This document shows, in pieces, positions 1 through 64,000 of a DNA stretch of 64,000 nucleotides. The notes beneath the pieces are model-generated. The model saw only the letters and a list, made by a program, of their open reading frames with translations. It ran no database searches and was not told the origin of the DNA. The stretch spans positions 1 to 64,000 of the forward strand of contig JAACZQ010000019.1 in assembly GCA_009996675.1 (NCBI GenBank), in the 5' to 3' direction. Position 1 is the stretch's first letter. Each line of letters begins with the position of its first letter. The DNA is from Chitinophagaceae bacterium (GTDB lineage: Bacteria; Bacteroidota; Bacteroidia; Chitinophagales; Chitinophagaceae). The translations under genes and the position numbers were made by a program.

Positions 1-2
1 GT

Positions 3-1337
3 AATCATGCAGAAGGACGTTTCTCTTTGTGGAAAACAGTGCTCGAACCTTTTGAAGCACCCAAAACCGAACGTATTGCCGGCGCCGATGGTTTTGGCGA
101 CTATGCAGAGGGAGGCGACAAATCCCTGGTACTGTTTAATGGCAATATCTTCAAACTCAACCTCGACGCCAATAAAGTAGATCCGGTAAATATCAGCTAC
201 ACTTTCCGTCGCAACTTACAGGCAGAATTCACCCAAATCTTCCAGGAAGCCTGGGCGCAGCTGGATGAAAATTTCTACGACGAAAAATTCCATGGCATCG
301 ACTGGCGCGCTACCCGCAAACGTTTTGAAGCCTACCTGCCCATGCTCAATACCCGTGCCGACCTGCGCATCTTATTAAACGATATGCTGGGTGAATTGAA
401 CTCTTCTCACCAGGGCTTTAACACTTTTGGTGATGACGAAAATGTAAGTCTATCCAACAGAACCATGGAAACGGGTATTCTCTTCGACAACAATAACCCC
501 TACCTGGTAAAATCTGTGATTGAAGGCAGTAATGCCGATAAAGCCGGTATTGATATCAAACCCGGTGATATATTGGTGAAAGTGAATGATGAGACTGTTG
601 ATACACAGACAGACAGAAACTACTATTTCAGCAAACCATCATTGGATGGCGAGATCAGACTTGGTTTTATGCGTAATGGTCAGCCCTATACCGTCAAGAT
701 TCATCCACAATCTTCAATTGGTGCTTTGTTGCAGGACGATTGGATCCGCACCAACCAGGAAAGGGTTGATACCAAGACCAATAACCGGGTGGCTTATCAT
801 GCCATGAAAGATATGGGTACGGATGAACTGGATAAATTCCTGATCGACATGACCCAGGATTTCTACAAAAAAGATGCATTGATCCTGGATCTGCGATACA
901 ATACCGGTGGTAATGTACACGATGAGGTATTGCGTTTCCTGAGCCAGCGCTCCTACCTGCAATGGAAATACCGCGAGGGCAAATTAACACCGCAGTCCAA
1001 TTTCTCACCATCCGACAAACCCATTATCCTGCTGATCAATGAGCAATCATTGAGTGATGCAGAGATGACAGCACAGGGTTTCAAATCCCTGAAGCTGGGT
1101 AAGATTGTTGGTACGGGTACTTATCGCTGGATTATTTTTACCAGTGGCGCCAGCCTGGTGGATGGTTCCTTCATTCGCTTACCGGGATGGGGCTGTTATT
1201 CACTGGATGGCAAGGATATTGAAGTAACTGGTGTTGATCCCGATATTAAAGTTCCCATGAACTTTGAAGACCGCATCAACAAACGCGATCCACAGCTGGA
1301 CCGGGCTATTGAAGAAATCCTGAAACAGCTGAAATAA
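3..1337 (+). CDS. Tricorn-like S41 family peptidase, C-terminal part (5' truncated by window edge)
   Basis: Frame stays open upstream of the listed TTG start to the window edge (NHAEGRFSLWKTV...). PDZ-like segment and S41 core 'LRYNTGGNVHDEV...NEQSLSDAEM'. Confidence 0.85.
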   Translation, partial: NHAEGRFSLWKTVLEPFEAPKTERIAGADGFGDYAEGGDKSLVLFNGNIFKLNLDANKVDPVNISYTFRRNLQAEFTQIFQEAWAQLDENFYDEKFHGIDWRATRKRFEAYLPMLNTRADLRILLNDMLGELNSSHQGFNTFGDDENVSLSNRTMETGILFDNNNPYLVKSVIEGSNADKAGIDIKPGDILVKVNDETVDTQTDRNYYFSKPSLDGEIRLGFMRNGQPYTVKIHPQSSIGALLQDDWIRTNQERVDTKTNNRVAYHAMKDMGTDELDKFLIDMTQDFYKKDALILDLRYNTGGNVHDEVLRFLSQRSYLQWKYREGKLTPQSNFSPSDKPIILLINEQSLSDAEMTAQGFKSLKLGKIVGTGTYRWIIFTSGASLVDGSFIRLPGWGCYSLDGKDIEVTGVDPDIKVPMNFEDRINKRDPQLDRAIEEILKQLK

Positions 1338-1371
1338 ATTTCAGTAAATCCTGAATAGTTTGAAACTTTAT

Positions 1372-1397
1372 AACCGGGGCAGTTGCCCCGGTTTTTT
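1372..1397 (+). terminator. Rho-independent terminator after the S41 peptidase
   Basis: AACCGGGGCA-GT-TGCCCCGGTT followed by a T-run: 10-bp perfect stem. Confidence 0.9.
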
Positions 1398-1408
1398 ATT
1401 GTACAACT

Positions 1409-2110
1409 ATGGTAGCAACTTCCTTTTCCGCTCTATTCAAAGGTTATCCTTTTGAGCCCGTGGTTCCATTCAATCGCAATACCCAGCGTTTATGCCGTAT
1501 GGATTTTACCGAAACCAATTCAAGGCTCACCGCTGAAATGATCATGGATATTCAGGCATTCAGTGCATATGTAGAAGCGGAGATAAGTGCAGCAGGTGCT
1601 GTGTATGGCATTGGTGGCTATAATGAACACAGGACGCTGTATAGCCGCAGTGCTGTTTTCAACGGCAGTGCTGACGCAGCAGAGCCCCGTCGCCTGCACC
1701 TGGGTATTGATATCTGGGGTGCAGCCGGTACGCCTGTATCAGCTCCTATGAAAGGCACTGTACATAGTTTCGCATTCAATGACCAGTACGGCGATTATGG
1801 TGCAACCATTATCCTGGAACATACCTGGGAGGATCTGCATTTTCATAGTTTGTATGGCCACCTGTCTTTACGTGATCTCCATGGTTTATACGCAGGCAAA
1901 CCGGTTTCAGCCGGAGAAGTAATTGCCCATTTCGGGGAGTCAAACGAAAACGGCTACTGGCCGCCACATTTACATTTTCAATTAATCAGAGATATGCAGG
2001 AACTGAAAGGCGATTACCCGGGTGTTTGCCGGTACAGCGAACGGAAACAGTATCTGGAGAATTGTCCCGATCCGGCTTTTATGTTAAGTGCTCATCTGGG
2101 CAACTGGTAA
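1409..2110 (+). CDS. M23 family metallopeptidase (LytM-like)
   Basis: 'HLGIDIWGAAGTPVSAPMKGTVHS...HSLYGHLS...HFGESNENGYWPPHLHFQL': H-x3-D, HxH M23 motifs. Confidence 0.85.
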   Translation: MVATSFSALFKGYPFEPVVPFNRNTQRLCRMDFTETNSRLTAEMIMDIQAFSAYVEAEISAAGAVYGIGGYNEHRTLYSRSAVFNGSADAAEPRRLHLGIDIWGAAGTPVSAPMKGTVHSFAFNDQYGDYGATIILEHTWEDLHFHSLYGHLSLRDLHGLYAGKPVSAGEVIAHFGESNENGYWPPHLHFQLIRDMQELKGDYPGVCRYSERKQYLENCPDPAFMLSAHLGNW

Positions 2111-2506
2111 TTAAGCCTGGAGGGCAGACAGGATTTTGGCTTGCACCGCAGTCAGTTCATCGGCGCTCAGTTTAAGTTTACCGCGGGTAAAATTGAGATC
2201 ATCTGCTTCGTTGATGGGAACCAGGTGTATATGTGCATGAGGTACTTCCAATCCTACCACACTCATGCCGCAACGGTTGCAGTCAAATGCTTTTTCAATG
2301 GCTTTGGCAATGGGTTGCGCAAATACCATGATGTCCGCTAAATAATCTGCGGAGAGGTCAAAGAAGTTATCGGTTTCCGTTTTAGGAACTACCAGTACAT
2401 GCCCTTCCACAAGCGGGAATATATCCAGGAAAGCATAAAAGCGTTCGTTTTCTGCAATCTTATAAGAAGGGATTTCTCCGGCGATGATTTTGGAAAAGAT
2501 GGTCAT
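2111..2506 (-). CDS. HIT family protein
   Basis: 'MTIFSKIIAGEIPSYKIAE...VPHAHIHLVPI' histidine triad. Confidence 0.93.
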   Translation of the reverse strand: MTIFSKIIAGEIPSYKIAENERFYAFLDIFPLVEGHVLVVPKTETDNFFDLSADYLADIMVFAQPIAKAIEKAFDCNRCGMSVVGLEVPHAHIHLVPINEADDLNFTRGKLKLSADELTAVQAKILSALQA

Positions 2507-2516
2507 GGTTATTGTA

Positions 2517-2548
2517 TAAAAAAAGTTTCCGCCTTGCGGGCGGAAACA
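2517..2548 (-). terminator. Rho-independent terminator of greA
   Basis: Minus strand GTTTCCGCC-CGCA-AGGCGGAAAC then T7, just downstream of the greA stop. Confidence 0.85.
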
Positions 2549-2553
2549 GGTAA

Positions 2554-3027
2554 TTAAATAGAGATATCGTCGATGGAAAATTTAATGGTTCCATTGGGGG
2601 CCTGCACTTCGGCAATTTCTCCGATGGTTTTACCCATCAGGCCTTTACCAATGGGTGAGCTGGCGGAAATTTTACCAGCTTTCAGATCTGCTTCCTTTTC
2701 TCCAACAATCTGATAAGTAACCGTTTTTTTAGTGGCCACATTGGTAATGGTCACCCTGGTAAGAATGGTTACTTTACTGGTATCAATATCACTGGTATCT
2801 ACAATCTTGGCATTGGCAATAGCACCTTCCAGCTGCTTGATTTTGGCCTCAAGCATGCCTTGAGCCTCTTTGGCCGCATCGTATTCAGCGTTCTCCTTCA
2901 GGTCGCCCTTCTCGCGTGCTTCGGCAATGGCCCGGGATGCTGCAGGACGATCAACAGACTTCATCTTCTGCAGCTCTTCACGCATCTTCTCGAATGTCTC
3001 CTTTGTAACATACATGTTCTGACTCAT
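2554..3027 (-). CDS. greA: Transcription elongation factor GreA
   Basis: 157 aa with GreA coiled-coil 'REKGDLKENAEYDAAKEAQ' and C-terminal 'SPIGKGLMGKTIGEI'. Confidence 0.95.
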   Translation of the reverse strand: MSQNMYVTKETFEKMREELQKMKSVDRPAASRAIAEAREKGDLKENAEYDAAKEAQGMLEAKIKQLEGAIANAKIVDTSDIDTSKVTILTRVTITNVATKKTVTYQIVGEKEADLKAGKISASSPIGKGLMGKTIGEIAEVQAPNGTIKFSIDDISI

Positions 3028-3048
3028 ACCAATTTGGTTTAAAAAGGG

Positions 3049-3085
3049 TAAAAAAAATACAACGCCACATTTGACTGCAGCGTTG
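3049..3085 (-). promoter_or_regulatory. Candidate leader attenuator (intrinsic-terminator-like hairpin) in greA 5' leader
   Basis: Minus strand CAACGCTGCA-GTCAAA-TGTGGCGTTG (10-bp stem, 2 G-U) then TATTTTTTTT, between a -7-like box and the greA start codon. Confidence 0.6.
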
Positions 3086-3102
3086 CATAGTTGATCATTT
3101 GA

Positions 3103-3110
3103 TCAAAGAT
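3103..3110 (-). promoter_or_regulatory. Candidate greA promoter -7 element TATCTTTG
   Basis: Matches Bacteroidota TAnnTTTG; no good -33 TTTG seen. Confidence 0.4.
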
Positions 3111-3191
3111 AGTAAATTCTCCAGATATATCTTAGTATCCGGCCCGTTTTTATTAGGGAAATAGGGCTATTTTCAGCTTATAAACCAATCC

Positions 3192-3890
3192 ATGCTCGGA
3201 ATTCTTTTTTTAATACTGATTTCTGCCATTTTACTCTGGTTAACCGAACGAAAACCATTAACCGTATTGGGTATTACCCCCAGCATAAAACGATGTATGC
3301 AGCTTTGTACCGGCCTGTTAATCACTGGATTACTCTGTACAGGCTACCATTTACTGCTGGCCTCGCTGGTGAAGGCGCATTGGGTAATCGTACCCTTTCC
3401 GGGTATCGGTAAATTAGTGTCGGGCATGGGCTGGGTACTGCGTTCGGTACTGTTTGAAGAACTGATTTTCCGCGGTGCGGTCCTGTATTTACTCATTCAA
3501 AAACTGGGGCCCCGCAAAGCTGTATGGATGGCTGCTATCGGCTTTGGTATTTACCATTGGTTTTCCTACCAGTTATGGTCACAACCCGTTGCCATGTTGT
3601 ACGTGCTGCTGATCACCGGTGCCGCCGGCTGGGGCTTTGCCTATGCTTTCCAGCAAACCCGCGCTCTCTACCTGCCCATTGGATTACACCTGGGCTGGAA
3701 CCTTGTTCACATCATCGTATTTGCACAGGGGTCCATCGGCGCTTTTTTCTGGAAAATAAATGACCCTACACTACATAAAACAAACGAATGGCTACCCACC
3801 CTTGTACTATTTTTGTACCAGCTCTCCGTTATTCCTGTCGCCGTATGGTTGTATTGTTCACGCCTCCGCAAAAAAAATAAACCGGCCTAA
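3192..3890 (+). CDS. CPBP family intramembrane glutamic endopeptidase
   Basis: '[16 protein letters not shown]' (EExxxR) and 'PIGLHLGWN' motifs in a multi-TM protein. Confidence 0.85.
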
Positions 3891-4816
3891 GCAATACCCA
3901 GTTTATCCAGGACTATTTTAGCCATCAGGTAATAGGCTTCGTGACTGTATCCGGCAATATGCGGCGTGATGAGTACATTCGGTTGTTGCAATAACCATTG
4001 CAACTGCTCCTGTTCTGTATGGGTATATGTAGCCAGTTGTTCATTCTCCAGTACATCCAGGGCCGCCCCTTTAACCAACCCTTTTTGCAAGGCTTCTATG
4101 AGTGCTGCTGTATCGGTTACTTTACCACGACAGGTACTGAGGAAATATGGCTTCCTTTCCAGTGACTGGAAAAAAGCATGCCCGGCATAATGTCTGGTTT
4201 CATCGTTCAATGGTAAATGCAGACTGATTACGTCTGCATACCTGCACAATTGCTCTGGTGCAGCTTCACGTACATAATCATTGGCAAAACCGGATTTGTA
4301 TTTATCGTGTGCCAGTACGGTTACCCCGAAAGGGGCCAATAAACGGGCAAAAGCGCTGCCGGTATGACCATAACCAATAATGCCCACTGTTTTACCCGAT
4401 AACTCATCACCACGATTGGCATCACGGATCCATTGACCCGCACGCACTTCATTATAACTGGAAGGTATCTTACGCATCAAACCCAATAATATACCCAAAG
4501 CATGTTCCCCTACAGCATTGCGGTTGCCTTCCGGACTGCTTTCACATCGTATCCCTTTGGCCCGCGCATACGGCAGATCAATCAGCTCCATGCCGCTGCC
4601 CAGGCGGCCAATCCATTGCAAAGTTTTGGCCTTATCCAGCAGTGTGCTGTCTACTTTAATGCGTGTAGTAATAATGAGGCCGGTGGCTTCCGGTATCTGC
4701 TGCAAGAGTTCATCATAAGTAATGGCTGGTTGATACGATACTGCATAACCAGCCCGCTCCAGGCGCTCAACCAGGTATTCGTGTACTTTAGCTGTAACAA
4801 TAACTGTTGCTTTCAA
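3887..4816 (-). CDS. D-isomer-specific 2-hydroxyacid dehydrogenase
   Basis: '[19 protein letters not shown]' Rossmann motif; '[10 protein letters not shown]'; 'TPHIAG'. Confidence 0.88.
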
Positions 4817-4820
4817 ATCC

Positions 4821-5576
4821 TCATTTCATTTTAAAAGTAAGTGCGGCAAAATCTGCCACTGATAATTGCTCAGCCCGCTTGCTGAATATTTCTTCCTGCA
4901 GGGTTTCACTGTTAAACATGCCTTTTAACGGATTACGCAGCATTTTTCTTCTTTGTCCAAATGCCGCTTTCACCAATGCAAAAAATGCTTTCTCTGTCCG
5001 GACCGCATATTCCGTATCCCTTCTCCGCAAACGGATCACGCCACTCATAACTTTCGGTGGCGGGTTAAAACTTTCGGGAGGCACGTCAAACAAATAGTCT
5101 ACATCGTAATAAGCCTGCACCAGCACACTCAGTATTCCATAATCTTTGGATCCCGGACCTGAAGCTACCCGATCGGCCACTTCTTTCTGGAACATGCCAA
5201 TCATTACCGGTACACTGTTTTTCCATTCCAGTATACGAAACAATATTTGAGAGGAAATGTTGTAAGGGAAATTACCCACGACCATAAAGGGCGTTTCAAA
5301 TGGCTTCGCCACATCCAATATACTGTTGTGTATGAGCTTGCCTTTGATAACGGGGTATGTATGTTCGAGGTACTGCACTTTTTCCGCATCCAGTTCCACC
5401 GCCTTAAAATCCAAACCGGGCAGCTGAAGCAGGTATTTGGTAAGAGCACCACCACCCGGGCCTACTTCCAGCAACTGCCGGGGCATATCTTCGCTGATGG
5501 CCTGCACAATCCGTTCGCAAACCGATTCATCTTTCAGGAAATGCTGACCCAGCGATTTTTTAAGGGTGTATTGCAT
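4821..5576 (-). CDS. rsmA: 16S rRNA (adenine1518-N6/adenine1519-N6)-dimethyltransferase RsmA/KsgA
   Basis: '[14 protein letters not shown]', '[14 protein letters not shown]', '[14 protein letters not shown]'. Confidence 0.95.
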
Positions 5577-5580
5577 AGGG

Positions 5581-5588
5581 CAAAGGTA
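5581..5588 (-). promoter_or_regulatory. Candidate rsmA -7 element TACCTTTG
   Basis: TAnnTTTG consensus only about 5 nt upstream of the rsmA ATG; would imply a leaderless or very short-leader mRNA. Confidence 0.35.
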
Positions 5589-5710
5589 TGGGTTGGTTTT
5601 TAGTTTGGGGTTTTTAGGTGGGGCAGGGGTAGGTTTACGGTTGGGGATTCGGAGTTATAGGTTGATTACGGGAACTTGTGGCTTGCAGCTTACTCCTCAC
5701 TACTGACTAC

Positions 5711-5735
5711 TCACTATTCACGCTTCACTATTCAC
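5711..5735. repeat. Direct repeat TCACTATTCAC x2 in intergenic tract
   Basis: TCACTATTCAC at 5711-5721 and 5725-5735, preceded by degenerate CTCACTACTGACTAC. Confidence 0.6.
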
Positions 5736-5772
5736 CCATTCTCCGTACTTTTATCCTCTAAAACACAGCCTG

Positions 5773-6864
5773 ATGAGTCATGAAATGGCCAAGCCGGTTA
5801 TCGGTTTCTCTTGTGGTGATCTGAATGGTATTGGGATGGAGCTGATCCTTAAAACCCTGGGTGATCACCGCCTGCTGGATTTTTGTACCCCTGTGGTTTT
5901 CGCCAGCAATAAGAGCATTAATTTTTACCGTAAAAGTCTGCCGGATGCCAATTTCAACTATACCAGCGGCCGCGACTTCAGCCGGCTGAACCCCAAGCAG
6001 GTGAATATCTACAACTGCTGGGAAGAAGAAGTAGCCATCACACCCGGTCAACTGAATGAGATTGGTGGCAAATATGGCCGCATCTCTCTGGAACAGGCCG
6101 CGCAGGCGTTGAAAGACGGTCATATTCATGGCCTGGTAACAGCTCCCATTCACAAGAAAAATGTGTATTCTGAGGAATTCCCCTATACAGGTCATACCCC
6201 TTTCCTGAAAGCCCTGTTCGGTGCGCAGGACGTTCTCATGTTCATGGTGGCGGAAAATATCCGCGTAGGTCTGGTTACTGAACACCTTACCATTGCAGAA
6301 GTAGCCAAGCACATTACCCGTGAAGCCATCCTGAGCAAGCTGAAGATCATGCACAATAGCCTGCAGAAAGATTTTGGTATCGACAAACCCCGTATTGCGG
6401 TACTCGGACTGAACCCACATGCCGGTGATGAGGGGTTAATTGGCAATGAAGAAGAGACCATCATCAAACCCGCTGTCAAAGATGCCCGCCACCAGATGCT
6501 GGCTTTTGGTCCGTACAGCGCCGATGCATTTTTCGCACGCGGTCAGCATGAACGTTTTGATGGCGTATTGGCCATGTACCACGATCAGGGCCTGATTCCC
6601 TTTAAATCACTGGCCATTGGTGAAGGCGTGAACTATACCGCCGGCTTAAGCGCGGTACGCACCAGTCCCGACCATGGTACTGCATTTGATATCGCCGGCA
6701 AGGGCAAAGCAGATCATACTTCTTTTCTGGCTGCCACTTTTGAATGCATTGAGATCATTCGCAAACGCATGGGTTATAGCGAAATGCGTCAGAATCCATT
6801 GCGCAAGATGAGTGCGCGTATGCTGGCCAATGCCGTGGATGAGAAAATTGAAGAAACCGAATAA
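5773..6864 (+). CDS. pdxA: 4-hydroxythreonine-4-phosphate dehydrogenase PdxA
   Basis: 'LVTAPIHKKNV', 'LGLNPHAGDEGLIG', 'YHDQGLIPFK', 'RTSPDHGTAFDIAGKG'. Confidence 0.95.
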   Translation: MSHEMAKPVIGFSCGDLNGIGMELILKTLGDHRLLDFCTPVVFASNKSINFYRKSLPDANFNYTSGRDFSRLNPKQVNIYNCWEEEVAITPGQLNEIGGKYGRISLEQAAQALKDGHIHGLVTAPIHKKNVYSEEFPYTGHTPFLKALFGAQDVLMFMVAENIRVGLVTEHLTIAEVAKHITREAILSKLKIMHNSLQKDFGIDKPRIAVLGLNPHAGDEGLIGNEEETIIKPAVKDARHQMLAFGPYSADAFFARGQHERFDGVLAMYHDQGLIPFKSLAIGEGVNYTAGLSAVRTSPDHGTAFDIAGKGKADHTSFLAATFECIEIIRKRMGYSEMRQNPLRKMSARMLANAVDEKIEETE

Positions 6865-7742
6865 TGGCATTGGTACAGTTATCCAATGAATTGCTCGAAG
6901 TAGCAATCAACCCCCTGGGTGCGGAATTACAATCTTTGCTACACAAGGGCAACGGTATCCAATACCTCTGGCATGGCGACCCGGCTTATTGGGGCAAACA
7001 TAGTCCCGTTTTATTCCCGATTGTAGGCGGACTGAAAGACCAGCAATACACTTTCGAAGGAAAAAGTTATCAGCTGGGCCGTCACGGTTTTGCACGCGAA
7101 CGTTTTTTTTTACCAGTAAATCAGTTCTCCGACACGCAGGCAACTTTTTCTTTAATTTCTGATGAATCCAGCCTGGCTGTTTATCCTTTTAGGTTTGTGT
7201 TGGATATTGTTTATACCCTGGAGAACAATAGCCTGGCAGTTGACTACCGGGTTCACAACATGGACGATAAGCCTATCTATTTTTCCATCGGAGCCCATCC
7301 GGCTTTTGCTGTGCCTTTTCTGCCGGGTTCCCGTTTTGAAGATTATTATCTCCGGTTTGCTGAAACTGAAAATACCGGTATCTGGCCGCTGGCAGATAAT
7401 GGATTAGTCGACAGCAGGCCGATTCCATTCTTACAGCATACGCAGGAATTAGCATTGAACAAATCGTTGTTTGCAAAAGATGCATTGGTCTTTAAATCAT
7501 TACGGTCTACCAGTATGTCTTTACTGCATCGAAACAGTAATCATGGTCTTACGATGCATTATCCAGGCTTTCCTTATATGGGTATCTGGAGCACTAAGGG
7601 AGCCGATTTTGTTTGCCTTGAACCATGGTGTGGTATTGCCGACAGCGTTGATGCCAATGGAGATATCACACGTAAAGAAGGCATTCATCAACTGGGGATA
7701 GGTCAAAGTTTTGAAAGAAGCTGGCGTGTTATCCTTTTCTGA
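6864..7742 (+). CDS. Aldose 1-epimerase family protein
   Basis: 'YLWHGDPAYWGKHSPVLFPIVGGL', 'FSIGAHPAF', 'CLEPWCGIAD'. Confidence 0.88.
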   Translation: MALVQLSNELLEVAINPLGAELQSLLHKGNGIQYLWHGDPAYWGKHSPVLFPIVGGLKDQQYTFEGKSYQLGRHGFARERFFLPVNQFSDTQATFSLISDESSLAVYPFRFVLDIVYTLENNSLAVDYRVHNMDDKPIYFSIGAHPAFAVPFLPGSRFEDYYLRFAETENTGIWPLADNGLVDSRPIPFLQHTQELALNKSLFAKDALVFKSLRSTSMSLLHRNSNHGLTMHYPGFPYMGIWSTKGADFVCLEPWCGIADSVDANGDITRKEGIHQLGIGQSFERSWRVILF

Positions 7743-8435
7743 TTATTTAAACACACTATCCGGTAAGCCTTTATTAATGGTATAATTGGTATACCGAATT
7801 TCCACACGACCTTTCCTGTTTTTCAATTTTTCCGCTTCCGTAGCTGGCTTCTCATTATCGTCGAATTCCAGTGTAAGTCCTTTAGGCAATTTGTAGTTTT
7901 TGGTATTGAAGCTGAAGATGACTTTATCGGGCAAGCCGTATTGTGCAAATTTTCCATAACTCATCTGCACTTCATAAGTACCGTTTTCTTTGGTGGTAGT
8001 AACGGCTTTACGCACGAGCAGGTTGGCTTCATCTATATACATAGTGGTGAGCACCACGTCGCTGTTTTCATCTGAGGGTAACAGTTTAACCACTTTGGTA
8101 GCAATTCCATCTACCACAGCTTCACCCGCACCCAATGCCATGAAGTTCTGAGTAGCCACCAGTGATCCGATGTTCACAGAAACACCACCTTTGGGTAATA
8201 AAGAAATACCTCCATCTTTTTTCAGACGAAAACGGTCGGGTTTACGGAAATATACTTTCACTTTCCCTATGGGCGCTTTGATGAATGCCACATCTGTTTT
8301 CATACGGCCCTCTGCTTCATAATCATTCACCTGGTCCAGTTTCTCTTTCACTTTCAGTACCAATGCCGTCATGTCCTGTGCATGCGATGACACACCTATT
8401 ATCAGCAGCACAATCATGATCCATATCTTACGCAT
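7743..8435 (-). CDS. LolA-like outer-membrane lipoprotein carrier family protein
   Basis: Signal peptide; 'KVYFRKPDRFRLKKDGG'. Start moved to internal Met (MRKIWIM) because the listed start overlaps the upstream ABC permease. Confidence 0.65.
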   Translation of the reverse strand: MRKIWIMIVLLIIGVSSHAQDMTALVLKVKEKLDQVNDYEAEGRMKTDVAFIKAPIGKVKVYFRKPDRFRLKKDGGISLLPKGGVSVNIGSLVATQNFMALGAGEAVVDGIATKVVKLLPSDENSDVVLTTMYIDEANLLVRKAVTTTKENGTYEVQMSYGKFAQYGLPDKVIFSFNTKNYKLPKGLTLEFDDNEKPATEAEKLKNRKGRVEIRYTNYTINKGLPDSVFK

Positions 8436-8445
8436 ACCTGTTGTT

Positions 8446-9321
8446 TTAGCTAAGAATATCTTTTTTACGGAATACCCATATGGCAGCCCATACAAATACT
8501 ACAATATGAATCAGCAGTATGGCGGCGGACTGCAGAATTTTGGGCAGGTTCTGTATGCTACCGTTGATGGCTTCATTTGCATCATTTACCTGTATATCAA
8601 AAAATTCTTTCCAGCTGATCATATGTGTGGTGAATAAATATGGCTTCACCGTATTGAAGATGGGAATATTCAGGGTACTGAGGATTGTGAAAAAAATGAT
8701 CACACTCATGGTGGCTACGATCGGGCCAATGGAGTTTTCCGCAAATACCGACAGGAGAAAACCAAGGGCCGCAACAGTGGTCATGGCCAGTGCGGCAAAT
8801 ACAAATGCACCAATATACCGCCAGAACACATCGTTTTCTTTCAACAATACCACATAGCTGCTTTTCATGAGGAACATATCATCGGTACCGAATATCCACA
8901 TGCTTACAAAGAGGGCCAGGAATGCCAGCCAGATCAGTAGCAGCAGGGTATAAATGGTAGAAGCGATGAACTTCGACAGCATCAGCTGGGTGCGGCTGAA
9001 TGGTTTGGTTAATAATAACCGGAGGGTACCCATATTGGCTTCCCCCGAAATCATATCTGCTGCTATCAGTGCAATCAGCAGGGGCACATGCACCAGCAAC
9101 AATTGCAACATCACATAACAGACCAGGTAACCATTCATGATATTTCCTTCGATCTGTAAAGTCGTGCTGAGGTCGTTCAGCATGAAATCGAGATAACTTT
9201 TCCCATCCACTTTCAGCCCGAACTGTATCAGTACAATCAGGGATGTAATGGCAGCGAATGCGATATAGGTACGCGGTCGCCGAAAGATTTTATAGGTTTC
9301 AATTTGTATAAGACTGAACAT
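8446..9321 (-). CDS. ABC transporter permease (ABC-2 type)
   Basis: Six TM-like segments; 'ISGEANMGTLRLLLTKPFSRTQLMLSKF'; overlaps the ATPase gene. Confidence 0.85.
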   Translation of the reverse strand: MFSLIQIETYKIFRRPRTYIAFAAITSLIVLIQFGLKVDGKSYLDFMLNDLSTTLQIEGNIMNGYLVCYVMLQLLLVHVPLLIALIAADMISGEANMGTLRLLLTKPFSRTQLMLSKFIASTIYTLLLLIWLAFLALFVSMWIFGTDDMFLMKSSYVVLLKENDVFWRYIGAFVFAALAMTTVAALGFLLSVFAENSIGPIVATMSVIIFFTILSTLNIPIFNTVKPYLFTTHMISWKEFFDIQVNDANEAINGSIQNLPKILQSAAILLIHIVVFVWAAIWVFRKKDILS

Positions 9322-10234
9322 ATTGTTTTCCGGAGGTTACCTGTAAAAAATAATCTTCCAATGAGTGCCTGGGTTGCAGTGCCAGTACCGGAATCCCTGC
9401 CTGCACCAGGTAGGCATGCAATTGCGGCACCTGGTTGCGGTGCAATTTCAGATATATCTGCCCATCCCGTTGCGGCTGCAAAGCACCTGCCCAGGGTCCG
9501 TTGGCCAGTTGTTCCATGGCTTGCTGGTTATTGAGTGTGTCCAGTGATACCAGTGTCTGGGCCGGGTCAAACAGATCCGCCGCTGCACCTTCCACCAGTT
9601 TCTTTCCCTTATCAATAATGATCAGCCGCGTAGCCACCTGTTCTATTTCCGTTAGCAGGTGCGAGGATACCAGTACGGTTTTATTCCGGTCGCGGCTCAG
9701 ATGCAGGATCAGGTTGCGGATATCCGCTATACCCTGCGGATCTAACCCGTTGGTGGGTTCATCCAGTATAATGAGCGCAGGATCATGCACCAGCGCAATG
9801 GCAATACCCAGTCGCTGTTTCATACCCTGAGAAAATGTTTTCACTTTATCCGCTGCCCGGTCGGCCAACCCCACCATCGCCAGTTGTTCCCTGATCTGTT
9901 GTTCGGTTGGTTTAATACCACTGAGTCGGGCAAATAGTTTCAGATTGTCGTAAGCAGAGAGGTATTTATATACATCCGGTTTTTCAATCACAGCACCCAC
10001 CTGTCGTAGTATCTCATGCCGGTGTCTCGCCAGCGAGAGTCCAAACAGGGATATGTCCCCGGCATCGGGTTCAATGAGGGTAAGCAGCATACGGATGGTG
10101 GTACTCTTGCCGGCGCCATTCTGCCCCAGGAACCCATACACATCCCCCTCCCGTACAGTGAATGAAATATTATCCACTGCCTTCAGATTCCTGAATTTTT
10201 TGGAGAGATTATTGACGGTTATAATATCCTGCAT
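9299..10234 (-). CDS. ABC transporter ATP-binding protein
   Basis: Walker A GQNGAGKST, signature FSQGMKQRL, Walker B LIILDEPTNGLDP; start set at MQDIITVNN. Confidence 0.92.
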   Translation of the reverse strand: MQDIITVNNLSKKFRNLKAVDNISFTVREGDVYGFLGQNGAGKSTTIRMLLTLIEPDAGDISLFGLSLARHRHEILRQVGAVIEKPDVYKYLSAYDNLKLFARLSGIKPTEQQIREQLAMVGLADRAADKVKTFSQGMKQRLGIAIALVHDPALIILDEPTNGLDPQGIADIRNLILHLSRDRNKTVLVSSHLLTEIEQVATRLIIIDKGKKLVEGAAADLFDPAQTLVSLDTLNNQQAMEQLANGPWAGALQPQRDGQIYLKLHRNQVPQLHAYLVQAGIPVLALQPRHSLEDYFLQVTSGKQYVQSYTN

Positions 10235-10342
10235 TGGTACCATACAGCCATTGAGCTTTCTGGCGTGAATATACACCCTAATTGATGATGCCCGCCCCTT
10301 TGTGAAAAGGATTTAACCCTTTCCCCGTCCGCCCTTATACCA

Positions 10343-10633
10343 TTATTTACCTGTCTGGAGGTAGGACTGCAGATCGTTTACATAGGCTTCAAAGGCGGCA
10401 ATGCCCTGGGGGGTAATGCGACAGGTGGTTTGCGGATAATTGTCTTTAAATTGCTTGATCACTTCTATATACCCCGCGTCTTTCAGTTTCTGTAACTGCA
10501 CACTGAGGTTACCCGCCGTGGCGTTTGTTTTTTCACGAATGAAGGTAAACTCCGCCTCTTTCAGCCCAATGAGCAGGCTCACCACTGCCAGGCGTAGTTG
10601 CGAGTGTAATATGGGATCCAGCTCCTTAAACAT
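10343..10633 (-). CDS. Winged-helix transcriptional regulator
   Basis: 96 aa; 'GLKEAEFTFIREKTNATAGNLSVQLQKLKDAGYIEVIKQ'. Confidence 0.8.
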   Translation of the reverse strand: MFKELDPILHSQLRLAVVSLLIGLKEAEFTFIREKTNATAGNLSVQLQKLKDAGYIEVIKQFKDNYPQTTCRITPQGIAAFEAYVNDLQSYLQTGK

Positions 10634-11312
10634 TCGCTTGTTTTTGTAAGAGATATTTACGGCGCAGGATAATACCCGGTATCAGCCAGCAGACAATTGC
10701 GGCAAAACCACCCAGCAGCCAATCGTATTCAGCACGGGTATACAGCGACAGTATAAAACAGCCATAAGTGAGTACCCCACCCACGATCATGGGTTTGAAT
10801 TTTTTTACAATACCGGTTACCAGGGTTGGAAATGCATAGAGCATGATGTAGAAAGAATAGATACTGGGCGCAAAAGGCAGCAATATTTCATCCGGTTTAC
10901 TCCCATCGGTATAATGTTTCATCATCTCCCATCCTTCGGCATGAATGATTGTACGGGTTTGACCAGGTACAATCTGTTGGTAAGCATTCAGCGCAAATAT
11001 GCTGATCCCAAATATCAACCAAACGGCATTCAATGCATCATCTTCGTATTTGCGGGCTTTCACCTGCTTTTTTTCCCGGATACTGATCACGATCTGCGGA
11101 ATAATGGCCAGGAGTACTACCAGCCAGATATCAAATCCGATCCGGAAATGATACACTTGCTGCAGGTAAGTAAGTATGGATGCTACCGACACCACCGAAC
11201 CCCAGAGCAGGGCCCCGATACCCGTATCATGGTAACTACCACGCGCTTTTTCAATCATGGTCGTAATCAGGCGAAGACTCTCCTGTTCAGACAGGTGCTT
11301 ATTTTCTGTCAT
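10626..11312 (-). CDS. Integral membrane protein, paralogue of the next gene
   Basis: Multi-TM; N-terminal 'SEQESLRLITTMIEKAR' resembles neighbour's 'SPEESLQLIRQMISKTR'. Confidence 0.65.
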   Translation of the reverse strand: MTENKHLSEQESLRLITTMIEKARGSYHDTGIGALLWGSVVSVASILTYLQQVYHFRIGFDIWLVVLLAIIPQIVISIREKKQVKARKYEDDALNAVWLIFGISIFALNAYQQIVPGQTRTIIHAEGWEMMKHYTDGSKPDEILLPFAPSIYSFYIMLYAFPTLVTGIVKKFKPMIVGGVLTYGCFILSLYTRAEYDWLLGGFAAIVCWLIPGIILRRKYLLQKQANV

Positions 11313-11315
11313 GGT

Positions 11316-11918
11316 TTAAAGCTTTTTGGCCGACGCATTACGCAACAGATGGCCGGGTATAATATAACTGGTTAACAATGCCAGAGCGCCCAGCAGTAAT
11401 TGATTGTCATAACTGGCACCGGCAGAAATCACTACCAGTGCAAAATTAATCAGGCCTCCAATCACCAGGGGCCGAAACTGCAAGAGCCTGCCACTCACAA
11501 AGGTACCGATTGCATACAAGAGTATGTAATAAGTAAAAGCATGTTGCCAGTTTTTTCCGCTGATGCTGACATAAGCAAGCACAATAAAACTAATGGCCAG
11601 CCCTACCCACAAATAACTCAATGCCGAATGTACATAAGTTACCACCTGCTGCTTTCTCGCCTGCCGATAACTGTAGATCCCGGATATAACCCCTCCTACC
11701 GGCATCAGAAACCAGACATAATAATGCTGGGGGAAATCCCAATACACTTTCAGCACATACTGCCCCACACAACACAAAAAGACCAGCCAGCCCCAAAACA
11801 GAAAGTAAAAACTGTCCATAGCGACCGAATGCCTGGTTTTGCTGATCATCTGCCGGATGAGCTGCAGACTCTCTTCCGGAGAAAATTCGGATTGTTCATT
11901 GTTAGCTGACTGTGACAT
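11316..11918 (-). CDS. Integral membrane protein, paralogue of 10626-11312
   Basis: Multi-TM; start moved to MSQSANNEQ to remove overlap with upstream gene. Confidence 0.65.
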   Translation of the reverse strand: MSQSANNEQSEFSPEESLQLIRQMISKTRHSVAMDSFYFLFWGWLVFLCCVGQYVLKVYWDFPQHYYVWFLMPVGGVISGIYSYRQARKQQVVTYVHSALSYLWVGLAISFIVLAYVSISGKNWQHAFTYYILLYAIGTFVSGRLLQFRPLVIGGLINFALVVISAGASYDNQLLLGALALLTSYIIPGHLLRNASAKKL

Positions 11919-11922
11919 AATT

Positions 11923-12582
11923 TTATTTTTTTGCCGGCGCATACCTGCGAACCGATTTTGCAATGAAAATACCACCTATCACTGATGGCAGCAACCACAA
12001 AATCCATTGCTGGCCAATCTGTATGTTTACTACCAGGAATGCCGTGTATGCTGCTATCAAAGCCCCCAGCATTCTGCCCAGGTGTATCACCATCCAGGAC
12101 TGCCTGATGGGTGTTTTACCCAGGAGTAAACGAACATCAACCCATACAAAACGCAGACAGATCAGCCCAAAAGCCAGTGGCACCAAACCAAAACGATCGC
12201 CCTGTTGCAATGTCCGCACTGACAGGACCAGCAGGAACAGGCCGTAAATAGCACCACCCAGGCAAATCAGGTAATCCGCGAATGTATAGGGACTGACTTC
12301 CTGTTTTAAAGCCCGTTTGAGGAATAGAATGCGATAACCGGTCAGGATCATATACAGGGTAAAACCGCCAACCGCAAACAAAAATACATTCAGGTGTCCG
12401 GGCAGATTACTCATGACCAGAGCACTGAGTGATGCCAGTAACATACCATAGAAAAACAGTTTTCCGCACAAGCGGTGTACGCGGTTTCCCTTCTGTACCA
12501 CAGCAGCAATGGTACCGGTCATTAAACCGATACCACCACCTGCGATATGCATTATCAATAAGGTTTGGAATAAAGTAGGCAT
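11923..12582 (-). CDS. Multi-pass membrane protein (DUF2306-like)
   Basis: 'LIMHIAGGGIGLMTGTIAAVVQKGNRVHRLCGKLFFYGM', seven TM-like segments. Confidence 0.6.
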   Translation of the reverse strand: MPTLFQTLLIMHIAGGGIGLMTGTIAAVVQKGNRVHRLCGKLFFYGMLLASLSALVMSNLPGHLNVFLFAVGGFTLYMILTGYRILFLKRALKQEVSPYTFADYLICLGGAIYGLFLLVLSVRTLQQGDRFGLVPLAFGLICLRFVWVDVRLLLGKTPIRQSWMVIHLGRMLGALIAAYTAFLVVNIQIGQQWILWLLPSVIGGIFIAKSVRRYAPAKK

Positions 12583-12618
12583 AGAAGCTATATTGATTCC
12601 TATAATAATAATAGCGAA

Positions 12619-13245
12619 TTATTGACAGGCTGCCAGCAATTTTTCTGCCTGATCCTTACCCCAGTTCGGATGCAGGGGCGAAACCGGTTTGAATGTGCCA
12701 TACAGTTCTATGGATTTCTCAAACAGTTTCTTGGCCACAGCTTTACCGCCACCAAAGGCTTCGGGTGTATTCATGAGGGTCTGTCCGTCGAGCATATAGA
12801 TACGCGGGTTGTTGGGATCGGCTTTTTTTGCATTCTCCAATGCCTTATTGGCTTCCGCACCATAACTCTGCCAGCGGGTCATAGGATCAACTGTCATTTG
12901 CTGAACAGCTACCATCTGACGCAGGCAATAGATCTCTGAGTTTTTCTCAATGGCTTCGGCCTTGTCAATCAGCTCCCTTGTTTTTTCCGCCAGTTTGTCT
13001 TTATCCGCTTTGGGATTCATCCAACCCACCAGAATATTGGTCTGTGCTGCATAATAATAAGGCAACCACTTGTCTTTTTCAGCATCTCCAATGCGTTCAA
13101 AAAAAGCCGAAACGGCAGTCATGTCTTCGGCAGACTTCGCAGCACCAAACTGCTCCAATCCTTTCTGCATACCGGTTTCATACCTGCTTTGCGCTGTCAG
13201 ATGTCCCACGAAGAACATGGATAAAATGATGATAAAAGGTTTCAT
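12619..13245 (-). CDS. Secreted TPR-like hypothetical protein
   Basis: Signal peptide then helical repeat-like segments; downstream of and co-directional with a TonB receptor. Confidence 0.6.
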   Translation of the reverse strand: MKPFIIILSMFFVGHLTAQSRYETGMQKGLEQFGAAKSAEDMTAVSAFFERIGDAEKDKWLPYYYAAQTNILVGWMNPKADKDKLAEKTRELIDKAEAIEKNSEIYCLRQMVAVQQMTVDPMTRWQSYGAEANKALENAKKADPNNPRIYMLDGQTLMNTPEAFGGGKAVAKKLFEKSIELYGTFKPVSPLHPNWGKDQAEKLLAACQ

Positions 13246-13314
13246 GTCTTTTAGGTTTATTGTTTTTTGTTTATGGTTTATAGTTGAAAAAAATAGCTGA
13301 ATTCACTCCTCAGG

Positions 13315-15522
13315 TTACAGATTATTATTAATCGCATCCTGCCTCCTGTCTACTCCCCAGCTCAGGAACAAGCCCAGGAAAAAGAATTGAGGAGCCGGTG
13401 GGGTGATGGCGTCTTTGCGCGAACCATCATGACTATAATTATAACCGAATACCTGTTTAGCGTTCAGTACATTGGTTACCGATCCCACAATCACCGCATA
13501 GGCTTTTCCCAGTGAAGTGAGGTAGTTAAAGCTGAATCCCAGGTTATGGTAGTCGATTGTTTTTCCTTGGTCGGCAATGGTATAGCTGCTGCCGGACTGC
13601 ATGATATTGTAGTAAGGCCTGCCGGTAGCATAAGAGTAAGTGAAATTAAATCCGGTATTGATCTTATTGATGAATCTTTTCACCACCAGTGATGTTGTAT
13701 GGTTAGCTGCAAATGTGGGTTGCAGTTCTTTGGGATAGTTCAGGAAATCGCGCTTGGTATCCAAATAAGAATAGCTGATCCAGTAATCCAGTCCCTTAAT
13801 GGATTTTTTATCACGCCAGAATAATTCAATCCCTTTAGCATCACCTTTACCGCCGCTGAAATAAGTGGGCGTTGTTTTCACCAGTCCGTCATATGCTTTG
13901 TAAAAAGCTTCAATACGGAATGTCTGCAATGTGGTTTGTTTGATGTAATTCACGATATAGTGAGATGCTTTGGCATAACCAAAATTAGTGGTGGCATAGA
14001 GATAGGTATTCTCGGGCTTCTGATAGAATACGCCATACGCAATACTCATCTGCGCTCCCTTGCCGGTTTTGTAAGCCAGGGAAAGCCGGGGTGCGATATT
14101 GGCTTTGTTCATCAAGGATGAATGTTCAAAACGGGTACCTATTTTGGCTGCCAGTGCATTGGTCAGGTAGAGATCTGCTTCTGCAAAAACAGATTTAAAA
14201 TGATCGGTGAGACTGGCCTGCAGATTATTATAATTACTGCGGTTGTAGAAATATTGGTACTCACTGCCAAAACGCAGCACACTGATGCCCGACAAACGTT
14301 TGTCGAATACCAATTTGATCTGTGATAAATCTGAACGGGTTTTCAGGTTGAAATTATTATTGTCGATCCAGGGCGTACCCGTAGTTACTGCCTGGTTCTG
14401 CGCATTCTGAATCTGCTGTAAGATGCGGGTATGATCGGTACTATAACCCAGGCCCAGGTTCATTTTCCAGCCCCCACCCAGGTTCTCACGCCAGCTGAGG
14501 TTGTTGTACCAGTTGGTATTGTTCAGCTCCAGTGCGTTTTTCAGGCTGGGATCATCAATATTTGGGCGACGCAAACCGGTATGAATGGAACCAAACATCG
14601 TGTAATACTTCACCATACCGCCATTCTTTGTTTTAAACCGGTAATTGAAATCGGCATTGTGCAGTTGCGGCATTTTAAAATAATCGGGTTTCTGTTTCAC
14701 AATCTGGAAATATGCCACCAGGTTGGTATAACCATAGTTCATACCCAAAGATGATTTTTTATCGCTGGCTACTTTCTGCAAACCCACACCCAGGAATATG
14801 GGGGAGATAGAAGCTGTTGCTTCCGAGCGATCCGGTATATCTATACTCTCCATAATAAGGGCTGATGACAAAGCCTGTCCGTACAGTGCCGAATAACCGC
14901 CCGTACTGAAAATGGTTCCCTTGAAAAGATTGGGCGCAAAACGGCCACGGGAAGCCAGGTCGGGAACACTGGCCTGGAAGGGATTATTCACCAGTGTGCC
15001 ATCTATAAATTGTTTGGCTTCATATCCGGCACCGCCTCTTACAAACAAACCTTCCTGTTCACCCACCTGCTGGGCACCGGGTAATGTTTTCACCACCGCT
15101 GTAATATCGGCATTGGCACCACCAGTGGTGTATACATCCAGCGAACTCAGTACCGTAGCCGCTTTCTTGCGATCCCCGGCTTCAAAACTACCGGCGGTAA
15201 CCACTACAGCTTTTAATTCACTGATCTCTTCTTTCAGCTGAAAATTTACTTCGATAGGCTCCTGGGCAATCTGGATGGCCTGTTCCACCGGTTTATATCC
15301 CACACTGGTTACAACCAGCACCTGGGCTCCCTTTTCGGTCGTACGGAATGAAAAATGGCCGGTAGAATCCGAAAGCCCCCCATCGTAGGAATTTTTAACC
15401 GCTATGCTGGCTCCTGCCAGAATACGACCGCGGTTGTCTGTTACAGAACCGGTAATTCTTACCTGTGCACCTGCCACCAGAACCAAACAAATCAGCAGCA
15501 GGGTTATCGTGTACTTCTTCAT
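13315..15522 (-). CDS. TonB-dependent receptor with N-terminal carboxypeptidase-like domain
   Basis: 'RITGSVTDNRGRILAGASIAVKNS', plug 'LPGAQQVGEQEGLFVRGGAGYEAKQFIDG', C-terminal barrel. Start set at MKKYTITLL. Confidence 0.9.
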   Translation of the reverse strand: MKKYTITLLLICLVLVAGAQVRITGSVTDNRGRILAGASIAVKNSYDGGLSDSTGHFSFRTTEKGAQVLVVTSVGYKPVEQAIQIAQEPIEVNFQLKEEISELKAVVVTAGSFEAGDRKKAATVLSSLDVYTTGGANADITAVVKTLPGAQQVGEQEGLFVRGGAGYEAKQFIDGTLVNNPFQASVPDLASRGRFAPNLFKGTIFSTGGYSALYGQALSSALIMESIDIPDRSEATASISPIFLGVGLQKVASDKKSSLGMNYGYTNLVAYFQIVKQKPDYFKMPQLHNADFNYRFKTKNGGMVKYYTMFGSIHTGLRRPNIDDPSLKNALELNNTNWYNNLSWRENLGGGWKMNLGLGYSTDHTRILQQIQNAQNQAVTTGTPWIDNNNFNLKTRSDLSQIKLVFDKRLSGISVLRFGSEYQYFYNRSNYNNLQASLTDHFKSVFAEADLYLTNALAAKIGTRFEHSSLMNKANIAPRLSLAYKTGKGAQMSIAYGVFYQKPENTYLYATTNFGYAKASHYIVNYIKQTTLQTFRIEAFYKAYDGLVKTTPTYFSGGKGDAKGIELFWRDKKSIKGLDYWISYSYLDTKRDFLNYPKELQPTFAANHTTSLVVKRFINKINTGFNFTYSYATGRPYYNIMQSGSSYTIADQGKTIDYHNLGFSFNYLTSLGKAYAVIVGSVTNVLNAKQVFGYNYSHDGSRKDAITPPAPQFFFLGLFLSWGVDRRQDAINNNL

Positions 15523-15540
15523 ACAGTTGTTTTGACAAGG

Positions 15541-15572
15541 CAAACATAAACTGGTTTATTTTATAAACCAAA
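15541..15572 (-). promoter_or_regulatory. Bacteroidota-type promoter (TTTG-N20-TATGTTTG) with 19-bp palindrome in the spacer
   Basis: Minus strand -33 TTTG (15569-15572), -7 TATGTTTG (15541-15548), spacer 20 bp; palindrome TGGTTTAT-TTT-ATAAACCA at 15552-15570. Confidence 0.75.
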
Positions 15573-15756
15573 CTATATTGTAGAATTTCAGCTAAACTTT
15601 TTTATTCAATTAATATAAAACATTTTATAAATTAAATATTTTTAAATTTTAATACAACTGCTCTTTATTTTTTCAGTTGTGGCAGTCAATTCAGGCTATC
15701 TAATCACAGAATGATTCTGCAACAACTGGAAATTTTAGCCTGAAATAACCATCTGA

Positions 15757-15790
15757 TTAAAAAAAAAGCGCCCCCAGCCAGGAGGCGCTT
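15757..15790 (-). terminator. Rho-independent terminator after the haloperoxidase-like gene
   Basis: Minus strand AAGCGCC-N-GGCGCTT followed by a T-run. Confidence 0.85.
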
Positions 15791-15816
15791 GCTATGTAAA
15801 CCCCAACGAAAAACTT

Positions 15817-17361
15817 TTAATCAGCGCCATCTGTTTTAGCCCTGGTAACGGCATACTCTCCTACTTTTTTCCCGGTTACCAGCCCAACTTCACAATCGCT
15901 GCGGTAATGGATACCACCGTACATACGCGATACCGATGCTTCCTGCGCCATGGCCGTATAGGCGTTAGCACGGCCCGGAACAATATAACCCAGTATGGTA
16001 GCTGCAGCACCGCTGAAAGTAGAGTGGCCCGATATATAGGAAGGGAAATTGGGTAACCCGGTAAGTGTTTTGATGGCCGGATTCATCTGCGAAGGTCTGG
16101 GATTGAAATAAGCGAATTTGGTATCCCAGCAAACAATAGCGGCATCCATCATGGCCATATTCAACAATGCCATATTTCGTGCCCAACGCACTTCACTGAA
16201 CCGTTGTCCGATAAAATCAGCATCAGCAATAGCGCCCCAGTGACCCGGTGGCGTGGGTGTGGCAACCCCATCGGCCCAGAAATGAGTGATACGGGTGCGT
16301 TCAGCCGTCGGGTGATTCACGAGGTCATAGATTTCCGCTGTTTCTTTTTTCATCTGCTCACTGCCGGTAGATGGAGGAGGGCCGGGACGAAGCGCAACAG
16401 TAGTTGCTTCATCAAATAGGAAGGGGCGCACTTTTCCGAAGAGTGGCAGCATGGGTGGACGCTTGGGTGTTTCCTGGCTGATCCAGGGTATTTCGCCACG
16501 CGCTACGGTTTGCGTTTCAAAAGCTGTCCAGTCGGTCTGTGTGCCTGCAGCTGCTCCGGCCCGGTCGGCACGCGCACGTGCGGTGAATTTCTGTGCCACC
16601 AGCCTTCCCAATGCTTCACCAGCTTCTACATCACTGCGGGTAGCCATACCAGCCCTGATTTTGGCGAGCATTTGTTCCTCAGCTTTCTGTTGTATATAAG
16701 CTATTTCCCCTGGGAAAAGCAACTTCATCATTTCTGCCGTTACGCCGGCCAGTACCGCATCTTCCGAAGGATAGGATGGCAGATCGGATGCAGGTAATAA
16801 TGATTTGATGGCGGCATCAGTCTTACTCGGTGCCGGACGATTGTATTGTTTCTTATAGTACCAGGCAGCCACCAACGCATCGTATTGAGCTGCGCTGATA
16901 TAGGCATAAGCCCTCGCAGAATAAGGCGGATTGGCAAAAGGGAATAAAGGATAAGCAAAGGGATTGGCAGCACTGGGAAAAGGATAGGTACCATCTGCAT
17001 TCTGGTAAGGAGGCAGATTGTATTTGGAAACCAGCTCACGCATGATTTCATTCCAGCGCAATACGCCACCGGCACCCCAGTAACGGATAGCAGCCTGTTG
17101 TTCCGGAGTAATATGCTGCTGATATCCCTTGATCTCATTCAGTTCGGCAATATATCCAGTAGAATTAACCGCTGCGGGGGCAGCCACGGGAAATTCAGTG
17201 GGCCCGGTTAACAATATAGGTTTCCAGGCGCCAGCATCAATATCGGTTTTGGCAGGCGCCAGCATAGGTGCATCGTCTGTGGCATTGCTCACGGCTTTGG
17301 AGCAGGAATAGAGTACAATTGCCATCAGACACAAGCTTATATAAGCAGTTATCTTTTTCAT
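15817..17361 (-). CDS. Vanadium-dependent haloperoxidase / PAP2 superfamily lipoprotein (copy 1)
   Basis: KFAYFNPRP (Kx6RP), PSYISGH, SRMYGGIHYRSD (SRx5Hx3D); lipobox VLYSC. Start set at MKKITAY. Confidence 0.85.
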   Translation of the reverse strand: MKKITAYISLCLMAIVLYSCSKAVSNATDDAPMLAPAKTDIDAGAWKPILLTGPTEFPVAAPAAVNSTGYIAELNEIKGYQQHITPEQQAAIRYWGAGGVLRWNEIMRELVSKYNLPPYQNADGTYPFPSAANPFAYPLFPFANPPYSARAYAYISAAQYDALVAAWYYKKQYNRPAPSKTDAAIKSLLPASDLPSYPSEDAVLAGVTAEMMKLLFPGEIAYIQQKAEEQMLAKIRAGMATRSDVEAGEALGRLVAQKFTARARADRAGAAAGTQTDWTAFETQTVARGEIPWISQETPKRPPMLPLFGKVRPFLFDEATTVALRPGPPPSTGSEQMKKETAEIYDLVNHPTAERTRITHFWADGVATPTPPGHWGAIADADFIGQRFSEVRWARNMALLNMAMMDAAIVCWDTKFAYFNPRPSQMNPAIKTLTGLPNFPSYISGHSTFSGAAATILGYIVPGRANAYTAMAQEASVSRMYGGIHYRSDCEVGLVTGKKVGEYAVTRAKTDGAD

Positions 17362-17365
17362 GTGG

Positions 17366-18325
17366 TTATTTTTTGGCCTGATCAGCTTTGGTTTTCTTTT
17401 TGGGTGAAAAATCAATAATATAGAACACACCACCACCAATGCTGCTGGCCTGTCCCATATTTCTGCCGGAGAGGGTTACCCCACCATTGGCAATCAATGA
17501 AAGTCCGGATACTGCCTTGAGGTTGTATTTGATATTCAGTCCCAGCATAGACGCATTCATGCGATTGCTCACAAAAGGCATGTTATTGCGTGTCATATCA
17601 AAACCACCCAGGGTACGCCAGTTGCTCCATATGGCTTCTGCAATCATGCGCCCGGTACGGTATCCGGCGCGTACATTGATGGAAGAGGCATCGGGCATAG
17701 CTACTTCATTAGAGCTGTGCAACTGTGTGGTGTAATACAATTCACGATCCAGTGTTACTTTATCACGAATTACATAAGTGGCCGAAGCGGTAGCAAACCA
17801 ACTTCCCAACTGGTAATCGGCCATGGCCCGCAGCGATATGGTTTTACTACGCAAGCCAATCGACATGGGCAATAGATCTGGTGTATAATCCGAAACCGGC
17901 AGGGATACCCCACCAATGGCATACAGGGAAAAGGTTTGTGAACCCCATTCTTTTTCCAGGGGCATCCATTTTACCCAGAGCGAGAGATCCTGTAACCCCT
18001 TCATACCATGCAGGGTACCAGCTGATGCTTTATTGCTGATATAGGGCAAGCCGAACAACACATTCAGTTTATCAGATACCCCATAATTGCCCATCCAGGC
18101 CAGCATGGAAGAAGAAACAGTACCCAGGTTAGCATTGTTTCTTTTAAGGGTTCCTTCCCAGTAATTGCTCCAGCTGCTGTGACTGTACATGAGACCGGAG
18201 CAGAAATTATTTTTGGCCATCATAATACCATCAATATCGGTCTGTGCCGAAACGGATTGTACAGCCAGTAAAAGATATAAGAACAAGCCAGCCACAAGGC
18301 GATAGCTTTTTTGCTTTCGTTTCAT
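17366..18325 (-). CDS. Outer-membrane beta-barrel 'transporter' family protein (MetA-pathway phenol-degradation-like)
   Basis: Signal peptide; alternating amphipathic strands; same operon as both haloperoxidase-like genes. Confidence 0.55.
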   Translation of the reverse strand: MKRKQKSYRLVAGLFLYLLLAVQSVSAQTDIDGIMMAKNNFCSGLMYSHSSWSNYWEGTLKRNNANLGTVSSSMLAWMGNYGVSDKLNVLFGLPYISNKASAGTLHGMKGLQDLSLWVKWMPLEKEWGSQTFSLYAIGGVSLPVSDYTPDLLPMSIGLRSKTISLRAMADYQLGSWFATASATYVIRDKVTLDRELYYTTQLHSSNEVAMPDASSINVRAGYRTGRMIAEAIWSNWRTLGGFDMTRNNMPFVSNRMNASMLGLNIKYNLKAVSGLSLIANGGVTLSGRNMGQASSIGGGVFYIIDFSPKKKTKADQAKK

Positions 18326-18364
18326 AACAAAGGTTTAGTTAAGGTTTCAATGGTAATAGCATGA

Positions 18365-19447
18365 CTAAAAGCGTACGCTCATACCTATGTTCACGGCCAG
18401 GTCGGCAAAAGCGGCATCACCCTGTGCATACACACCGGTAATGGTTGTGCGCTGTTTGTCGGCATAACTCTGTGTACGATCACGCTTGATGGCAAAGGGC
18501 ACATAAGCGTAGAGATTCACCTTTTTTACAGCATAAGTAATACCGGGTTCTATACTGTACACATAACCGGGTCTGCGGAAACCATAACTGCCATTGATGA
18601 GATCTGAAGCCGGCACACACTCATCGCGGAAACCGGCAGAGAGTGTGAGTTTATTGAAAGTGAAATTGGCACCAAAACGAATCATGTACTGATCGGGCAC
18701 ACTCATCACATCACTGCCATACAATACGGCTGTTGCAGAAGGCGTCCCGCCACGGGCAGTAGATACGCCATTGTGTTCGCGTGGATTGAGCAGGTAAAAC
18801 AGGTTGCCATACAAACTCACTTTGCGGGAAAGGGTATAAAATGCATTGAGTTCACCGGTAAAACCAGTACCACCATCTCCCAGTTGGATTGACTGATCAA
18901 CCGGACCCAACACGCGGGTACCGGTACTGGTATAAAAATAATCCTGCACTTTATAATCGCCGGTGGGCAGTTTGATACCCAGTCCGGCCTGCAGGCTGAA
19001 TTTCTTCATTTTATCAGGATTGGTCAACCAATGGTAAACCGTAAAGCGCATATCACCCATACCAAATGAACTGGTACTGTGACGCGCAGCACCGCCATGC
19101 TCATAGAGAGAGCTGCGGGTATTGGAAATAATGGGCAGATTCACCCCCAGAGACCAGCGTTTATTAAGGATACGTACAGCACTGAGATCAATGGCCATAC
19201 TGTGATTGATCACCTGTGTACCCTGTGCAATGCGTTGCTTTTGTTCTTCAGTACCTACAAAATGACGAAATGAATTGAAATAACGGGTATTGATATTCAT
19301 AGTCCATTTGGCAGGAATAGTATCATGATTCTCAGCATGGTCCATGGTACACATACCACCCACACTACGAATAGCTACACAGCCCTGGGCATTCGCTTTC
19401 AGGCCGAAGAGCATGACCATAGCCGCCATGCAAATAAAGGATTTCAT
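18365..19447 (-). CDS. Outer-membrane beta-barrel 'transporter' family protein with Cys/His/Met N-terminus
   Basis: Signal peptide ending ANA-QGCVAIRSVGGMCTMDHAENHD; terminal F typical of barrels. Confidence 0.55.
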   Translation of the reverse strand: MKSFICMAAMVMLFGLKANAQGCVAIRSVGGMCTMDHAENHDTIPAKWTMNINTRYFNSFRHFVGTEEQKQRIAQGTQVINHSMAIDLSAVRILNKRWSLGVNLPIISNTRSSLYEHGGAARHSTSSFGMGDMRFTVYHWLTNPDKMKKFSLQAGLGIKLPTGDYKVQDYFYTSTGTRVLGPVDQSIQLGDGGTGFTGELNAFYTLSRKVSLYGNLFYLLNPREHNGVSTARGGTPSATAVLYGSDVMSVPDQYMIRFGANFTFNKLTLSAGFRDECVPASDLINGSYGFRRPGYVYSIEPGITYAVKKVNLYAYVPFAIKRDRTQSYADKQRTTITGVYAQGDAAFADLAVNIGMSVRF

Positions 19448-19495
19448 TGTCTGTTAGTTTTTATGCGAAAAGGTTGGTTGTTGCAATGCGATGAA

Positions 19496-20821
19496 TTATT
19501 TTTTCATCTTCAAACGGTCAACGACATATTGACCAACCTTTCTGCCATAATCTGTACTAACAATACAGGAGCTGTGATAATGGATACCGCCATAAAAGCG
19601 GGCCCAGTTATTTTCTTCAGCAGCCTGCCTGAAAGACTTGAAACTGCGGTTTGGTATACCAAATTCCAGTTCGGTAGAATCCACATAAGCAAAATTATCG
19701 CCGAACACACTGGTCAGCGCTTCTGCCGCGGCCGATGAAATAGTGGAATGTCCACAGGTATATTCCGGGAAAGCAGGTGTTTGCAGGTAAGGGCGCCAAT
19801 TGGGATCAATATGTTCATTGATCACAGTTTCCGGCCTTACGGTATTGTATTTATACTTGGCATACCAGCTTTGGATAAAGCCATCAAATAATGCAATAGC
19901 GGTTTTAGCGACAGCATATACATTGGTGGCAAAATCTGCATTGGCTTTTACAGCCGCAATACCTACAATACTCATCCAGTGACCCGATGGCGAAAACTTT
20001 TTACTGCCGTACATCACATGCCCGGTTACATTCATCTTAAAGGGATTATCATCCCAGAATTCTGCAATGTGCTTTTGTTCGGGTGTGAGTGAATCGCCAG
20101 CTGTTTTGATGGCCATCACCTCCTTATAATAAGGACTCTGCTTATCGGTAATATTAAACGGAATGGGTTTGGGAGCATCAAATAATGAAGCACTGTCCAT
20201 TACCATAGGTCTGATCTCTGCCCAATGGGGTTCTACCGCTGAGGCATACATAGGCGGTGTGGGTACCCAGCGTCCGGGCACTTTCAACACGGCATATTTT
20301 TCAGCACCGCGCGTCTCCAAATAATTATCCTTTTTACTCCAGCGGATGATATTCGCACTCACGCTGTCGGCCAGCACCCGGGATGCTTCAAGCACTTTTT
20401 TGCTCAATCCCAGAGAACGGGCTTTGTTGAGAATACTGTCCTGGTATACCTGCATACTTCCCTCGGGAAAAGTTACCATTTCCCCAACTTTCATATAGGC
20501 CAGCAATGTAGCCAGTTCTATATCCATATCAGGAGTAATGGCAGGAAGGCTGGGCTTTTTCAATCCGTTCAGCTGTCCACCCAATGATTCATATTGTGCC
20601 GGATAAGCAGCCGCAATTACTTCATAAGCTGCCACCGCTGCATAAGCATAATTCCTAGATGCCACCATTGGCGGGAAATTATTACCCATAACCACGGTAT
20701 TCAATTCATGTACAGTTTGACTGAATAATCTGGGATCGTGGAGATATGTTTTATAATCTTCTTTGTTTTGGCAGCCCGCTATACACAGCATCAGCATAAG
20801 CCCACCCATGAGCTTTTTCAT
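19496..20821 (-). CDS. Vanadium-dependent haloperoxidase-like lipoprotein (copy 2, CGH variant)
   Basis: KYKYNTVRP (Kx6RP), PEYTCGHS (Cys for Ser), ARFYGGIHYHSS; lipobox CIAGC. Confidence 0.82.
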   Translation of the reverse strand: MKKLMGGLMLMLCIAGCQNKEDYKTYLHDPRLFSQTVHELNTVVMGNNFPPMVASRNYAYAAVAAYEVIAAAYPAQYESLGGQLNGLKKPSLPAITPDMDIELATLLAYMKVGEMVTFPEGSMQVYQDSILNKARSLGLSKKVLEASRVLADSVSANIIRWSKKDNYLETRGAEKYAVLKVPGRWVPTPPMYASAVEPHWAEIRPMVMDSASLFDAPKPIPFNITDKQSPYYKEVMAIKTAGDSLTPEQKHIAEFWDDNPFKMNVTGHVMYGSKKFSPSGHWMSIVGIAAVKANADFATNVYAVAKTAIALFDGFIQSWYAKYKYNTVRPETVINEHIDPNWRPYLQTPAFPEYTCGHSTISSAAAEALTSVFGDNFAYVDSTELEFGIPNRSFKSFRQAAEENNWARFYGGIHYHSSCIVSTDYGRKVGQYVVDRLKMKK

Positions 20822-20883
20822 AGATCAGTTCCGTTTAATAAATAGTCTTGGTAGTAGAGAAAATGGTCGAGAAAGGGTAAATA

Positions 20884-21444
20884 TTACCCTGCAGTTACCG
20901 GCGGATGATCAATGTCTTTTTCATACCCTGCCGCTAAATGGTCATTGCTGTGCCCGGCTAAAGTCTGTACCGGTGTCACATCCCTAAACTGCCAGGAAAA
21001 AGAATGATCTCCGGTAAAATCCGAGAGCGAGAACTTCAATGCCTGTGGCTGATTGGGTATATTCTGGGTTGATTTTGTAACAGCATAATCATTGGCCAGT
21101 CCGAGGAACACTTCCCGTGCATTACGGATACCGGCTTTTTCGATGTTGGGAACACATAAGAGTTCCAGTGAATCGCGGTAGAAACGGCGCTTCACAAAAT
21201 GATAGGTAACACCATTGATATCTATATTGCCGGATGCATTTTCGAATTCGGCAGTATTGGCCCCATAAGGTGTGCTGGCCGGCACTTTAATGTGCAGGAG
21301 CATGGACTCATCATAACTGTTCTCATACAGTGATGCTTCAAAAGCCCGGTCCGAAGCAGTTTCCATACAGGTCAGTATCAGGCGGTAACCGCCCAGGCTC
21401 AGCATCAGCAGCCCCAATACCAGTATGGAAACAATCTTCTTCAC
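20884..21444 (-). CDS. Hypothetical protein with N-terminal signal/anchor
   Basis: ORF with TM-like N-terminus and His-containing tail 'AGHSNDHLAAGYEKDIDHPP'. Confidence 0.55.
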   Translation of the reverse strand: MKKIVSILVLGLLMLSLGGYRLILTCMETASDRAFEASLYENSYDESMLLHIKVPASTPYGANTAEFENASGNIDINGVTYHFVKRRFYRDSLELLCVPNIEKAGIRNAREVFLGLANDYAVTKSTQNIPNQPQALKFSLSDFTGDHSFSWQFRDVTPVQTLAGHSNDHLAAGYEKDIDHPPVTAG

Positions 21445-21462
21445 AAAATAAATATAAGGATT

Positions 21463-23496
21463 TTATTCAACCGTATAGGTTTTTTTATCAACGCCAACCC
21501 CGGTTATGCGTAGTTTTTTCCAGTTCTTGGGCAGGGCCGATTTGATTTGTGTTAGCCCCTTGGGGGTGATATCAAGCCCGCCGAAACCCATTAGCACAGC
21601 CTGTAAGATTCCACCTGCCCCGGTAGCAAAATAAGGATTGGTTCCTCCCTTGGTTTCTGCAATCACCCGGAAGGGGGGATTGAGGTTGGGCTCATACGCA
21701 TCTTTGAAAAAATGTCCGGCTTTCTCCCCATTACCCAAGCGGGCATACAGCAACGCAAAAATGGCCTGTGTCATGGCCGGGGTTCCCTCATTGGGCACCC
21801 GGGTTTCATAATACTGGAGATCAGCCAGTACCCGTGCAGGGTCACTGACTTCTTTTAATGGATAAGACAGCAGGTTTACATCGGCTTGTTTGATACCCTC
21901 TCCGTTATAGGCCGCATGTTCACGGGTTACCCCGTTCGGCATTTTGAGGATGGGAATATGCTGTGCCACATGCGCCCAGTCCGGGTCTGCTTTCAGCTTC
22001 AGCAACCGCGCGGCTTCTGTGGCATAATTCAATACCGCTTTCGCCGAAGCATTGGTCCAGGCATTATTGTCTACATTCTCTGCCCACTCATCGGCTGCCA
22101 CCACATTATTGATATCGTATTTCCCCGGCCCATTGCGCTCTACACGGCTGGCCCAGAAATCGGCAGTTTCTTTCAAGAGCGGCCATCCCTTTTCACGCAG
22201 CCATACGGTATCCTGTGTAACACAATAATAATTCCAGGCAGCAATACCCACACAGGCAGTGATATGGTGTTCGAATGGACCGCTCAATGCCCATACCGGT
22301 GTTTCTTCTACGCCAGTGGCAGCACTTTCCCAGGGGAACATGGCACCTTTATACCCATGACTGAATGCATTTTTCCGGGCAGCAGGTAAACGGTTATACC
22401 GGTATTCCACCATGCTTTTCGCCATCTCCGGTTGCAGTACCAGCAAGGCCGGATACATCCATAATTCGGTATCCCAGAACACATGGCCATTATACCCCAG
22501 TCCGCTTAAACCCATGGGTGAGGGGCTGTAATCATATCCCTCCCGTACAAAAGAATACAGGTGATACATCATGCTGTGAACATCCTGCTGGGCCTGCGGA
22601 TCTCCTTCAATCTGTATATCACTCTGCCATAGTTTGGACCAGGCCTGCTGATGAAAACGCAGCAGGAGGTCACGACCCTCCAGTTTGGCAAACAGCGTCA
22701 TGCGCTCTGCTTCATTCAGCGGATCATCGTGATGTGCACTGGTAATGGAAGAACCGGCAATGGAAAAGCGATAGGTAGTACCCGCTTTCAGTGTTTTGCC
22801 AAACTTCATCAGGTGGCGGTTATTATCCCACATTTCATGAATCACACGGGGTTCTTCTCCATGTTTCTCTGAAAATAAAAATGTATTGGAAGCACACATC
22901 TGCAGCTTTCCGGTAGGACTTTTGGCAGTAGAGGTAAGGAGACTAATGGTTACATGTGGACGATCGATCTCATTATAATAATTCTGAACATCTTTCAGTG
23001 CATCGGGCGCTTCCATCACCGAAGCAGCGTTCAGGGTTATATCTTTTTTAGCAGTGATTTCCACATCCATCAATACCGTAAAGGGCAAATGACGCAGTGA
23101 ATAGTAAGTATAGCGTATACTGGCTTTATCGCCATAATCAAAACGGGTGGTGAAAGAAGCCTGTTTCATATCCAGCTCCTGCTGAAAACCCCGGGTATCA
23201 GCTGCACTGATTTCTTTTCCATCAATACCCAACTGCATATTCAGCAGATTAAAGCTGCGCAGGAAATTACTCACGCGGCCGCGACCATATAAATCGTAAG
23301 CACCAGCCAGTACCACATCTTTTACTTTGAAGGGTTCCGGGGAAGAAACAATGCCAATCATACCATTAGCAACCGTAATACCGTAATAACCGGAAGGGTT
23401 TATGGCCGTAGCGCTAATCTTCCAGGGATCCTGTGCCATTACCTGTTTTCCAGACAGGCAAAAGAAAACCGCGAAAAGCAAGATCAATCGTTTCAT
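21463..23496 (-). CDS. Secreted glycoside hydrolase family 65 protein
   Basis: 'GLGYNGHVFWDTELWMYPALLVLQPEMAKSMVEYRYNRL', 'VVAADEWAENVDNNAWTNASAK', signal peptide. Confidence 0.88.
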   Translation of the reverse strand: MKRLILLFAVFFCLSGKQVMAQDPWKISATAINPSGYYGITVANGMIGIVSSPEPFKVKDVVLAGAYDLYGRGRVSNFLRSFNLLNMQLGIDGKEISAADTRGFQQELDMKQASFTTRFDYGDKASIRYTYYSLRHLPFTVLMDVEITAKKDITLNAASVMEAPDALKDVQNYYNEIDRPHVTISLLTSTAKSPTGKLQMCASNTFLFSEKHGEEPRVIHEMWDNNRHLMKFGKTLKAGTTYRFSIAGSSITSAHHDDPLNEAERMTLFAKLEGRDLLLRFHQQAWSKLWQSDIQIEGDPQAQQDVHSMMYHLYSFVREGYDYSPSPMGLSGLGYNGHVFWDTELWMYPALLVLQPEMAKSMVEYRYNRLPAARKNAFSHGYKGAMFPWESAATGVEETPVWALSGPFEHHITACVGIAAWNYYCVTQDTVWLREKGWPLLKETADFWASRVERNGPGKYDINNVVAADEWAENVDNNAWTNASAKAVLNYATEAARLLKLKADPDWAHVAQHIPILKMPNGVTREHAAYNGEGIKQADVNLLSYPLKEVSDPARVLADLQYYETRVPNEGTPAMTQAIFALLYARLGNGEKAGHFFKDAYEPNLNPPFRVIAETKGGTNPYFATGAGGILQAVLMGFGGLDITPKGLTQIKSALPKNWKKLRITGVGVDKKTYTVE

Positions 23497-23525
23497 AATG
23501 CTTAATTTGTAGTATTAACCTGAGT

Positions 23526-23533
23526 CAAATTTA
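23526..23533 (-). promoter_or_regulatory. Candidate -7 element TAAATTTG for the GH65 gene
   Basis: TAnnTTTG in the 50-bp divergent intergenic region; -33 not convincing. Confidence 0.35.
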
Positions 23534-23546
23534 CTCTAAACCCTGT

Positions 23547-26500
23547 ATGAAACCCTGCTTTTTTGGGGTGGCTTGCCTATTCCTGCTACTGGGCTGCCAA
23601 TCCCGTCCAACCCTGTTTGAATCGGTGACACCGGAAAAATCCGGCATCCGGTTCGCAAATCATATTGCCGAAACCGAACAGCTGAATATTCTCAACTACG
23701 AATACCTCTATAATGGCGGTGGCGTAGGCGTGGGTGATTTCAACAACGACAGCCTGCCCGATCTCTATTTCACAGGCAATATGGTTCCCAATAAACTCTA
23801 CCTTAACAAGGGCAATTTCAAATTTGAAGATATTACCGAAGCAGCCGGGGTGGATGGTGCCGGCAGGTGGAGCAAGGGTGCCAGTATTGTGGATATTAAC
23901 AATGATGGCTTAATGGATATTTATGTGTGTACTGCTGTACTACCCGACAGCAATGCACGCAAAAATCTCTTGTACATCAACCGCGGCATCAATAAAGCCA
24001 CAGGCCTTCCGGTATTTGAGGAATCAGCTGCCGCTTACGGACTGGCCGATGCTTCCAATACACATATGGCTGCTTTCTTTGACTATGATAACGATGGTGA
24101 TCTGGATGTTTACCTCCTGCTCAATGACCTGGATGGCACTTATCCCAATGAATTTCGTCCCATCAGAAAAGACGGTTCCTGGCCCAATACCGATAAACTT
24201 TTGGAGAACCGGTTCGACAGTACACTGGGACATGCGGTCTTCTCCGACGTATCTGCCCGTGCGGGTATTCTGATTGAAGGACATGGCCTGGGTGTGAGCA
24301 TTGCCGATATTAACCAGGATGGATGGAAAGATATTTATGTAAGCAATGATTATCTGTCCAACAATATACTGTACATCAATAATGGCAATGGCACATTTAC
24401 CGATCAGTCGTGCATCTATTTCAAACATACCAGTAAGAATGCCATGGGTAATGATATTGCCGATATCAATAACGATGGGTATGCCGACATTATTGAAACC
24501 GATATGATGCCGGCTGATAACTATCGTCTGAAAATGATGCATTCCGATATCAGTTACCAGACTTTCCAGAACAGCGACCGTTTTGGTTACCAATATCAGT
24601 ATCCCCGCAACACATTACAATTGAATCAGGGATTTTCACCCGGTGATTCTGCCAGACCGGTATTCAGTGAGATTGCTTATTTGAGTGGTGTGGCGCAAAC
24701 CGACTGGAGTTGGTCGCCACTGCTGGCAGATATGGATAATGATGGGTTCCGCGACCTGATCGTTAGTAATGGCCTGCCGAAAGATATGTCGGACAAGGAT
24801 TTTATGGCTTACCGCCAGAATGCTGTTGCCAATGCCCCGCTGACAACGGTCTTACAGCAATTGTCGGAGGTGAAGATCAGCAATTACATTTATCGCAATA
24901 ACGGCGATCTGCAATTCACTGATATGACCAAGGCCTGGGGTTGGGACTTCCCTACTTTCTCTGCGGGCATGGCGTATGCTGATCTGGATGGTGATGGTGA
25001 CCTGGATGTGGTGATCAATAATTCCAACATGCCGGTTACACTGCTGCGCAACAAAGAATCGGAAGCCAAAATCCAAACACATTACCTGCGAGTTGCGCTG
25101 AAAGGAACAGCTTTCAATAGGCATGGTATTGGTGCCAACATCAGTTTATTTTACCAGGGCAAACAACAAAATACAGAACTTACCCCTTACCGGGGCTATC
25201 TCTCTACGGTGGAAACAGCCGCACATTTTGGGTTGGGTAATAGTACCAAGGTGGATTCATTAGTCATACACTGGCCCGATCACCGCAGGCAGGTGATCAA
25301 AAATCCTGGCATAGATCGGGTATTGCAAGTGTCATACGATACATCGGCACCCGTTGTGCCGGTTCATCCGCCGCAGGCAACATCTCCATCATTATTTGCC
25401 GAAGTAAAAAATGCCGGAGACCTACGCTTTGTTTTTTCAGAAATCGACTTTATTGATTTTGATATTCAAAAATTATTACCGCATAAATTTACACAATACG
25501 GCCCTTCACTGGCTGCCGGCGATCTGAATAGCGACGGGCTGGATGACCTGGTCGTTGGCGGCGGTTCTCCTTTCCATGCGTCTGCTTTTTTTCAGCAACC
25601 CAATGGGAAATTTATACGCAAGAAAATGCCCGGCTTCAATGAGCCACAGTTACAGGATGATGCCGGCATTTGTTTACTGGATGCAGACCAGGATGGCGAT
25701 CTGGATATTTACATAGCATCCGGTGGTGCTGAAAACGAACCACAGACAAAAGCCTATACCGATCATTTTTACCTGAATGATGGCAAAGGTAATTTCACAG
25801 AACTGAGTAATACTGATTTTACCAATAACCGAACCAGCAAGAGCTGTGTAATTGCGGCAGATTATGACCGCGACGGCGATCTGGATATCTTCCTTGGCGG
25901 AAGGATCTTACCGGGACAGTACCCCATGCCCGTGAGCAGTTTTATTTACCGCAATGATAGCAAAGCAGGGAAAATCATCTTTACAGATGTTACCCGGACT
26001 GTTGCACCTGAAATGCAGCATATTGGTATGATCACATCGGCCCGCTGGTCGGATATGAATAATGATAACCAACCCGATCTGTTGTTAACAACCGACTGGG
26101 GTAGCATACAGGTATTCCGCAATGAAAAAGGGGTGCTGAAAAAAGTAAGCACAGGCCAGGAACAACAAACCGGCTGGTGGAACAGTATTACCGCCGCCGA
26201 TCTGGACAATGATGGTGATATGGATTATGTGGTAGGTAATTATGGTAACAATGGTTTCCTGCAACCCAGACCTGAGACCCCGGTTCGCGGTTATGCTAAA
26301 GACTTTGACAATAATTCCAGCTTAGATGCCGTATTCAGTACTTATTTGCCTACAGGTGTACGCGGGCCATTGAAAGAATACCCCATAGTAGCCCGTGATC
26401 TCTTTCTGAAGGAACTGACAGTATTTAAAGAGCGATACCCCAATTATGCTTCTTATGCCAAGAGTGATATAGGACAGTTATTCCCGGAACAACTTATGAA

Positions 26501-27095
26501 CAATGCCTACAAAGTACAGGCAACTAATTTTCATACCGGCTGGTTAGAGAACAAAGGTAATTTTCAACTGGAATGGCACACACTGCCTATTGAAGCACAG
26601 TTTGCACCGGTATATGGCATGGTGGCGCGCGATTTTAATGGCGATGGCTGGGTAGATATAGCGCTCTGTGGTAATGAATATTCCATGGCACCCTATCTGG
26701 GCAGGTACGATGCGCTGAATGGCCTGGTATTACTCAATAAAAGCAAAGGGCAATTTCAAGCACTCAGTCTGCCGGAAAGCGGTTTATGGATTCCCGGTAA
26801 TGCAAAATCCCTGGTTGAAATGAGTATTGGTAAAAACTATGCACTGGTAGCCGGACAAAACAGGGATATGCTGAAAGCCTTCTCCGCACAACGCTACAGC
26901 TTCCCGGTTATACCCGCTAAACCAGGAGAATCCTTTGCCATCGTTACTTTAAAAAATGGCAGCACCCGGCGGGAAGAATTGTATACCGGCAACGGCTTTC
27001 TCTCCCAGTCTGTCCCCATGCTAACCCTGACACCAGCCATACAGGAAATCAAATTTGTACAAACGAATGGCAGTTCCAGAATTGTAAAACCCTAA
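23547..27095 (+). CDS. VCBS/FG-GAP repeat + ASPIC/UnbV domain lipoprotein (copy A)
   Basis: Repeated DxNxDGxxDIY motifs, ASPIC/UnbV-like 'RHGIGANISLFYQGKQQNTELTPYRGYLSTVE...HFGLG', lipobox LLGC. Confidence 0.9.
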   Translation: MKPCFFGVACLFLLLGCQSRPTLFESVTPEKSGIRFANHIAETEQLNILNYEYLYNGGGVGVGDFNNDSLPDLYFTGNMVPNKLYLNKGNFKFEDITEAAGVDGAGRWSKGASIVDINNDGLMDIYVCTAVLPDSNARKNLLYINRGINKATGLPVFEESAAAYGLADASNTHMAAFFDYDNDGDLDVYLLLNDLDGTYPNEFRPIRKDGSWPNTDKLLENRFDSTLGHAVFSDVSARAGILIEGHGLGVSIADINQDGWKDIYVSNDYLSNNILYINNGNGTFTDQSCIYFKHTSKNAMGNDIADINNDGYADIIETDMMPADNYRLKMMHSDISYQTFQNSDRFGYQYQYPRNTLQLNQGFSPGDSARPVFSEIAYLSGVAQTDWSWSPLLADMDNDGFRDLIVSNGLPKDMSDKDFMAYRQNAVANAPLTTVLQQLSEVKISNYIYRNNGDLQFTDMTKAWGWDFPTFSAGMAYADLDGDGDLDVVINNSNMPVTLLRNKESEAKIQTHYLRVALKGTAFNRHGIGANISLFYQGKQQNTELTPYRGYLSTVETAAHFGLGNSTKVDSLVIHWPDHRRQVIKNPGIDRVLQVSYDTSAPVVPVHPPQATSPSLFAEVKNAGDLRFVFSEIDFIDFDIQKLLPHKFTQYGPSLAAGDLNSDGLDDLVVGGGSPFHASAFFQQPNGKFIRKKMPGFNEPQLQDDAGICLLDADQDGDLDIYIASGGAENEPQTKAYTDHFYLNDGKGNFTELSNTDFTNNRTSKSCVIAADYDRDGDLDIFLGGRILPGQYPMPVSSFIYRNDSKAGKIIFTDVTRTVAPEMQHIGMITSARWSDMNNDNQPDLLLTTDWGSIQVFRNEKGVLKKVSTGQEQQTGWWNSITAADLDNDGDMDYVVGNYGNNGFLQPRPETPVRGYAKDFDNNSSLDAVFSTYLPTGVRGPLKEYPIVARDLFLKELTVFKERYPNYASYAKSDIGQLFPEQLMNNAYKVQATNFHTGWLENKGNFQLEWHTLPIEAQFAPVYGMVARDFNGDGWVDIALCGNEYSMAPYLGRYDALNGLVLLNKSKGQFQALSLPESGLWIPGNAKSLVEMSIGKNYALVAGQNRDMLKAFSAQRYSFPVIPAKPGESFAIVTLKNGSTRREELYTGNGFLSQSVPMLTLTPAIQEIKFVQTNGSSRIVKP

Positions 27096-27098
27096 CGC

Positions 27099-28409
27099 AT
27101 GAATGGTAAATTATTGCTTGCAGCTTGTCTGTTCACCTTTACCCTGAGCTGGCAGTCCTGTACCCAAAAGCAAACACAACAGTATTTCGGAAACGCTTTA
27201 CAGCGGGCCTGCGTGCAGGAATTAACCAATGTAATTGTATACGATATTCTCAATCCGCCCGTAGCCAGTCGCATGTACGCTTACTCCAATCTCGCGTATT
27301 ACGAAGCGATCCGCGGAACAGACATCAACTATCCTTCCCTTCTTCCCAGGCTCAAGGGATTCGATACTGTATCGGCACCTCAACCCAGACGGGGTTATGA
27401 TTATAGACTCGCCGCTGTTACCGCTTTTATGCAGGTGGCAGAGAAACTTGTTTTTTCAAAAGACAGTATTCGTGCAGCGAGGGAACGATTATTACAGGAA
27501 TTTGGCAATCTGGATAAAACGGTTTATCAGCAATCTGTACAATGGGGAGAAAAAGTTGCTGCTGTTATCCTGCAACGCGCAGCAAATGACCAGTATAAGA
27601 TTACCCGCGGTATGCCCCGCTTCAGCGTATTAAAAGAGAAAGGTATCTGGCAACAGACACCACCCGATTATGAAGAAGCTGCTGAACCCAACTGGTGGCG
27701 GATTCAGCCTTTGTTACTGGATTCTGCTACTCAGTTTGCACCACCACGGCCACCGGCCTATTCACTGGACACAAAAAGTCAGTACCACAAAGAGTTACTG
27801 GAATTATACCAGATGAGTCAGGCCCTTACGCCAGAGCAAAAGCTCATTGCCCGTTTCTGGGATGACAATCCTTTTGTATCGGAACACAAGGGCCATCTCA
27901 CATACGCCAATAAAAAAACAACGCCTGTTGGCCACTGGATGGGCATCAGTGCTATCCTATGCACCAATGCAAACCTTACGGAACTGCAAACTGCCAAAGC
28001 TTTCGCCCTTACATCGGCCGCAATCTTCGATGGTTTTATTTCCTGCTGGCAGGAGAAATATTTCAGCAAAACGGTACGGCCGGTAACAGTCATCCGCGAA
28101 ACTATTGCCTCGGAATGGAATCCTTTATTGCAAACACCGCCCTTCCCGGAATATACCAGCGGGCATAGCGTAATATCCGGTGCTGCAGCGAGGATATTAG
28201 CGCAGCAGGTTGGCAATAAAATAGCATTCCGGGATACCACAGAGCTCCGCTACCTCGGCCTTGAAAGAAGTTTCAGTTCAGTAGAAGCAGCGGCGGAAGA
28301 AGTCAGCATAAGCCGTATGTATGGCGGTATTCATTACCGATCGGCGGTTGACAACGGACTGGCCCAGGGCCGGAAAATCGCTGACCTATACAACAGGATA
28401 TTCCCTTAA
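27099..28409 (+). CDS. Vanadium-dependent haloperoxidase-like lipoprotein (copy 3)
   Basis: KYFSKTVRP (Kx6RP), PEYTSGHS, SRMYGGIHYRSA; signal 'FTLSWQSC'; 3 bp after copy A. Confidence 0.85.
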   Translation: MNGKLLLAACLFTFTLSWQSCTQKQTQQYFGNALQRACVQELTNVIVYDILNPPVASRMYAYSNLAYYEAIRGTDINYPSLLPRLKGFDTVSAPQPRRGYDYRLAAVTAFMQVAEKLVFSKDSIRAARERLLQEFGNLDKTVYQQSVQWGEKVAAVILQRAANDQYKITRGMPRFSVLKEKGIWQQTPPDYEEAAEPNWWRIQPLLLDSATQFAPPRPPAYSLDTKSQYHKELLELYQMSQALTPEQKLIARFWDDNPFVSEHKGHLTYANKKTTPVGHWMGISAILCTNANLTELQTAKAFALTSAAIFDGFISCWQEKYFSKTVRPVTVIRETIASEWNPLLQTPPFPEYTSGHSVISGAAARILAQQVGNKIAFRDTTELRYLGLERSFSSVEAAAEEVSISRMYGGIHYRSAVDNGLAQGRKIADLYNRIFP

Positions 28410-28474
28410 CAGATTGAGATTTTTTCAACAGGCAGTAATGCAATAAATTTATCAGGCCAAAAGAGAGGATCTGT

Positions 28475-29395
28475 ATGAAAAAACTATTACTTGCCATCAT
28501 TGTACTGGTATTGATTGCCGGTTTTTTATTGCCCCGGAAGAAATCAGACAACCTGAGTGCTGTTGCCAATATGCCTTTCGATGCAGTATCCCGGCTCCTT
28601 TCACAGCCTGCCCAATGGCATAAATGGTGGCCCGGTAAGCAGACCAATGATTCCACCTATCTCTATGACGGACAACCCGTGCAGGTTCAAACTGTGTTAT
28701 TGAATGGTTTTGTTGGTAATATGGATATGAAGGGTATTCCGGCTTCCATCAATTTTCAGAGCATGGTGGGGACCGATGCACAAACACAACTGCAATTGGG
28801 AATCCATTTTCAGTTTTCCGGCAATCCGTTGGTAAGAAGCTGGCAATACCTGAAATACCTGGGAGCCAGAAGCAGCTTCAATACTTTTATCAATCATATC
28901 AAAGACAGTTTGTCCAGCGTTGAGAATGTATATGGTTTCCCCATTCGCATGGAAAAAGTTCCGGACTCTTCGCTTATATCTATGCGAAAAACATTTGACC
29001 ACGAGCCAAGCACTGCGGAGATTTATGCATTGATTGATCAGATAAAAGCCTATGTAGCCAGTCAGAACAGCAAACAGGTCAACCCCGCTATACTAAATGT
29101 GATCAAGGAAGATAGCCTGCACTATTTAACCATGGTAGCAGTGCCGGTAACTGGCAACCTGCCAGGAACTGAACAATTCTTGTTGAAGAATATGATGCTG
29201 GGCAATATCATTGTAGCACCGGTAACAGGAGGCCCGCAGCGCATTAAAGCCTGCTGGGAAGCGGTTCAGAATTATATCCGCGACTACCGCAAAACTTCGC
29301 CGGCCATTTCTTTTGAAAGGCTTATCACCGATCGGAGAAGGGAACCCGATACCAGCAAATGGGTTACCACCATCAATTACCCGGTATTCAACTGA
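28475..29395 (+). CDS. Membrane-anchored SRPBCC/GyrI-like domain protein
   Basis: N-terminal TM helix, SRPBCC-like 'MPFDAVSRLLSQPAQWHKWWPG', C-terminal GyrI-like effector-domain pattern. Confidence 0.6.
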   Translation: MKKLLLAIIVLVLIAGFLLPRKKSDNLSAVANMPFDAVSRLLSQPAQWHKWWPGKQTNDSTYLYDGQPVQVQTVLLNGFVGNMDMKGIPASINFQSMVGTDAQTQLQLGIHFQFSGNPLVRSWQYLKYLGARSSFNTFINHIKDSLSSVENVYGFPIRMEKVPDSSLISMRKTFDHEPSTAEIYALIDQIKAYVASQNSKQVNPAILNVIKEDSLHYLTMVAVPVTGNLPGTEQFLLKNMMLGNIIVAPVTGGPQRIKACWEAVQNYIRDYRKTSPAISFERLITDRRREPDTSKWVTTINYPVFN

Positions 29396-32300
29396 TCACT
29401 TCTCCGCCAATACTAACAATGCGTCATTATTGCGTGCAAGCAAATAAGCTTTACGTTGTCCAATAATAATGGGTTGAATTCTGCGAACCTGTCCGGTCAC
29501 AGGTAATCCCGTAGTTGGCACTATCTCAGCCTGCCCGTTTTTGCCGAATTGCAATAAAGCTCCCAGACTGGCATCCTGACGACCGATCTCTACATGATTG
29601 GCCAGGAAATTACCGGTAAACAATATGCCATGACTCATACGTGCCATTGCCCTGCCATTGCTTACCTGTGTTATTGCAGGTAAAGCCTTTCCGGTATACC
29701 CACCTTTCCCGTCGTTGATGAAAACCATATGCGCAAACTGTGTAGCTGTTAATTTGAATGCCTTATCCAGTTTGTCCTGTCCGAAAATATCTTTCAGATC
29801 AGCTTTGGCATAATCAGCTGCATACAAATATTTTTTCCGCAATACAGGAATAGATTTTTCGAGTTGCAGTTTGCTGGAGAACGGAATTTCTTTGCCCCCC
29901 ACATAATAAGTAAGCAATTGTTCTACGCGGCCATTGTTGTCGAAATCATTCATATACATACGAACAGGCTGTTGCTCGCTGGCATGTAAACGGGTATTTA
30001 ATCCCAGGTTACCTGCAACAACATCCGGATCACCATCTCCATCTACGTCGGTTACATATATCGACTGCCACCAGCCCTTCTCCGTACTTATGGCTTTTTT
30101 CTCAAAAGCACTGGCTTTACGGACAAACAAATCAATACCACCCCATTGGTAACTCAATAACAAATCTTTCACACCATCGGCATTCATATCTGCCCATGCA
30201 GCATCGGTTACCATGCCAGGCATCACCAGATCTTTGCAATACCGTTCGGTCATATCATGGAAGCGGCCTGTACCATCATTCACCAGCAGGTAAGAGCGCG
30301 GAGTCATCCCATAAGCCCAGGGAACAGATCGGCCGGCAATAAACAGATCAGCATACCCATCGCCATTCAGATCGGTGGTCAATATTTTTGATTGTGTTCC
30401 CAGCGCCTGTTCAAACGCATCTGCCTTCCGGGTGAGATTTCCTTTTCCATCATTTAAGTATAACAGAGGTGACAGGTGTATATCGTTTCCATAAAATTCA
30501 TTACCGCCTGTAGCGATCACCAGATCGGGGAAGCCATCGCCATTCACATCTGTCCATACCGCATCATTATGTTCCCAGGCTATATCTTTCTCCAATGCAG
30601 GTTGTGCCATACGCTGAAAACGTCCCTGTTTGTTTTGCAGAAAAACAGCTGCTGTATAGGTTCTGGCTGCTCCAATAAATACATCTTCCAGTCCATCTCC
30701 ATTAATATCTGCTACAGCCAATGCAGGCCCTTCGGTAGACATCATCTGCGGGATCAATGGCTCGCGGTCAAATTCATTAAAAACATTCTCCTGGTGCAGG
30801 TATTGCAATCCGGAAGAAGCCGTTATATCTTCCAATCCACCATCATTTTTATCTGATCCAGGATATTTATACAATGGCAAGCCGGACTGATAAGCAATGG
30901 TATCTGTTTTACCGTTGTGCAATGTCAGTTGCTGATAAGTACGATCGGGCCAGATCAACACTGCAGAATCTACTTTGATATTTTTCAACCCTACCAGCAA
31001 AGGTTGCATCATACTCGATAAAAAGCCGTGTACCGGCTGGTTCTCATAAGCATATTGTTTTGTACCACTGAACACCAACAGTCTTGCTCCAACGGCCTGT
31101 GTGTTGGAAGTACTACCCTGCAACTGCAATCTTGTAAAATCATTGGTGTTTTTAACGGCGCTTGTATTTTCATAAATTAATGCCGGATCATTGATATTAT
31201 TCACGACAATATCCAGATCTCCATCATTATCCAAATCGGCATAAACTGCGCCATTGGAAAAAGTACCGGGATTGGATGGTATACTATCGGTAAGATTTGC
31301 AAAAGACAGATCACCTTTATTGCGGAAAAACTGATTGGGTATTTTGATCTCTGGAAATTTCTCAATCAGGGAAAGATCTTTATCCTGTAACTGGTTCTTT
31401 TGCAATTTTTGTTGCAATTCCTCCCCGGAAACATAATTAATGTAGTCAATATCATTCATCCTTTTGGGAATACCGTTCGACACAAAGAGATCCTTATTAC
31501 CATCATTATCAAAATCCATGAATAAAGCCGCCCAGCTCCAGTCGGTTGCATTCACACCTGCATATTGTCCGATCTCACTAAAATGATTGTTCTTACGGTT
31601 CAGTTGCAGATTATTTCTGGCATACTGATACGTATATCCATAGGACAATTTCTGTTGAAATATATTATAATCATCTTCAGCCAGTGAACGCCGCAACATA
31701 TAAGGATCATAAGGCAGCATATCCATGGAAATAATTTCCGGGTATGCGTCGTTGTTCAGATCAGCGGCATCTACTCCCATACTAAACTGACTGGTGTGCA
31801 TCATTTGCTGAGCACCTTCCTCTTTAAAAGTGCCATTACGCTGATTGATGTACAGATAATCGTTTTCGTGAAAATCATTCCCTACATACAGATCCGGCCA
31901 TCCGTCGAGATTAATATCCGATACCACTACCCCTAGACCATATCCGATTTTGGTACCATTGATGCCGGTGGTTTCGGTTACGTTTGTAAAACGGCCCGTG
32001 CGTAGACCTTTTGTATCTGTTTTAGTATCGTTCCTGTACAAGCGCTGTCCTGCCAATGAATCGTAAGTGCCGGTAAACTGTGCCCGTGGTGCATAGTTAC
32101 CATCGTGATTAACAGAATGATTCAGGAGGAACATATCCAGATCACCATCACCATCGTAATCAAGAAAAGCAGCCTGTGTGCTGAATCCGGAAAAGTCCAA
32201 TCCGTAAGCTGCCGCTTCATCTTCGTATACCGGAATACCCTGAGCATTGACCCCCTTACAAACCAGCAACTGGTTTTTTCCTTTTAATACTTTATACTGC

Positions 32301-32728
32301 CCTACGCGACAAACATAAATATCCAGTAACCCGTCATTATTAATATCCACCACCGAAACACCCGTACTCCAGCCGCCATCTGTTGGAATACCTGCTTCAC
32401 GGGAAACATCTTTGAACTGCATATTGCCCTCGTTGAGGTATAAAGTATTGTTTCCCTGATTGGAAGCAAAGAACAGATCTGTTTTCCCATCCTTATTAAA
32501 ATCTCCGGCTCCCACACCTGCTCCATTGTAATAATACATATAGGTGAACAGGTTAAAGGCAGGTGTTGGCTGAAGTTTATTAGCGAAATGCAACCCGGTT
32601 TGCTCATGACCCAGTACCCGGAATAGTGACTGGTTATTGTTTTTGCTTTTACAGGATCCATACAGCAATACCAGCCCTAACAGACCTGCCTGTGTTATAT
32701 ATTTTATCCGAAACAAATTCTTCATCAT
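29396..32728 (-). CDS. VCBS/FG-GAP repeat + ASPIC/UnbV domain lipoprotein (copy B)
   Basis: DxNxDGxxD repeats; lipobox LYGSC; start overlaps the upstream stop by 1 nt (TGATG). Confidence 0.9.
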   Translation of the reverse strand: MMKNLFRIKYITQAGLLGLVLLYGSCKSKNNNQSLFRVLGHEQTGLHFANKLQPTPAFNLFTYMYYYNGAGVGAGDFNKDGKTDLFFASNQGNNTLYLNEGNMQFKDVSREAGIPTDGGWSTGVSVVDINNDGLLDIYVCRVGQYKVLKGKNQLLVCKGVNAQGIPVYEDEAAAYGLDFSGFSTQAAFLDYDGDGDLDMFLLNHSVNHDGNYAPRAQFTGTYDSLAGQRLYRNDTKTDTKGLRTGRFTNVTETTGINGTKIGYGLGVVVSDINLDGWPDLYVGNDFHENDYLYINQRNGTFKEEGAQQMMHTSQFSMGVDAADLNNDAYPEIISMDMLPYDPYMLRRSLAEDDYNIFQQKLSYGYTYQYARNNLQLNRKNNHFSEIGQYAGVNATDWSWAALFMDFDNDGNKDLFVSNGIPKRMNDIDYINYVSGEELQQKLQKNQLQDKDLSLIEKFPEIKIPNQFFRNKGDLSFANLTDSIPSNPGTFSNGAVYADLDNDGDLDIVVNNINDPALIYENTSAVKNTNDFTRLQLQGSTSNTQAVGARLLVFSGTKQYAYENQPVHGFLSSMMQPLLVGLKNIKVDSAVLIWPDRTYQQLTLHNGKTDTIAYQSGLPLYKYPGSDKNDGGLEDITASSGLQYLHQENVFNEFDREPLIPQMMSTEGPALAVADINGDGLEDVFIGAARTYTAAVFLQNKQGRFQRMAQPALEKDIAWEHNDAVWTDVNGDGFPDLVIATGGNEFYGNDIHLSPLLYLNDGKGNLTRKADAFEQALGTQSKILTTDLNGDGYADLFIAGRSVPWAYGMTPRSYLLVNDGTGRFHDMTERYCKDLVMPGMVTDAAWADMNADGVKDLLLSYQWGGIDLFVRKASAFEKKAISTEKGWWQSIYVTDVDGDGDPDVVAGNLGLNTRLHASEQQPVRMYMNDFDNNGRVEQLLTYYVGGKEIPFSSKLQLEKSIPVLRKKYLYAADYAKADLKDIFGQDKLDKAFKLTATQFAHMVFINDGKGGYTGKALPAITQVSNGRAMARMSHGILFTGNFLANHVEIGRQDASLGALLQFGKNGQAEIVPTTGLPVTGQVRRIQPIIIGQRKAYLLARNNDALLVLAEK

Positions 32729-35700
32729 CAGTGTTTGATATGATTGAGCTGATAGTATACTGGTACCTGGTTATTCTGGAGGAACAATAGTCCGTGCTGA
32801 TTACGATAGCGAAGCGCTGCGATATCCCTAACCTGACCCTTGATCCATAAACCGGATTCTTCCGATGACAGGACTGTGAATTTTCCGCCTCCTTTATTCA
32901 GCCATACCTGTCCGTACGAAGCATCGATACTGCAGAATTGCGGCAACAAATCAAAGAAGTTACCCGCCAGTACCAGATCCGGTTTACCGTCACCATTCAC
33001 ATCTGTACAGGATATGGCCTCTACAGATGATAGCTGCGCCTGATATGGCAATGCCTCCAGCCTGAATTTTCCTTTTCCATCGTTCCATGCTATACTTGTT
33101 GCTGCATTATTAACCATATACATGCGTGCCGTTTTCAAACCATCTTTGAATAATTCCTCCATGGTTTTCGGTGCGAAATCGGCATGTTTCAGGTTTGACT
33201 TTTTCAGCGATGGCACCTGATCCGTAATATCTTTTTTCAGGAATACCGGCATATCTTTTCCGGCAATGGTCTGGCTGAACATTTTATCCATTGTGCCATT
33301 ATTATCAAAATCATTTACCCATAGTTTAACCGGCGTTTTTGACTCGGGGCGGAGGTAAAAATTCTGACCCAGGTTACCCAGTACCAGGTCGGGGAATCCA
33401 TCTCCATTCAGATCTGCCACCTGTATGGTTTGCCACCATCCTTTTTCATTTTCAAGTCCATTTGCCAACTCGCTGAATGATTGACCATTGAACTGGTAGG
33501 TCTTTGGACTCATCCATTCCCCGGCAATGATCAGTTCTGGTTTGCCATCACCATTCAGATCGGCCCAAGCCGAGCTGGTGAGCATACCCAGTTCCTTCAG
33601 GAATGGTGCAACTGTGGCTGTTACATCACGGAATTTGCCGTTGCCATCGTTGTGGTACAAAAAGCTCGGAGGCATAACCCCATATTGCTGCGGAACACTT
33701 CTGCTGCCAATAAACACATCCATCAAGCCATCACCGTCGTAATCAACCGGAATAGCTGTTCCGCAATTGGTATGGCTGATGGGGAAGGCGCCGGATTGCA
33801 ATGTAAAATTCCCTTTCCCGTCATTCAGGTATAACTGATTCTGGTATACATCTGCCGTAGCTGGTTTGAAATTACCGCCACCACCTACAAATAAATCCTG
33901 ATCGCCGTCTTTGTCTGCATCAAAAAAGAAAGTAGCCGTTACATCGTTGAATGAAAACCGGTCAATATCCGGACTCTGTTTCCGGACCATTCCGCCAGCG
34001 GTTTGTAAGTAAAGCTGTCCTGGTTTGGCTGGCGTACCGCCAATGAACACATCCGGTCTTCCATCACCATTAACATCTGCAACAGCTGATTTAGGTCCCT
34101 GCTTCGAAAGCATGAATGGGATATTCCGTTCCTGGTAGAAATCCACCACATCATCTTCCTGGTGTTTCTCAAAAGAAACAGGCTCCATGGTTAGCAATGT
34201 TTCTTTGGGCGAAACCATTGTACGGATATAAGGCTTTGTGGCAGCTGCATTGTATTGTATGCGATTAAGTTGATTTACCTGGGGCTTGACAATCGTTTGG
34301 CTGGTATTGTTGGGCCATATTACCTGTATGGAATCCGGTGCAGCATGCCCCAACCCAATCGTTTGCCTGTATTCCACACAGGATTGAAAACCGCGGCTTG
34401 GCATAATTTCTCTTGTCAGTATCGTATCGCCTGGCAGGAATACTTTCACAATGCTCCCGATACCAAAAATATTCTGATCCTTATATTGTACAGTTACAGC
34501 AATGTAAGTCGATACAGGATTGGTTTCGCGGGTATGATTTTGGTATATCAGTGCCTGTTGGTTCACATTATTAATAACCAGGTCCAGATCGCCATCATTA
34601 TCCAGATCTGCATAAGCGGCTCCATTGGAGAATGTGGGTTTATCAAGTCCCCATTGCATACCTACATCTTCAAATTTCAGGTTACCGGTATTCCGGAATA
34701 GTTTATTGGGTACCGGTACCGATGGCATTTTATCGATTACATTATTCACTTCTTCTTTTTTTCCTTTCAGCACCATCTGATTTACTACATCGTTGGCAAA
34801 GAAGTCAATAAAGTCCTGATCCGTTACATCGCGATAAATGCCATTACATACGAGAATATCATTCATCCCGTCGTTATCCGCATCAAAAATCAGTGCTCCC
34901 CAGCTCCAGTCGCTGGCAGCCACACCACTATAAAAAGCGGTTTCCTGAAAATTACCCTGCCCATTATTGACCAGTAAGGCATTCTGGGTATACTGGTTAA
35001 AAAATCCCTGGTCCTGTTTGAGTTTAAAAACTTCATACCCTTCAAAAGAGGTATTGGTTTTTAACCGGTAATCATTGTCGGGCAGCATATCCGTGGTAAA
35101 AATATCCGGCCGGCCGTCGTTATTAATATCCTGCATATCTGCACCCATGGATGAGAAGCTGATGTGTTGTGTGCGATTTTCAACTTCATCGCGAAAAGTG
35201 CCGTTACGCTGATTGATGTAGAGATAATCTTTTTCAAAAAAGTCATTGGAAACATAGATATCCGGATAGCCATCGTTGTTTACATCACCAACGGTTACCC
35301 CCAAACCAAAACTAATGATGCTGCCGTAAATACCAGCCTCTTTGGTTACTTCCACATACCTGCCGTTGTCATTGCGGAACAGGTGGTCACCGCCACCTTT
35401 CAGGAATTCAGCAAAGGGCGCTTCTGCTTCCGGCACATTGCGCATATTGGCATAATTAAGTGTATTAACCGGTATGGGGCTGTTGTTCACCAGAAAACAA
35501 TCCAGGTCGCCATCCAGATCGTAATCGAAGAACGATGCGTGTGTGGTATAACCGTCGTTATCCAATCCGTATGCAGCTGCCTTTTCGGTAAATGTGAGAT
35601 TATGGTTATTGATGTAAAGCTGGTTTTTACGCAGGGCTTTATTGGTCATATTACCCGCATTGCATACATAAATGTCCAGCCAGCCATCGTTGTTGATATC

Positions 35701-36045
35701 TACCAATACCACGCCCGTACTCCATTCATCGTGAAAAGTAATGCCTGCTTTTTCGGTAATGTCTTCAAATTTCAGTTGCCCTTTATTGAGGTATAATTTA
35801 TTAGGCCCCTGATTGGCAGTAAAGAAAATTTCCGGCAGCCCGTCATTATTCAGGTCACCGGTAGCTACGCCCCCACCATTGTAAAAGTTCCGGTATTTAA
35901 ACACATTGAATTGATCGGACTCAGTGAGCTTGTTTACAAAATCAATATTACTGTCTGCCACAATCGTGAATACAGTATCTTTTTTAGCCTGGTTACAGGC
36001 TATCAAAAAAGGCAGCAAAAGCAGTACGCGATAAATACGTCTCAT
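32728..36045 (-). CDS. VCBS/FG-GAP repeat + ASPIC/UnbV domain lipoprotein (copy C)
   Basis: DxNxDGxxD repeats, 'NIFGIGSIVKVFLPGDTILTREIMPSRGFQSCVEYRQTIGLG', lipobox LIAC. Confidence 0.9.
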   Translation of the reverse strand: MRRIYRVLLLLPFLIACNQAKKDTVFTIVADSNIDFVNKLTESDQFNVFKYRNFYNGGGVATGDLNNDGLPEIFFTANQGPNKLYLNKGQLKFEDITEKAGITFHDEWSTGVVLVDINNDGWLDIYVCNAGNMTNKALRKNQLYINNHNLTFTEKAAAYGLDNDGYTTHASFFDYDLDGDLDCFLVNNSPIPVNTLNYANMRNVPEAEAPFAEFLKGGGDHLFRNDNGRYVEVTKEAGIYGSIISFGLGVTVGDVNNDGYPDIYVSNDFFEKDYLYINQRNGTFRDEVENRTQHISFSSMGADMQDINNDGRPDIFTTDMLPDNDYRLKTNTSFEGYEVFKLKQDQGFFNQYTQNALLVNNGQGNFQETAFYSGVAASDWSWGALIFDADNDGMNDILVCNGIYRDVTDQDFIDFFANDVVNQMVLKGKKEEVNNVIDKMPSVPVPNKLFRNTGNLKFEDVGMQWGLDKPTFSNGAAYADLDNDGDLDLVINNVNQQALIYQNHTRETNPVSTYIAVTVQYKDQNIFGIGSIVKVFLPGDTILTREIMPSRGFQSCVEYRQTIGLGHAAPDSIQVIWPNNTSQTIVKPQVNQLNRIQYNAAATKPYIRTMVSPKETLLTMEPVSFEKHQEDDVVDFYQERNIPFMLSKQGPKSAVADVNGDGRPDVFIGGTPAKPGQLYLQTAGGMVRKQSPDIDRFSFNDVTATFFFDADKDGDQDLFVGGGGNFKPATADVYQNQLYLNDGKGNFTLQSGAFPISHTNCGTAIPVDYDGDGLMDVFIGSRSVPQQYGVMPPSFLYHNDGNGKFRDVTATVAPFLKELGMLTSSAWADLNGDGKPELIIAGEWMSPKTYQFNGQSFSELANGLENEKGWWQTIQVADLNGDGFPDLVLGNLGQNFYLRPESKTPVKLWVNDFDNNGTMDKMFSQTIAGKDMPVFLKKDITDQVPSLKKSNLKHADFAPKTMEELFKDGLKTARMYMVNNAATSIAWNDGKGKFRLEALPYQAQLSSVEAISCTDVNGDGKPDLVLAGNFFDLLPQFCSIDASYGQVWLNKGGGKFTVLSSEESGLWIKGQVRDIAALRYRNQHGLLFLQNNQVPVYYQLNHIKH

Positions 36046-36091
36046 AGTATGCTAAAATACTACAATTGAAGCCGCAATGAGGGTATGCCTG

Positions 36092-36121
36092 CAAATAAAA
36101 TGCGCCACTTTCGTGGCCCAT
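36092..36121 (-). terminator. Intercistronic terminator/attenuator-like hairpin between susD-like and VCBS copy C
   Basis: Minus strand ATG-G-GCCAC-GAAA-GTGGC-G-CAT (GNRA loop, one G-G mismatch) then TTTTATTT. Confidence 0.6.
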
Positions 36122-36151
36122 TTCTTTGTTTATTTTATTCAAACAGGATGC

Positions 36152-37768
36152 TTAATAACCAAAGTTCTGTTTCAGATTAGGGTTAGAAGACAAGGCCACT
36201 GTCGGAATCGGGTAAACCACTTTATATCCGGCTGAAGCATTGGGTCTTTCCTCTACCGGGCTATTGAACACACCGAAACGAACCATATCAGTTCTGCGGT
36301 GTCCTTCCAGGTACAGTTCACGACCTCTTTCTGCCAGAATGGTGGGCAGGGTTACAGAAGCCAGCGGTGTTGCATTACGCAGCACGCGGATGCTGTTCAC
36401 AATGGTCAATGGTGTTTCACCATTGGCGCCAGTAGTACCACCTCTTAACAGCGCTTCAGCTTTCATCAGGCGAACGTCTGAGAAGCGGAAGAAGGGGAAC
36501 TCGTTTTCACTGCTCCAGGCACCATCATTGATGGTAGCAGGGTTCAGCGGGAATTTGTTCACACGGATACCGCTTGCTTCACCATTGAAGAAGATAGAAG
36601 CATTACGGGTAAACACAAGCGGGTTACCGGAACGATCATAGAGGTTACCAATGGGATCACCAATAACACCGGGTACTTTGGGATTAGTGGGGCTAACCGG
36701 ACCACGGGCCTGACCTAACAGGAAACCGGCAGGAGCACCTACCTGGTTTGTGTAGTTGGGCACATCGTTTTTCTTACGAACGTCATTGTCTTCAAAGCTA
36801 TCGTAGAACTGTGACAGGGTCACAAAACCATTCCAGCTGCTGGGGGTCTGGTTGTAGTGCCAGCTCTGGCTGGTCTGCCAGCGCAAGCCAGCACCGTTAC
36901 CGGCACGTGCATCGGAACCGGCCTTACGAACAAAAATGTTCTCAGAAGAAACGGTACCGTTATCCCATTTGAAGTTATCCCAATAGTACGTATCAATTGC
37001 CAGTAAGGGATTGGCCGCAACGTTGTTGCAGTACTCAATTACCTTATTCATATCAGCCGCGTTGAAGGTAAATGGACCAGCGGGCTGGGTAGGATCCTGC
37101 TTGTATACTGCCTTGTTCAGGTAGCATTTAGCAAGCAATGTCCAGGCAGCTTCTTTGGTAGCCTGTGCACGGTTGGTTTGGTTGTATACCGGTAGGTTGG
37201 GTACGGCTGCTTCCAGTTCAGCGATGATCGCATCAATGGCCGCAGAACGGGTGAGTACATCCGGTATTGCGGCAGCGGCGGCAGTAGCGGGACGGGTTTG
37301 CACCTGTCCATACAGATCGCAGGTCAGGTAGCGGAAATAAGCCCGCAGGAACTGGCCTTCTGCTTTTGTTAAGCCGGTTGCAGTTTCAGCTACCAGTGTG
37401 GTCTGGAACAGCGCACCGTTCAAACCATTCCAGGTATCATTGATCTGGTTGTGGTCGCCAGCCCAGGTATGCAGGTGCAGACGACGCCAGGTACCAAAGT
37501 CATCCCAGTCGGTACCACGTGTGGGTCCCATGATTTCATCGGTAGAATGTTCTTCCAGTGCAAACCAGTTGCTCTGGCCACCTGTCAGCTGGTTCAGCTG
37601 CTCATACACCGCAGAAATAGAGGGCGGTGTAGGTGCCCCACCAGATGTGTTAGGAGCAATAGAGTTCGGTGCTTCCAGCTTGGGATCCAGCTTGGAGCAG
37701 GAAGCGAGCGTAAGCACACTTATAGCGGATACCACCGGTATAAACTTGCTTGTGAATATATTTTTCAT
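36152..37768 (-). CDS. SusD/RagB family nutrient-binding lipoprotein
   Basis: Lipobox TLASC; 'FLRAYFRYLTCDLYGQVQTRP', 'EFPFFRFSDVRLMKAEALLRGG', 'ERGRELYLEGHRRTDMVRFG'. Confidence 0.93.
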   Translation of the reverse strand: MKNIFTSKFIPVVSAISVLTLASCSKLDPKLEAPNSIAPNTSGGAPTPPSISAVYEQLNQLTGGQSNWFALEEHSTDEIMGPTRGTDWDDFGTWRRLHLHTWAGDHNQINDTWNGLNGALFQTTLVAETATGLTKAEGQFLRAYFRYLTCDLYGQVQTRPATAAAAAIPDVLTRSAAIDAIIAELEAAVPNLPVYNQTNRAQATKEAAWTLLAKCYLNKAVYKQDPTQPAGPFTFNAADMNKVIEYCNNVAANPLLAIDTYYWDNFKWDNGTVSSENIFVRKAGSDARAGNGAGLRWQTSQSWHYNQTPSSWNGFVTLSQFYDSFEDNDVRKKNDVPNYTNQVGAPAGFLLGQARGPVSPTNPKVPGVIGDPIGNLYDRSGNPLVFTRNASIFFNGEASGIRVNKFPLNPATINDGAWSSENEFPFFRFSDVRLMKAEALLRGGTTGANGETPLTIVNSIRVLRNATPLASVTLPTILAERGRELYLEGHRRTDMVRFGVFNSPVEERPNASAGYKVVYPIPTVALSSNPNLKQNFGY

Positions 37769-37795
37769 TGATTCCTTTTTTAATTGATTCAATTA

Positions 37796-40700
37796 TTAAA
37801 ATCCAACATTGATACCCACTGTAATAACCCTTGGTCTCGGATATTGTGTATAATCGAAACCACGTGAAGGGATACCATTAATGCTTTTATCTACGTTCAC
37901 TTCAGGATCGATACCGGAATAACCAGTGATCAGCGCCAGGTTCTGGCCGGAAGCAAATACAGACAGGGTTTTAATAGTCTTATTGTTCTTCATATCGAAC
38001 GCATAGCTCAGGTTTACGTTGGCCAGGCGGATGAAATCACCTTTCTCCAGGAAACGTGTTGAAACAGATCCGGGGTTGAATGGGTTCTCAGGTCCGGTAC
38101 CAACCTCATAAGTAACGTTACGAGCGTTACGCAGACTTCCTTTTAAGAACAATGCATTCGCCGTATTGTTGTACACCTTGAATCCGGCTACGGCATTCAG
38201 GAACACACTCAGGTTCCATCTGCCATAACTGAAGTTGTTGGTCAAACCACCAAAGTAAGTAGGCAATGCGGAACCAACCAGTTGGTTGGCAGCACCATTG
38301 GCATAACGGGCGTTACCATTACCATCGAAGCCCTGGAATACAGGCATGGTCCAGGTAAAGATAGAAGACCCATTGATCAGTGTCTGGGCAAAAGCACCAG
38401 TCAGACCCTGACCGCTTACACCACCGGTATTGATGGGGGTGGGCAGGCCTTCGATATTGTTCTTAACAGTGGTCATGTTGTAGTTAACATCCCAGCTGAA
38501 TTTCTTGCCCTTGATCACAGTATAGTTAATGCTGGCTTCCCATCCTTTGTTAATTACTTTACCAGGCAGGTTGATCCACCAGTTGCTGGTTGGTGCAAAA
38601 CCACCGGGTGTGGGCGCAAAGAACAGCATGTTCGTACGCTTGTTGTTGTAGTAATCTACAGTTACAGTCAACCTTCTGTCTTTGGTAGTGAAATCAATAC
38701 CAAAACCAGTAGTGGCAACTTCTTCCCATTTCAGATCGGGGTTACCCTGCTGAACGAAACGGGTAACAGGACCGCCGCCTACATCAAATGTTTGCTGGAG
38801 GTTGAGTGCTGAATAAGATCCCAGGTTGTCCTGGCTACCCAGTTTACCATAGTTGGCACGCAGACTCAGGTCGCTGAAGATTTTACCAAATGCTTTCTCA
38901 GCCCATGATTCCTGGAGTACTCTCCATTTGAAGGCAAAGGCAGGGAATGTAGCATAACGGTTGTTGGAACCAAACTTAGAAGAACCATCCATACGCACAG
39001 TAGCGGTGAGGAAGTATTTGTCTTTATAAGTATAGTTCACACGACCGAAAACAGATTGCAGCTCGTTCTTATCAAAAGAAGGAACAAAGCTTGCATAGTT
39101 TTTGAAATTGTTGTAATCTTTTACAAACACATCAGTCGGATTCACCACTGCTGTATTCAGGCCCCAGCCAAAAGTACCGCGGTAGCGGCTCTGGAAACTC
39201 TGATAAGAGTAACCGGCAACGGCATTGATATTATGATTACCGAAGTTTCTGTCGTAAGTAAGATAGTGTTCAATCAGCAGTGATTTGGCTTCCAGGTTTT
39301 GGCGTGTAACGCGGCCATTACCCTGGATACCATTACCATAGTCTTTACCGAATACGTTGGTAGTACCACCATAAGCGTTGGAACCCAGACGGGGATCGGC
39401 AAAAGCGGTTCTTTCTGATTTAGAATTATCATAACCCAGTACTGCTTTATAGCTCAGATCAGGGGTGATCTGGTAAGTAGCAGATACATTACCCATGAGC
39501 CTGTTTACGAAATCACGGTCATCGAAATAAGCCAGCATCTGAACGGGGTTGCGCTGATCGCCGGGCTGGTAGAATGAGCCATTGGGATTGTAAATAGGGT
39601 TGGTTGGGTTAAACTGGAGCGCAGCACCCAGCAAGCTACCCTGGTAACCTGCGTTATTGGAGAGCGGCGGATAAACGTTTTTGGTTTTGGAAGCAGTGAT
39701 ATTGGCTTCCAGCTTCAGCTTGTCGTTGAACAACTTCTGGCTGATATTAGCACGACCAGTAATTCTTTTCAGGCTACTGTTTTTAACAATACCCTGTTGG
39801 TCGTCGTAAGAACCACTCAAACGGGCAGCTGTTCCTTTATTGCTGAAAGACCAGCTGAGGTTGTGGTTTTGAGAAATAGCCGTACGGAAAATCTGATCCT
39901 GCCAATCGGTATTGGCACCGTTATCGATGGCTTTAACCGCATCAGCAGCAGCAATCGGATCTGCACCGCCATCAATATTGGCTTTCTTGGCAGACAGCAG
40001 GAAATCTTGTGCATTCATCAGATCATAACGTCTGGCAGTAGTAGCAATACTGGTATTGGCGCTGTAATTGAATACACCGCGTTTACCACCCTTGCCCTGC
40101 TTGGTTGTGATCAGGATTACACCATTCGCACCTCTTGAACCGTAGATAGCAGCGGCAGAAGCGTCTTTCAGAATGGTAATGCTTTCAATATCATTGGGGT
40201 TGAGGAAGATCAGCGGGTTCTTGGCAGTTGTACTACCTTCCACACCACTGGCTGATCCCAGTGTACCACCCTGGATCAGGGGCACACCATCCACCACATA
40301 CAAAGGCTCCTGTGCACCACTAATAGAACCCGTACCACGGATATTAATGGTAGCAGCAGCACCAGGTTCACCAGTAGAAGGTGTTACCAGCACACCAGCT
40401 GTACGGCCCTGGAGCAGTTGCTCAGGTGAAGCAATCTGACCTTTGTTGAAATCTTTTTCACCCACACGGGCAACGGAACCGGTAACATCTTTCGATTTAC
40501 GGGTACCATAACCAATTACAATAACGTCGGCAAGTGCATCAGCTGAAGGCGTCAGCTTTACGTTAATGGAATTGGAAGCAGGAATGGCTACATCAGAACT
40601 GGTGTAACCGGAGAAAGAAATGACTAAGGTCCTCACCGTACCAGGAACCGTCAGACGGAATGTACCATCTGCGCCGGTTTGTGTACCAGTTGAAGTGCCC

Positions 40701-40852
40701 TTAGCTACAACAGATGCACCAACAAGCGGTGATCCGTCTTTTGAGTCGGTTACCTTACCGGTAACCGTTTTCGTTTGTGCCAGCGCTTGTAGGGTGCATA
40801 CGCAGGCAAATAAACCCATAAAAATGGGCCTGACAAGCTTCGTAAGGTTCAT
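37796..40852 (-). CDS. SusC/RagA family TonB-linked outer-membrane protein
   Basis: CarboxypepD_reg-like N-terminus, '[21 protein letters not shown]', 'PLYVVDGVP', '[34 protein letters not shown]'. Confidence 0.96.
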   Translation of the reverse strand: [1018 protein letters not shown]

Positions 40853-40878
40853 AAATGGCAGTTTATTGGTTATTAAGC

Positions 40879-40893
40879 GTGTACAAAGTACAC
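40879..40893. promoter_or_regulatory. 15-bp perfect palindrome GTGTAC-AAA-GTACAC upstream of susC
   Basis: Exact inverted repeat 26 bp upstream of the susC-like start, in the susC/lacI divergent region. Confidence 0.5.
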
Positions 40894-41101
40894 ATTTTTC
40901 ACAGAAAAAAAATTTTTCGTTAAACTTTTTCTCTGATTCACAAGTACTTTGCTACTCTTATACACATTAGACCGTATTCCCTACTAAAATGATGCACCAT
41001 TATTTCGAATTTATACATTCTGTTTTTACTAATATTATCTAACTAAATGAATATCAATACGAAACAGATTTAAAGATTGTTTTCTCAATCGTTTGCGGTT
41101 A

Positions 41102-41146
41102 ATATTGTAGTGCCTTTTTTTGTATATTGTAGTAAGCCTTTTTTGC
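41102..41146. repeat. 22-bp-period direct repeat ATATTGTAGT...CCTTTTTT upstream of the lacI-type gene
   Basis: ATATTGTAGT at 41102-41111 and 41124-41133, each followed by a CC(T)6-7 tract. Confidence 0.55.
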
Positions 41147-41150
41147 CATT

Positions 41151-42149
41151 ATGTCGCAGACCACCACCCTGAAAAAGATATCCGAAGCCCTGGGCATTAG
41201 TATTTCCACCGTATCGCGCGCACTCAAACACCATCCGGATATTTCCATCAAAACCCGCAAAAAAGTTATTGAACTGGCCGAAGCACTGGAATACGAACCG
41301 GATATCAATGCTGTTCAACTGCGTAAAGGCAACAGGCAATTACTCGGACTCCTGGCTCCCGCAGCCAATAATCTTTTTTATGAATCCTTTATCAGCGCCG
41401 TGGAAGACAGCGCCCGCAAAGCCGGTTATGCAGTGATGATATTGCAGTCGGACAATAACCTCGAACAGGAAACCAATTGCCTCAAACTGTTCCGCCAAAA
41501 CAGGGTATCGGGTGTACTGGCCTGTATTACCCCAACTACCACCGACTTTGCTCCCTTCCGAAAACTGGAGGAACAGAATATTCCCGTTGTCTTTTATGAT
41601 AAAGTGCCCGATGATCTGGCCTACCATAAAGTTTGCCTGGCTGATGCCAAAGCAGCAACACTCGCAGCCGATGTTATACTGAAAGCCGGAAGCCGGCATG
41701 TGCTGGCCATATTTGGTGATACACATTTGTCTATCACACAAAAAAGATTAGATGCTTTCCGTGAATCGCTCGAAAATGGAAATCAGCAGACCAAACTGGT
41801 CATCAAACATGCTACCAACACACAGGAAGCCTATGCCCTTACGCTCAATTACCTGAAACGAAAGACCGATCAGGCGGATACCCTTTTTTGTATGAGTGAT
41901 GAAATACTGGCTGGCTCCATGAAAGCGGTACAGGAATCGGGACTCCGTTATCCAAAAGACATCCGCATCATTGGCATCAGTAATGGTTTTATACCCAGTA
42001 TCTTTTCCCCGGAGATCACTTATGTTGAAACCAGTGGACGGGCACTCGGAGAACTGGCCGTTGACCACATCATTAATTGCATCCACCAGGCGCAAGTGCC
42101 TTTATCACTTACGACCGATGTAAGACTGGTCAAAGGAGGATCTATTTAA
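41151..42149 (+). CDS. LacI family transcriptional regulator
   Basis: 'TTLKKISEALGISISTVSRALKHHPDISIKTRKKVIELAEALEYEPD' HTH and periplasmic-binding-like C-domain. Confidence 0.95.
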   Translation: MSQTTTLKKISEALGISISTVSRALKHHPDISIKTRKKVIELAEALEYEPDINAVQLRKGNRQLLGLLAPAANNLFYESFISAVEDSARKAGYAVMILQSDNNLEQETNCLKLFRQNRVSGVLACITPTTTDFAPFRKLEEQNIPVVFYDKVPDDLAYHKVCLADAKAATLAADVILKAGSRHVLAIFGDTHLSITQKRLDAFRESLENGNQQTKLVIKHATNTQEAYALTLNYLKRKTDQADTLFCMSDEILAGSMKAVQESGLRYPKDIRIIGISNGFIPSIFSPEITYVETSGRALGELAVDHIINCIHQAQVPLSLTTDVRLVKGGSI

Positions 42150-42153
42150 ACAG

Positions 42154-42591
42154 TCAGGATCTGTTCAGTTTATTGGCGATTAATTGATCCACCGACCATT
42201 TACCGGCACCAGTACATACCAGCAAGAGCGTCACGCCGATTAACTCAAAGGGATGAGCAGCCACATACAAAGCATCACCAGCTTTGAGGTGACTGATGGT
42301 TGCCAGTATCATCATAAAACACTGCATGGCTGCAACAGGACGAACAGCGAGTCCCAGTATCAGTAATATTCCACCCCCAAATTCTGTCCAGGATCCAATC
42401 AATCCCCAAACTACTTTGCCAAAAGAAATACCAATGATTTCCATGGCACCGCCTACGGCTTCCCACATAGCCGTTCCGCCTGTTACTTTCATATATCCGT
42501 AGTTCATGAATGCCAGTCCTATGACCAGGCGCAAAAAGAATAAAGGGAAACTGAGGGCTGCCGGTGGGGCCCATAGCTTTTTGAATTGCAT
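42154..42591 (-). CDS. DoxX family membrane protein
   Basis: Four TM segments; 'FFLRLVIGLAFMNYGYMKVTGG...GIL LILGLAVRPVAAMQCFMM'-type DoxX pattern. Confidence 0.8.
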   Translation of the reverse strand: MQFKKLWAPPAALSFPLFFLRLVIGLAFMNYGYMKVTGGTAMWEAVGGAMEIIGISFGKVVWGLIGSWTEFGGGILLILGLAVRPVAAMQCFMMILATISHLKAGDALYVAAHPFELIGVTLLLVCTGAGKWSVDQLIANKLNRS

Positions 42592-42654
42592 GATGGTGTT
42601 TTTATACCACCAAGATACCCAGAATTTCTGAAGCCTGCATTTTCATAACAGGAA

Positions 42655-42676
42655 ACCCCGGACATCTGCCCGGGGT
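42655..42676 (-). terminator. Terminator-like hairpin after the DUF4097 operon
   Basis: ACCCCGG-N8-CCGGGGT inverted repeat, weak T tract. Confidence 0.5.
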
Positions 42677-42730
42677 CTGCCGATCTGATGAACAGATCAA
42701 GCTATGCTGATACACATGAGAACAGCAGTA

Positions 42731-43558
42731 TTATTGTTTGGCTTTACGGATATAGATATCGCCCATATTACTCTTCACCATCAGTTCAGCGCCACCACCA
42801 TTGATCTTACCGGTTACCCAGGCATCTTTGGCTATCCGATACAATCCGCCACTATTGGTTTTTGACGTCCCCCCCGATCCTTTTTCAATAGCTACATCAA
42901 AATCAGAGAAGATATCACCCTGGTCTGACTTCAGTTTCAGGTTTGCTTTACTCACAGCAGGCAAACTGATGTCAACTGTACCATTGAATGTAGAGAAAGC
43001 CATGGGTTTATCGGGTGTAACCGATTCAAAACGGGCAACAATATCACCATTCACGGTAGTAGCAACGGCTGAACCGGCAATACCTGATAATTTTATCTCC
43101 CCATTAATATTATTCAGTTCCAGCTCACCTTTTACATTCTTTACTTCAATGTCGCCGCCATTAATGGTTTTGAGAATCAGGCTGCCATTGGCAGGCACTT
43201 TCAGCTCCAGGTTCACTTCTCTATCAATCAGGTTGGTATGCACCGTTACTTCATTGTTCTTTTCAATGGCTTTTACCTCATAGCCTGTGCTGCCACCAAT
43301 GCGCTTCATACCCGACTCGCCCGCTCTTTTATCTTTCCGGCCGCCTTTCTCTTCCGGAACATCTACATCGATAACAATATTATCGGCATTATGTCCGGTT
43401 ACACGAATCGACCCGGAAATCAGATTCACTTTTAATTTATAGGGTTTACCCGGACTACTCAGCGCAACAGTTAATTGTTCTTTCTCTGAGTTCTGTGCTT
43501 GCAAACACACTGTGGAGCATACCAGCAGTAATGTGCAGATGAATTTTATTGATTTCAT
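42731..43558 (-). CDS. DUF4097-family (adhesin-like beta-helix) secreted protein
   Basis: Signal peptide; 'GDIEVKNVKGELELNNINGEIKLSGIAGSAVATTVNGDIVARF' repeats. Confidence 0.75.
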   Translation of the reverse strand: MKSIKFICTLLLVCSTVCLQAQNSEKEQLTVALSSPGKPYKLKVNLISGSIRVTGHNADNIVIDVDVPEEKGGRKDKRAGESGMKRIGGSTGYEVKAIEKNNEVTVHTNLIDREVNLELKVPANGSLILKTINGGDIEVKNVKGELELNNINGEIKLSGIAGSAVATTVNGDIVARFESVTPDKPMAFSTFNGTVDISLPAVSKANLKLKSDQGDIFSDFDVAIEKGSGGTSKTNSGGLYRIAKDAWVTGKINGGGAELMVKSNMGDIYIRKAKQ

Positions 43559-43567
43559 GGTATAAGT

Positions 43568-44416
43568 TTAGGATTTTTTGATGTAGATATTACCGTTTAG
43601 TGTTTCAAAATTGAATTTTCTGCCGCCGTTACCAATCCGTACACCCGCATCTTTGTTGATCTTATAGATGGTAGCATTGTTTTTAGTTTCCGTATTCCTG
43701 GAAATGGTATTACTCAGGTTTTCGGCATTTTCAAAATCGGTGTAATACTTTCCGTTCATGCTTTTGAAGTAGAGATCTGCGCTCAGGTCTCCTTTATAGT
43801 ACACTTCAATATCGCCATTAATGGTTTTATATTCCGATGCTGCAGCGGGGTTGCTGAGGTAGTTGATTCGAATGGGGCCATTTACCGTAACCGCCCGGGT
43901 AATACCTTTGGCTTTATCAATAGTAATACCACCGTTAACATTGTGTACCACCAGATCACCCAGTACATGCTTTACATCGATTTCGCCATTGTTAACGGTT
44001 GATACACGCAGCTTCATAGACCGCGGCACTTTCACCGTAAAATCAAGCTGGTATTTGTACCGGATATTCCTGCGATCGTTCTGCCAGGTATTCGGACGGG
44101 AGTCGTACGGCGCTGCAATGTATACAACAATGCTATCACCCACCTGTTCCATTTCCAGCTTGAATTCCTTCTTGCCGTTTTCCACTTCCTCGGCATAGCG
44201 GGAACTGATGGTTTTATCGATTTCCAGCAATACTTTGTCGCCCTCGTATCCTTCTACTTTAATGTTCCCAAAAACATTGTAAATGGCCAGTACCGGATCT
44301 TTGGTACCTACGTTGAATTGTTTGGAAATATGTTCCTTGAAATCCTGCGCCGATACATTCCAGCAGGCGCATAGGAATAGCTGTGCTGCAAGCAGCATGT
44401 TGATTATCTTCTTCAT
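43568..44416 (-). CDS. DUF4097-family secreted protein, paralogue
   Basis: Signal peptide; 'NNGEIDVKHVLGDLVVHNVNGGITIDKAKGITRAVTVNGPIRI'. Confidence 0.75.
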   Translation of the reverse strand: MKKIINMLLAAQLFLCACWNVSAQDFKEHISKQFNVGTKDPVLAIYNVFGNIKVEGYEGDKVLLEIDKTISSRYAEEVENGKKEFKLEMEQVGDSIVVYIAAPYDSRPNTWQNDRRNIRYKYQLDFTVKVPRSMKLRVSTVNNGEIDVKHVLGDLVVHNVNGGITIDKAKGITRAVTVNGPIRINYLSNPAAASEYKTINGDIEVYYKGDLSADLYFKSMNGKYYTDFENAENLSNTISRNTETKNNATIYKINKDAGVRIGNGGRKFNFETLNGNIYIKKS

Positions 44417-44427
44417 AAATGGGGTAT

Positions 44428-45249
44428 TTAGCTGAGTTGATGGATGGTTTCCCGGATCTTGGTTTTAATCATTTCATTGGTAGCAGGATCTTTCAGCAAT
44501 CGCCTGAATGAAGGCACTGATTTTTTCTCCTGTATGGTTATCATGATATCAGCCAGTGCAGATTGTACCAGTGGTGAATCCTGGTGTTGTATGGATTGAA
44601 TCAATCCTTCGCGTACCAGCGGGTCACTGCTCATCTTAGCCAGTGTTTCCAGGGCAGTGAGCCGTACATTTACATTTTCGTCGTTATTCAGGGTGGCCAG
44701 CAATGCCTGCTTCACCCGGTTATCAACAGTATCAATTTCTTCAACATAACTTACAGCACGTAAGCGTTCGGAAGCAGAAGGATGTTCCAATAAACGCAGC
44801 GCCAGCATTTCCCGCATTTCTTTTACTTCCCCGGAAAGGGCTGCTACTTCTGCTTTGCCGGCATGACCCTTCCACTGATAAAACAAAGCCGTAAACAATA
44901 TACCAATCAGCATCATTGCCACACCGTATACCGGGCGGAACCGCAAGTGATTCAAAGCATGCCAGGCTTCCCTGATTTCCTGCATCCAGCTTCGCACTCC
45001 TTTGCCGGCCTGCGCTTTTTCTGTTGCCTGGTATGCTGCTAAAGCCTGCAGAAAATGATGCTTCATATTAACATCCGGTGCCGGTTCGGGCAGGGAAGCC
45101 GTTTGCAGCCAGAGTTGCTCCAGTTGTTTCAATTCGGCAGCACAATCAGCACAGTCTTTCACATGCTGCTGAACCTGGTATTGCTCCTGTTCATCCAGCT
45201 GTTGCAAGGCATACATGCCTAATTTTTCCTGATCAAATCCACAGTTCAT
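44428..45249 (-). CDS. Zinc-finger anti-sigma factor with C-terminal HEAT-like repeats
   Basis: 'HVKDCADCAAEL' zf-HC2-like motif, one TM, then HEAT-like 'NDENVNVRLTALETLAKMSSDPLVREGLIQSI'. Confidence 0.75.
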   Translation of the reverse strand: MNCGFDQEKLGMYALQQLDEQEQYQVQQHVKDCADCAAELKQLEQLWLQTASLPEPAPDVNMKHHFLQALAAYQATEKAQAGKGVRSWMQEIREAWHALNHLRFRPVYGVAMMLIGILFTALFYQWKGHAGKAEVAALSGEVKEMREMLALRLLEHPSASERLRAVSYVEEIDTVDNRVKQALLATLNNDENVNVRLTALETLAKMSSDPLVREGLIQSIQHQDSPLVQSALADIMITIQEKKSVPSFRRLLKDPATNEMIKTKIRETIHQLS

Positions 45250-45812
45250 AACGGTTGTTTTTGCTGGCTTAATGCCAGGTAATGCTGTTTCAGTTGTTTC
45301 ATAGCCCGGTGTATCCGCACTTTCACCGCTCCTTCCGAGCTATTAACCATGCGGGCTATCTCCTGGTATTTCAATTCCTGGTATCGGGCCAGTATCAGTA
45401 ACTCTCGGTCTGCCTCCTCCAAACGACTCAATGCCTCACGAACCAGTAACTGTTCTTCTTTTAATTGTATCCGGGCATCGGCCGGAGCTTCATCAGCTAC
45501 TTCATCCAAATGCCCAGTTGCATCCACATAAATGCCTTTTCGTTGTTGCGACCGGTAATAGTCGCTCAGCGCATTCCGGGCAATCACATACATCCAGGTA
45601 ACAAATTTGTGTGAGCCGGTAAACGTAGACCGGGAACGGATCATATTCATGAATACCGTCTGCGCCAAATCCTCACTCTGCTGTTTCAGCCCCGTATTGT
45701 GGTAAAAAAAGCCATACAGGGGCTTATGATGCCGGTCAAATAATATACCCATCTGATCCAGGCGACCGTCCCTGACCCTAAACATGATCTCATTATCCGT
45801 AGCCTGACTCAT
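45246..45812 (-). CDS. ECF-type RNA polymerase sigma factor
   Basis: 'SEDLAQTVFMNMIRS...KFVTWMYVIARNALSDYYRSQ...LSRLEEADRELLILARYQELKYQEIARMVNSSEGAVKVRIHRAMKQL'; 4-nt overlap with anti-sigma gene. Confidence 0.93.
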   Translation of the reverse strand: MSQATDNEIMFRVRDGRLDQMGILFDRHHKPLYGFFYHNTGLKQQSEDLAQTVFMNMIRSRSTFTGSHKFVTWMYVIARNALSDYYRSQQRKGIYVDATGHLDEVADEAPADARIQLKEEQLLVREALSRLEEADRELLILARYQELKYQEIARMVNSSEGAVKVRIHRAMKQLKQHYLALSQQKQPL

Positions 45813-45897
45813 TCGTTTCGTATGGTTGCGTTAGCGGGTTTGAAGTAATAAACTGTGGTGAAAGGCAGAAGTTACAGAAAATGACCGTTTTTTTACG

Positions 45898-45944
45898 CAC
45901 CCCTAAAAATACGGGGCAGGCAATAGGTATTGCCTGCCCCGTAT
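45898..45944 (-). terminator. Rho-independent terminator of the outer-membrane receptor gene
   Basis: ATACGGGGCAGGCAATA-GG-TATTGCCTGCCCCGTAT: 17-bp perfect stem; TATTTTTA on minus strand. Confidence 0.88.
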
Positions 45945-45961
45945 TCATACAGCCTGTATGG

Positions 45962-48382
45962 CTAAAATTTATAACTATACCCCAGCCTAACTACCTGTGT
46001 TTCATAATAATCAGCGCTTACATACCCGAATCCATTACCAGTGATGGTACGTTTTATTACCATAGTATTCAACAGATCAGTGGCATTAACAAATAACTCC
46101 CCTTTACCCTGCTGTACCTGCTTTTTGATACCCAGATCCAGGGAGAACCGTTGCCGTATACGGCCTTGCGGGATCAGATCCGGTGCCAGATAAACAGCGG
46201 TACACTGTATATCCACCTGTTTTTTGAGATGAAACAGAAAATTGGTCTTGATATTGCCGGAATAAACAACTTCGGTTCCTGCTGTATACATACTGGGAAC
46301 AGGATACTTGTTTTCAACCGTAAAACCATTGATCTGATTACGGTACCCATTCATATTCAGGTTAAAGGAAACCACCTTACTAAAGTCCTTCGCATAAACC
46401 AGCTCCAGGCCTGTATTATAGCTTTTCCCGGCATTCTGCATGCCATTATAAATGATGGTACTTCCCGGAACCACTGTCCCAATGCGCGTAATGGTTCCTG
46501 TAGCCATGCGGTGATATAAAGCAGTGTACACATATCCCCCGCTGAACGATGTCTTATACCCCAGCTCTATACTATTAGTAAACTGCGGCTTCAATGCTGG
46601 ATTACCTACTTTAATGATTTCTGCATCGTCATATTTGGGGAATACCCGGATATCCAATTCTGCAGGACGATCTACCCTGCGGTTATAAAAAACAGATAAT
46701 TTATTACGATTATTAAACTTGTACGCAAAGCGAACATTGGGGAATGGTTGTGTATATCGATACCCATCGCTCTTATAAGTATTATGGTTTGGATCCACAT
46801 CATACCGTACATGCACATACTCCATACGAACACCGGCTTCAGCTTCTACGCGATTGTTCTCAAAAATATAGGTGCCATACACCGCAGGAATATCCTCTTT
46901 ATACACAGCCCAACCACCGGCATTCACATCCAGTGGCGAATTAAGTCCCGGATAGAATTTCATATCAGTGGGAATATTCCGCCAACGGTATTTAATACCT
47001 GCCTCCAGTTTTCCATAACGAAGCGGCCGGGTATAATCAATAGTCAGATCTGTTACATGTTCATCCGACAGCAATTTAAAACTATCATACCCGGTGTAAG
47101 CAGGCATCGTATTCGTGAAGAAATACTTCTCATCTTCCCGGTGAAAGGTATAATTCAATCCGATATTTAACGTATGCCCGGGTTGTGCAAACTTGTGCTG
47201 AAAAGCGGAAGAAGCAGTAACAGTTGTTTTCAGCTCATCTTCCAGAAACTGCCACAAACGGTTACGGACAGAATAATCTTTATTAAAAAACGGCTCATCT
47301 CCATCATCCAGTATTTTTTCACTGCTGTATAAAGCCGAAACTGTGAAGAGACTTTTATCCGATATACTCCAGTCGAAACCCGTTCTGCCCGTAACAACAG
47401 TAGTTCTTCTGTTGCGTTTGGTCTGCTGCTGTACAACATCTCCATTACTATACGTTCGGGTTACAAATTCATTTTTATTGAGTGTAGGATTATAATAAAA
47501 ATCACTTTGCAGAAATGCATTGATTTTATTTTTCCGGTAATTCAGTGCAACGGACGGATTAACCTTAGGCGTACCTTGGAATTGTGGGCGGATCCCCGGC
47601 AGGTTTTCCTTTTTTTGCCAGATAGCTCCGAGGCCTGTGGCAAAACCCAGCTTCCCGCTAAACCCTTCCTTTTTATTTTTCTTGAAAATAATATTAATGA
47701 TCCCTGCATTCCCATTAGCATCGTAACGTGCCGAAGGGTTATTGATGATCTCTATTTTATCAATGGCTGATGCCGGAATATTGTCCAGGCTGGCCTGGTT
47801 TCCAAAACCAGTTAATGCTGTTTGTTTACCGTCTACCAGTACTGCCACTTTATCACTGCCACGGATAAGCACTTTACCATTATCAACCGTTACCCCGGGC
47901 AGGTTCTGCATCACCTGCAATACCGAACCACCTGCCTGACTGAGGTTGCCGGAAACATTTATTACTTTTTTATCCAACTTACCTGATACATCATCCGGCG
48001 CCCGGGATGTTACCACTACTTCATTCAGCTCGCGGGGATCGGGTTCCATTTCTATTACAGCCAGATCAAGATACTCAGATAATGTACCCACAAAAACAGG
48101 CTGCCAGCGGGTTTTATAGCCGGTGAAACGAACCTGTAATAAATAATTGCCCGGCTTAACACCTGCCAATACAAAACGACCATCTTCGGCGGTTACCGTG
48201 CCGCTGACAAAAGCACTGTCGAAAGAACGCTGCAACAGTACATTCACATATGCCATTGAGGCTTTTGACAGTTTGTCTTTCAGCTGTCCCGACACGCTAA
48301 CACTGCCTGATTGCGCACGGAGCAATGCCGGAATTAACAATAAACAAATAACAACACTTAAACCACCGAAGATGCGTTTCAT
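45962..48382 (-). CDS. TonB-dependent outer-membrane beta-barrel protein (PF14905-type)
   Basis: 'VLQVMQNLPGVTVDNGKVLIRGSDKVAVLVDGKQTALTG', 'IDKIEIINNPSARYDANGNAGIINIIFKKNK'. Confidence 0.9.
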   Translation of the reverse strand: MKRIFGGLSVVICLLLIPALLRAQSGSVSVSGQLKDKLSKASMAYVNVLLQRSFDSAFVSGTVTAEDGRFVLAGVKPGNYLLQVRFTGYKTRWQPVFVGTLSEYLDLAVIEMEPDPRELNEVVVTSRAPDDVSGKLDKKVINVSGNLSQAGGSVLQVMQNLPGVTVDNGKVLIRGSDKVAVLVDGKQTALTGFGNQASLDNIPASAIDKIEIINNPSARYDANGNAGIINIIFKKNKKEGFSGKLGFATGLGAIWQKKENLPGIRPQFQGTPKVNPSVALNYRKNKINAFLQSDFYYNPTLNKNEFVTRTYSNGDVVQQQTKRNRRTTVVTGRTGFDWSISDKSLFTVSALYSSEKILDDGDEPFFNKDYSVRNRLWQFLEDELKTTVTASSAFQHKFAQPGHTLNIGLNYTFHREDEKYFFTNTMPAYTGYDSFKLLSDEHVTDLTIDYTRPLRYGKLEAGIKYRWRNIPTDMKFYPGLNSPLDVNAGGWAVYKEDIPAVYGTYIFENNRVEAEAGVRMEYVHVRYDVDPNHNTYKSDGYRYTQPFPNVRFAYKFNNRNKLSVFYNRRVDRPAELDIRVFPKYDDAEIIKVGNPALKPQFTNSIELGYKTSFSGGYVYTALYHRMATGTITRIGTVVPGSTIIYNGMQNAGKSYNTGLELVYAKDFSKVVSFNLNMNGYRNQINGFTVENKYPVPSMYTAGTEVVYSGNIKTNFLFHLKKQVDIQCTAVYLAPDLIPQGRIRQRFSLDLGIKKQVQQGKGELFVNATDLLNTMVIKRTITGNGFGYVSADYYETQVVRLGYSYKF

Positions 48383-48390
48383 GATCATAT

Positions 48391-48822
48391 TCAATTAATT
48401 TTTACGAAATTTCCTTTCTCATCAAAAATCACGTCTTTGCCCGACACTTCCACTTCAAATGTTATTGCTCCTTTAGCATCAGTGATCCTGGCCGTTTCCT
48501 TAATTTTTTTACCAGCATAATGCTTTTGAATATAGGCAACCGCCGCCGCCGGTAACTCCTGTTGCGATATGGCTACTTCTGATTCCAGCAGATTCCCCTT
48601 CATGTCATACAATACACTGCACTCTTTTCCATTTTGTTTAAAATTGCCTTCCAGTTTATCCTTTTCTTTTTCCCAGCTTGCCAGCGCGCCCGGGAATTGT
48701 TTACTGAAGTGCTGCTGTACGGCAGCAGGAACATCTTTCTGTGCCAGCTTCTGTGCACAACCAGATAAAGCAGACAGTACCAACAAACTTGTTGAAGCCA
48801 TCAATGTAAAATACTTTTTCAT
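48391..48822 (-). CDS. PepSY-like domain secreted protein
   Basis: Lipobox-like LSGC; 'VPAAVQQHFSKQFPGALASWEKEKDKLEGNFKQNGKECSVLYDMKGNLLESE'. Confidence 0.75.
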   Translation of the reverse strand: MKKYFTLMASTSLLVLSALSGCAQKLAQKDVPAAVQQHFSKQFPGALASWEKEKDKLEGNFKQNGKECSVLYDMKGNLLESEVAISQQELPAAAVAYIQKHYAGKKIKETARITDAKGAITFEVEVSGKDVIFDEKGNFVKIN

Positions 48823-48881
48823 GGGTAATAGTTTTTTGATTTAGGCAAACTTCCAACAGGAATCTGAAGAAATCCTGAACC

Positions 48882-50159
48882 CTAAAAACTTATCGTAAAA
48901 CTATGGTAAGCACCATCAAAGTGGTAAGTGATAATCCATCCGTACCGGTCGGTAATTTTTTTAACAATCGCCAGCCCAAGTCCGCTTCCCTGCTCCTGAT
49001 CATTGGCTCGGAAAAAACGGTTAAACAGGCGGCCCTTATCCAATTCGGTCAAAGGACCTGTATTTTGCACCAGGAGCCGCTGATGCTGTAACTGCACCCG
49101 GATAATTCCGCCACTGGCATTATGTTTCAGTGCATTAGACAAAAGGTTTCGCAGCAAAACCTCCAGCAGTACCTGGTTGGCCTGTACGCTTATGCTTTCC
49201 CACTCCTGTTTTTCAATAGTAATATTTTTTTCCCTGGCCAGTTCTTCCAGAAAATCCAGTTGCTTCTCCAGCAAAACAGCCAGATTATGGCTACCCGTGT
49301 CTTGATACTGGTCATATTCCAGGCGCGATAATAACAGCAGATTCTTATTCAAATAATGGAGCCGGTAGATCGTTTCACTCAGCTTCGACAATTCTGCAAG
49401 TTGCTCCTGAGTGAGTTTTTCATCTTGTATAAGATTATCCAGTCGCCCCTGCAATACAGCCAGTGGCGTTTGTAATTCATGTGCCGCATTTTCAACAAAC
49501 TCTTTCTGATCCCTGTAAATGGTCACATTCCGTTCAATAAGCTTTTCCGATACTTCCTTCAACCGGTGAAATTCATCAATATCGCTTTCAGGCAGATCAG
49601 GCATTTCCGGTTTATCAACTTTAAATCCTTCCAAAGCCGACAGCATCGCATAATAGGGCTTCCAAAGTTTACGGGTTACCCGTCCGGATAAAATCATCAT
49701 ACCAACAATCAGCAGGATCAAAATAGACACATACAGGGAAACGATATTGTACACCATATCCATATTATCCAACAGATTTTCCCTTGCATAAAATAATTTT
49801 CGTGTACCGTTGATCTGTAAAGGTGCATATAACTCCCGGTAGGGTTCCTGGTCGCCATCCATGATATTAAGATGACTGGCATTTGAAAACCAGGGCTTTG
49901 TTATGCTGCCGGTATCTGGTAATATCTGCTGGTCACGGTTCCACTCGTTCCACTTTTCAATATCACTGATCTGAAAACCAGGAAGTGTATACCGTTCAAA
50001 CTCATGTAATCGCAGTAACAATGCTTCCTCTGCTTCTGCCCTGTGCCAGTGTTCAGTGAAGACATAAAAAACAGGAGCTGTTACCATCAGCACCAGCAAT
50101 GAAAAAACCAGGTATTTCCGAAGGGTGGTATGTAATAACTGTTTTCTCATTCCGTCCAT
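48882..50159 (-). CDS. Sensor histidine kinase
   Basis: Two TM helices, H-box 'EFVENAAHELQTPLAVLQGRL', N-box 'LLRNLLSNALKHN', G-box 'GSGLGLAIVKKI'. Confidence 0.93.
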   Translation of the reverse strand: MDGMRKQLLHTTLRKYLVFSLLVLMVTAPVFYVFTEHWHRAEAEEALLLRLHEFERYTLPGFQISDIEKWNEWNRDQQILPDTGSITKPWFSNASHLNIMDGDQEPYRELYAPLQINGTRKLFYARENLLDNMDMVYNIVSLYVSILILLIVGMMILSGRVTRKLWKPYYAMLSALEGFKVDKPEMPDLPESDIDEFHRLKEVSEKLIERNVTIYRDQKEFVENAAHELQTPLAVLQGRLDNLIQDEKLTQEQLAELSKLSETIYRLHYLNKNLLLLSRLEYDQYQDTGSHNLAVLLEKQLDFLEELAREKNITIEKQEWESISVQANQVLLEVLLRNLLSNALKHNASGGIIRVQLQHQRLLVQNTGPLTELDKGRLFNRFFRANDQEQGSGLGLAIVKKITDRYGWIITYHFDGAYHSFTISF

Positions 50160-50821
50160 TTATACCCAATGCCATAAACAGTTTTAATGTAGTCGGGGGC
50201 ACCGGCCTGTAATAATTTCTTTTTGAGGTTTTTGATATGCGCATAAATGAAGTCAAAACTAATCATCATATCCGCCATATCACCAGATAAATGTTCTGCA
50301 ATTGCGTTTTTGGATAAAACTCTTTTGCTGTTGCCTACCAGGTAAAGGAGCAGGTCAAACTCTTTTCTTGTTAAAAGCACTGCTTTATCATCCACAAATA
50401 CTTCTTTGCGCAACAAATCGATATTGATCTCGTTAAAGCGGATGATATTATTGCCAGAAAATTTATGCCGTCTGATAATAGCCTGTACCCTGGCCATGAG
50501 TTCCGGCAGGTGAAAGGGTTTGGTGAGGTAATCATCAGCACCTGCATGTAACCCTTCCAGTTTGGTGTCTAATGTATCACGGGCGGAAATAATCAGTACC
50601 CCATCAGTTTTCTGCATAGCACGAAGTTCCCTGAGCAGGGTTATACCATCACCATCTGCAAGCATCAGGTCCAGCAGTATACAATCGTATTCATAAATAC
50701 TTAGCTTATCCAGTGCATTTTTGATATCGTGCACACATTCACATACAAAACCATTACCCGACAGGTAGGTATGCATGGCTTCTGCCAGCTCTCTTTCATC
50801 TTCAATAATGAGCAGCTTCAC
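50147..50821 (-). CDS. OmpR-family response regulator
   Basis: 'MKLLIIEDERELAEAM...DCILLDLMLADGDG', winged-helix C-terminus ending 'YIKTVYGIGYKWTE'. Confidence 0.95.
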   Translation of the reverse strand: MKLLIIEDERELAEAMHTYLSGNGFVCECVHDIKNALDKLSIYEYDCILLDLMLADGDGITLLRELRAMQKTDGVLIISARDTLDTKLEGLHAGADDYLTKPFHLPELMARVQAIIRRHKFSGNNIIRFNEINIDLLRKEVFVDDKAVLLTRKEFDLLLYLVGNSKRVLSKNAIAEHLSGDMADMMISFDFIYAHIKNLKKKLLQAGAPDYIKTVYGIGYKWTE

Positions 50822-50917
50822 GGCTCAAATGTCCGGTTAAATTCTGAAGAAACCCTGAACTGGGCCAAGGGGAGGGATATGCAGTTCTCAGAACGCAGCT
50901 CTCGATTAATACATAGA

Positions 50918-50958
50918 AAAGGGCTTCAGCAGGATTTTTAATCCTGCTGAAGCCCTTT
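50918..50958 (-). terminator. Rho-independent terminator
   Basis: AAAGGGCTTCAGCAGGAT-TTTTA-ATCCTGCTGAAGCCCTTT: 18-bp perfect stem. Confidence 0.85.
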
Positions 50959-51017
50959 CAGTTTTTGGTTTTGGCCTCTCCTACGCGAGTACCGATTGTC
51001 ATTTCAGGTATTGACAA

Positions 51018-53459
51018 CTATCCGCCCAGGCCTGCTGCTCCTTGAGTCCGCTTCCGCTCCTCTTCAGCACCGCCGGGTGTTTGCCTGGCAGCCTTTACCT
51101 TACTGTTACCAAAACGATAACCGAACTGTATCCTGAACTGGCGACTGTCCTGACTGCCATTGGCCTGTAACGACTGCCCAGCGAAATTGCCTTCGGCCGT
51201 CCATTTCAGGGTTTTGAAAAGATCACTAATACTTAGTTTCAGGTTAACACGACCAGCCAGCCACTGTTTCTGAATACCGGCATCCATGCTCCAGATTGAT
51301 CCTGCCCGCAGGCTTCCCTGCCAGACAGATGGACTATTATAAAAACCGCTCAGCTCTGCCGTCCATGTTTTGGCAAACCGTAAGCCATGTTGCATAAACA
51401 GACTGAAAGTTGTTCTGTCCAGCGAGATCTTTCTGCCCGGACCATCATCTAAACGATAGCTGGCGTAATAGGTGTGTACATTGGTAAACAGGCTATAGGG
51501 GCCGTATTGCAGCGGATAGCTGATATTCAATCCCAGCATATCCTGCCGGGCAATATTGCGACTGTACAGATATCCTTTCACACCGGCCGCAGTATCTGCA
51601 ACCTGACCAAACATATCAGTTGTACGACTATAAATGAGTGTTGTATTCAACCTGAATCCGTAGGTATGTGTCAGGCTGATAGATTGTGCATACTGCGGTT
51701 TCAGATCAATGCTTCCTTTGTGAAAAGTATATTCATTGATACGATATTCAAACGGATTGAGGTCCTTGTAAACAGGGCGATCAATACGGCGGCTGTATGC
51801 CAGCGTCCATTGGCTTTTAGAACCGGGTGCCATGGTTACAGAGAGACTGGGAAACAGGTCAAAATAGTTGCGTGAAAAACGACTGGCCAGTTCAGGTGCT
51901 GCTGTGGAATTATGATAGGTAAACAGATCACCCTTAATATTGGTGTATTCCGCACGCACACCAGCCTGCCATGCCCAGTTACGATTATTAAAGCTCCATT
52001 GTGCGTAAGATGCATGAACCTGTTCACGATACGCAAAAGCATTGCTGTGGTGATGATCGAAAGTTTTATCCGACTGATCCACTGCATACTGGTGGAAATT
52101 ATTATCGGTCTGTACAAATGAACTCTTCCCGCCAAAAGACCATTTATGCTTTCCGGCCTGTTTTTCATAATCGGCCTTAAGGGTATAGATGCGTATATCG
52201 GAAGGTGTTTCCAGTGCATAATTACGGGTATACAACAGTTGTTGGTTCACGGGGTCTACAAACCTGTTTGGCTGATCCTGCTTGTTGCGAATATTCAGAT
52301 CAACCCGGTCAGCCTGCATATTCAAGCTATTACCTGCAGAATCGCGGTATTGGTAATTGAGACTATAAACCCACTGATCCTGTTGCTGGGCAGATGCATT
52401 CACCGATTGCATAATAGCCCTGGTAGTTCCGGAAGGAACATATACAATGGGTGATGACCCATTATTATTGGCTTCAGCATCGCTCAGGTTACCGGTAATG
52501 GTAAGCCCCAGCACAGATCTACTGGAAAGTGTAAAATCAGCACCAGCTTTTAACAGGTGTACATCCCCCGACTGTTTGATATCATTCTGCTGATAAAAAG
52601 CGGTATCACCGATTTGCCTGTTGAGGCGAAACTTATTATGCGAAGCATTATGCTGAAAACTGTAATCACTGAACAGGTTTATACCACGGTTGCGGTAGTT
52701 CAGGGAAAAAGACCCATTATAGCGCACACGTGGCGTTACTGCCATACCAGCCTGTACACTACCATTCACACCAAAAGATTTGTTCTTTTTAAGGCGGATA
52801 TGAATAATACCTCCCGAACCTGATGCATCATAAATCGCACCGGGCTGGTTAAGCAGTTCAATACTTTCAATCTGATCGGCAGGAATGGATTTCAGGTAGC
52901 CAACCAACTGTTCGGCAGTAAGTACCACCACACGGTTGTCTACCAAAACCTGCACGCCTGGTTTCCCCTGCATCAGCAGGTTATCGTCTTTATCAACAGT
53001 AATACCCGGCATTTTACGCAATACTTCCAGTGCATGTGCCGAGCTTCTGTGCATGGTACCTGCCACTTGTATAATTGTTTTAGCCGCTTTAACATCAATC
53101 AGTTTTTTCTGCGTTTTTACCGTTACAGCCTGGAGGTTATTGGCTTTAGCGGCCAGCAACAGTTCATGCAGTTGTTTTTCTCCGGTTGTCATTTCAAAGA
53201 TTTCTGTAAACGTACCCACATAACCGATATGGGTTATTTTAAGCAGGTAGTGACCCGGCTTTACATCTTTAAAAAAGTAGTTGCCGTCTTTACTGAGTAT
53301 CGACATAACAGGCAGTGAGTCTTTCGCCTGCAATAATAATACGGTAGCATCGGAAACAGGTTTGCCCTGTTCGTCTGTCAGTTTACCCTTCAAGCTCTGC
53401 GCCATAACCGGTGCAGTGAAGAGTAAAGACAATAAAATAGTGTTCAATATTTTTTTCAT
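51018..53459 (-). CDS. Outer-membrane beta-barrel protein (PF14905-type), paralogue of 45962-48382
   Basis: 'ALEVLRKMPGITVDKDDNLLMQGKPGVQVLVDNRVVVLTAEQLVGYLKSIPADQIESIELLNQPGAIYDASGSGGIIHIRLKKN'. Confidence 0.9.
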   Translation of the reverse strand: MKKILNTILLSLLFTAPVMAQSLKGKLTDEQGKPVSDATVLLLQAKDSLPVMSILSKDGNYFFKDVKPGHYLLKITHIGYVGTFTEIFEMTTGEKQLHELLLAAKANNLQAVTVKTQKKLIDVKAAKTIIQVAGTMHRSSAHALEVLRKMPGITVDKDDNLLMQGKPGVQVLVDNRVVVLTAEQLVGYLKSIPADQIESIELLNQPGAIYDASGSGGIIHIRLKKNKSFGVNGSVQAGMAVTPRVRYNGSFSLNYRNRGINLFSDYSFQHNASHNKFRLNRQIGDTAFYQQNDIKQSGDVHLLKAGADFTLSSRSVLGLTITGNLSDAEANNNGSSPIVYVPSGTTRAIMQSVNASAQQQDQWVYSLNYQYRDSAGNSLNMQADRVDLNIRNKQDQPNRFVDPVNQQLLYTRNYALETPSDIRIYTLKADYEKQAGKHKWSFGGKSSFVQTDNNFHQYAVDQSDKTFDHHHSNAFAYREQVHASYAQWSFNNRNWAWQAGVRAEYTNIKGDLFTYHNSTAAPELASRFSRNYFDLFPSLSVTMAPGSKSQWTLAYSRRIDRPVYKDLNPFEYRINEYTFHKGSIDLKPQYAQSISLTHTYGFRLNTTLIYSRTTDMFGQVADTAAGVKGYLYSRNIARQDMLGLNISYPLQYGPYSLFTNVHTYYASYRLDDGPGRKISLDRTTFSLFMQHGLRFAKTWTAELSGFYNSPSVWQGSLRAGSIWSMDAGIQKQWLAGRVNLKLSISDLFKTLKWTAEGNFAGQSLQANGSQDSRQFRIQFGYRFGNSKVKAARQTPGGAEEERKRTQGAAGLGG

Positions 53460-53523
53460 ATTGTTTGAATTGGTTTTGAATAAAGTGGTTGGGGCTCCGG
53501 TGAATAATTCCGGAATTATTGTG

Positions 53524-54177
53524 TTATAAATGAACGCTGCTCTTTATCGGTACAATGGATGGTGTACAACAATAAACAGATCGTTTCTTCAGATAAGGGC
53601 TGTGGCAATTCCAGCATGGTAAAACTTTACCCCGATCCGTGGGCATACCCATTTCATGGGCCAGCATTTTCTCAGTCAATCGCATATACCGCGCTTCCAG
53701 GGCCAGTTGTCCTTCTTTATTTAGTCCCAATTGCCCCAGGAAACGAAAACCGGCTTTGCGGATACCTTGTTGGGAAGATTTATTTTCAGGTGCATGGATG
53801 ATCCAATACTGTTTTGCCCGGCCACGCTGATCATTAATAATTGCCTGCAATAAGGCAGGATAAATCCCCCGGCCTCTGTATGCTTCCAGGGTTCGGAAGT
53901 TCCACAGATAACGATTACCATTGGGTAATATAAAATCGTGATTCAATTCACCGATACGTGCCCTTCCACTGGCCACCCATCCAAAAGCAACCGGAATACC
54001 TTGCAGGTAAGCAACGTACGCTTCGTGATCATTTGCCAAACGGTGTATGATTTCCGACTCAGGAACCTGTACCAATGCAGATAACATACTTACGTCTCCT
54101 GAATTGGTAATCACAAGTTCGTCTGGTTGCTGAATATCGGGTAATACCTGGTTACTGGTGAGTGTATAGAGCGCCAT
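53524..54177 (-). CDS. GNAT family N-acetyltransferase with Cys-containing C-terminal tail
   Basis: 'WNFRTLEAYRGRGIYPALLQAIINDQRGRAKQYWIIHAPENKSSQQGIRKAGFRFLG'; tail 'PCWNCHSPYLKKRSVYCC'. Confidence 0.75.
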   Translation of the reverse strand: MALYTLTSNQVLPDIQQPDELVITNSGDVSMLSALVQVPESEIIHRLANDHEAYVAYLQGIPVAFGWVASGRARIGELNHDFILPNGNRYLWNFRTLEAYRGRGIYPALLQAIINDQRGRAKQYWIIHAPENKSSQQGIRKAGFRFLGQLGLNKEGQLALEARYMRLTEKMLAHEMGMPTDRGKVLPCWNCHSPYLKKRSVYCCTPSIVPIKSSVHL

Positions 54178-54230
54178 AACAGCGATTTAAAAGTTGGAAA
54201 ATTGGGAGGGGATGCCCCCTCCCGGTTTGT

Positions 54231-54350
54231 TTATGCACAGCCTCCGCAACCGCAGGTACAGCCCTTGCCAGGACAATTATCGCCACAGTTACATTTTGCC
54301 GGTGTTGTTGCAGCATCGCCGCAGATACATTTTTTGGTGGTTGTTTCCAT
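54231..54350 (-). CDS. Small cysteine-rich metallothionein-like protein (39 aa), absent from the supplied ORF track
   Basis: Manual translation METTTKKCICGDAATTPAKCNCGDNCPGKGCTCGCGGCA; 9 Cys in 39 aa with CxC/CxxxC spacing; TACTTTTG -7-like box 41 bp upstream. Confidence 0.75.
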   Translation of the reverse strand: METTTKKCICGDAATTPAKCNCGDNCPGKGCTCGCGGCA

Positions 54351-54390
54351 TTGTTTTAATTTTTTTGTGTGATTAATAATTTGATGATGC

Positions 54391-54398
54391 AAAAGTAT
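54391..54398 (-). promoter_or_regulatory. Candidate -7 element TACTTTTG for the Cys-rich gene
   Basis: Matches TAnnTTTG; no convincing -33. Confidence 0.45.
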
Positions 54399-54466
54399 TC
54401 CGGGGAAACGGGGCGATCTTTACACGATGAAGGGCTCTTTGTACATCATTCCCGGAAACAACCGAT

Positions 54467-55258
54467 ATGCTTTCAAAACCGTCCATACATATTAGTAGTA
54501 CCCGCATGCTGATGGTAGCCCCGCACCGGGATTTTGCCGTGCACCAGCATGCCGTATTACAAGTAACTTTTGCCCTGGATGAGGAACCGTTTGAAGTATG
54601 GACCGAGGCTACGGGCTGGGCGAGTACAACAGGCGTAATCATAGATGCCAATATTCCACATGCCCTGCGGGTACAACAGGGATGGCAGGCTACTACCTGT
54701 ATCATTCCGCAAACTGCACCTGCCAAATGGTTAAAAGAGTCGGTATTACAGGAAGCCCCCGTATTATTATTAAATGGCACTGAGTTTAACCCGGTAAAAG
54801 AAGACCTGCTGAACCTGAGCAGGGCCGTATTACCGGATGGCGAGACTTTTGACGAACTGACCAACCGTATTTATAATTGTCTGCTGAAAAACAAATACCT
54901 GTTTTATCCGATGGATCAGCGCATCCGGTCAGTCTTATTATATATACAGGAGCATATTACAGAAGGGTTGTCGGCCGCAGAACTGGCTGCGCATATCCAT
55001 CTGTCAGAAAACCGCTTCCTGCACCTTTTCAAGGAAAAAATGGGTATACCGGTCAGACAATATATCGTATGGCAGCGCATGGCCACAGCATTTGGCTTTT
55101 TTTTAGCGGGGCGCTCCCTCAAAGAAGCCGCCTATGAATCCGGATTCTCCGATCCTGCTCATTTTACCAGAAGCTTCGTACAGATCAATGGCGTACAGCC
55201 ATCGGCCTACGCCCCCCTGAAGGATCATTTCGCTTTCCGCTACTTCCCGGAAGCCTGA
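54467..55258 (+). CDS. AraC family transcriptional regulator
   Basis: 'GLSAAELAAHIHLSENRFLHLFKEKMGIPVRQYIVWQRMATAFGFFLAGRSLKEAAYESGFSDPAHFTRSFVQINGVQPSAY'. Confidence 0.92.
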   Translation: MLSKPSIHISSTRMLMVAPHRDFAVHQHAVLQVTFALDEEPFEVWTEATGWASTTGVIIDANIPHALRVQQGWQATTCIIPQTAPAKWLKESVLQEAPVLLLNGTEFNPVKEDLLNLSRAVLPDGETFDELTNRIYNCLLKNKYLFYPMDQRIRSVLLYIQEHITEGLSAAELAAHIHLSENRFLHLFKEKMGIPVRQYIVWQRMATAFGFFLAGRSLKEAAYESGFSDPAHFTRSFVQINGVQPSAYAPLKDHFAFRYFPEA

Positions 55259-55368
55259 TACCAGTAAAATAGCAGGTTTATTCAAGTCCGTAACCACTTT
55301 CTACAAGTACTTGCCCCCGGCCTGAATTTATTTTGCAGCTGTATTTAAGCACGCAAATAATAACAGTT

Positions 55369-55515
55369 ATGAGGCAAGAAAAAAGAATAAACCAACCCAT
55401 CAGACAAATCATTGCTAACCGAATGCCATCCTGGGAAATGAGGATATTATTCGGACTACTGATCCTGATGGGTCTTCGCCTGGCAGCCATCGCCTACTAT
55501 TGCATCAATCATTGA
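55369..55515 (+). CDS. Small single-TM protein (48 aa)
   Basis: MRQEKRINQPIRQIIANRMPSWEMRILFGLLILMGLRLAAIAYYCINH; weak, based on position and TM helix. Confidence 0.35.
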   Translation: MRQEKRINQPIRQIIANRMPSWEMRILFGLLILMGLRLAAIAYYCINH

Positions 55516-55535
55516 TTCCAACAGTAATATTCCTT

Positions 55536-56108
55536 ATGAATAATTTACCAACCTTATACATCCGTAATATGGTTTGCCGGCGCTGCCTGCTTACTGTAAG
55601 TCAACTCCTGCAAGAACATCAGCTTCATACCCTGCAGATAGAACTGGGCAGGGTAAAGCTGGCTCATCACCCATCCCACGATCAAATAGAGGCTTTTAAA
55701 AAAGCCCTGCTCGACATTGGTCTTGAAGTGATTGAAAATCGCAACCAGAGAATCATTGAAGGTATTAAGCAGGTGATTCAGGAAGATATAATGGCCGGAC
55801 TTGATAACAGACAAATGAAACTATCGGCTAAAATAGCAGAAAGGTTACACTATGAATTCAGCTACCTGAGTGATATATTTTCTTCAGTGGAAGGGATCAC
55901 CATTGAGAAATATTTTATCCGCCAAAGAGTAGAAAGGGTTAAAGAACTCATCAGTTATGATGAATATTCATTGAGCCAGATCGCTGATCTGACAGGCTTC
56001 AGCAGTGTTCATCACCTCTCAACCCAATTCAAAAAAATTACAGGTATTACACCATCGCAATACAAACAATCACAATCGGCCAGAACTCCACTGGATATGG
56101 TTGCCTGA
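55536..56108 (+). CDS. HMA-like domain fused to AraC-type HTH
   Basis: N-terminal 'LYIRNMVCRRCLLTVSQLLQ' (CxxC, HMA-like fold pattern) and 'YSLSQIADLTGFSSVHHLSTQFKKITGITPSQYK'. Confidence 0.75.
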   Translation: MNNLPTLYIRNMVCRRCLLTVSQLLQEHQLHTLQIELGRVKLAHHPSHDQIEAFKKALLDIGLEVIENRNQRIIEGIKQVIQEDIMAGLDNRQMKLSAKIAERLHYEFSYLSDIFSSVEGITIEKYFIRQRVERVKELISYDEYSLSQIADLTGFSSVHHLSTQFKKITGITPSQYKQSQSARTPLDMVA

Positions 56109-56130
56109 AATGTAAAACAGAACAATTAGT

Positions 56131-56529
56131 ATGAGCTCAGGCCTTTTTATTTCATCCGCTTCCGTAAAGCGACTCATTCGCAACACACTCATCAATGAAC
56201 CAGAGATTTTTTCACCGGGACATCTCGAGACAATCCTGAGCCGGTATTTTGATATCCCGTTTACTGAGCTTGACAGGGACTTCACCAATACTGAGGGATA
56301 TAGCATCAGTCAGTTTGTAGCAGAATGCCGGATTGACAAAGCCAAGGAACTGATTGTATACAGTTCAGAGTGCCTGCCGGAGATAGCCAGTAAGCTGGGT
56401 TTTGCATCAGAAGCCATACTTGGAGATACCATACTGCAGCAAACAGGCCTGCATATACAACACTATCTCGGTATCCGGAACGAACGGCAGCAAAACACTT
56501 ATATCCTGAAGATTACTGCACGCAGGTAA
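56131..56529 (+). CDS. Divergent AraC-type HTH protein
   Basis: 'RIDKAKELIVYSSECLPEIASKLGFASEAILGDTILQQTGLHIQHYLG' resembles a degenerate AraC HTH. Confidence 0.6.
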   Translation: MSSGLFISSASVKRLIRNTLINEPEIFSPGHLETILSRYFDIPFTELDRDFTNTEGYSISQFVAECRIDKAKELIVYSSECLPEIASKLGFASEAILGDTILQQTGLHIQHYLGIRNERQQNTYILKITARR

Positions 56530-56562
56530 GCCGCATGGCTTCAGGATACAGCCTACACAGTG

Positions 56563-57270
56563 TTAGGCTAATCCTTTCATCACCAGTACTGCGAGTACAG
56601 CGCCAATAACCGGACCGATCACGGGTATCCAGGCATAGGCCCAGTCGCTGCTGCCTTTATATTTGGCAGGCAGTATGGCATGTGCTATCCGGGGACCCAG
56701 GTCACGCGCTGGGTTGATGGCATAACCGGTTGTACCACCTAATGATAAGCCAATGGCCAGCACCAACAGGGCAACGGGTAATGCATCCAGCGCCCCGAGG
56801 CTGTTTTGCGGAGAAACGATATACAACACCCCGAGAATCAGCACAAAACTACCGATGATTTCAGAGAGGAGATTACTGAATGTATTACGGATAGCCGGTC
56901 CGGTAGCATAAACTGCGAGTATAGTTCCGGCATCGGTGGTTTCATCAAAATGTTTTTTATACATGGCCCAAACCAGTACTGCACCGGTAAAAGCACCGGC
57001 GATCTGCATACCGATATACATAGGAACATCCTGCCAGGGAAATTTCTCAGCCGTGGCCAGTGCAATCGTTACAGCAGGATTCAGGTGCGCACCACTGAAA
57101 GGAGCAGCAATATAAACACCTACAAAAACAGCCATGGCCCAGCCAAGGGTGATAACAATCCATCCGCTGTTATGTCCTTTTGTCTTATTCAATATTACAT
57201 TGGCAACTACGCCATTACCCAGTACAATAAGCATGGCCGTACCAATGAATTCGCCCAGTAAAGCAGTCAT
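56563..57270 (-). CDS. glpF: MIP family glycerol facilitator/aquaporin
   Basis: NPA motifs 'GAHLNPAVTIALA' and 'GYAINPARDLGPR' (the D after NPAR favours glycerol facilitator); start set at MTALLGEFIG. Confidence 0.9.
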   Translation of the reverse strand: MTALLGEFIGTAMLIVLGNGVVANVILNKTKGHNSGWIVITLGWAMAVFVGVYIAAPFSGAHLNPAVTIALATAEKFPWQDVPMYIGMQIAGAFTGAVLVWAMYKKHFDETTDAGTILAVYATGPAIRNTFSNLLSEIIGSFVLILGVLYIVSPQNSLGALDALPVALLVLAIGLSLGGTTGYAINPARDLGPRIAHAILPAKYKGSSDWAYAWIPVIGPVIGAVLAVLVMKGLA

Positions 57271-57301
57271 GATCTTGGATTTAGTTATGGTTGAATTAGG
57301 A

Positions 57302-58792
57302 TTATACTGTAAATGCCTGTGCCGCACGAATGGCGCGCCCCCAGTTCTGTTTTAACGAATCAGATACCACAGCATCCATGGTGGGAACAAAAGCAGCATC
57401 TTTCTGCCAGTATTGTTCCAGCTCATCCAGGTCTTTCCAGAAACCAATTGCCAGCCCTGCCAGGTATGCTGCACCCAATGCTGTGGTTTCGGTAATACGT
57501 GGCCGGACCACGGTGGTATTCAATATATCGCTTTGAAACTGCATGAGTGCATTGTTCACGGTTGCACCGCCATCTACCCGCACTTCTTTAATATGAATAC
57601 CGGCATCGGCTTCCATCGCTTTCAGTACATCCATGGTTTGAAATGCAATACTCTCAACAGCAGCCCTGGCCACATGTGCATCAGTCGTGCCGCGGGTAAT
57701 GCCAATGATCAGTCCACGTGCTTCCTGGTTCCAGTAAGGTGCTCCCAGACCGGTAAAAGCCGGAACCATATACACCCCACCGTTATCCGTTACTTTACCA
57801 GCCAGCGCTTCCACTTCACCGGAGCTTTGAATCAATCGTAAACCATCACGCAACCATTGTACCACCGCCCCCGCAATAAATACACTGCCTTCCAGTGCAT
57901 ACTGTACTTTCCCATTGATCTTCCAACCAATAGTAGTAAGTAAATTGTTCTGTGAGGCCACAGGCTTCTCTCCCGTATTCATGAGCATAAAACAACCGGT
58001 ACCATAGGTATTCTTTACCATGCCCGACTGTGTACACATCTGACCAAATAATGCAGCCTGCTGATCACCAGCTATACCCGCTACAGGTATATCAGCTGCC
58101 GTTAAAATATGCTGGGTATGCCCATATACTTCACTGCTTGACTTTACCGTAGGCAGCATAGCAGCTGGAATACCATATAATTCCAGCAATTCAATATCCC
58201 ATTGAAGTGTATGGATATTAAACATCATGGTTCTGCTGGCATTGGACACATCTGTAGCATGCACTTTCCCATTGGTCAGTTTCCAGAGAAGCCAGGTATC
58301 AATGGTGCCAAAACATAGTTCACCCTTCTCGGCTTTTTCCCTCGCTCCGGGAACATGTTCCAGTATCCAGCGTAATTTAGTAGCAGAAAAATAAGAATCG
58401 GTAACCAGTCCGGTCTTCTCACGGATCACTACATCCTTACCGGATGCCTTCAGCTCATTACAATAAGCCGCCGTACGTTTATCCTGCCATACAATGGCGT
58501 TATACACAGGTTGACCTGTATGCCGATCCCAAACCACTGTTGTCTCCCGTTGATTGGTAATACCAATGGCTGCTACATCGTGAATAGTAATACCGGCTTT
58601 GACAACCGCTTCGGTTGCCACACCCAGCTGGGTACTCCAGATTTCATTGGCATCATGTTCAACCCAGCCCGGCTGCGGAAAAATCTGGGTAAATTCTTTC
58701 TGGGCTACCGCTACGATATTGCTTTGTTTATCGAAAATAATAGCACGGGAGCTGGTTGTGCCCTGATCGAAGGCGAGAATGTATTTTGGCAT
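57302..58792 (-). CDS. glpK: Glycerol kinase
   Basis: '[18 protein letters not shown]', '[31 protein letters not shown]', '[14 protein letters not shown]'. Confidence 0.96.
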
Positions 58793-58830
58793 GGCAAACG
58801 TTGGTTATTAATCCGTACCGGGAAGATACG

Positions 58831-59721
58831 TTACTGATGAAATAAATCGGGATAATCTGTAATAATTCCATCCACACCCATATCCCTCAGCCTGCGTATA
58901 TCTGCCAATGTATTCACTGTCCACGGAATCACACGAATACCCAGCGCATGCGCTTCTTTGAGTAATTCTGTAGTAACCAGTGAATAATGCGGACTCAGTA
59001 CTGAAGGCTTAAAGCCCAGGTTTTGAACATAATCCTGTACTGTACCCTTATCCTTCGCCTCCAGCAAATATGAGGTCTGCATAGCCGGGTAATGATCGTG
59101 CAGGTACCGCAAGGGTCTCGCATCGAATGACTGAATAATAATACGGGACGCAATGCCTTTTGTCCGCACTGTTTGTACAACCAGTTCCACAAATTCAGGG
59201 ACAGCAGGATGATTAACCCCATCTCCTTCTTCCTTCGACTTGATCTCTGCATTGTACCAAATCTGTTTACCTTTTTTGGCCGAATACGCTTCTGCGGAAT
59301 CAATCAACATGGTAAACAATGGTTTCACCGCAGCCATTTTTTGCTGTCTTGGGAAATCGGGGTGCAGTTTCAGCCCCACATCATATTTACTGATACTATC
59401 ATAATTCATTTGATATAATAACCGCTTACGCGATTCCTGCTTGGTTAGGTATGTACCTTCAGGAGTGGTGGTGATCAACTCGTTAAAATAAGGATCATGG
59501 GAAACAACCACCTGCTTATCCCGACTGATATGCAGATCCAGCTCCAGTGTGGTTACCCCTTCATCAATGCCACGATACATAGCTGCGATCGTATTTTCAG
59601 GAGCTAGCCCCCTGGCTCCACGATGTCCTTCCTGATCAAAAGATGGCAGCGAAGGCCGCTTTAATTTTTGTGCCGGACCACAAGCTACAGTCAAGAATGC
59701 GATTACTACAACATATTTCAT
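58831..59721 (-). CDS. Glycerophosphodiester phosphodiesterase (lipoprotein)
   Basis: 'EGHRGARGLAPENTIAAMYRGIDEGVTTLELDLHISRDKQVVVSHDP', 'TVNTLADIRRLRDMGVDGIITDYPD'; lipobox TVAC. Confidence 0.93.
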   Translation of the reverse strand: MKYVVVIAFLTVACGPAQKLKRPSLPSFDQEGHRGARGLAPENTIAAMYRGIDEGVTTLELDLHISRDKQVVVSHDPYFNELITTTPEGTYLTKQESRKRLLYQMNYDSISKYDVGLKLHPDFPRQQKMAAVKPLFTMLIDSAEAYSAKKGKQIWYNAEIKSKEEGDGVNHPAVPEFVELVVQTVRTKGIASRIIIQSFDARPLRYLHDHYPAMQTSYLLEAKDKGTVQDYVQNLGFKPSVLSPHYSLVTTELLKEAHALGIRVIPWTVNTLADIRRLRDMGVDGIITDYPDLFHQ

Positions 59722-59727
59722 GATCAA

Positions 59728-60405
59728 CTACTTTAGATAACCGGATGAGAATAATATTTTTTTCCAAACCTGATAACCCGCAGCATTCAAATGTAAACCA
59801 TCAACTGTATACCGGCTGTCAAGCCGCATATCTGCATCGAGAAAATTCGGATGCAAGTCAATCAGTCCTATCTTCTCTTCAGCAGCAATTTTTTTCAGTT
59901 CGGTATTTACATATTGAATATGCTCATCCTTGTTATAATGATTTTTAAACTGCGTGAACGTGTTATTTACCGGCAGTAAAGTATGGAAATAAATTTGCGT
60001 AGTAGGAGACTCCAGTTTTATTCTGGCAATGATCCTGCGGTAATTCTGCAAAATCAGTGAGTCGGGTATGTTTCTGGAAATATCATTAATCCCAATCAGT
60101 ATAAAAACCTTGGCCGGCTTACCCTCTGTAACCTCATCCAAACGTTCCAGTACCCCGAAACTGATATCACTACTGATTCCCCGATTGCGCACATTAGGCA
60201 TTCCCAGCAATTCCGCCCACTCAGTACCAGCGGTAATGCTGTTACCCAGGAAAATAATATCAGTCGGCGCATTAGCATAAGAACGGAACTGAGCAACCTT
60301 TAGTGCAAAATTGCCAGGCCTGTAGGTACTATCGTAAGCAGGTCTTTGGGCAGAGACAATGCTCGTAGCGGCAAAACATAATAAACTGGTTATAATGATA
60401 CGCAT
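59728..60405 (-). CDS. SGNH/GDSL hydrolase
   Basis: 'DIIFLGNSITAGTEW', 'IGINDISRN', 'DGLHLNAAGYQVW'. Confidence 0.9.
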   Translation of the reverse strand: MRIIITSLLCFAATSIVSAQRPAYDSTYRPGNFALKVAQFRSYANAPTDIIFLGNSITAGTEWAELLGMPNVRNRGISSDISFGVLERLDEVTEGKPAKVFILIGINDISRNIPDSLILQNYRRIIARIKLESPTTQIYFHTLLPVNNTFTQFKNHYNKDEHIQYVNTELKKIAAEEKIGLIDLHPNFLDADMRLDSRYTVDGLHLNAAGYQVWKKILFSSGYLK

Positions 60406-60406
60406 A

Positions 60407-61828
60407 TCAGGAAATATATTGAGTAGCTGTATAAATTTTTCCAAACCGGTCAGTGACTTTCACTACTACTTCGCGTGCATCGGCAGGCAATACCGCTTTG
60501 AAAAGATGATTGGTTTGATGTGGCTCAGCAAACCCCCTGGTCTTGGGTAAATCCGGACCAATGAAATTGGCATAAGCCACCGGGTCAAATCCAGTAAATT
60601 GTTCGAGAGCTCCCTTAGTCTCCCCATTCACAACATACTCCTGGCGCCAGGATGGATCAAAATTCCAGATATTGACTACCAGTTGCTTCAATCCATCATC
60701 AGTCTTTGCTATATTCAAACTCATCTGATAATCGTTATCCTGACCAACAGCTTTATAGAACCAACTCAAATCGTTACCCTTTACTTTATAGATACCATAA
60801 CCATTTGGCGTACCATCCACACAAATACTCCCTGTCCACCAAGCCCCACAAACTGTTCCATGGTTGTGTTCAAAAATATTACCGGTGATCTTGTTGAGAT
60901 GATAATGCGTATGTCCCGACATAATATGCACTTTGCGGTCACCCAGAATTTCGTACAAAGCTTTTTTGTTTTTTACACCACTATGTACCGGTATGTGTAC
61001 ACAGAGAATAATCAGATAATCTGCAGGTACATAAGATAGATCTTTTTTCAGCCACGCCAGCTGCTGATCCTGGAAAAATCCGTCATAATCCCGGTCCTTG
61101 CCCATATAACGAACATTGTCCATTACAACATAATGTACTTTGCCCCGGTTAAAGGAATAATCACAGGGTCCATACAGTTGCTGGAAAGTATCATCGGAGC
61201 TTTCGTCACCACCTTTATTGTAATCCATATCATGATTACCCAAACACTGGAAGAACGGAATATTCATTTGCGCTACAGCCTTCTCGTATTCGGGGAACAG
61301 ACTATGATTATCCCATACAATATCTCCCACACAAATACCATGAATCAGATCTGTGTTCTTCCGGGTAGACAACCATCGCTGCACATCGGGCACCGATTGT
61401 GTCATCATCAGCTGAACATCTTTCATATTTTTCACCTGCGGATCGGCCCAGATAATAAACTCATGCTCGTTGTCGTCCTTACCCAAAGGCACCAGGTCAA
61501 ATAGAACTTCCTGTCCGGCCACATCCTGTACCAAGCGATAATGTCGTGATATGTTTTTCTCCTGTTTAAAGGCATAACCAGACGGTGTACTGAGGAAAAC
61601 AGCTACTGCATTGGGATTCCACTCAAACGAAAAAGCCCCCTTATTATCGGTGGCTACTACACTAAATCCATCACTTACAACTACATCTTTAACAGGTTTG
61701 CCGCCAGAGCGAACGAATCCTTTACATAGATTTCCTTCCAGCGCAAAAGCCGAAGCAGGGAGGGCATTGGCAAAAGCCAAGCCCCCCGTGATCCAGCTCA
61801 TATTTCCTAAAAACTTTCTCCTATTCAT
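60407..61828 (-). CDS. Calcineurin-like phosphoesterase with flanking beta domains (Tat-like signal)
   Basis: 'MNRRKFLGN' leader; 'IWADPQV', 'VGDIVWD', 'LGNHDMDYN', 'MSGHTHYH'. Confidence 0.88.
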   Translation of the reverse strand: MNRRKFLGNMSWITGGLAFANALPASAFALEGNLCKGFVRSGGKPVKDVVVSDGFSVVATDNKGAFSFEWNPNAVAVFLSTPSGYAFKQEKNISRHYRLVQDVAGQEVLFDLVPLGKDDNEHEFIIWADPQVKNMKDVQLMMTQSVPDVQRWLSTRKNTDLIHGICVGDIVWDNHSLFPEYEKAVAQMNIPFFQCLGNHDMDYNKGGDESSDDTFQQLYGPCDYSFNRGKVHYVVMDNVRYMGKDRDYDGFFQDQQLAWLKKDLSYVPADYLIILCVHIPVHSGVKNKKALYEILGDRKVHIMSGHTHYHLNKITGNIFEHNHGTVCGAWWTGSICVDGTPNGYGIYKVKGNDLSWFYKAVGQDNDYQMSLNIAKTDDGLKQLVVNIWNFDPSWRQEYVVNGETKGALEQFTGFDPVAYANFIGPDLPKTRGFAEPHQTNHLFKAVLPADAREVVVKVTDRFGKIYTATQYIS

Positions 61829-61843
61829 CGTTGAATTAAAATA

Positions 61844-63127
61844 TTATAGTTTTTGATAAACAGCAAAGTCATCCAGGCATAACCTGCCATTATTGGAAGT
61901 ACCTGTACCAAGTTTATTAATCCTGAAGCGAATAGGTGTGGTAATATTCAGCGTCCAGGTCATCTGCTTGTTAGCCTTATCGGGCATATCAGTAACATTG
62001 GCCCCCAATACGGTCCAGGTAGTACCGCCATTAGTTGAATATTCAAGCCTGAAACTGCTTTTTGCATCAGTAGCATACTTACCATAGAACACGGTTACTT
62101 TGGACGCACCATTGGGCAGGTCGAAATTCATTTGAGTATAACCACTGGTGGTTAAATTCTGTTGCATCCGGATCGACTGTTTACCCGGTTGGTTAAACTT
62201 ATCACTCAGTACGGTATTGGCCAGAATACCCTGCAACAGGTTCCACGTACCCGTAGCCAATTGAACATTGTTGGTGCCGCTATTATAGCTGGACTTAACA
62301 CTGATATCCGGCGCTTCAAAACTCTCCGGGAAACCTGCATACAATGCCCCACTCTTAAACTGGATATCGCCTGCATTGCGAGGCATGATCACTTTGATCG
62401 CACCAGCTGTATCTTTTCCATTCGCATTCCAGAATCCTGCTATACCATTGAACTGTGCATTAATAGGCAATGCAGTTGAAGCAAAACCGGCATCTGTACG
62501 AGTCATCAAATATGCATCTGTTCCGGTATTATCATTTAATTTTTTATTCCCCGCCAAAGTAGCAGTAGCACTATACTCGCTGGCGTCTGCATGTACCGAT
62601 ACCAGCGTTGATTCAAACATATCTGCCTGGGCTCCCAGCATTCCCAGGGTTATATTCCTGTTTAGCGGCACTCGTCCGGTAGCCAATACTTTTACCTTGT
62701 CTGCAGTAACACCACTAAGTGTAAGGCTACCGTTAACACGGTTCAGTAATGAGCCTGTTACACTAATTTCAACCGAATCACCCAAATTGAATGTATTGGC
62801 TGCATTAAACTTTACAACAATACCGGCGGTAATATCATAAGCCGTATTAGGTGTGGCGTAGGTTTGTTGAATAACCATACTATTGGCGTCGATATTGGCA
62901 CCCGATTTATCAGAGATTACTACACCCTGAATTTTTGTTGCCCCTCCAATTTTATCAGGTGTAATAGTCAACTCGGCACCACGATAAGTCTGACGAAAAT
63001 CAACCATATTAATTTGTTCGCCTAAAGTTCCTGAAGCAGGATTATCATATTTTTTGATGCAGGAAGTCAGCAAAGCACTCATAGTGGTGATCACCAGTCC
63101 CGCAGTTATTATTTTTTTTGTTTTCAT
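61844..63127 (-). CDS. DUF5689 domain lipoprotein
   Basis: Lipobox LLTSC; 'IQGVVISDKSGANIDANSMVIQQ...GIVVKFNAANTFNLGDSVEISVTG'; C-terminal carbohydrate-binding-like beta domain. Confidence 0.75.
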   Translation of the reverse strand: MKTKKIITAGLVITTMSALLTSCIKKYDNPASGTLGEQINMVDFRQTYRGAELTITPDKIGGATKIQGVVISDKSGANIDANSMVIQQTYATPNTAYDITAGIVVKFNAANTFNLGDSVEISVTGSLLNRVNGSLTLSGVTADKVKVLATGRVPLNRNITLGMLGAQADMFESTLVSVHADASEYSATATLAGNKKLNDNTGTDAYLMTRTDAGFASTALPINAQFNGIAGFWNANGKDTAGAIKVIMPRNAGDIQFKSGALYAGFPESFEAPDISVKSSYNSGTNNVQLATGTWNLLQGILANTVLSDKFNQPGKQSIRMQQNLTTSGYTQMNFDLPNGASKVTVFYGKYATDAKSSFRLEYSTNGGTTWTVLGANVTDMPDKANKQMTWTLNITTPIRFRINKLGTGTSNNGRLCLDDFAVYQKL

Positions 63128-63155
63128 TTTCTACTGTTTGAATATGCTAAACAAT

Positions 63156-64000
63156 TTATTTTACCTGCCACCATACTTTGGTGAGCATATTATCAGCGCC
63201 ACCCATGCCAGCCACTGCAGCTGCATAATTGGCTCTGTTTAATGATTGTACTGATACCGGATATACCAATCGGGTTGGCATAGTGCCACCATTCTGTAAT
63301 CCAGGACCTTTGGGCAGGATTGGATAACCGGTGCGGCGATGTTCAAACCAGGACTGAAAATCAGTAAAGAAAAATGTGAAATATTTCTGAGTAATGATCT
63401 TTTCAATTTTTTGTTCCATGGTTTCTGCATCAATCCAAACAATACCTGGTTTCAGCAGATGGCCTACAGGAACAGTTAACCCCCAATGAGTGATGGCATT
63501 GTTAACTCCGTTTTCATAATAAGCTTTAGCACCAGTTGACGGAATAAATCCTCGAACCGCAGCTTCTGCCAACATAAACTGTACTTCGGCATAACTCAGA
63601 ATATTACCAGTTAAGGGCTCATTTTTCAAAGCAGGCAGGTAGTAAGACATCCGGTCCTGTTGTGCGCCGGGAGCATAGCCACTGGGAATACCAATATAAG
63701 CGCTGGCTACAGTACTTGCCCATTTCGTTAATCTCGGATCTCCCCAGTTATTCAAGGTATTGATGAAGAATTCGGTAAGACCATTCTCGCCGTTGAAATC
63801 ATAATCCCGATATGTATTAAAAGCAGAAGTGAAGGGAACTGTGGAAGTAAAACGGATCACGGCATCATCAGTATTGCTGGTCATAACCGGATAATTAGCA
63901 GCATTGGTTACAATCATTTCATTGATTTTTTGCGCAGCCTTACTTTCCGGCCGGCCCGATGCACGCATGAGCAGTCGCAGATAAAGACTATTACCAAACC
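63156..64000 (-). CDS. SusD/RagB family protein (5' truncated by window edge)
   Basis: Frame open through the edge (FGNSLYLRLLMRASGRPESKAAQKINEMI); 'LSYAEVQFMLAEAAVRG'. Confidence 0.85.
   Translation of the reverse strand, partial: FGNSLYLRLLMRASGRPESKAAQKINEMIVTNAANYPVMTSNTDDAVIRFTSTVPFTSAFNTYRDYDFNGENGLTEFFINTLNNWGDPRLTKWASTVASAYIGIPSGYAPGAQQDRMSYYLPALKNEPLTGNILSYAEVQFMLAEAAVRGFIPSTGAKAYYENGVNNAITHWGLTVPVGHLLKPGIVWIDAETMEQKIEKIITQKYFTFFFTDFQSWFEHRRTGYPILPKGPGLQNGGTMPTRLVYPVSVQSLNRANYAAAVAGMGGADNMLTKVWWQVK

Follow-up and report, generated by a model that had tools for sequence, protein, structure and literature searches.

Bacterial metallothioneins have been placed in the cyanobacteria, pseudomonads, other proteobacteria and firmicutes, together with the mycobacterial protein MymT (PMC7558416). 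MymT of Mycobacterium tuberculosis is encoded by a small, formerly unannotated Cys-rich open reading frame (ORF), is needed for copper resistance, and has a predicted capacity of up to six Cu(I) ions (PMC7558416, citing Gold et al. 2008). Our literature searches found no metallothionein described for the Bacteroidota. Within a 64,000-nucleotide stretch of a Chitinophagaceae contig (GenBank assembly GCA_009996675.1, contig JAACZQ010000019.1), hereafter the window, lies a small gene whose product we consider, at a probability of roughly 80%, to be a metallothionein that binds Cu(I) and belongs to a Bacteroidota copper regulon under the control of HMA-AraC proteins.

54231–54350, minus strand: metallothionein-like gene, 39 aa with 9 Cys (basis: translation, relatives, dN/dS)

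Re-translation of this ORF yields METTTKKCICGDAATTPAKCNCGDNCPGKGCTCGCGGCA followed by a stop codon, an exact match to the minus-strand frame of 39 residues and nine cysteines given in a preliminary description of the window, which had also proposed that it is an overlooked gene. The ORF is a real gene. The frame recurs across other genera and families together with its Cys pattern, promoter, and neighbours; at least 21 further loci, spread over several Bacteroidota families, conserve the ORF and Cys pattern, and synonymous changes far outnumber non-synonymous ones. For pairs that differ in protein and for which the ratio is estimable, dN/dS lies between 0.09 and 0.26, indicating purifying selection. 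Since the invariant Cys columns use TGC about as often as TGT while dN/dS is low, it is the amino-acid pattern that selection keeps. Like metallothioneins in kind, the peptide is small, high in Cys, and built on CxC and CxxC motifs, and these Cys motifs are kept in 22 loci.

A one-sequence search of a phylum sample, drawn evenly from the larger group, returned a sole strong relative (E 3.4e-8) at L008, where another genus of the same family carries a close peptide copy amid the same neighbours. The remaining matches were weak, and Cys-rich readings at L009, L014, and L016 were rejected as relatives, being unlike the peptide. Scanning genome contigs with an alignment of the downstream GNAT acetyltransferase fetched 17 loci; in 10 of them (L021–L026 and L028–L031) the peptide gene, which shares its strand with the GNAT, ends about 60–79 nt ahead of the GNAT start, and the distance is about 115 nt in L032 and about 570 nt in L034. 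A conserved Cys/Gly core, CxCGxxC....CxCGC, defines the family in 22 loci including the window, and members added by profile searches in other families of the class include a second peptide type, CxNPxCxCxxCxCGxxC. Carriers include Chitinophaga, Flavihumibacter, Ilyomonas, Cesiribacter, and Rhodocytophaga. Family members have 25 to 48 residues, lengths that sit under the usual gene-calling cut-offs. The window peptide has zero matches in Pfam, NCBIfam, and PHROGs, as do the relatives tested against Pfam and NCBIfam; searches of PDB sequences, run with two of the peptides and with one alignment, returned no metallothionein, and neither viral contigs queried with a 62-aa extension of the peptide nor plasmids searched by tblastn with the L069 peptide returned anything. 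Within the libraries and literature searched, the family is new as a sequence family and in its phylum, and known in kind.

The spread of the family is patchy. It is present in 12 of 349 genomes sampled from the window's own family and in 4 of 45 from the order of genome G831, and the window's linked GNAT is confined to one genome among 61 from its genus (0 of the 60 others sampled). In base composition the window is similar to a second contig region of its own genome (C10) and, less so, to a third (C2). The patchiness could stem from gain by transfer, from repeated loss, or from a mis-binned contig, and the gene-family conclusion is independent of which of them holds.

Upstream of the peptide gene lie two further elements.

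54390–54397, minus strand: −7 promoter box TACTTTTG, of the Bacteroidota TAnnTTTG type (basis: promoter alignment)
54417–54457, minus strand: direct-repeat operator, two half-sites with a 21-bp period, a short way upstream of the −7 box (basis: 21-promoter alignment)

The promoter-like box previously noted ahead of the ORF is thus present, its first base 47 nt upstream of the ATG, and the promoter recurs at related loci; the 21 promoters were aligned with the TAnnTTTG box as anchor, so that conservation of the box is partly by construction. In these 21 promoters, half-sites of the form AATTnTRTAAA ... TGTAACA are repeated with a 21-bp period at a fixed distance from the box, and the downstream half-site occupies the position of the −33 element. 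An activator site overlapping the place of the −33 element is what would be expected for an AraC-type activator. The repeat is also visible at the later-found relatives L154 and L156, each with an HMA-AraC gene directly upstream.

A weight matrix built from 20 peptide promoters was scanned over 12 other carrier-genome regions without a known peptide and returned 8 sites at or above 15 bits, against a mean of 0.45 (maximum 3 in 60) for column-permuted matrices; the regions had been picked for HMA-AraC genes or pattern matches, making the scan enriched rather than blind, and which genes the sites precede was not part of that choice. Sites at or above 15 bits stand directly before copA ATPase genes in L134 and L141. 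The other sites of this strength precede ORFs for CopZ-like HMA proteins of 69–70 aa in L131, L134, and L139, and lie directly before an HMA-AraC gene in L136 and beside one in L142; the L132 site is not ahead of any called gene. Weaker sites are found upstream of copA: one of 14.6 bits in L135, which is from the window's own genome, and one of 10.8 bits in L131. Leave-one-out scores fell below 3 bits for 2 of the 20 promoters, and the L154 promoter fits the matrix poorly. An IUPAC operator pattern with two mismatches was dropped as too loose, its backwards control also matching often. At L136 (C2 of the window's own genome), an RND efflux operon (224–6513) adjoins the HMA-AraC gene, with operator-like sites before both; being of the multidrug type, it was set aside as copper evidence.

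Two regulator genes are encoded on the opposite strand.

55536–56108, plus strand: HMA-AraC regulator, with an N-terminal copper-chaperone-like domain (MVCRRC) and an AraC DNA-binding domain; proposed activator
54467–55258, plus strand: divergent AraC-type regulator (HTH_18/HTH_AraC), recurring in several type-1 loci

An AraC-type regulator with an N-terminal M-V-C-x-R-C domain adjoins most peptide copies, and a profile of this domain searched against the PDB finds the metal-binding domains of copper ATPases best (E 3.8e-17) and CopZ at E 1e-4. There are 36 HMA-AraC matches in 13 carrier genomes, and 12 of the 13 have one no more than 3.4 kb from the peptide, a sample that is not fully independent because some of these genomes were reached via peptides first seen near HMA-AraC genes; with about three copies in 3–7 Mb, we estimate that proximity by chance would arise in less than 1% of cases per genome. 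No HMA-AraC gene was seen within the stretch read at L025, L035, or the short contig L022, and in genome G647 (L061) it is on a different contig from the peptide. The divergent second AraC protein could be the actual regulator of the window gene. At L132:8771–9331 and L133:3057–3617, beside unrelated small genes, lie HMA-AraC paralogues whose metal motif is degenerate (MVSTRCK, MVSLRCK).

The copper-translocating model TIGR01511 is passed by six of seven neighbouring ATPases scanned, the seventh, cut by the stretch, falling just short. HMA domains, like P1B-ATPases, can act on Ag(I) as well. At L058, genes for arsR, an arsC-like phosphatase, an arsM-like methyltransferase, and an aquaporin (1134–3430) adjoin the peptide–GNAT locus. 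Cys-only metallothioneins often bind Zn and Cd, and it is this general knowledge, along with the first three of the L058 genes, that would favour a metallothionein for Zn/Cd, or for a broad range of soft metals including As(III), in place of copper. We regard such a specificity as unlikely: the regulator domain, the linked TIGR01511 ATPases, the copZ-like ORFs, and the multicopper oxidases are of copper type, and arsenic-type genes were met in one locus only among the loci read. We infer copper specifically because the regulator, the operator, and the family point there.

Multicopper oxidase genes lie near the peptide gene in six loci (L023, L058, L033, L034, L070/L153, and L155), a proximity that would suit a copper chaperone or donor which loads the neighbouring oxidase or passes copper to CopA and is not a sink. 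Such a role is nonetheless improbable, given that the window locus and several others have no multicopper oxidase nearby and that separate CopZ-like chaperones stand under the same operator. The oxidases at L023:1654–3006 and L058:4524–5900 start without an apparent signal peptide by eye (e.g., MKPQNNIVEYTLEASEFNW), which suggests that these two enzymes may be cytosolic.

Downstream of the peptide gene, the locus continues on the same strand.

54204–54223, minus strand: hairpin between the peptide stop codon and the acetyltransferase, likely a terminator or attenuator
53524–54177, minus strand: GNAT acetyltransferase with a Cys-rich C-terminal tail (CWNC..SPYLKKR..CC) (basis: Pfam PF00583, alignment, AlphaFold2, Foldseek)
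51018–53459, minus strand: outer-membrane beta-barrel protein (PF14905), which follows the acetyltransferase in several type-1 loci

A hairpin lies 3′ of the peptide gene in every locus but L032 (21 of 22), and because it follows the stop codon the peptide is probably the main product, with the GNAT made by read-through. The acetyltransferase gene is fixed downstream of the peptide in Chitinophagaceae, and its tail is conserved in the GNAT alignment as CWNC..SPYLK...CCC......C. The AlphaFold2 model shows the GNAT fold confidently, apart from an end of low confidence, and Foldseek with this model retrieved generic GNATs only, the top matches covering several acceptor types. Adjoining the outer-membrane protein of the locus are a two-component histidine kinase and response regulator (window 48882–50821). 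The Cys-rich RiPP-type precursor offered as an alternative in the preliminary description, which here would be modified by the neighbouring GNAT, draws on the succession of small Cys-rich ORF and acetyltransferase in many loci but is very improbable, as no typical maturase or exporter was recognised among the listed neighbours at the loci read (family models having been run on part of the neighbours), the peptide has no leader/core division, the 12-kb stretches of L062, L067, L069, and L070 contain it but no GNAT, and the operator is copper-type.

The metallothionein-like reading of the peptide, by comparison, is supported by its conservation, its composition, and a copper-gene context with a common operator. 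As a copper metallothionein, the small cytosolic peptide would bind Cu(I) through cysteine-thiolate clusters, and it probably takes up excess copper inside the cell. On a rise in copper, the HMA-AraC regulator would bind the 21-bp direct repeat and, with the downstream half-site at the place of the −33 element, activate transcription from the TAnnTTTG box. The same operator would drive copA, the copZ-like chaperones, and related genes, the peptide serving as the buffering arm of the copper response. Because of the hairpin past the stop codon, the peptide would predominate, and the acetyltransferase and the outer-membrane protein would be reached by read-through at a lower level.

The common operator makes for a directly testable Bacteroidota copper regulon comprising a regulator, a binding site, and target genes, and the family raises the concrete question of the role of the linked acetyltransferase. 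One speculative and doubtful answer is that the peptide, a multicopper oxidase with no apparent signal peptide, and the Cys-tailed GNAT form one cytosolic copper-handling pathway under the HMA-AraC copper regulon, in which the GNAT would acetylate the metallothionein (or sense its metal state) and so adjust its turnover or how it binds metal. If true, this would amount to an enzyme-modified bacterial metallothionein.

Among known systems, MymT would share the proposed role of the peptide, a likeness by analogy of function; the two differ in phylum, and in that the peptide has a proposed AraC-type HMA regulator and a direct-repeat operator. SmtA/BmtA (PF02069) are likewise small, Cys-rich, and presumed to sequester metal. 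However, PF02069 gave 0 matches at E≤10 against the peptide and the relatives tested, and none of 14 carrier genomes gave a match above its cut-off, which one control genome did exceed in the same search; judged by this profile, the peptide falls outside the SmtA/BmtA family. The ingredients of the SmtA zinc-finger part (His and Cys) are also absent from the window peptide, which has no His or aromatic residue, and a single His is found only in two aligned relatives (L023 and L057). The proposed regulon resembles the CopA/CopZ regulons in placing an efflux ATPase, a chaperone, and a buffer under one metal switch. Here, the buffer would be a metallothionein from a family absent in the libraries searched, and the predicted switch is an HMA-AraC activator acting through a 21-bp direct repeat that replaces the −33 element.
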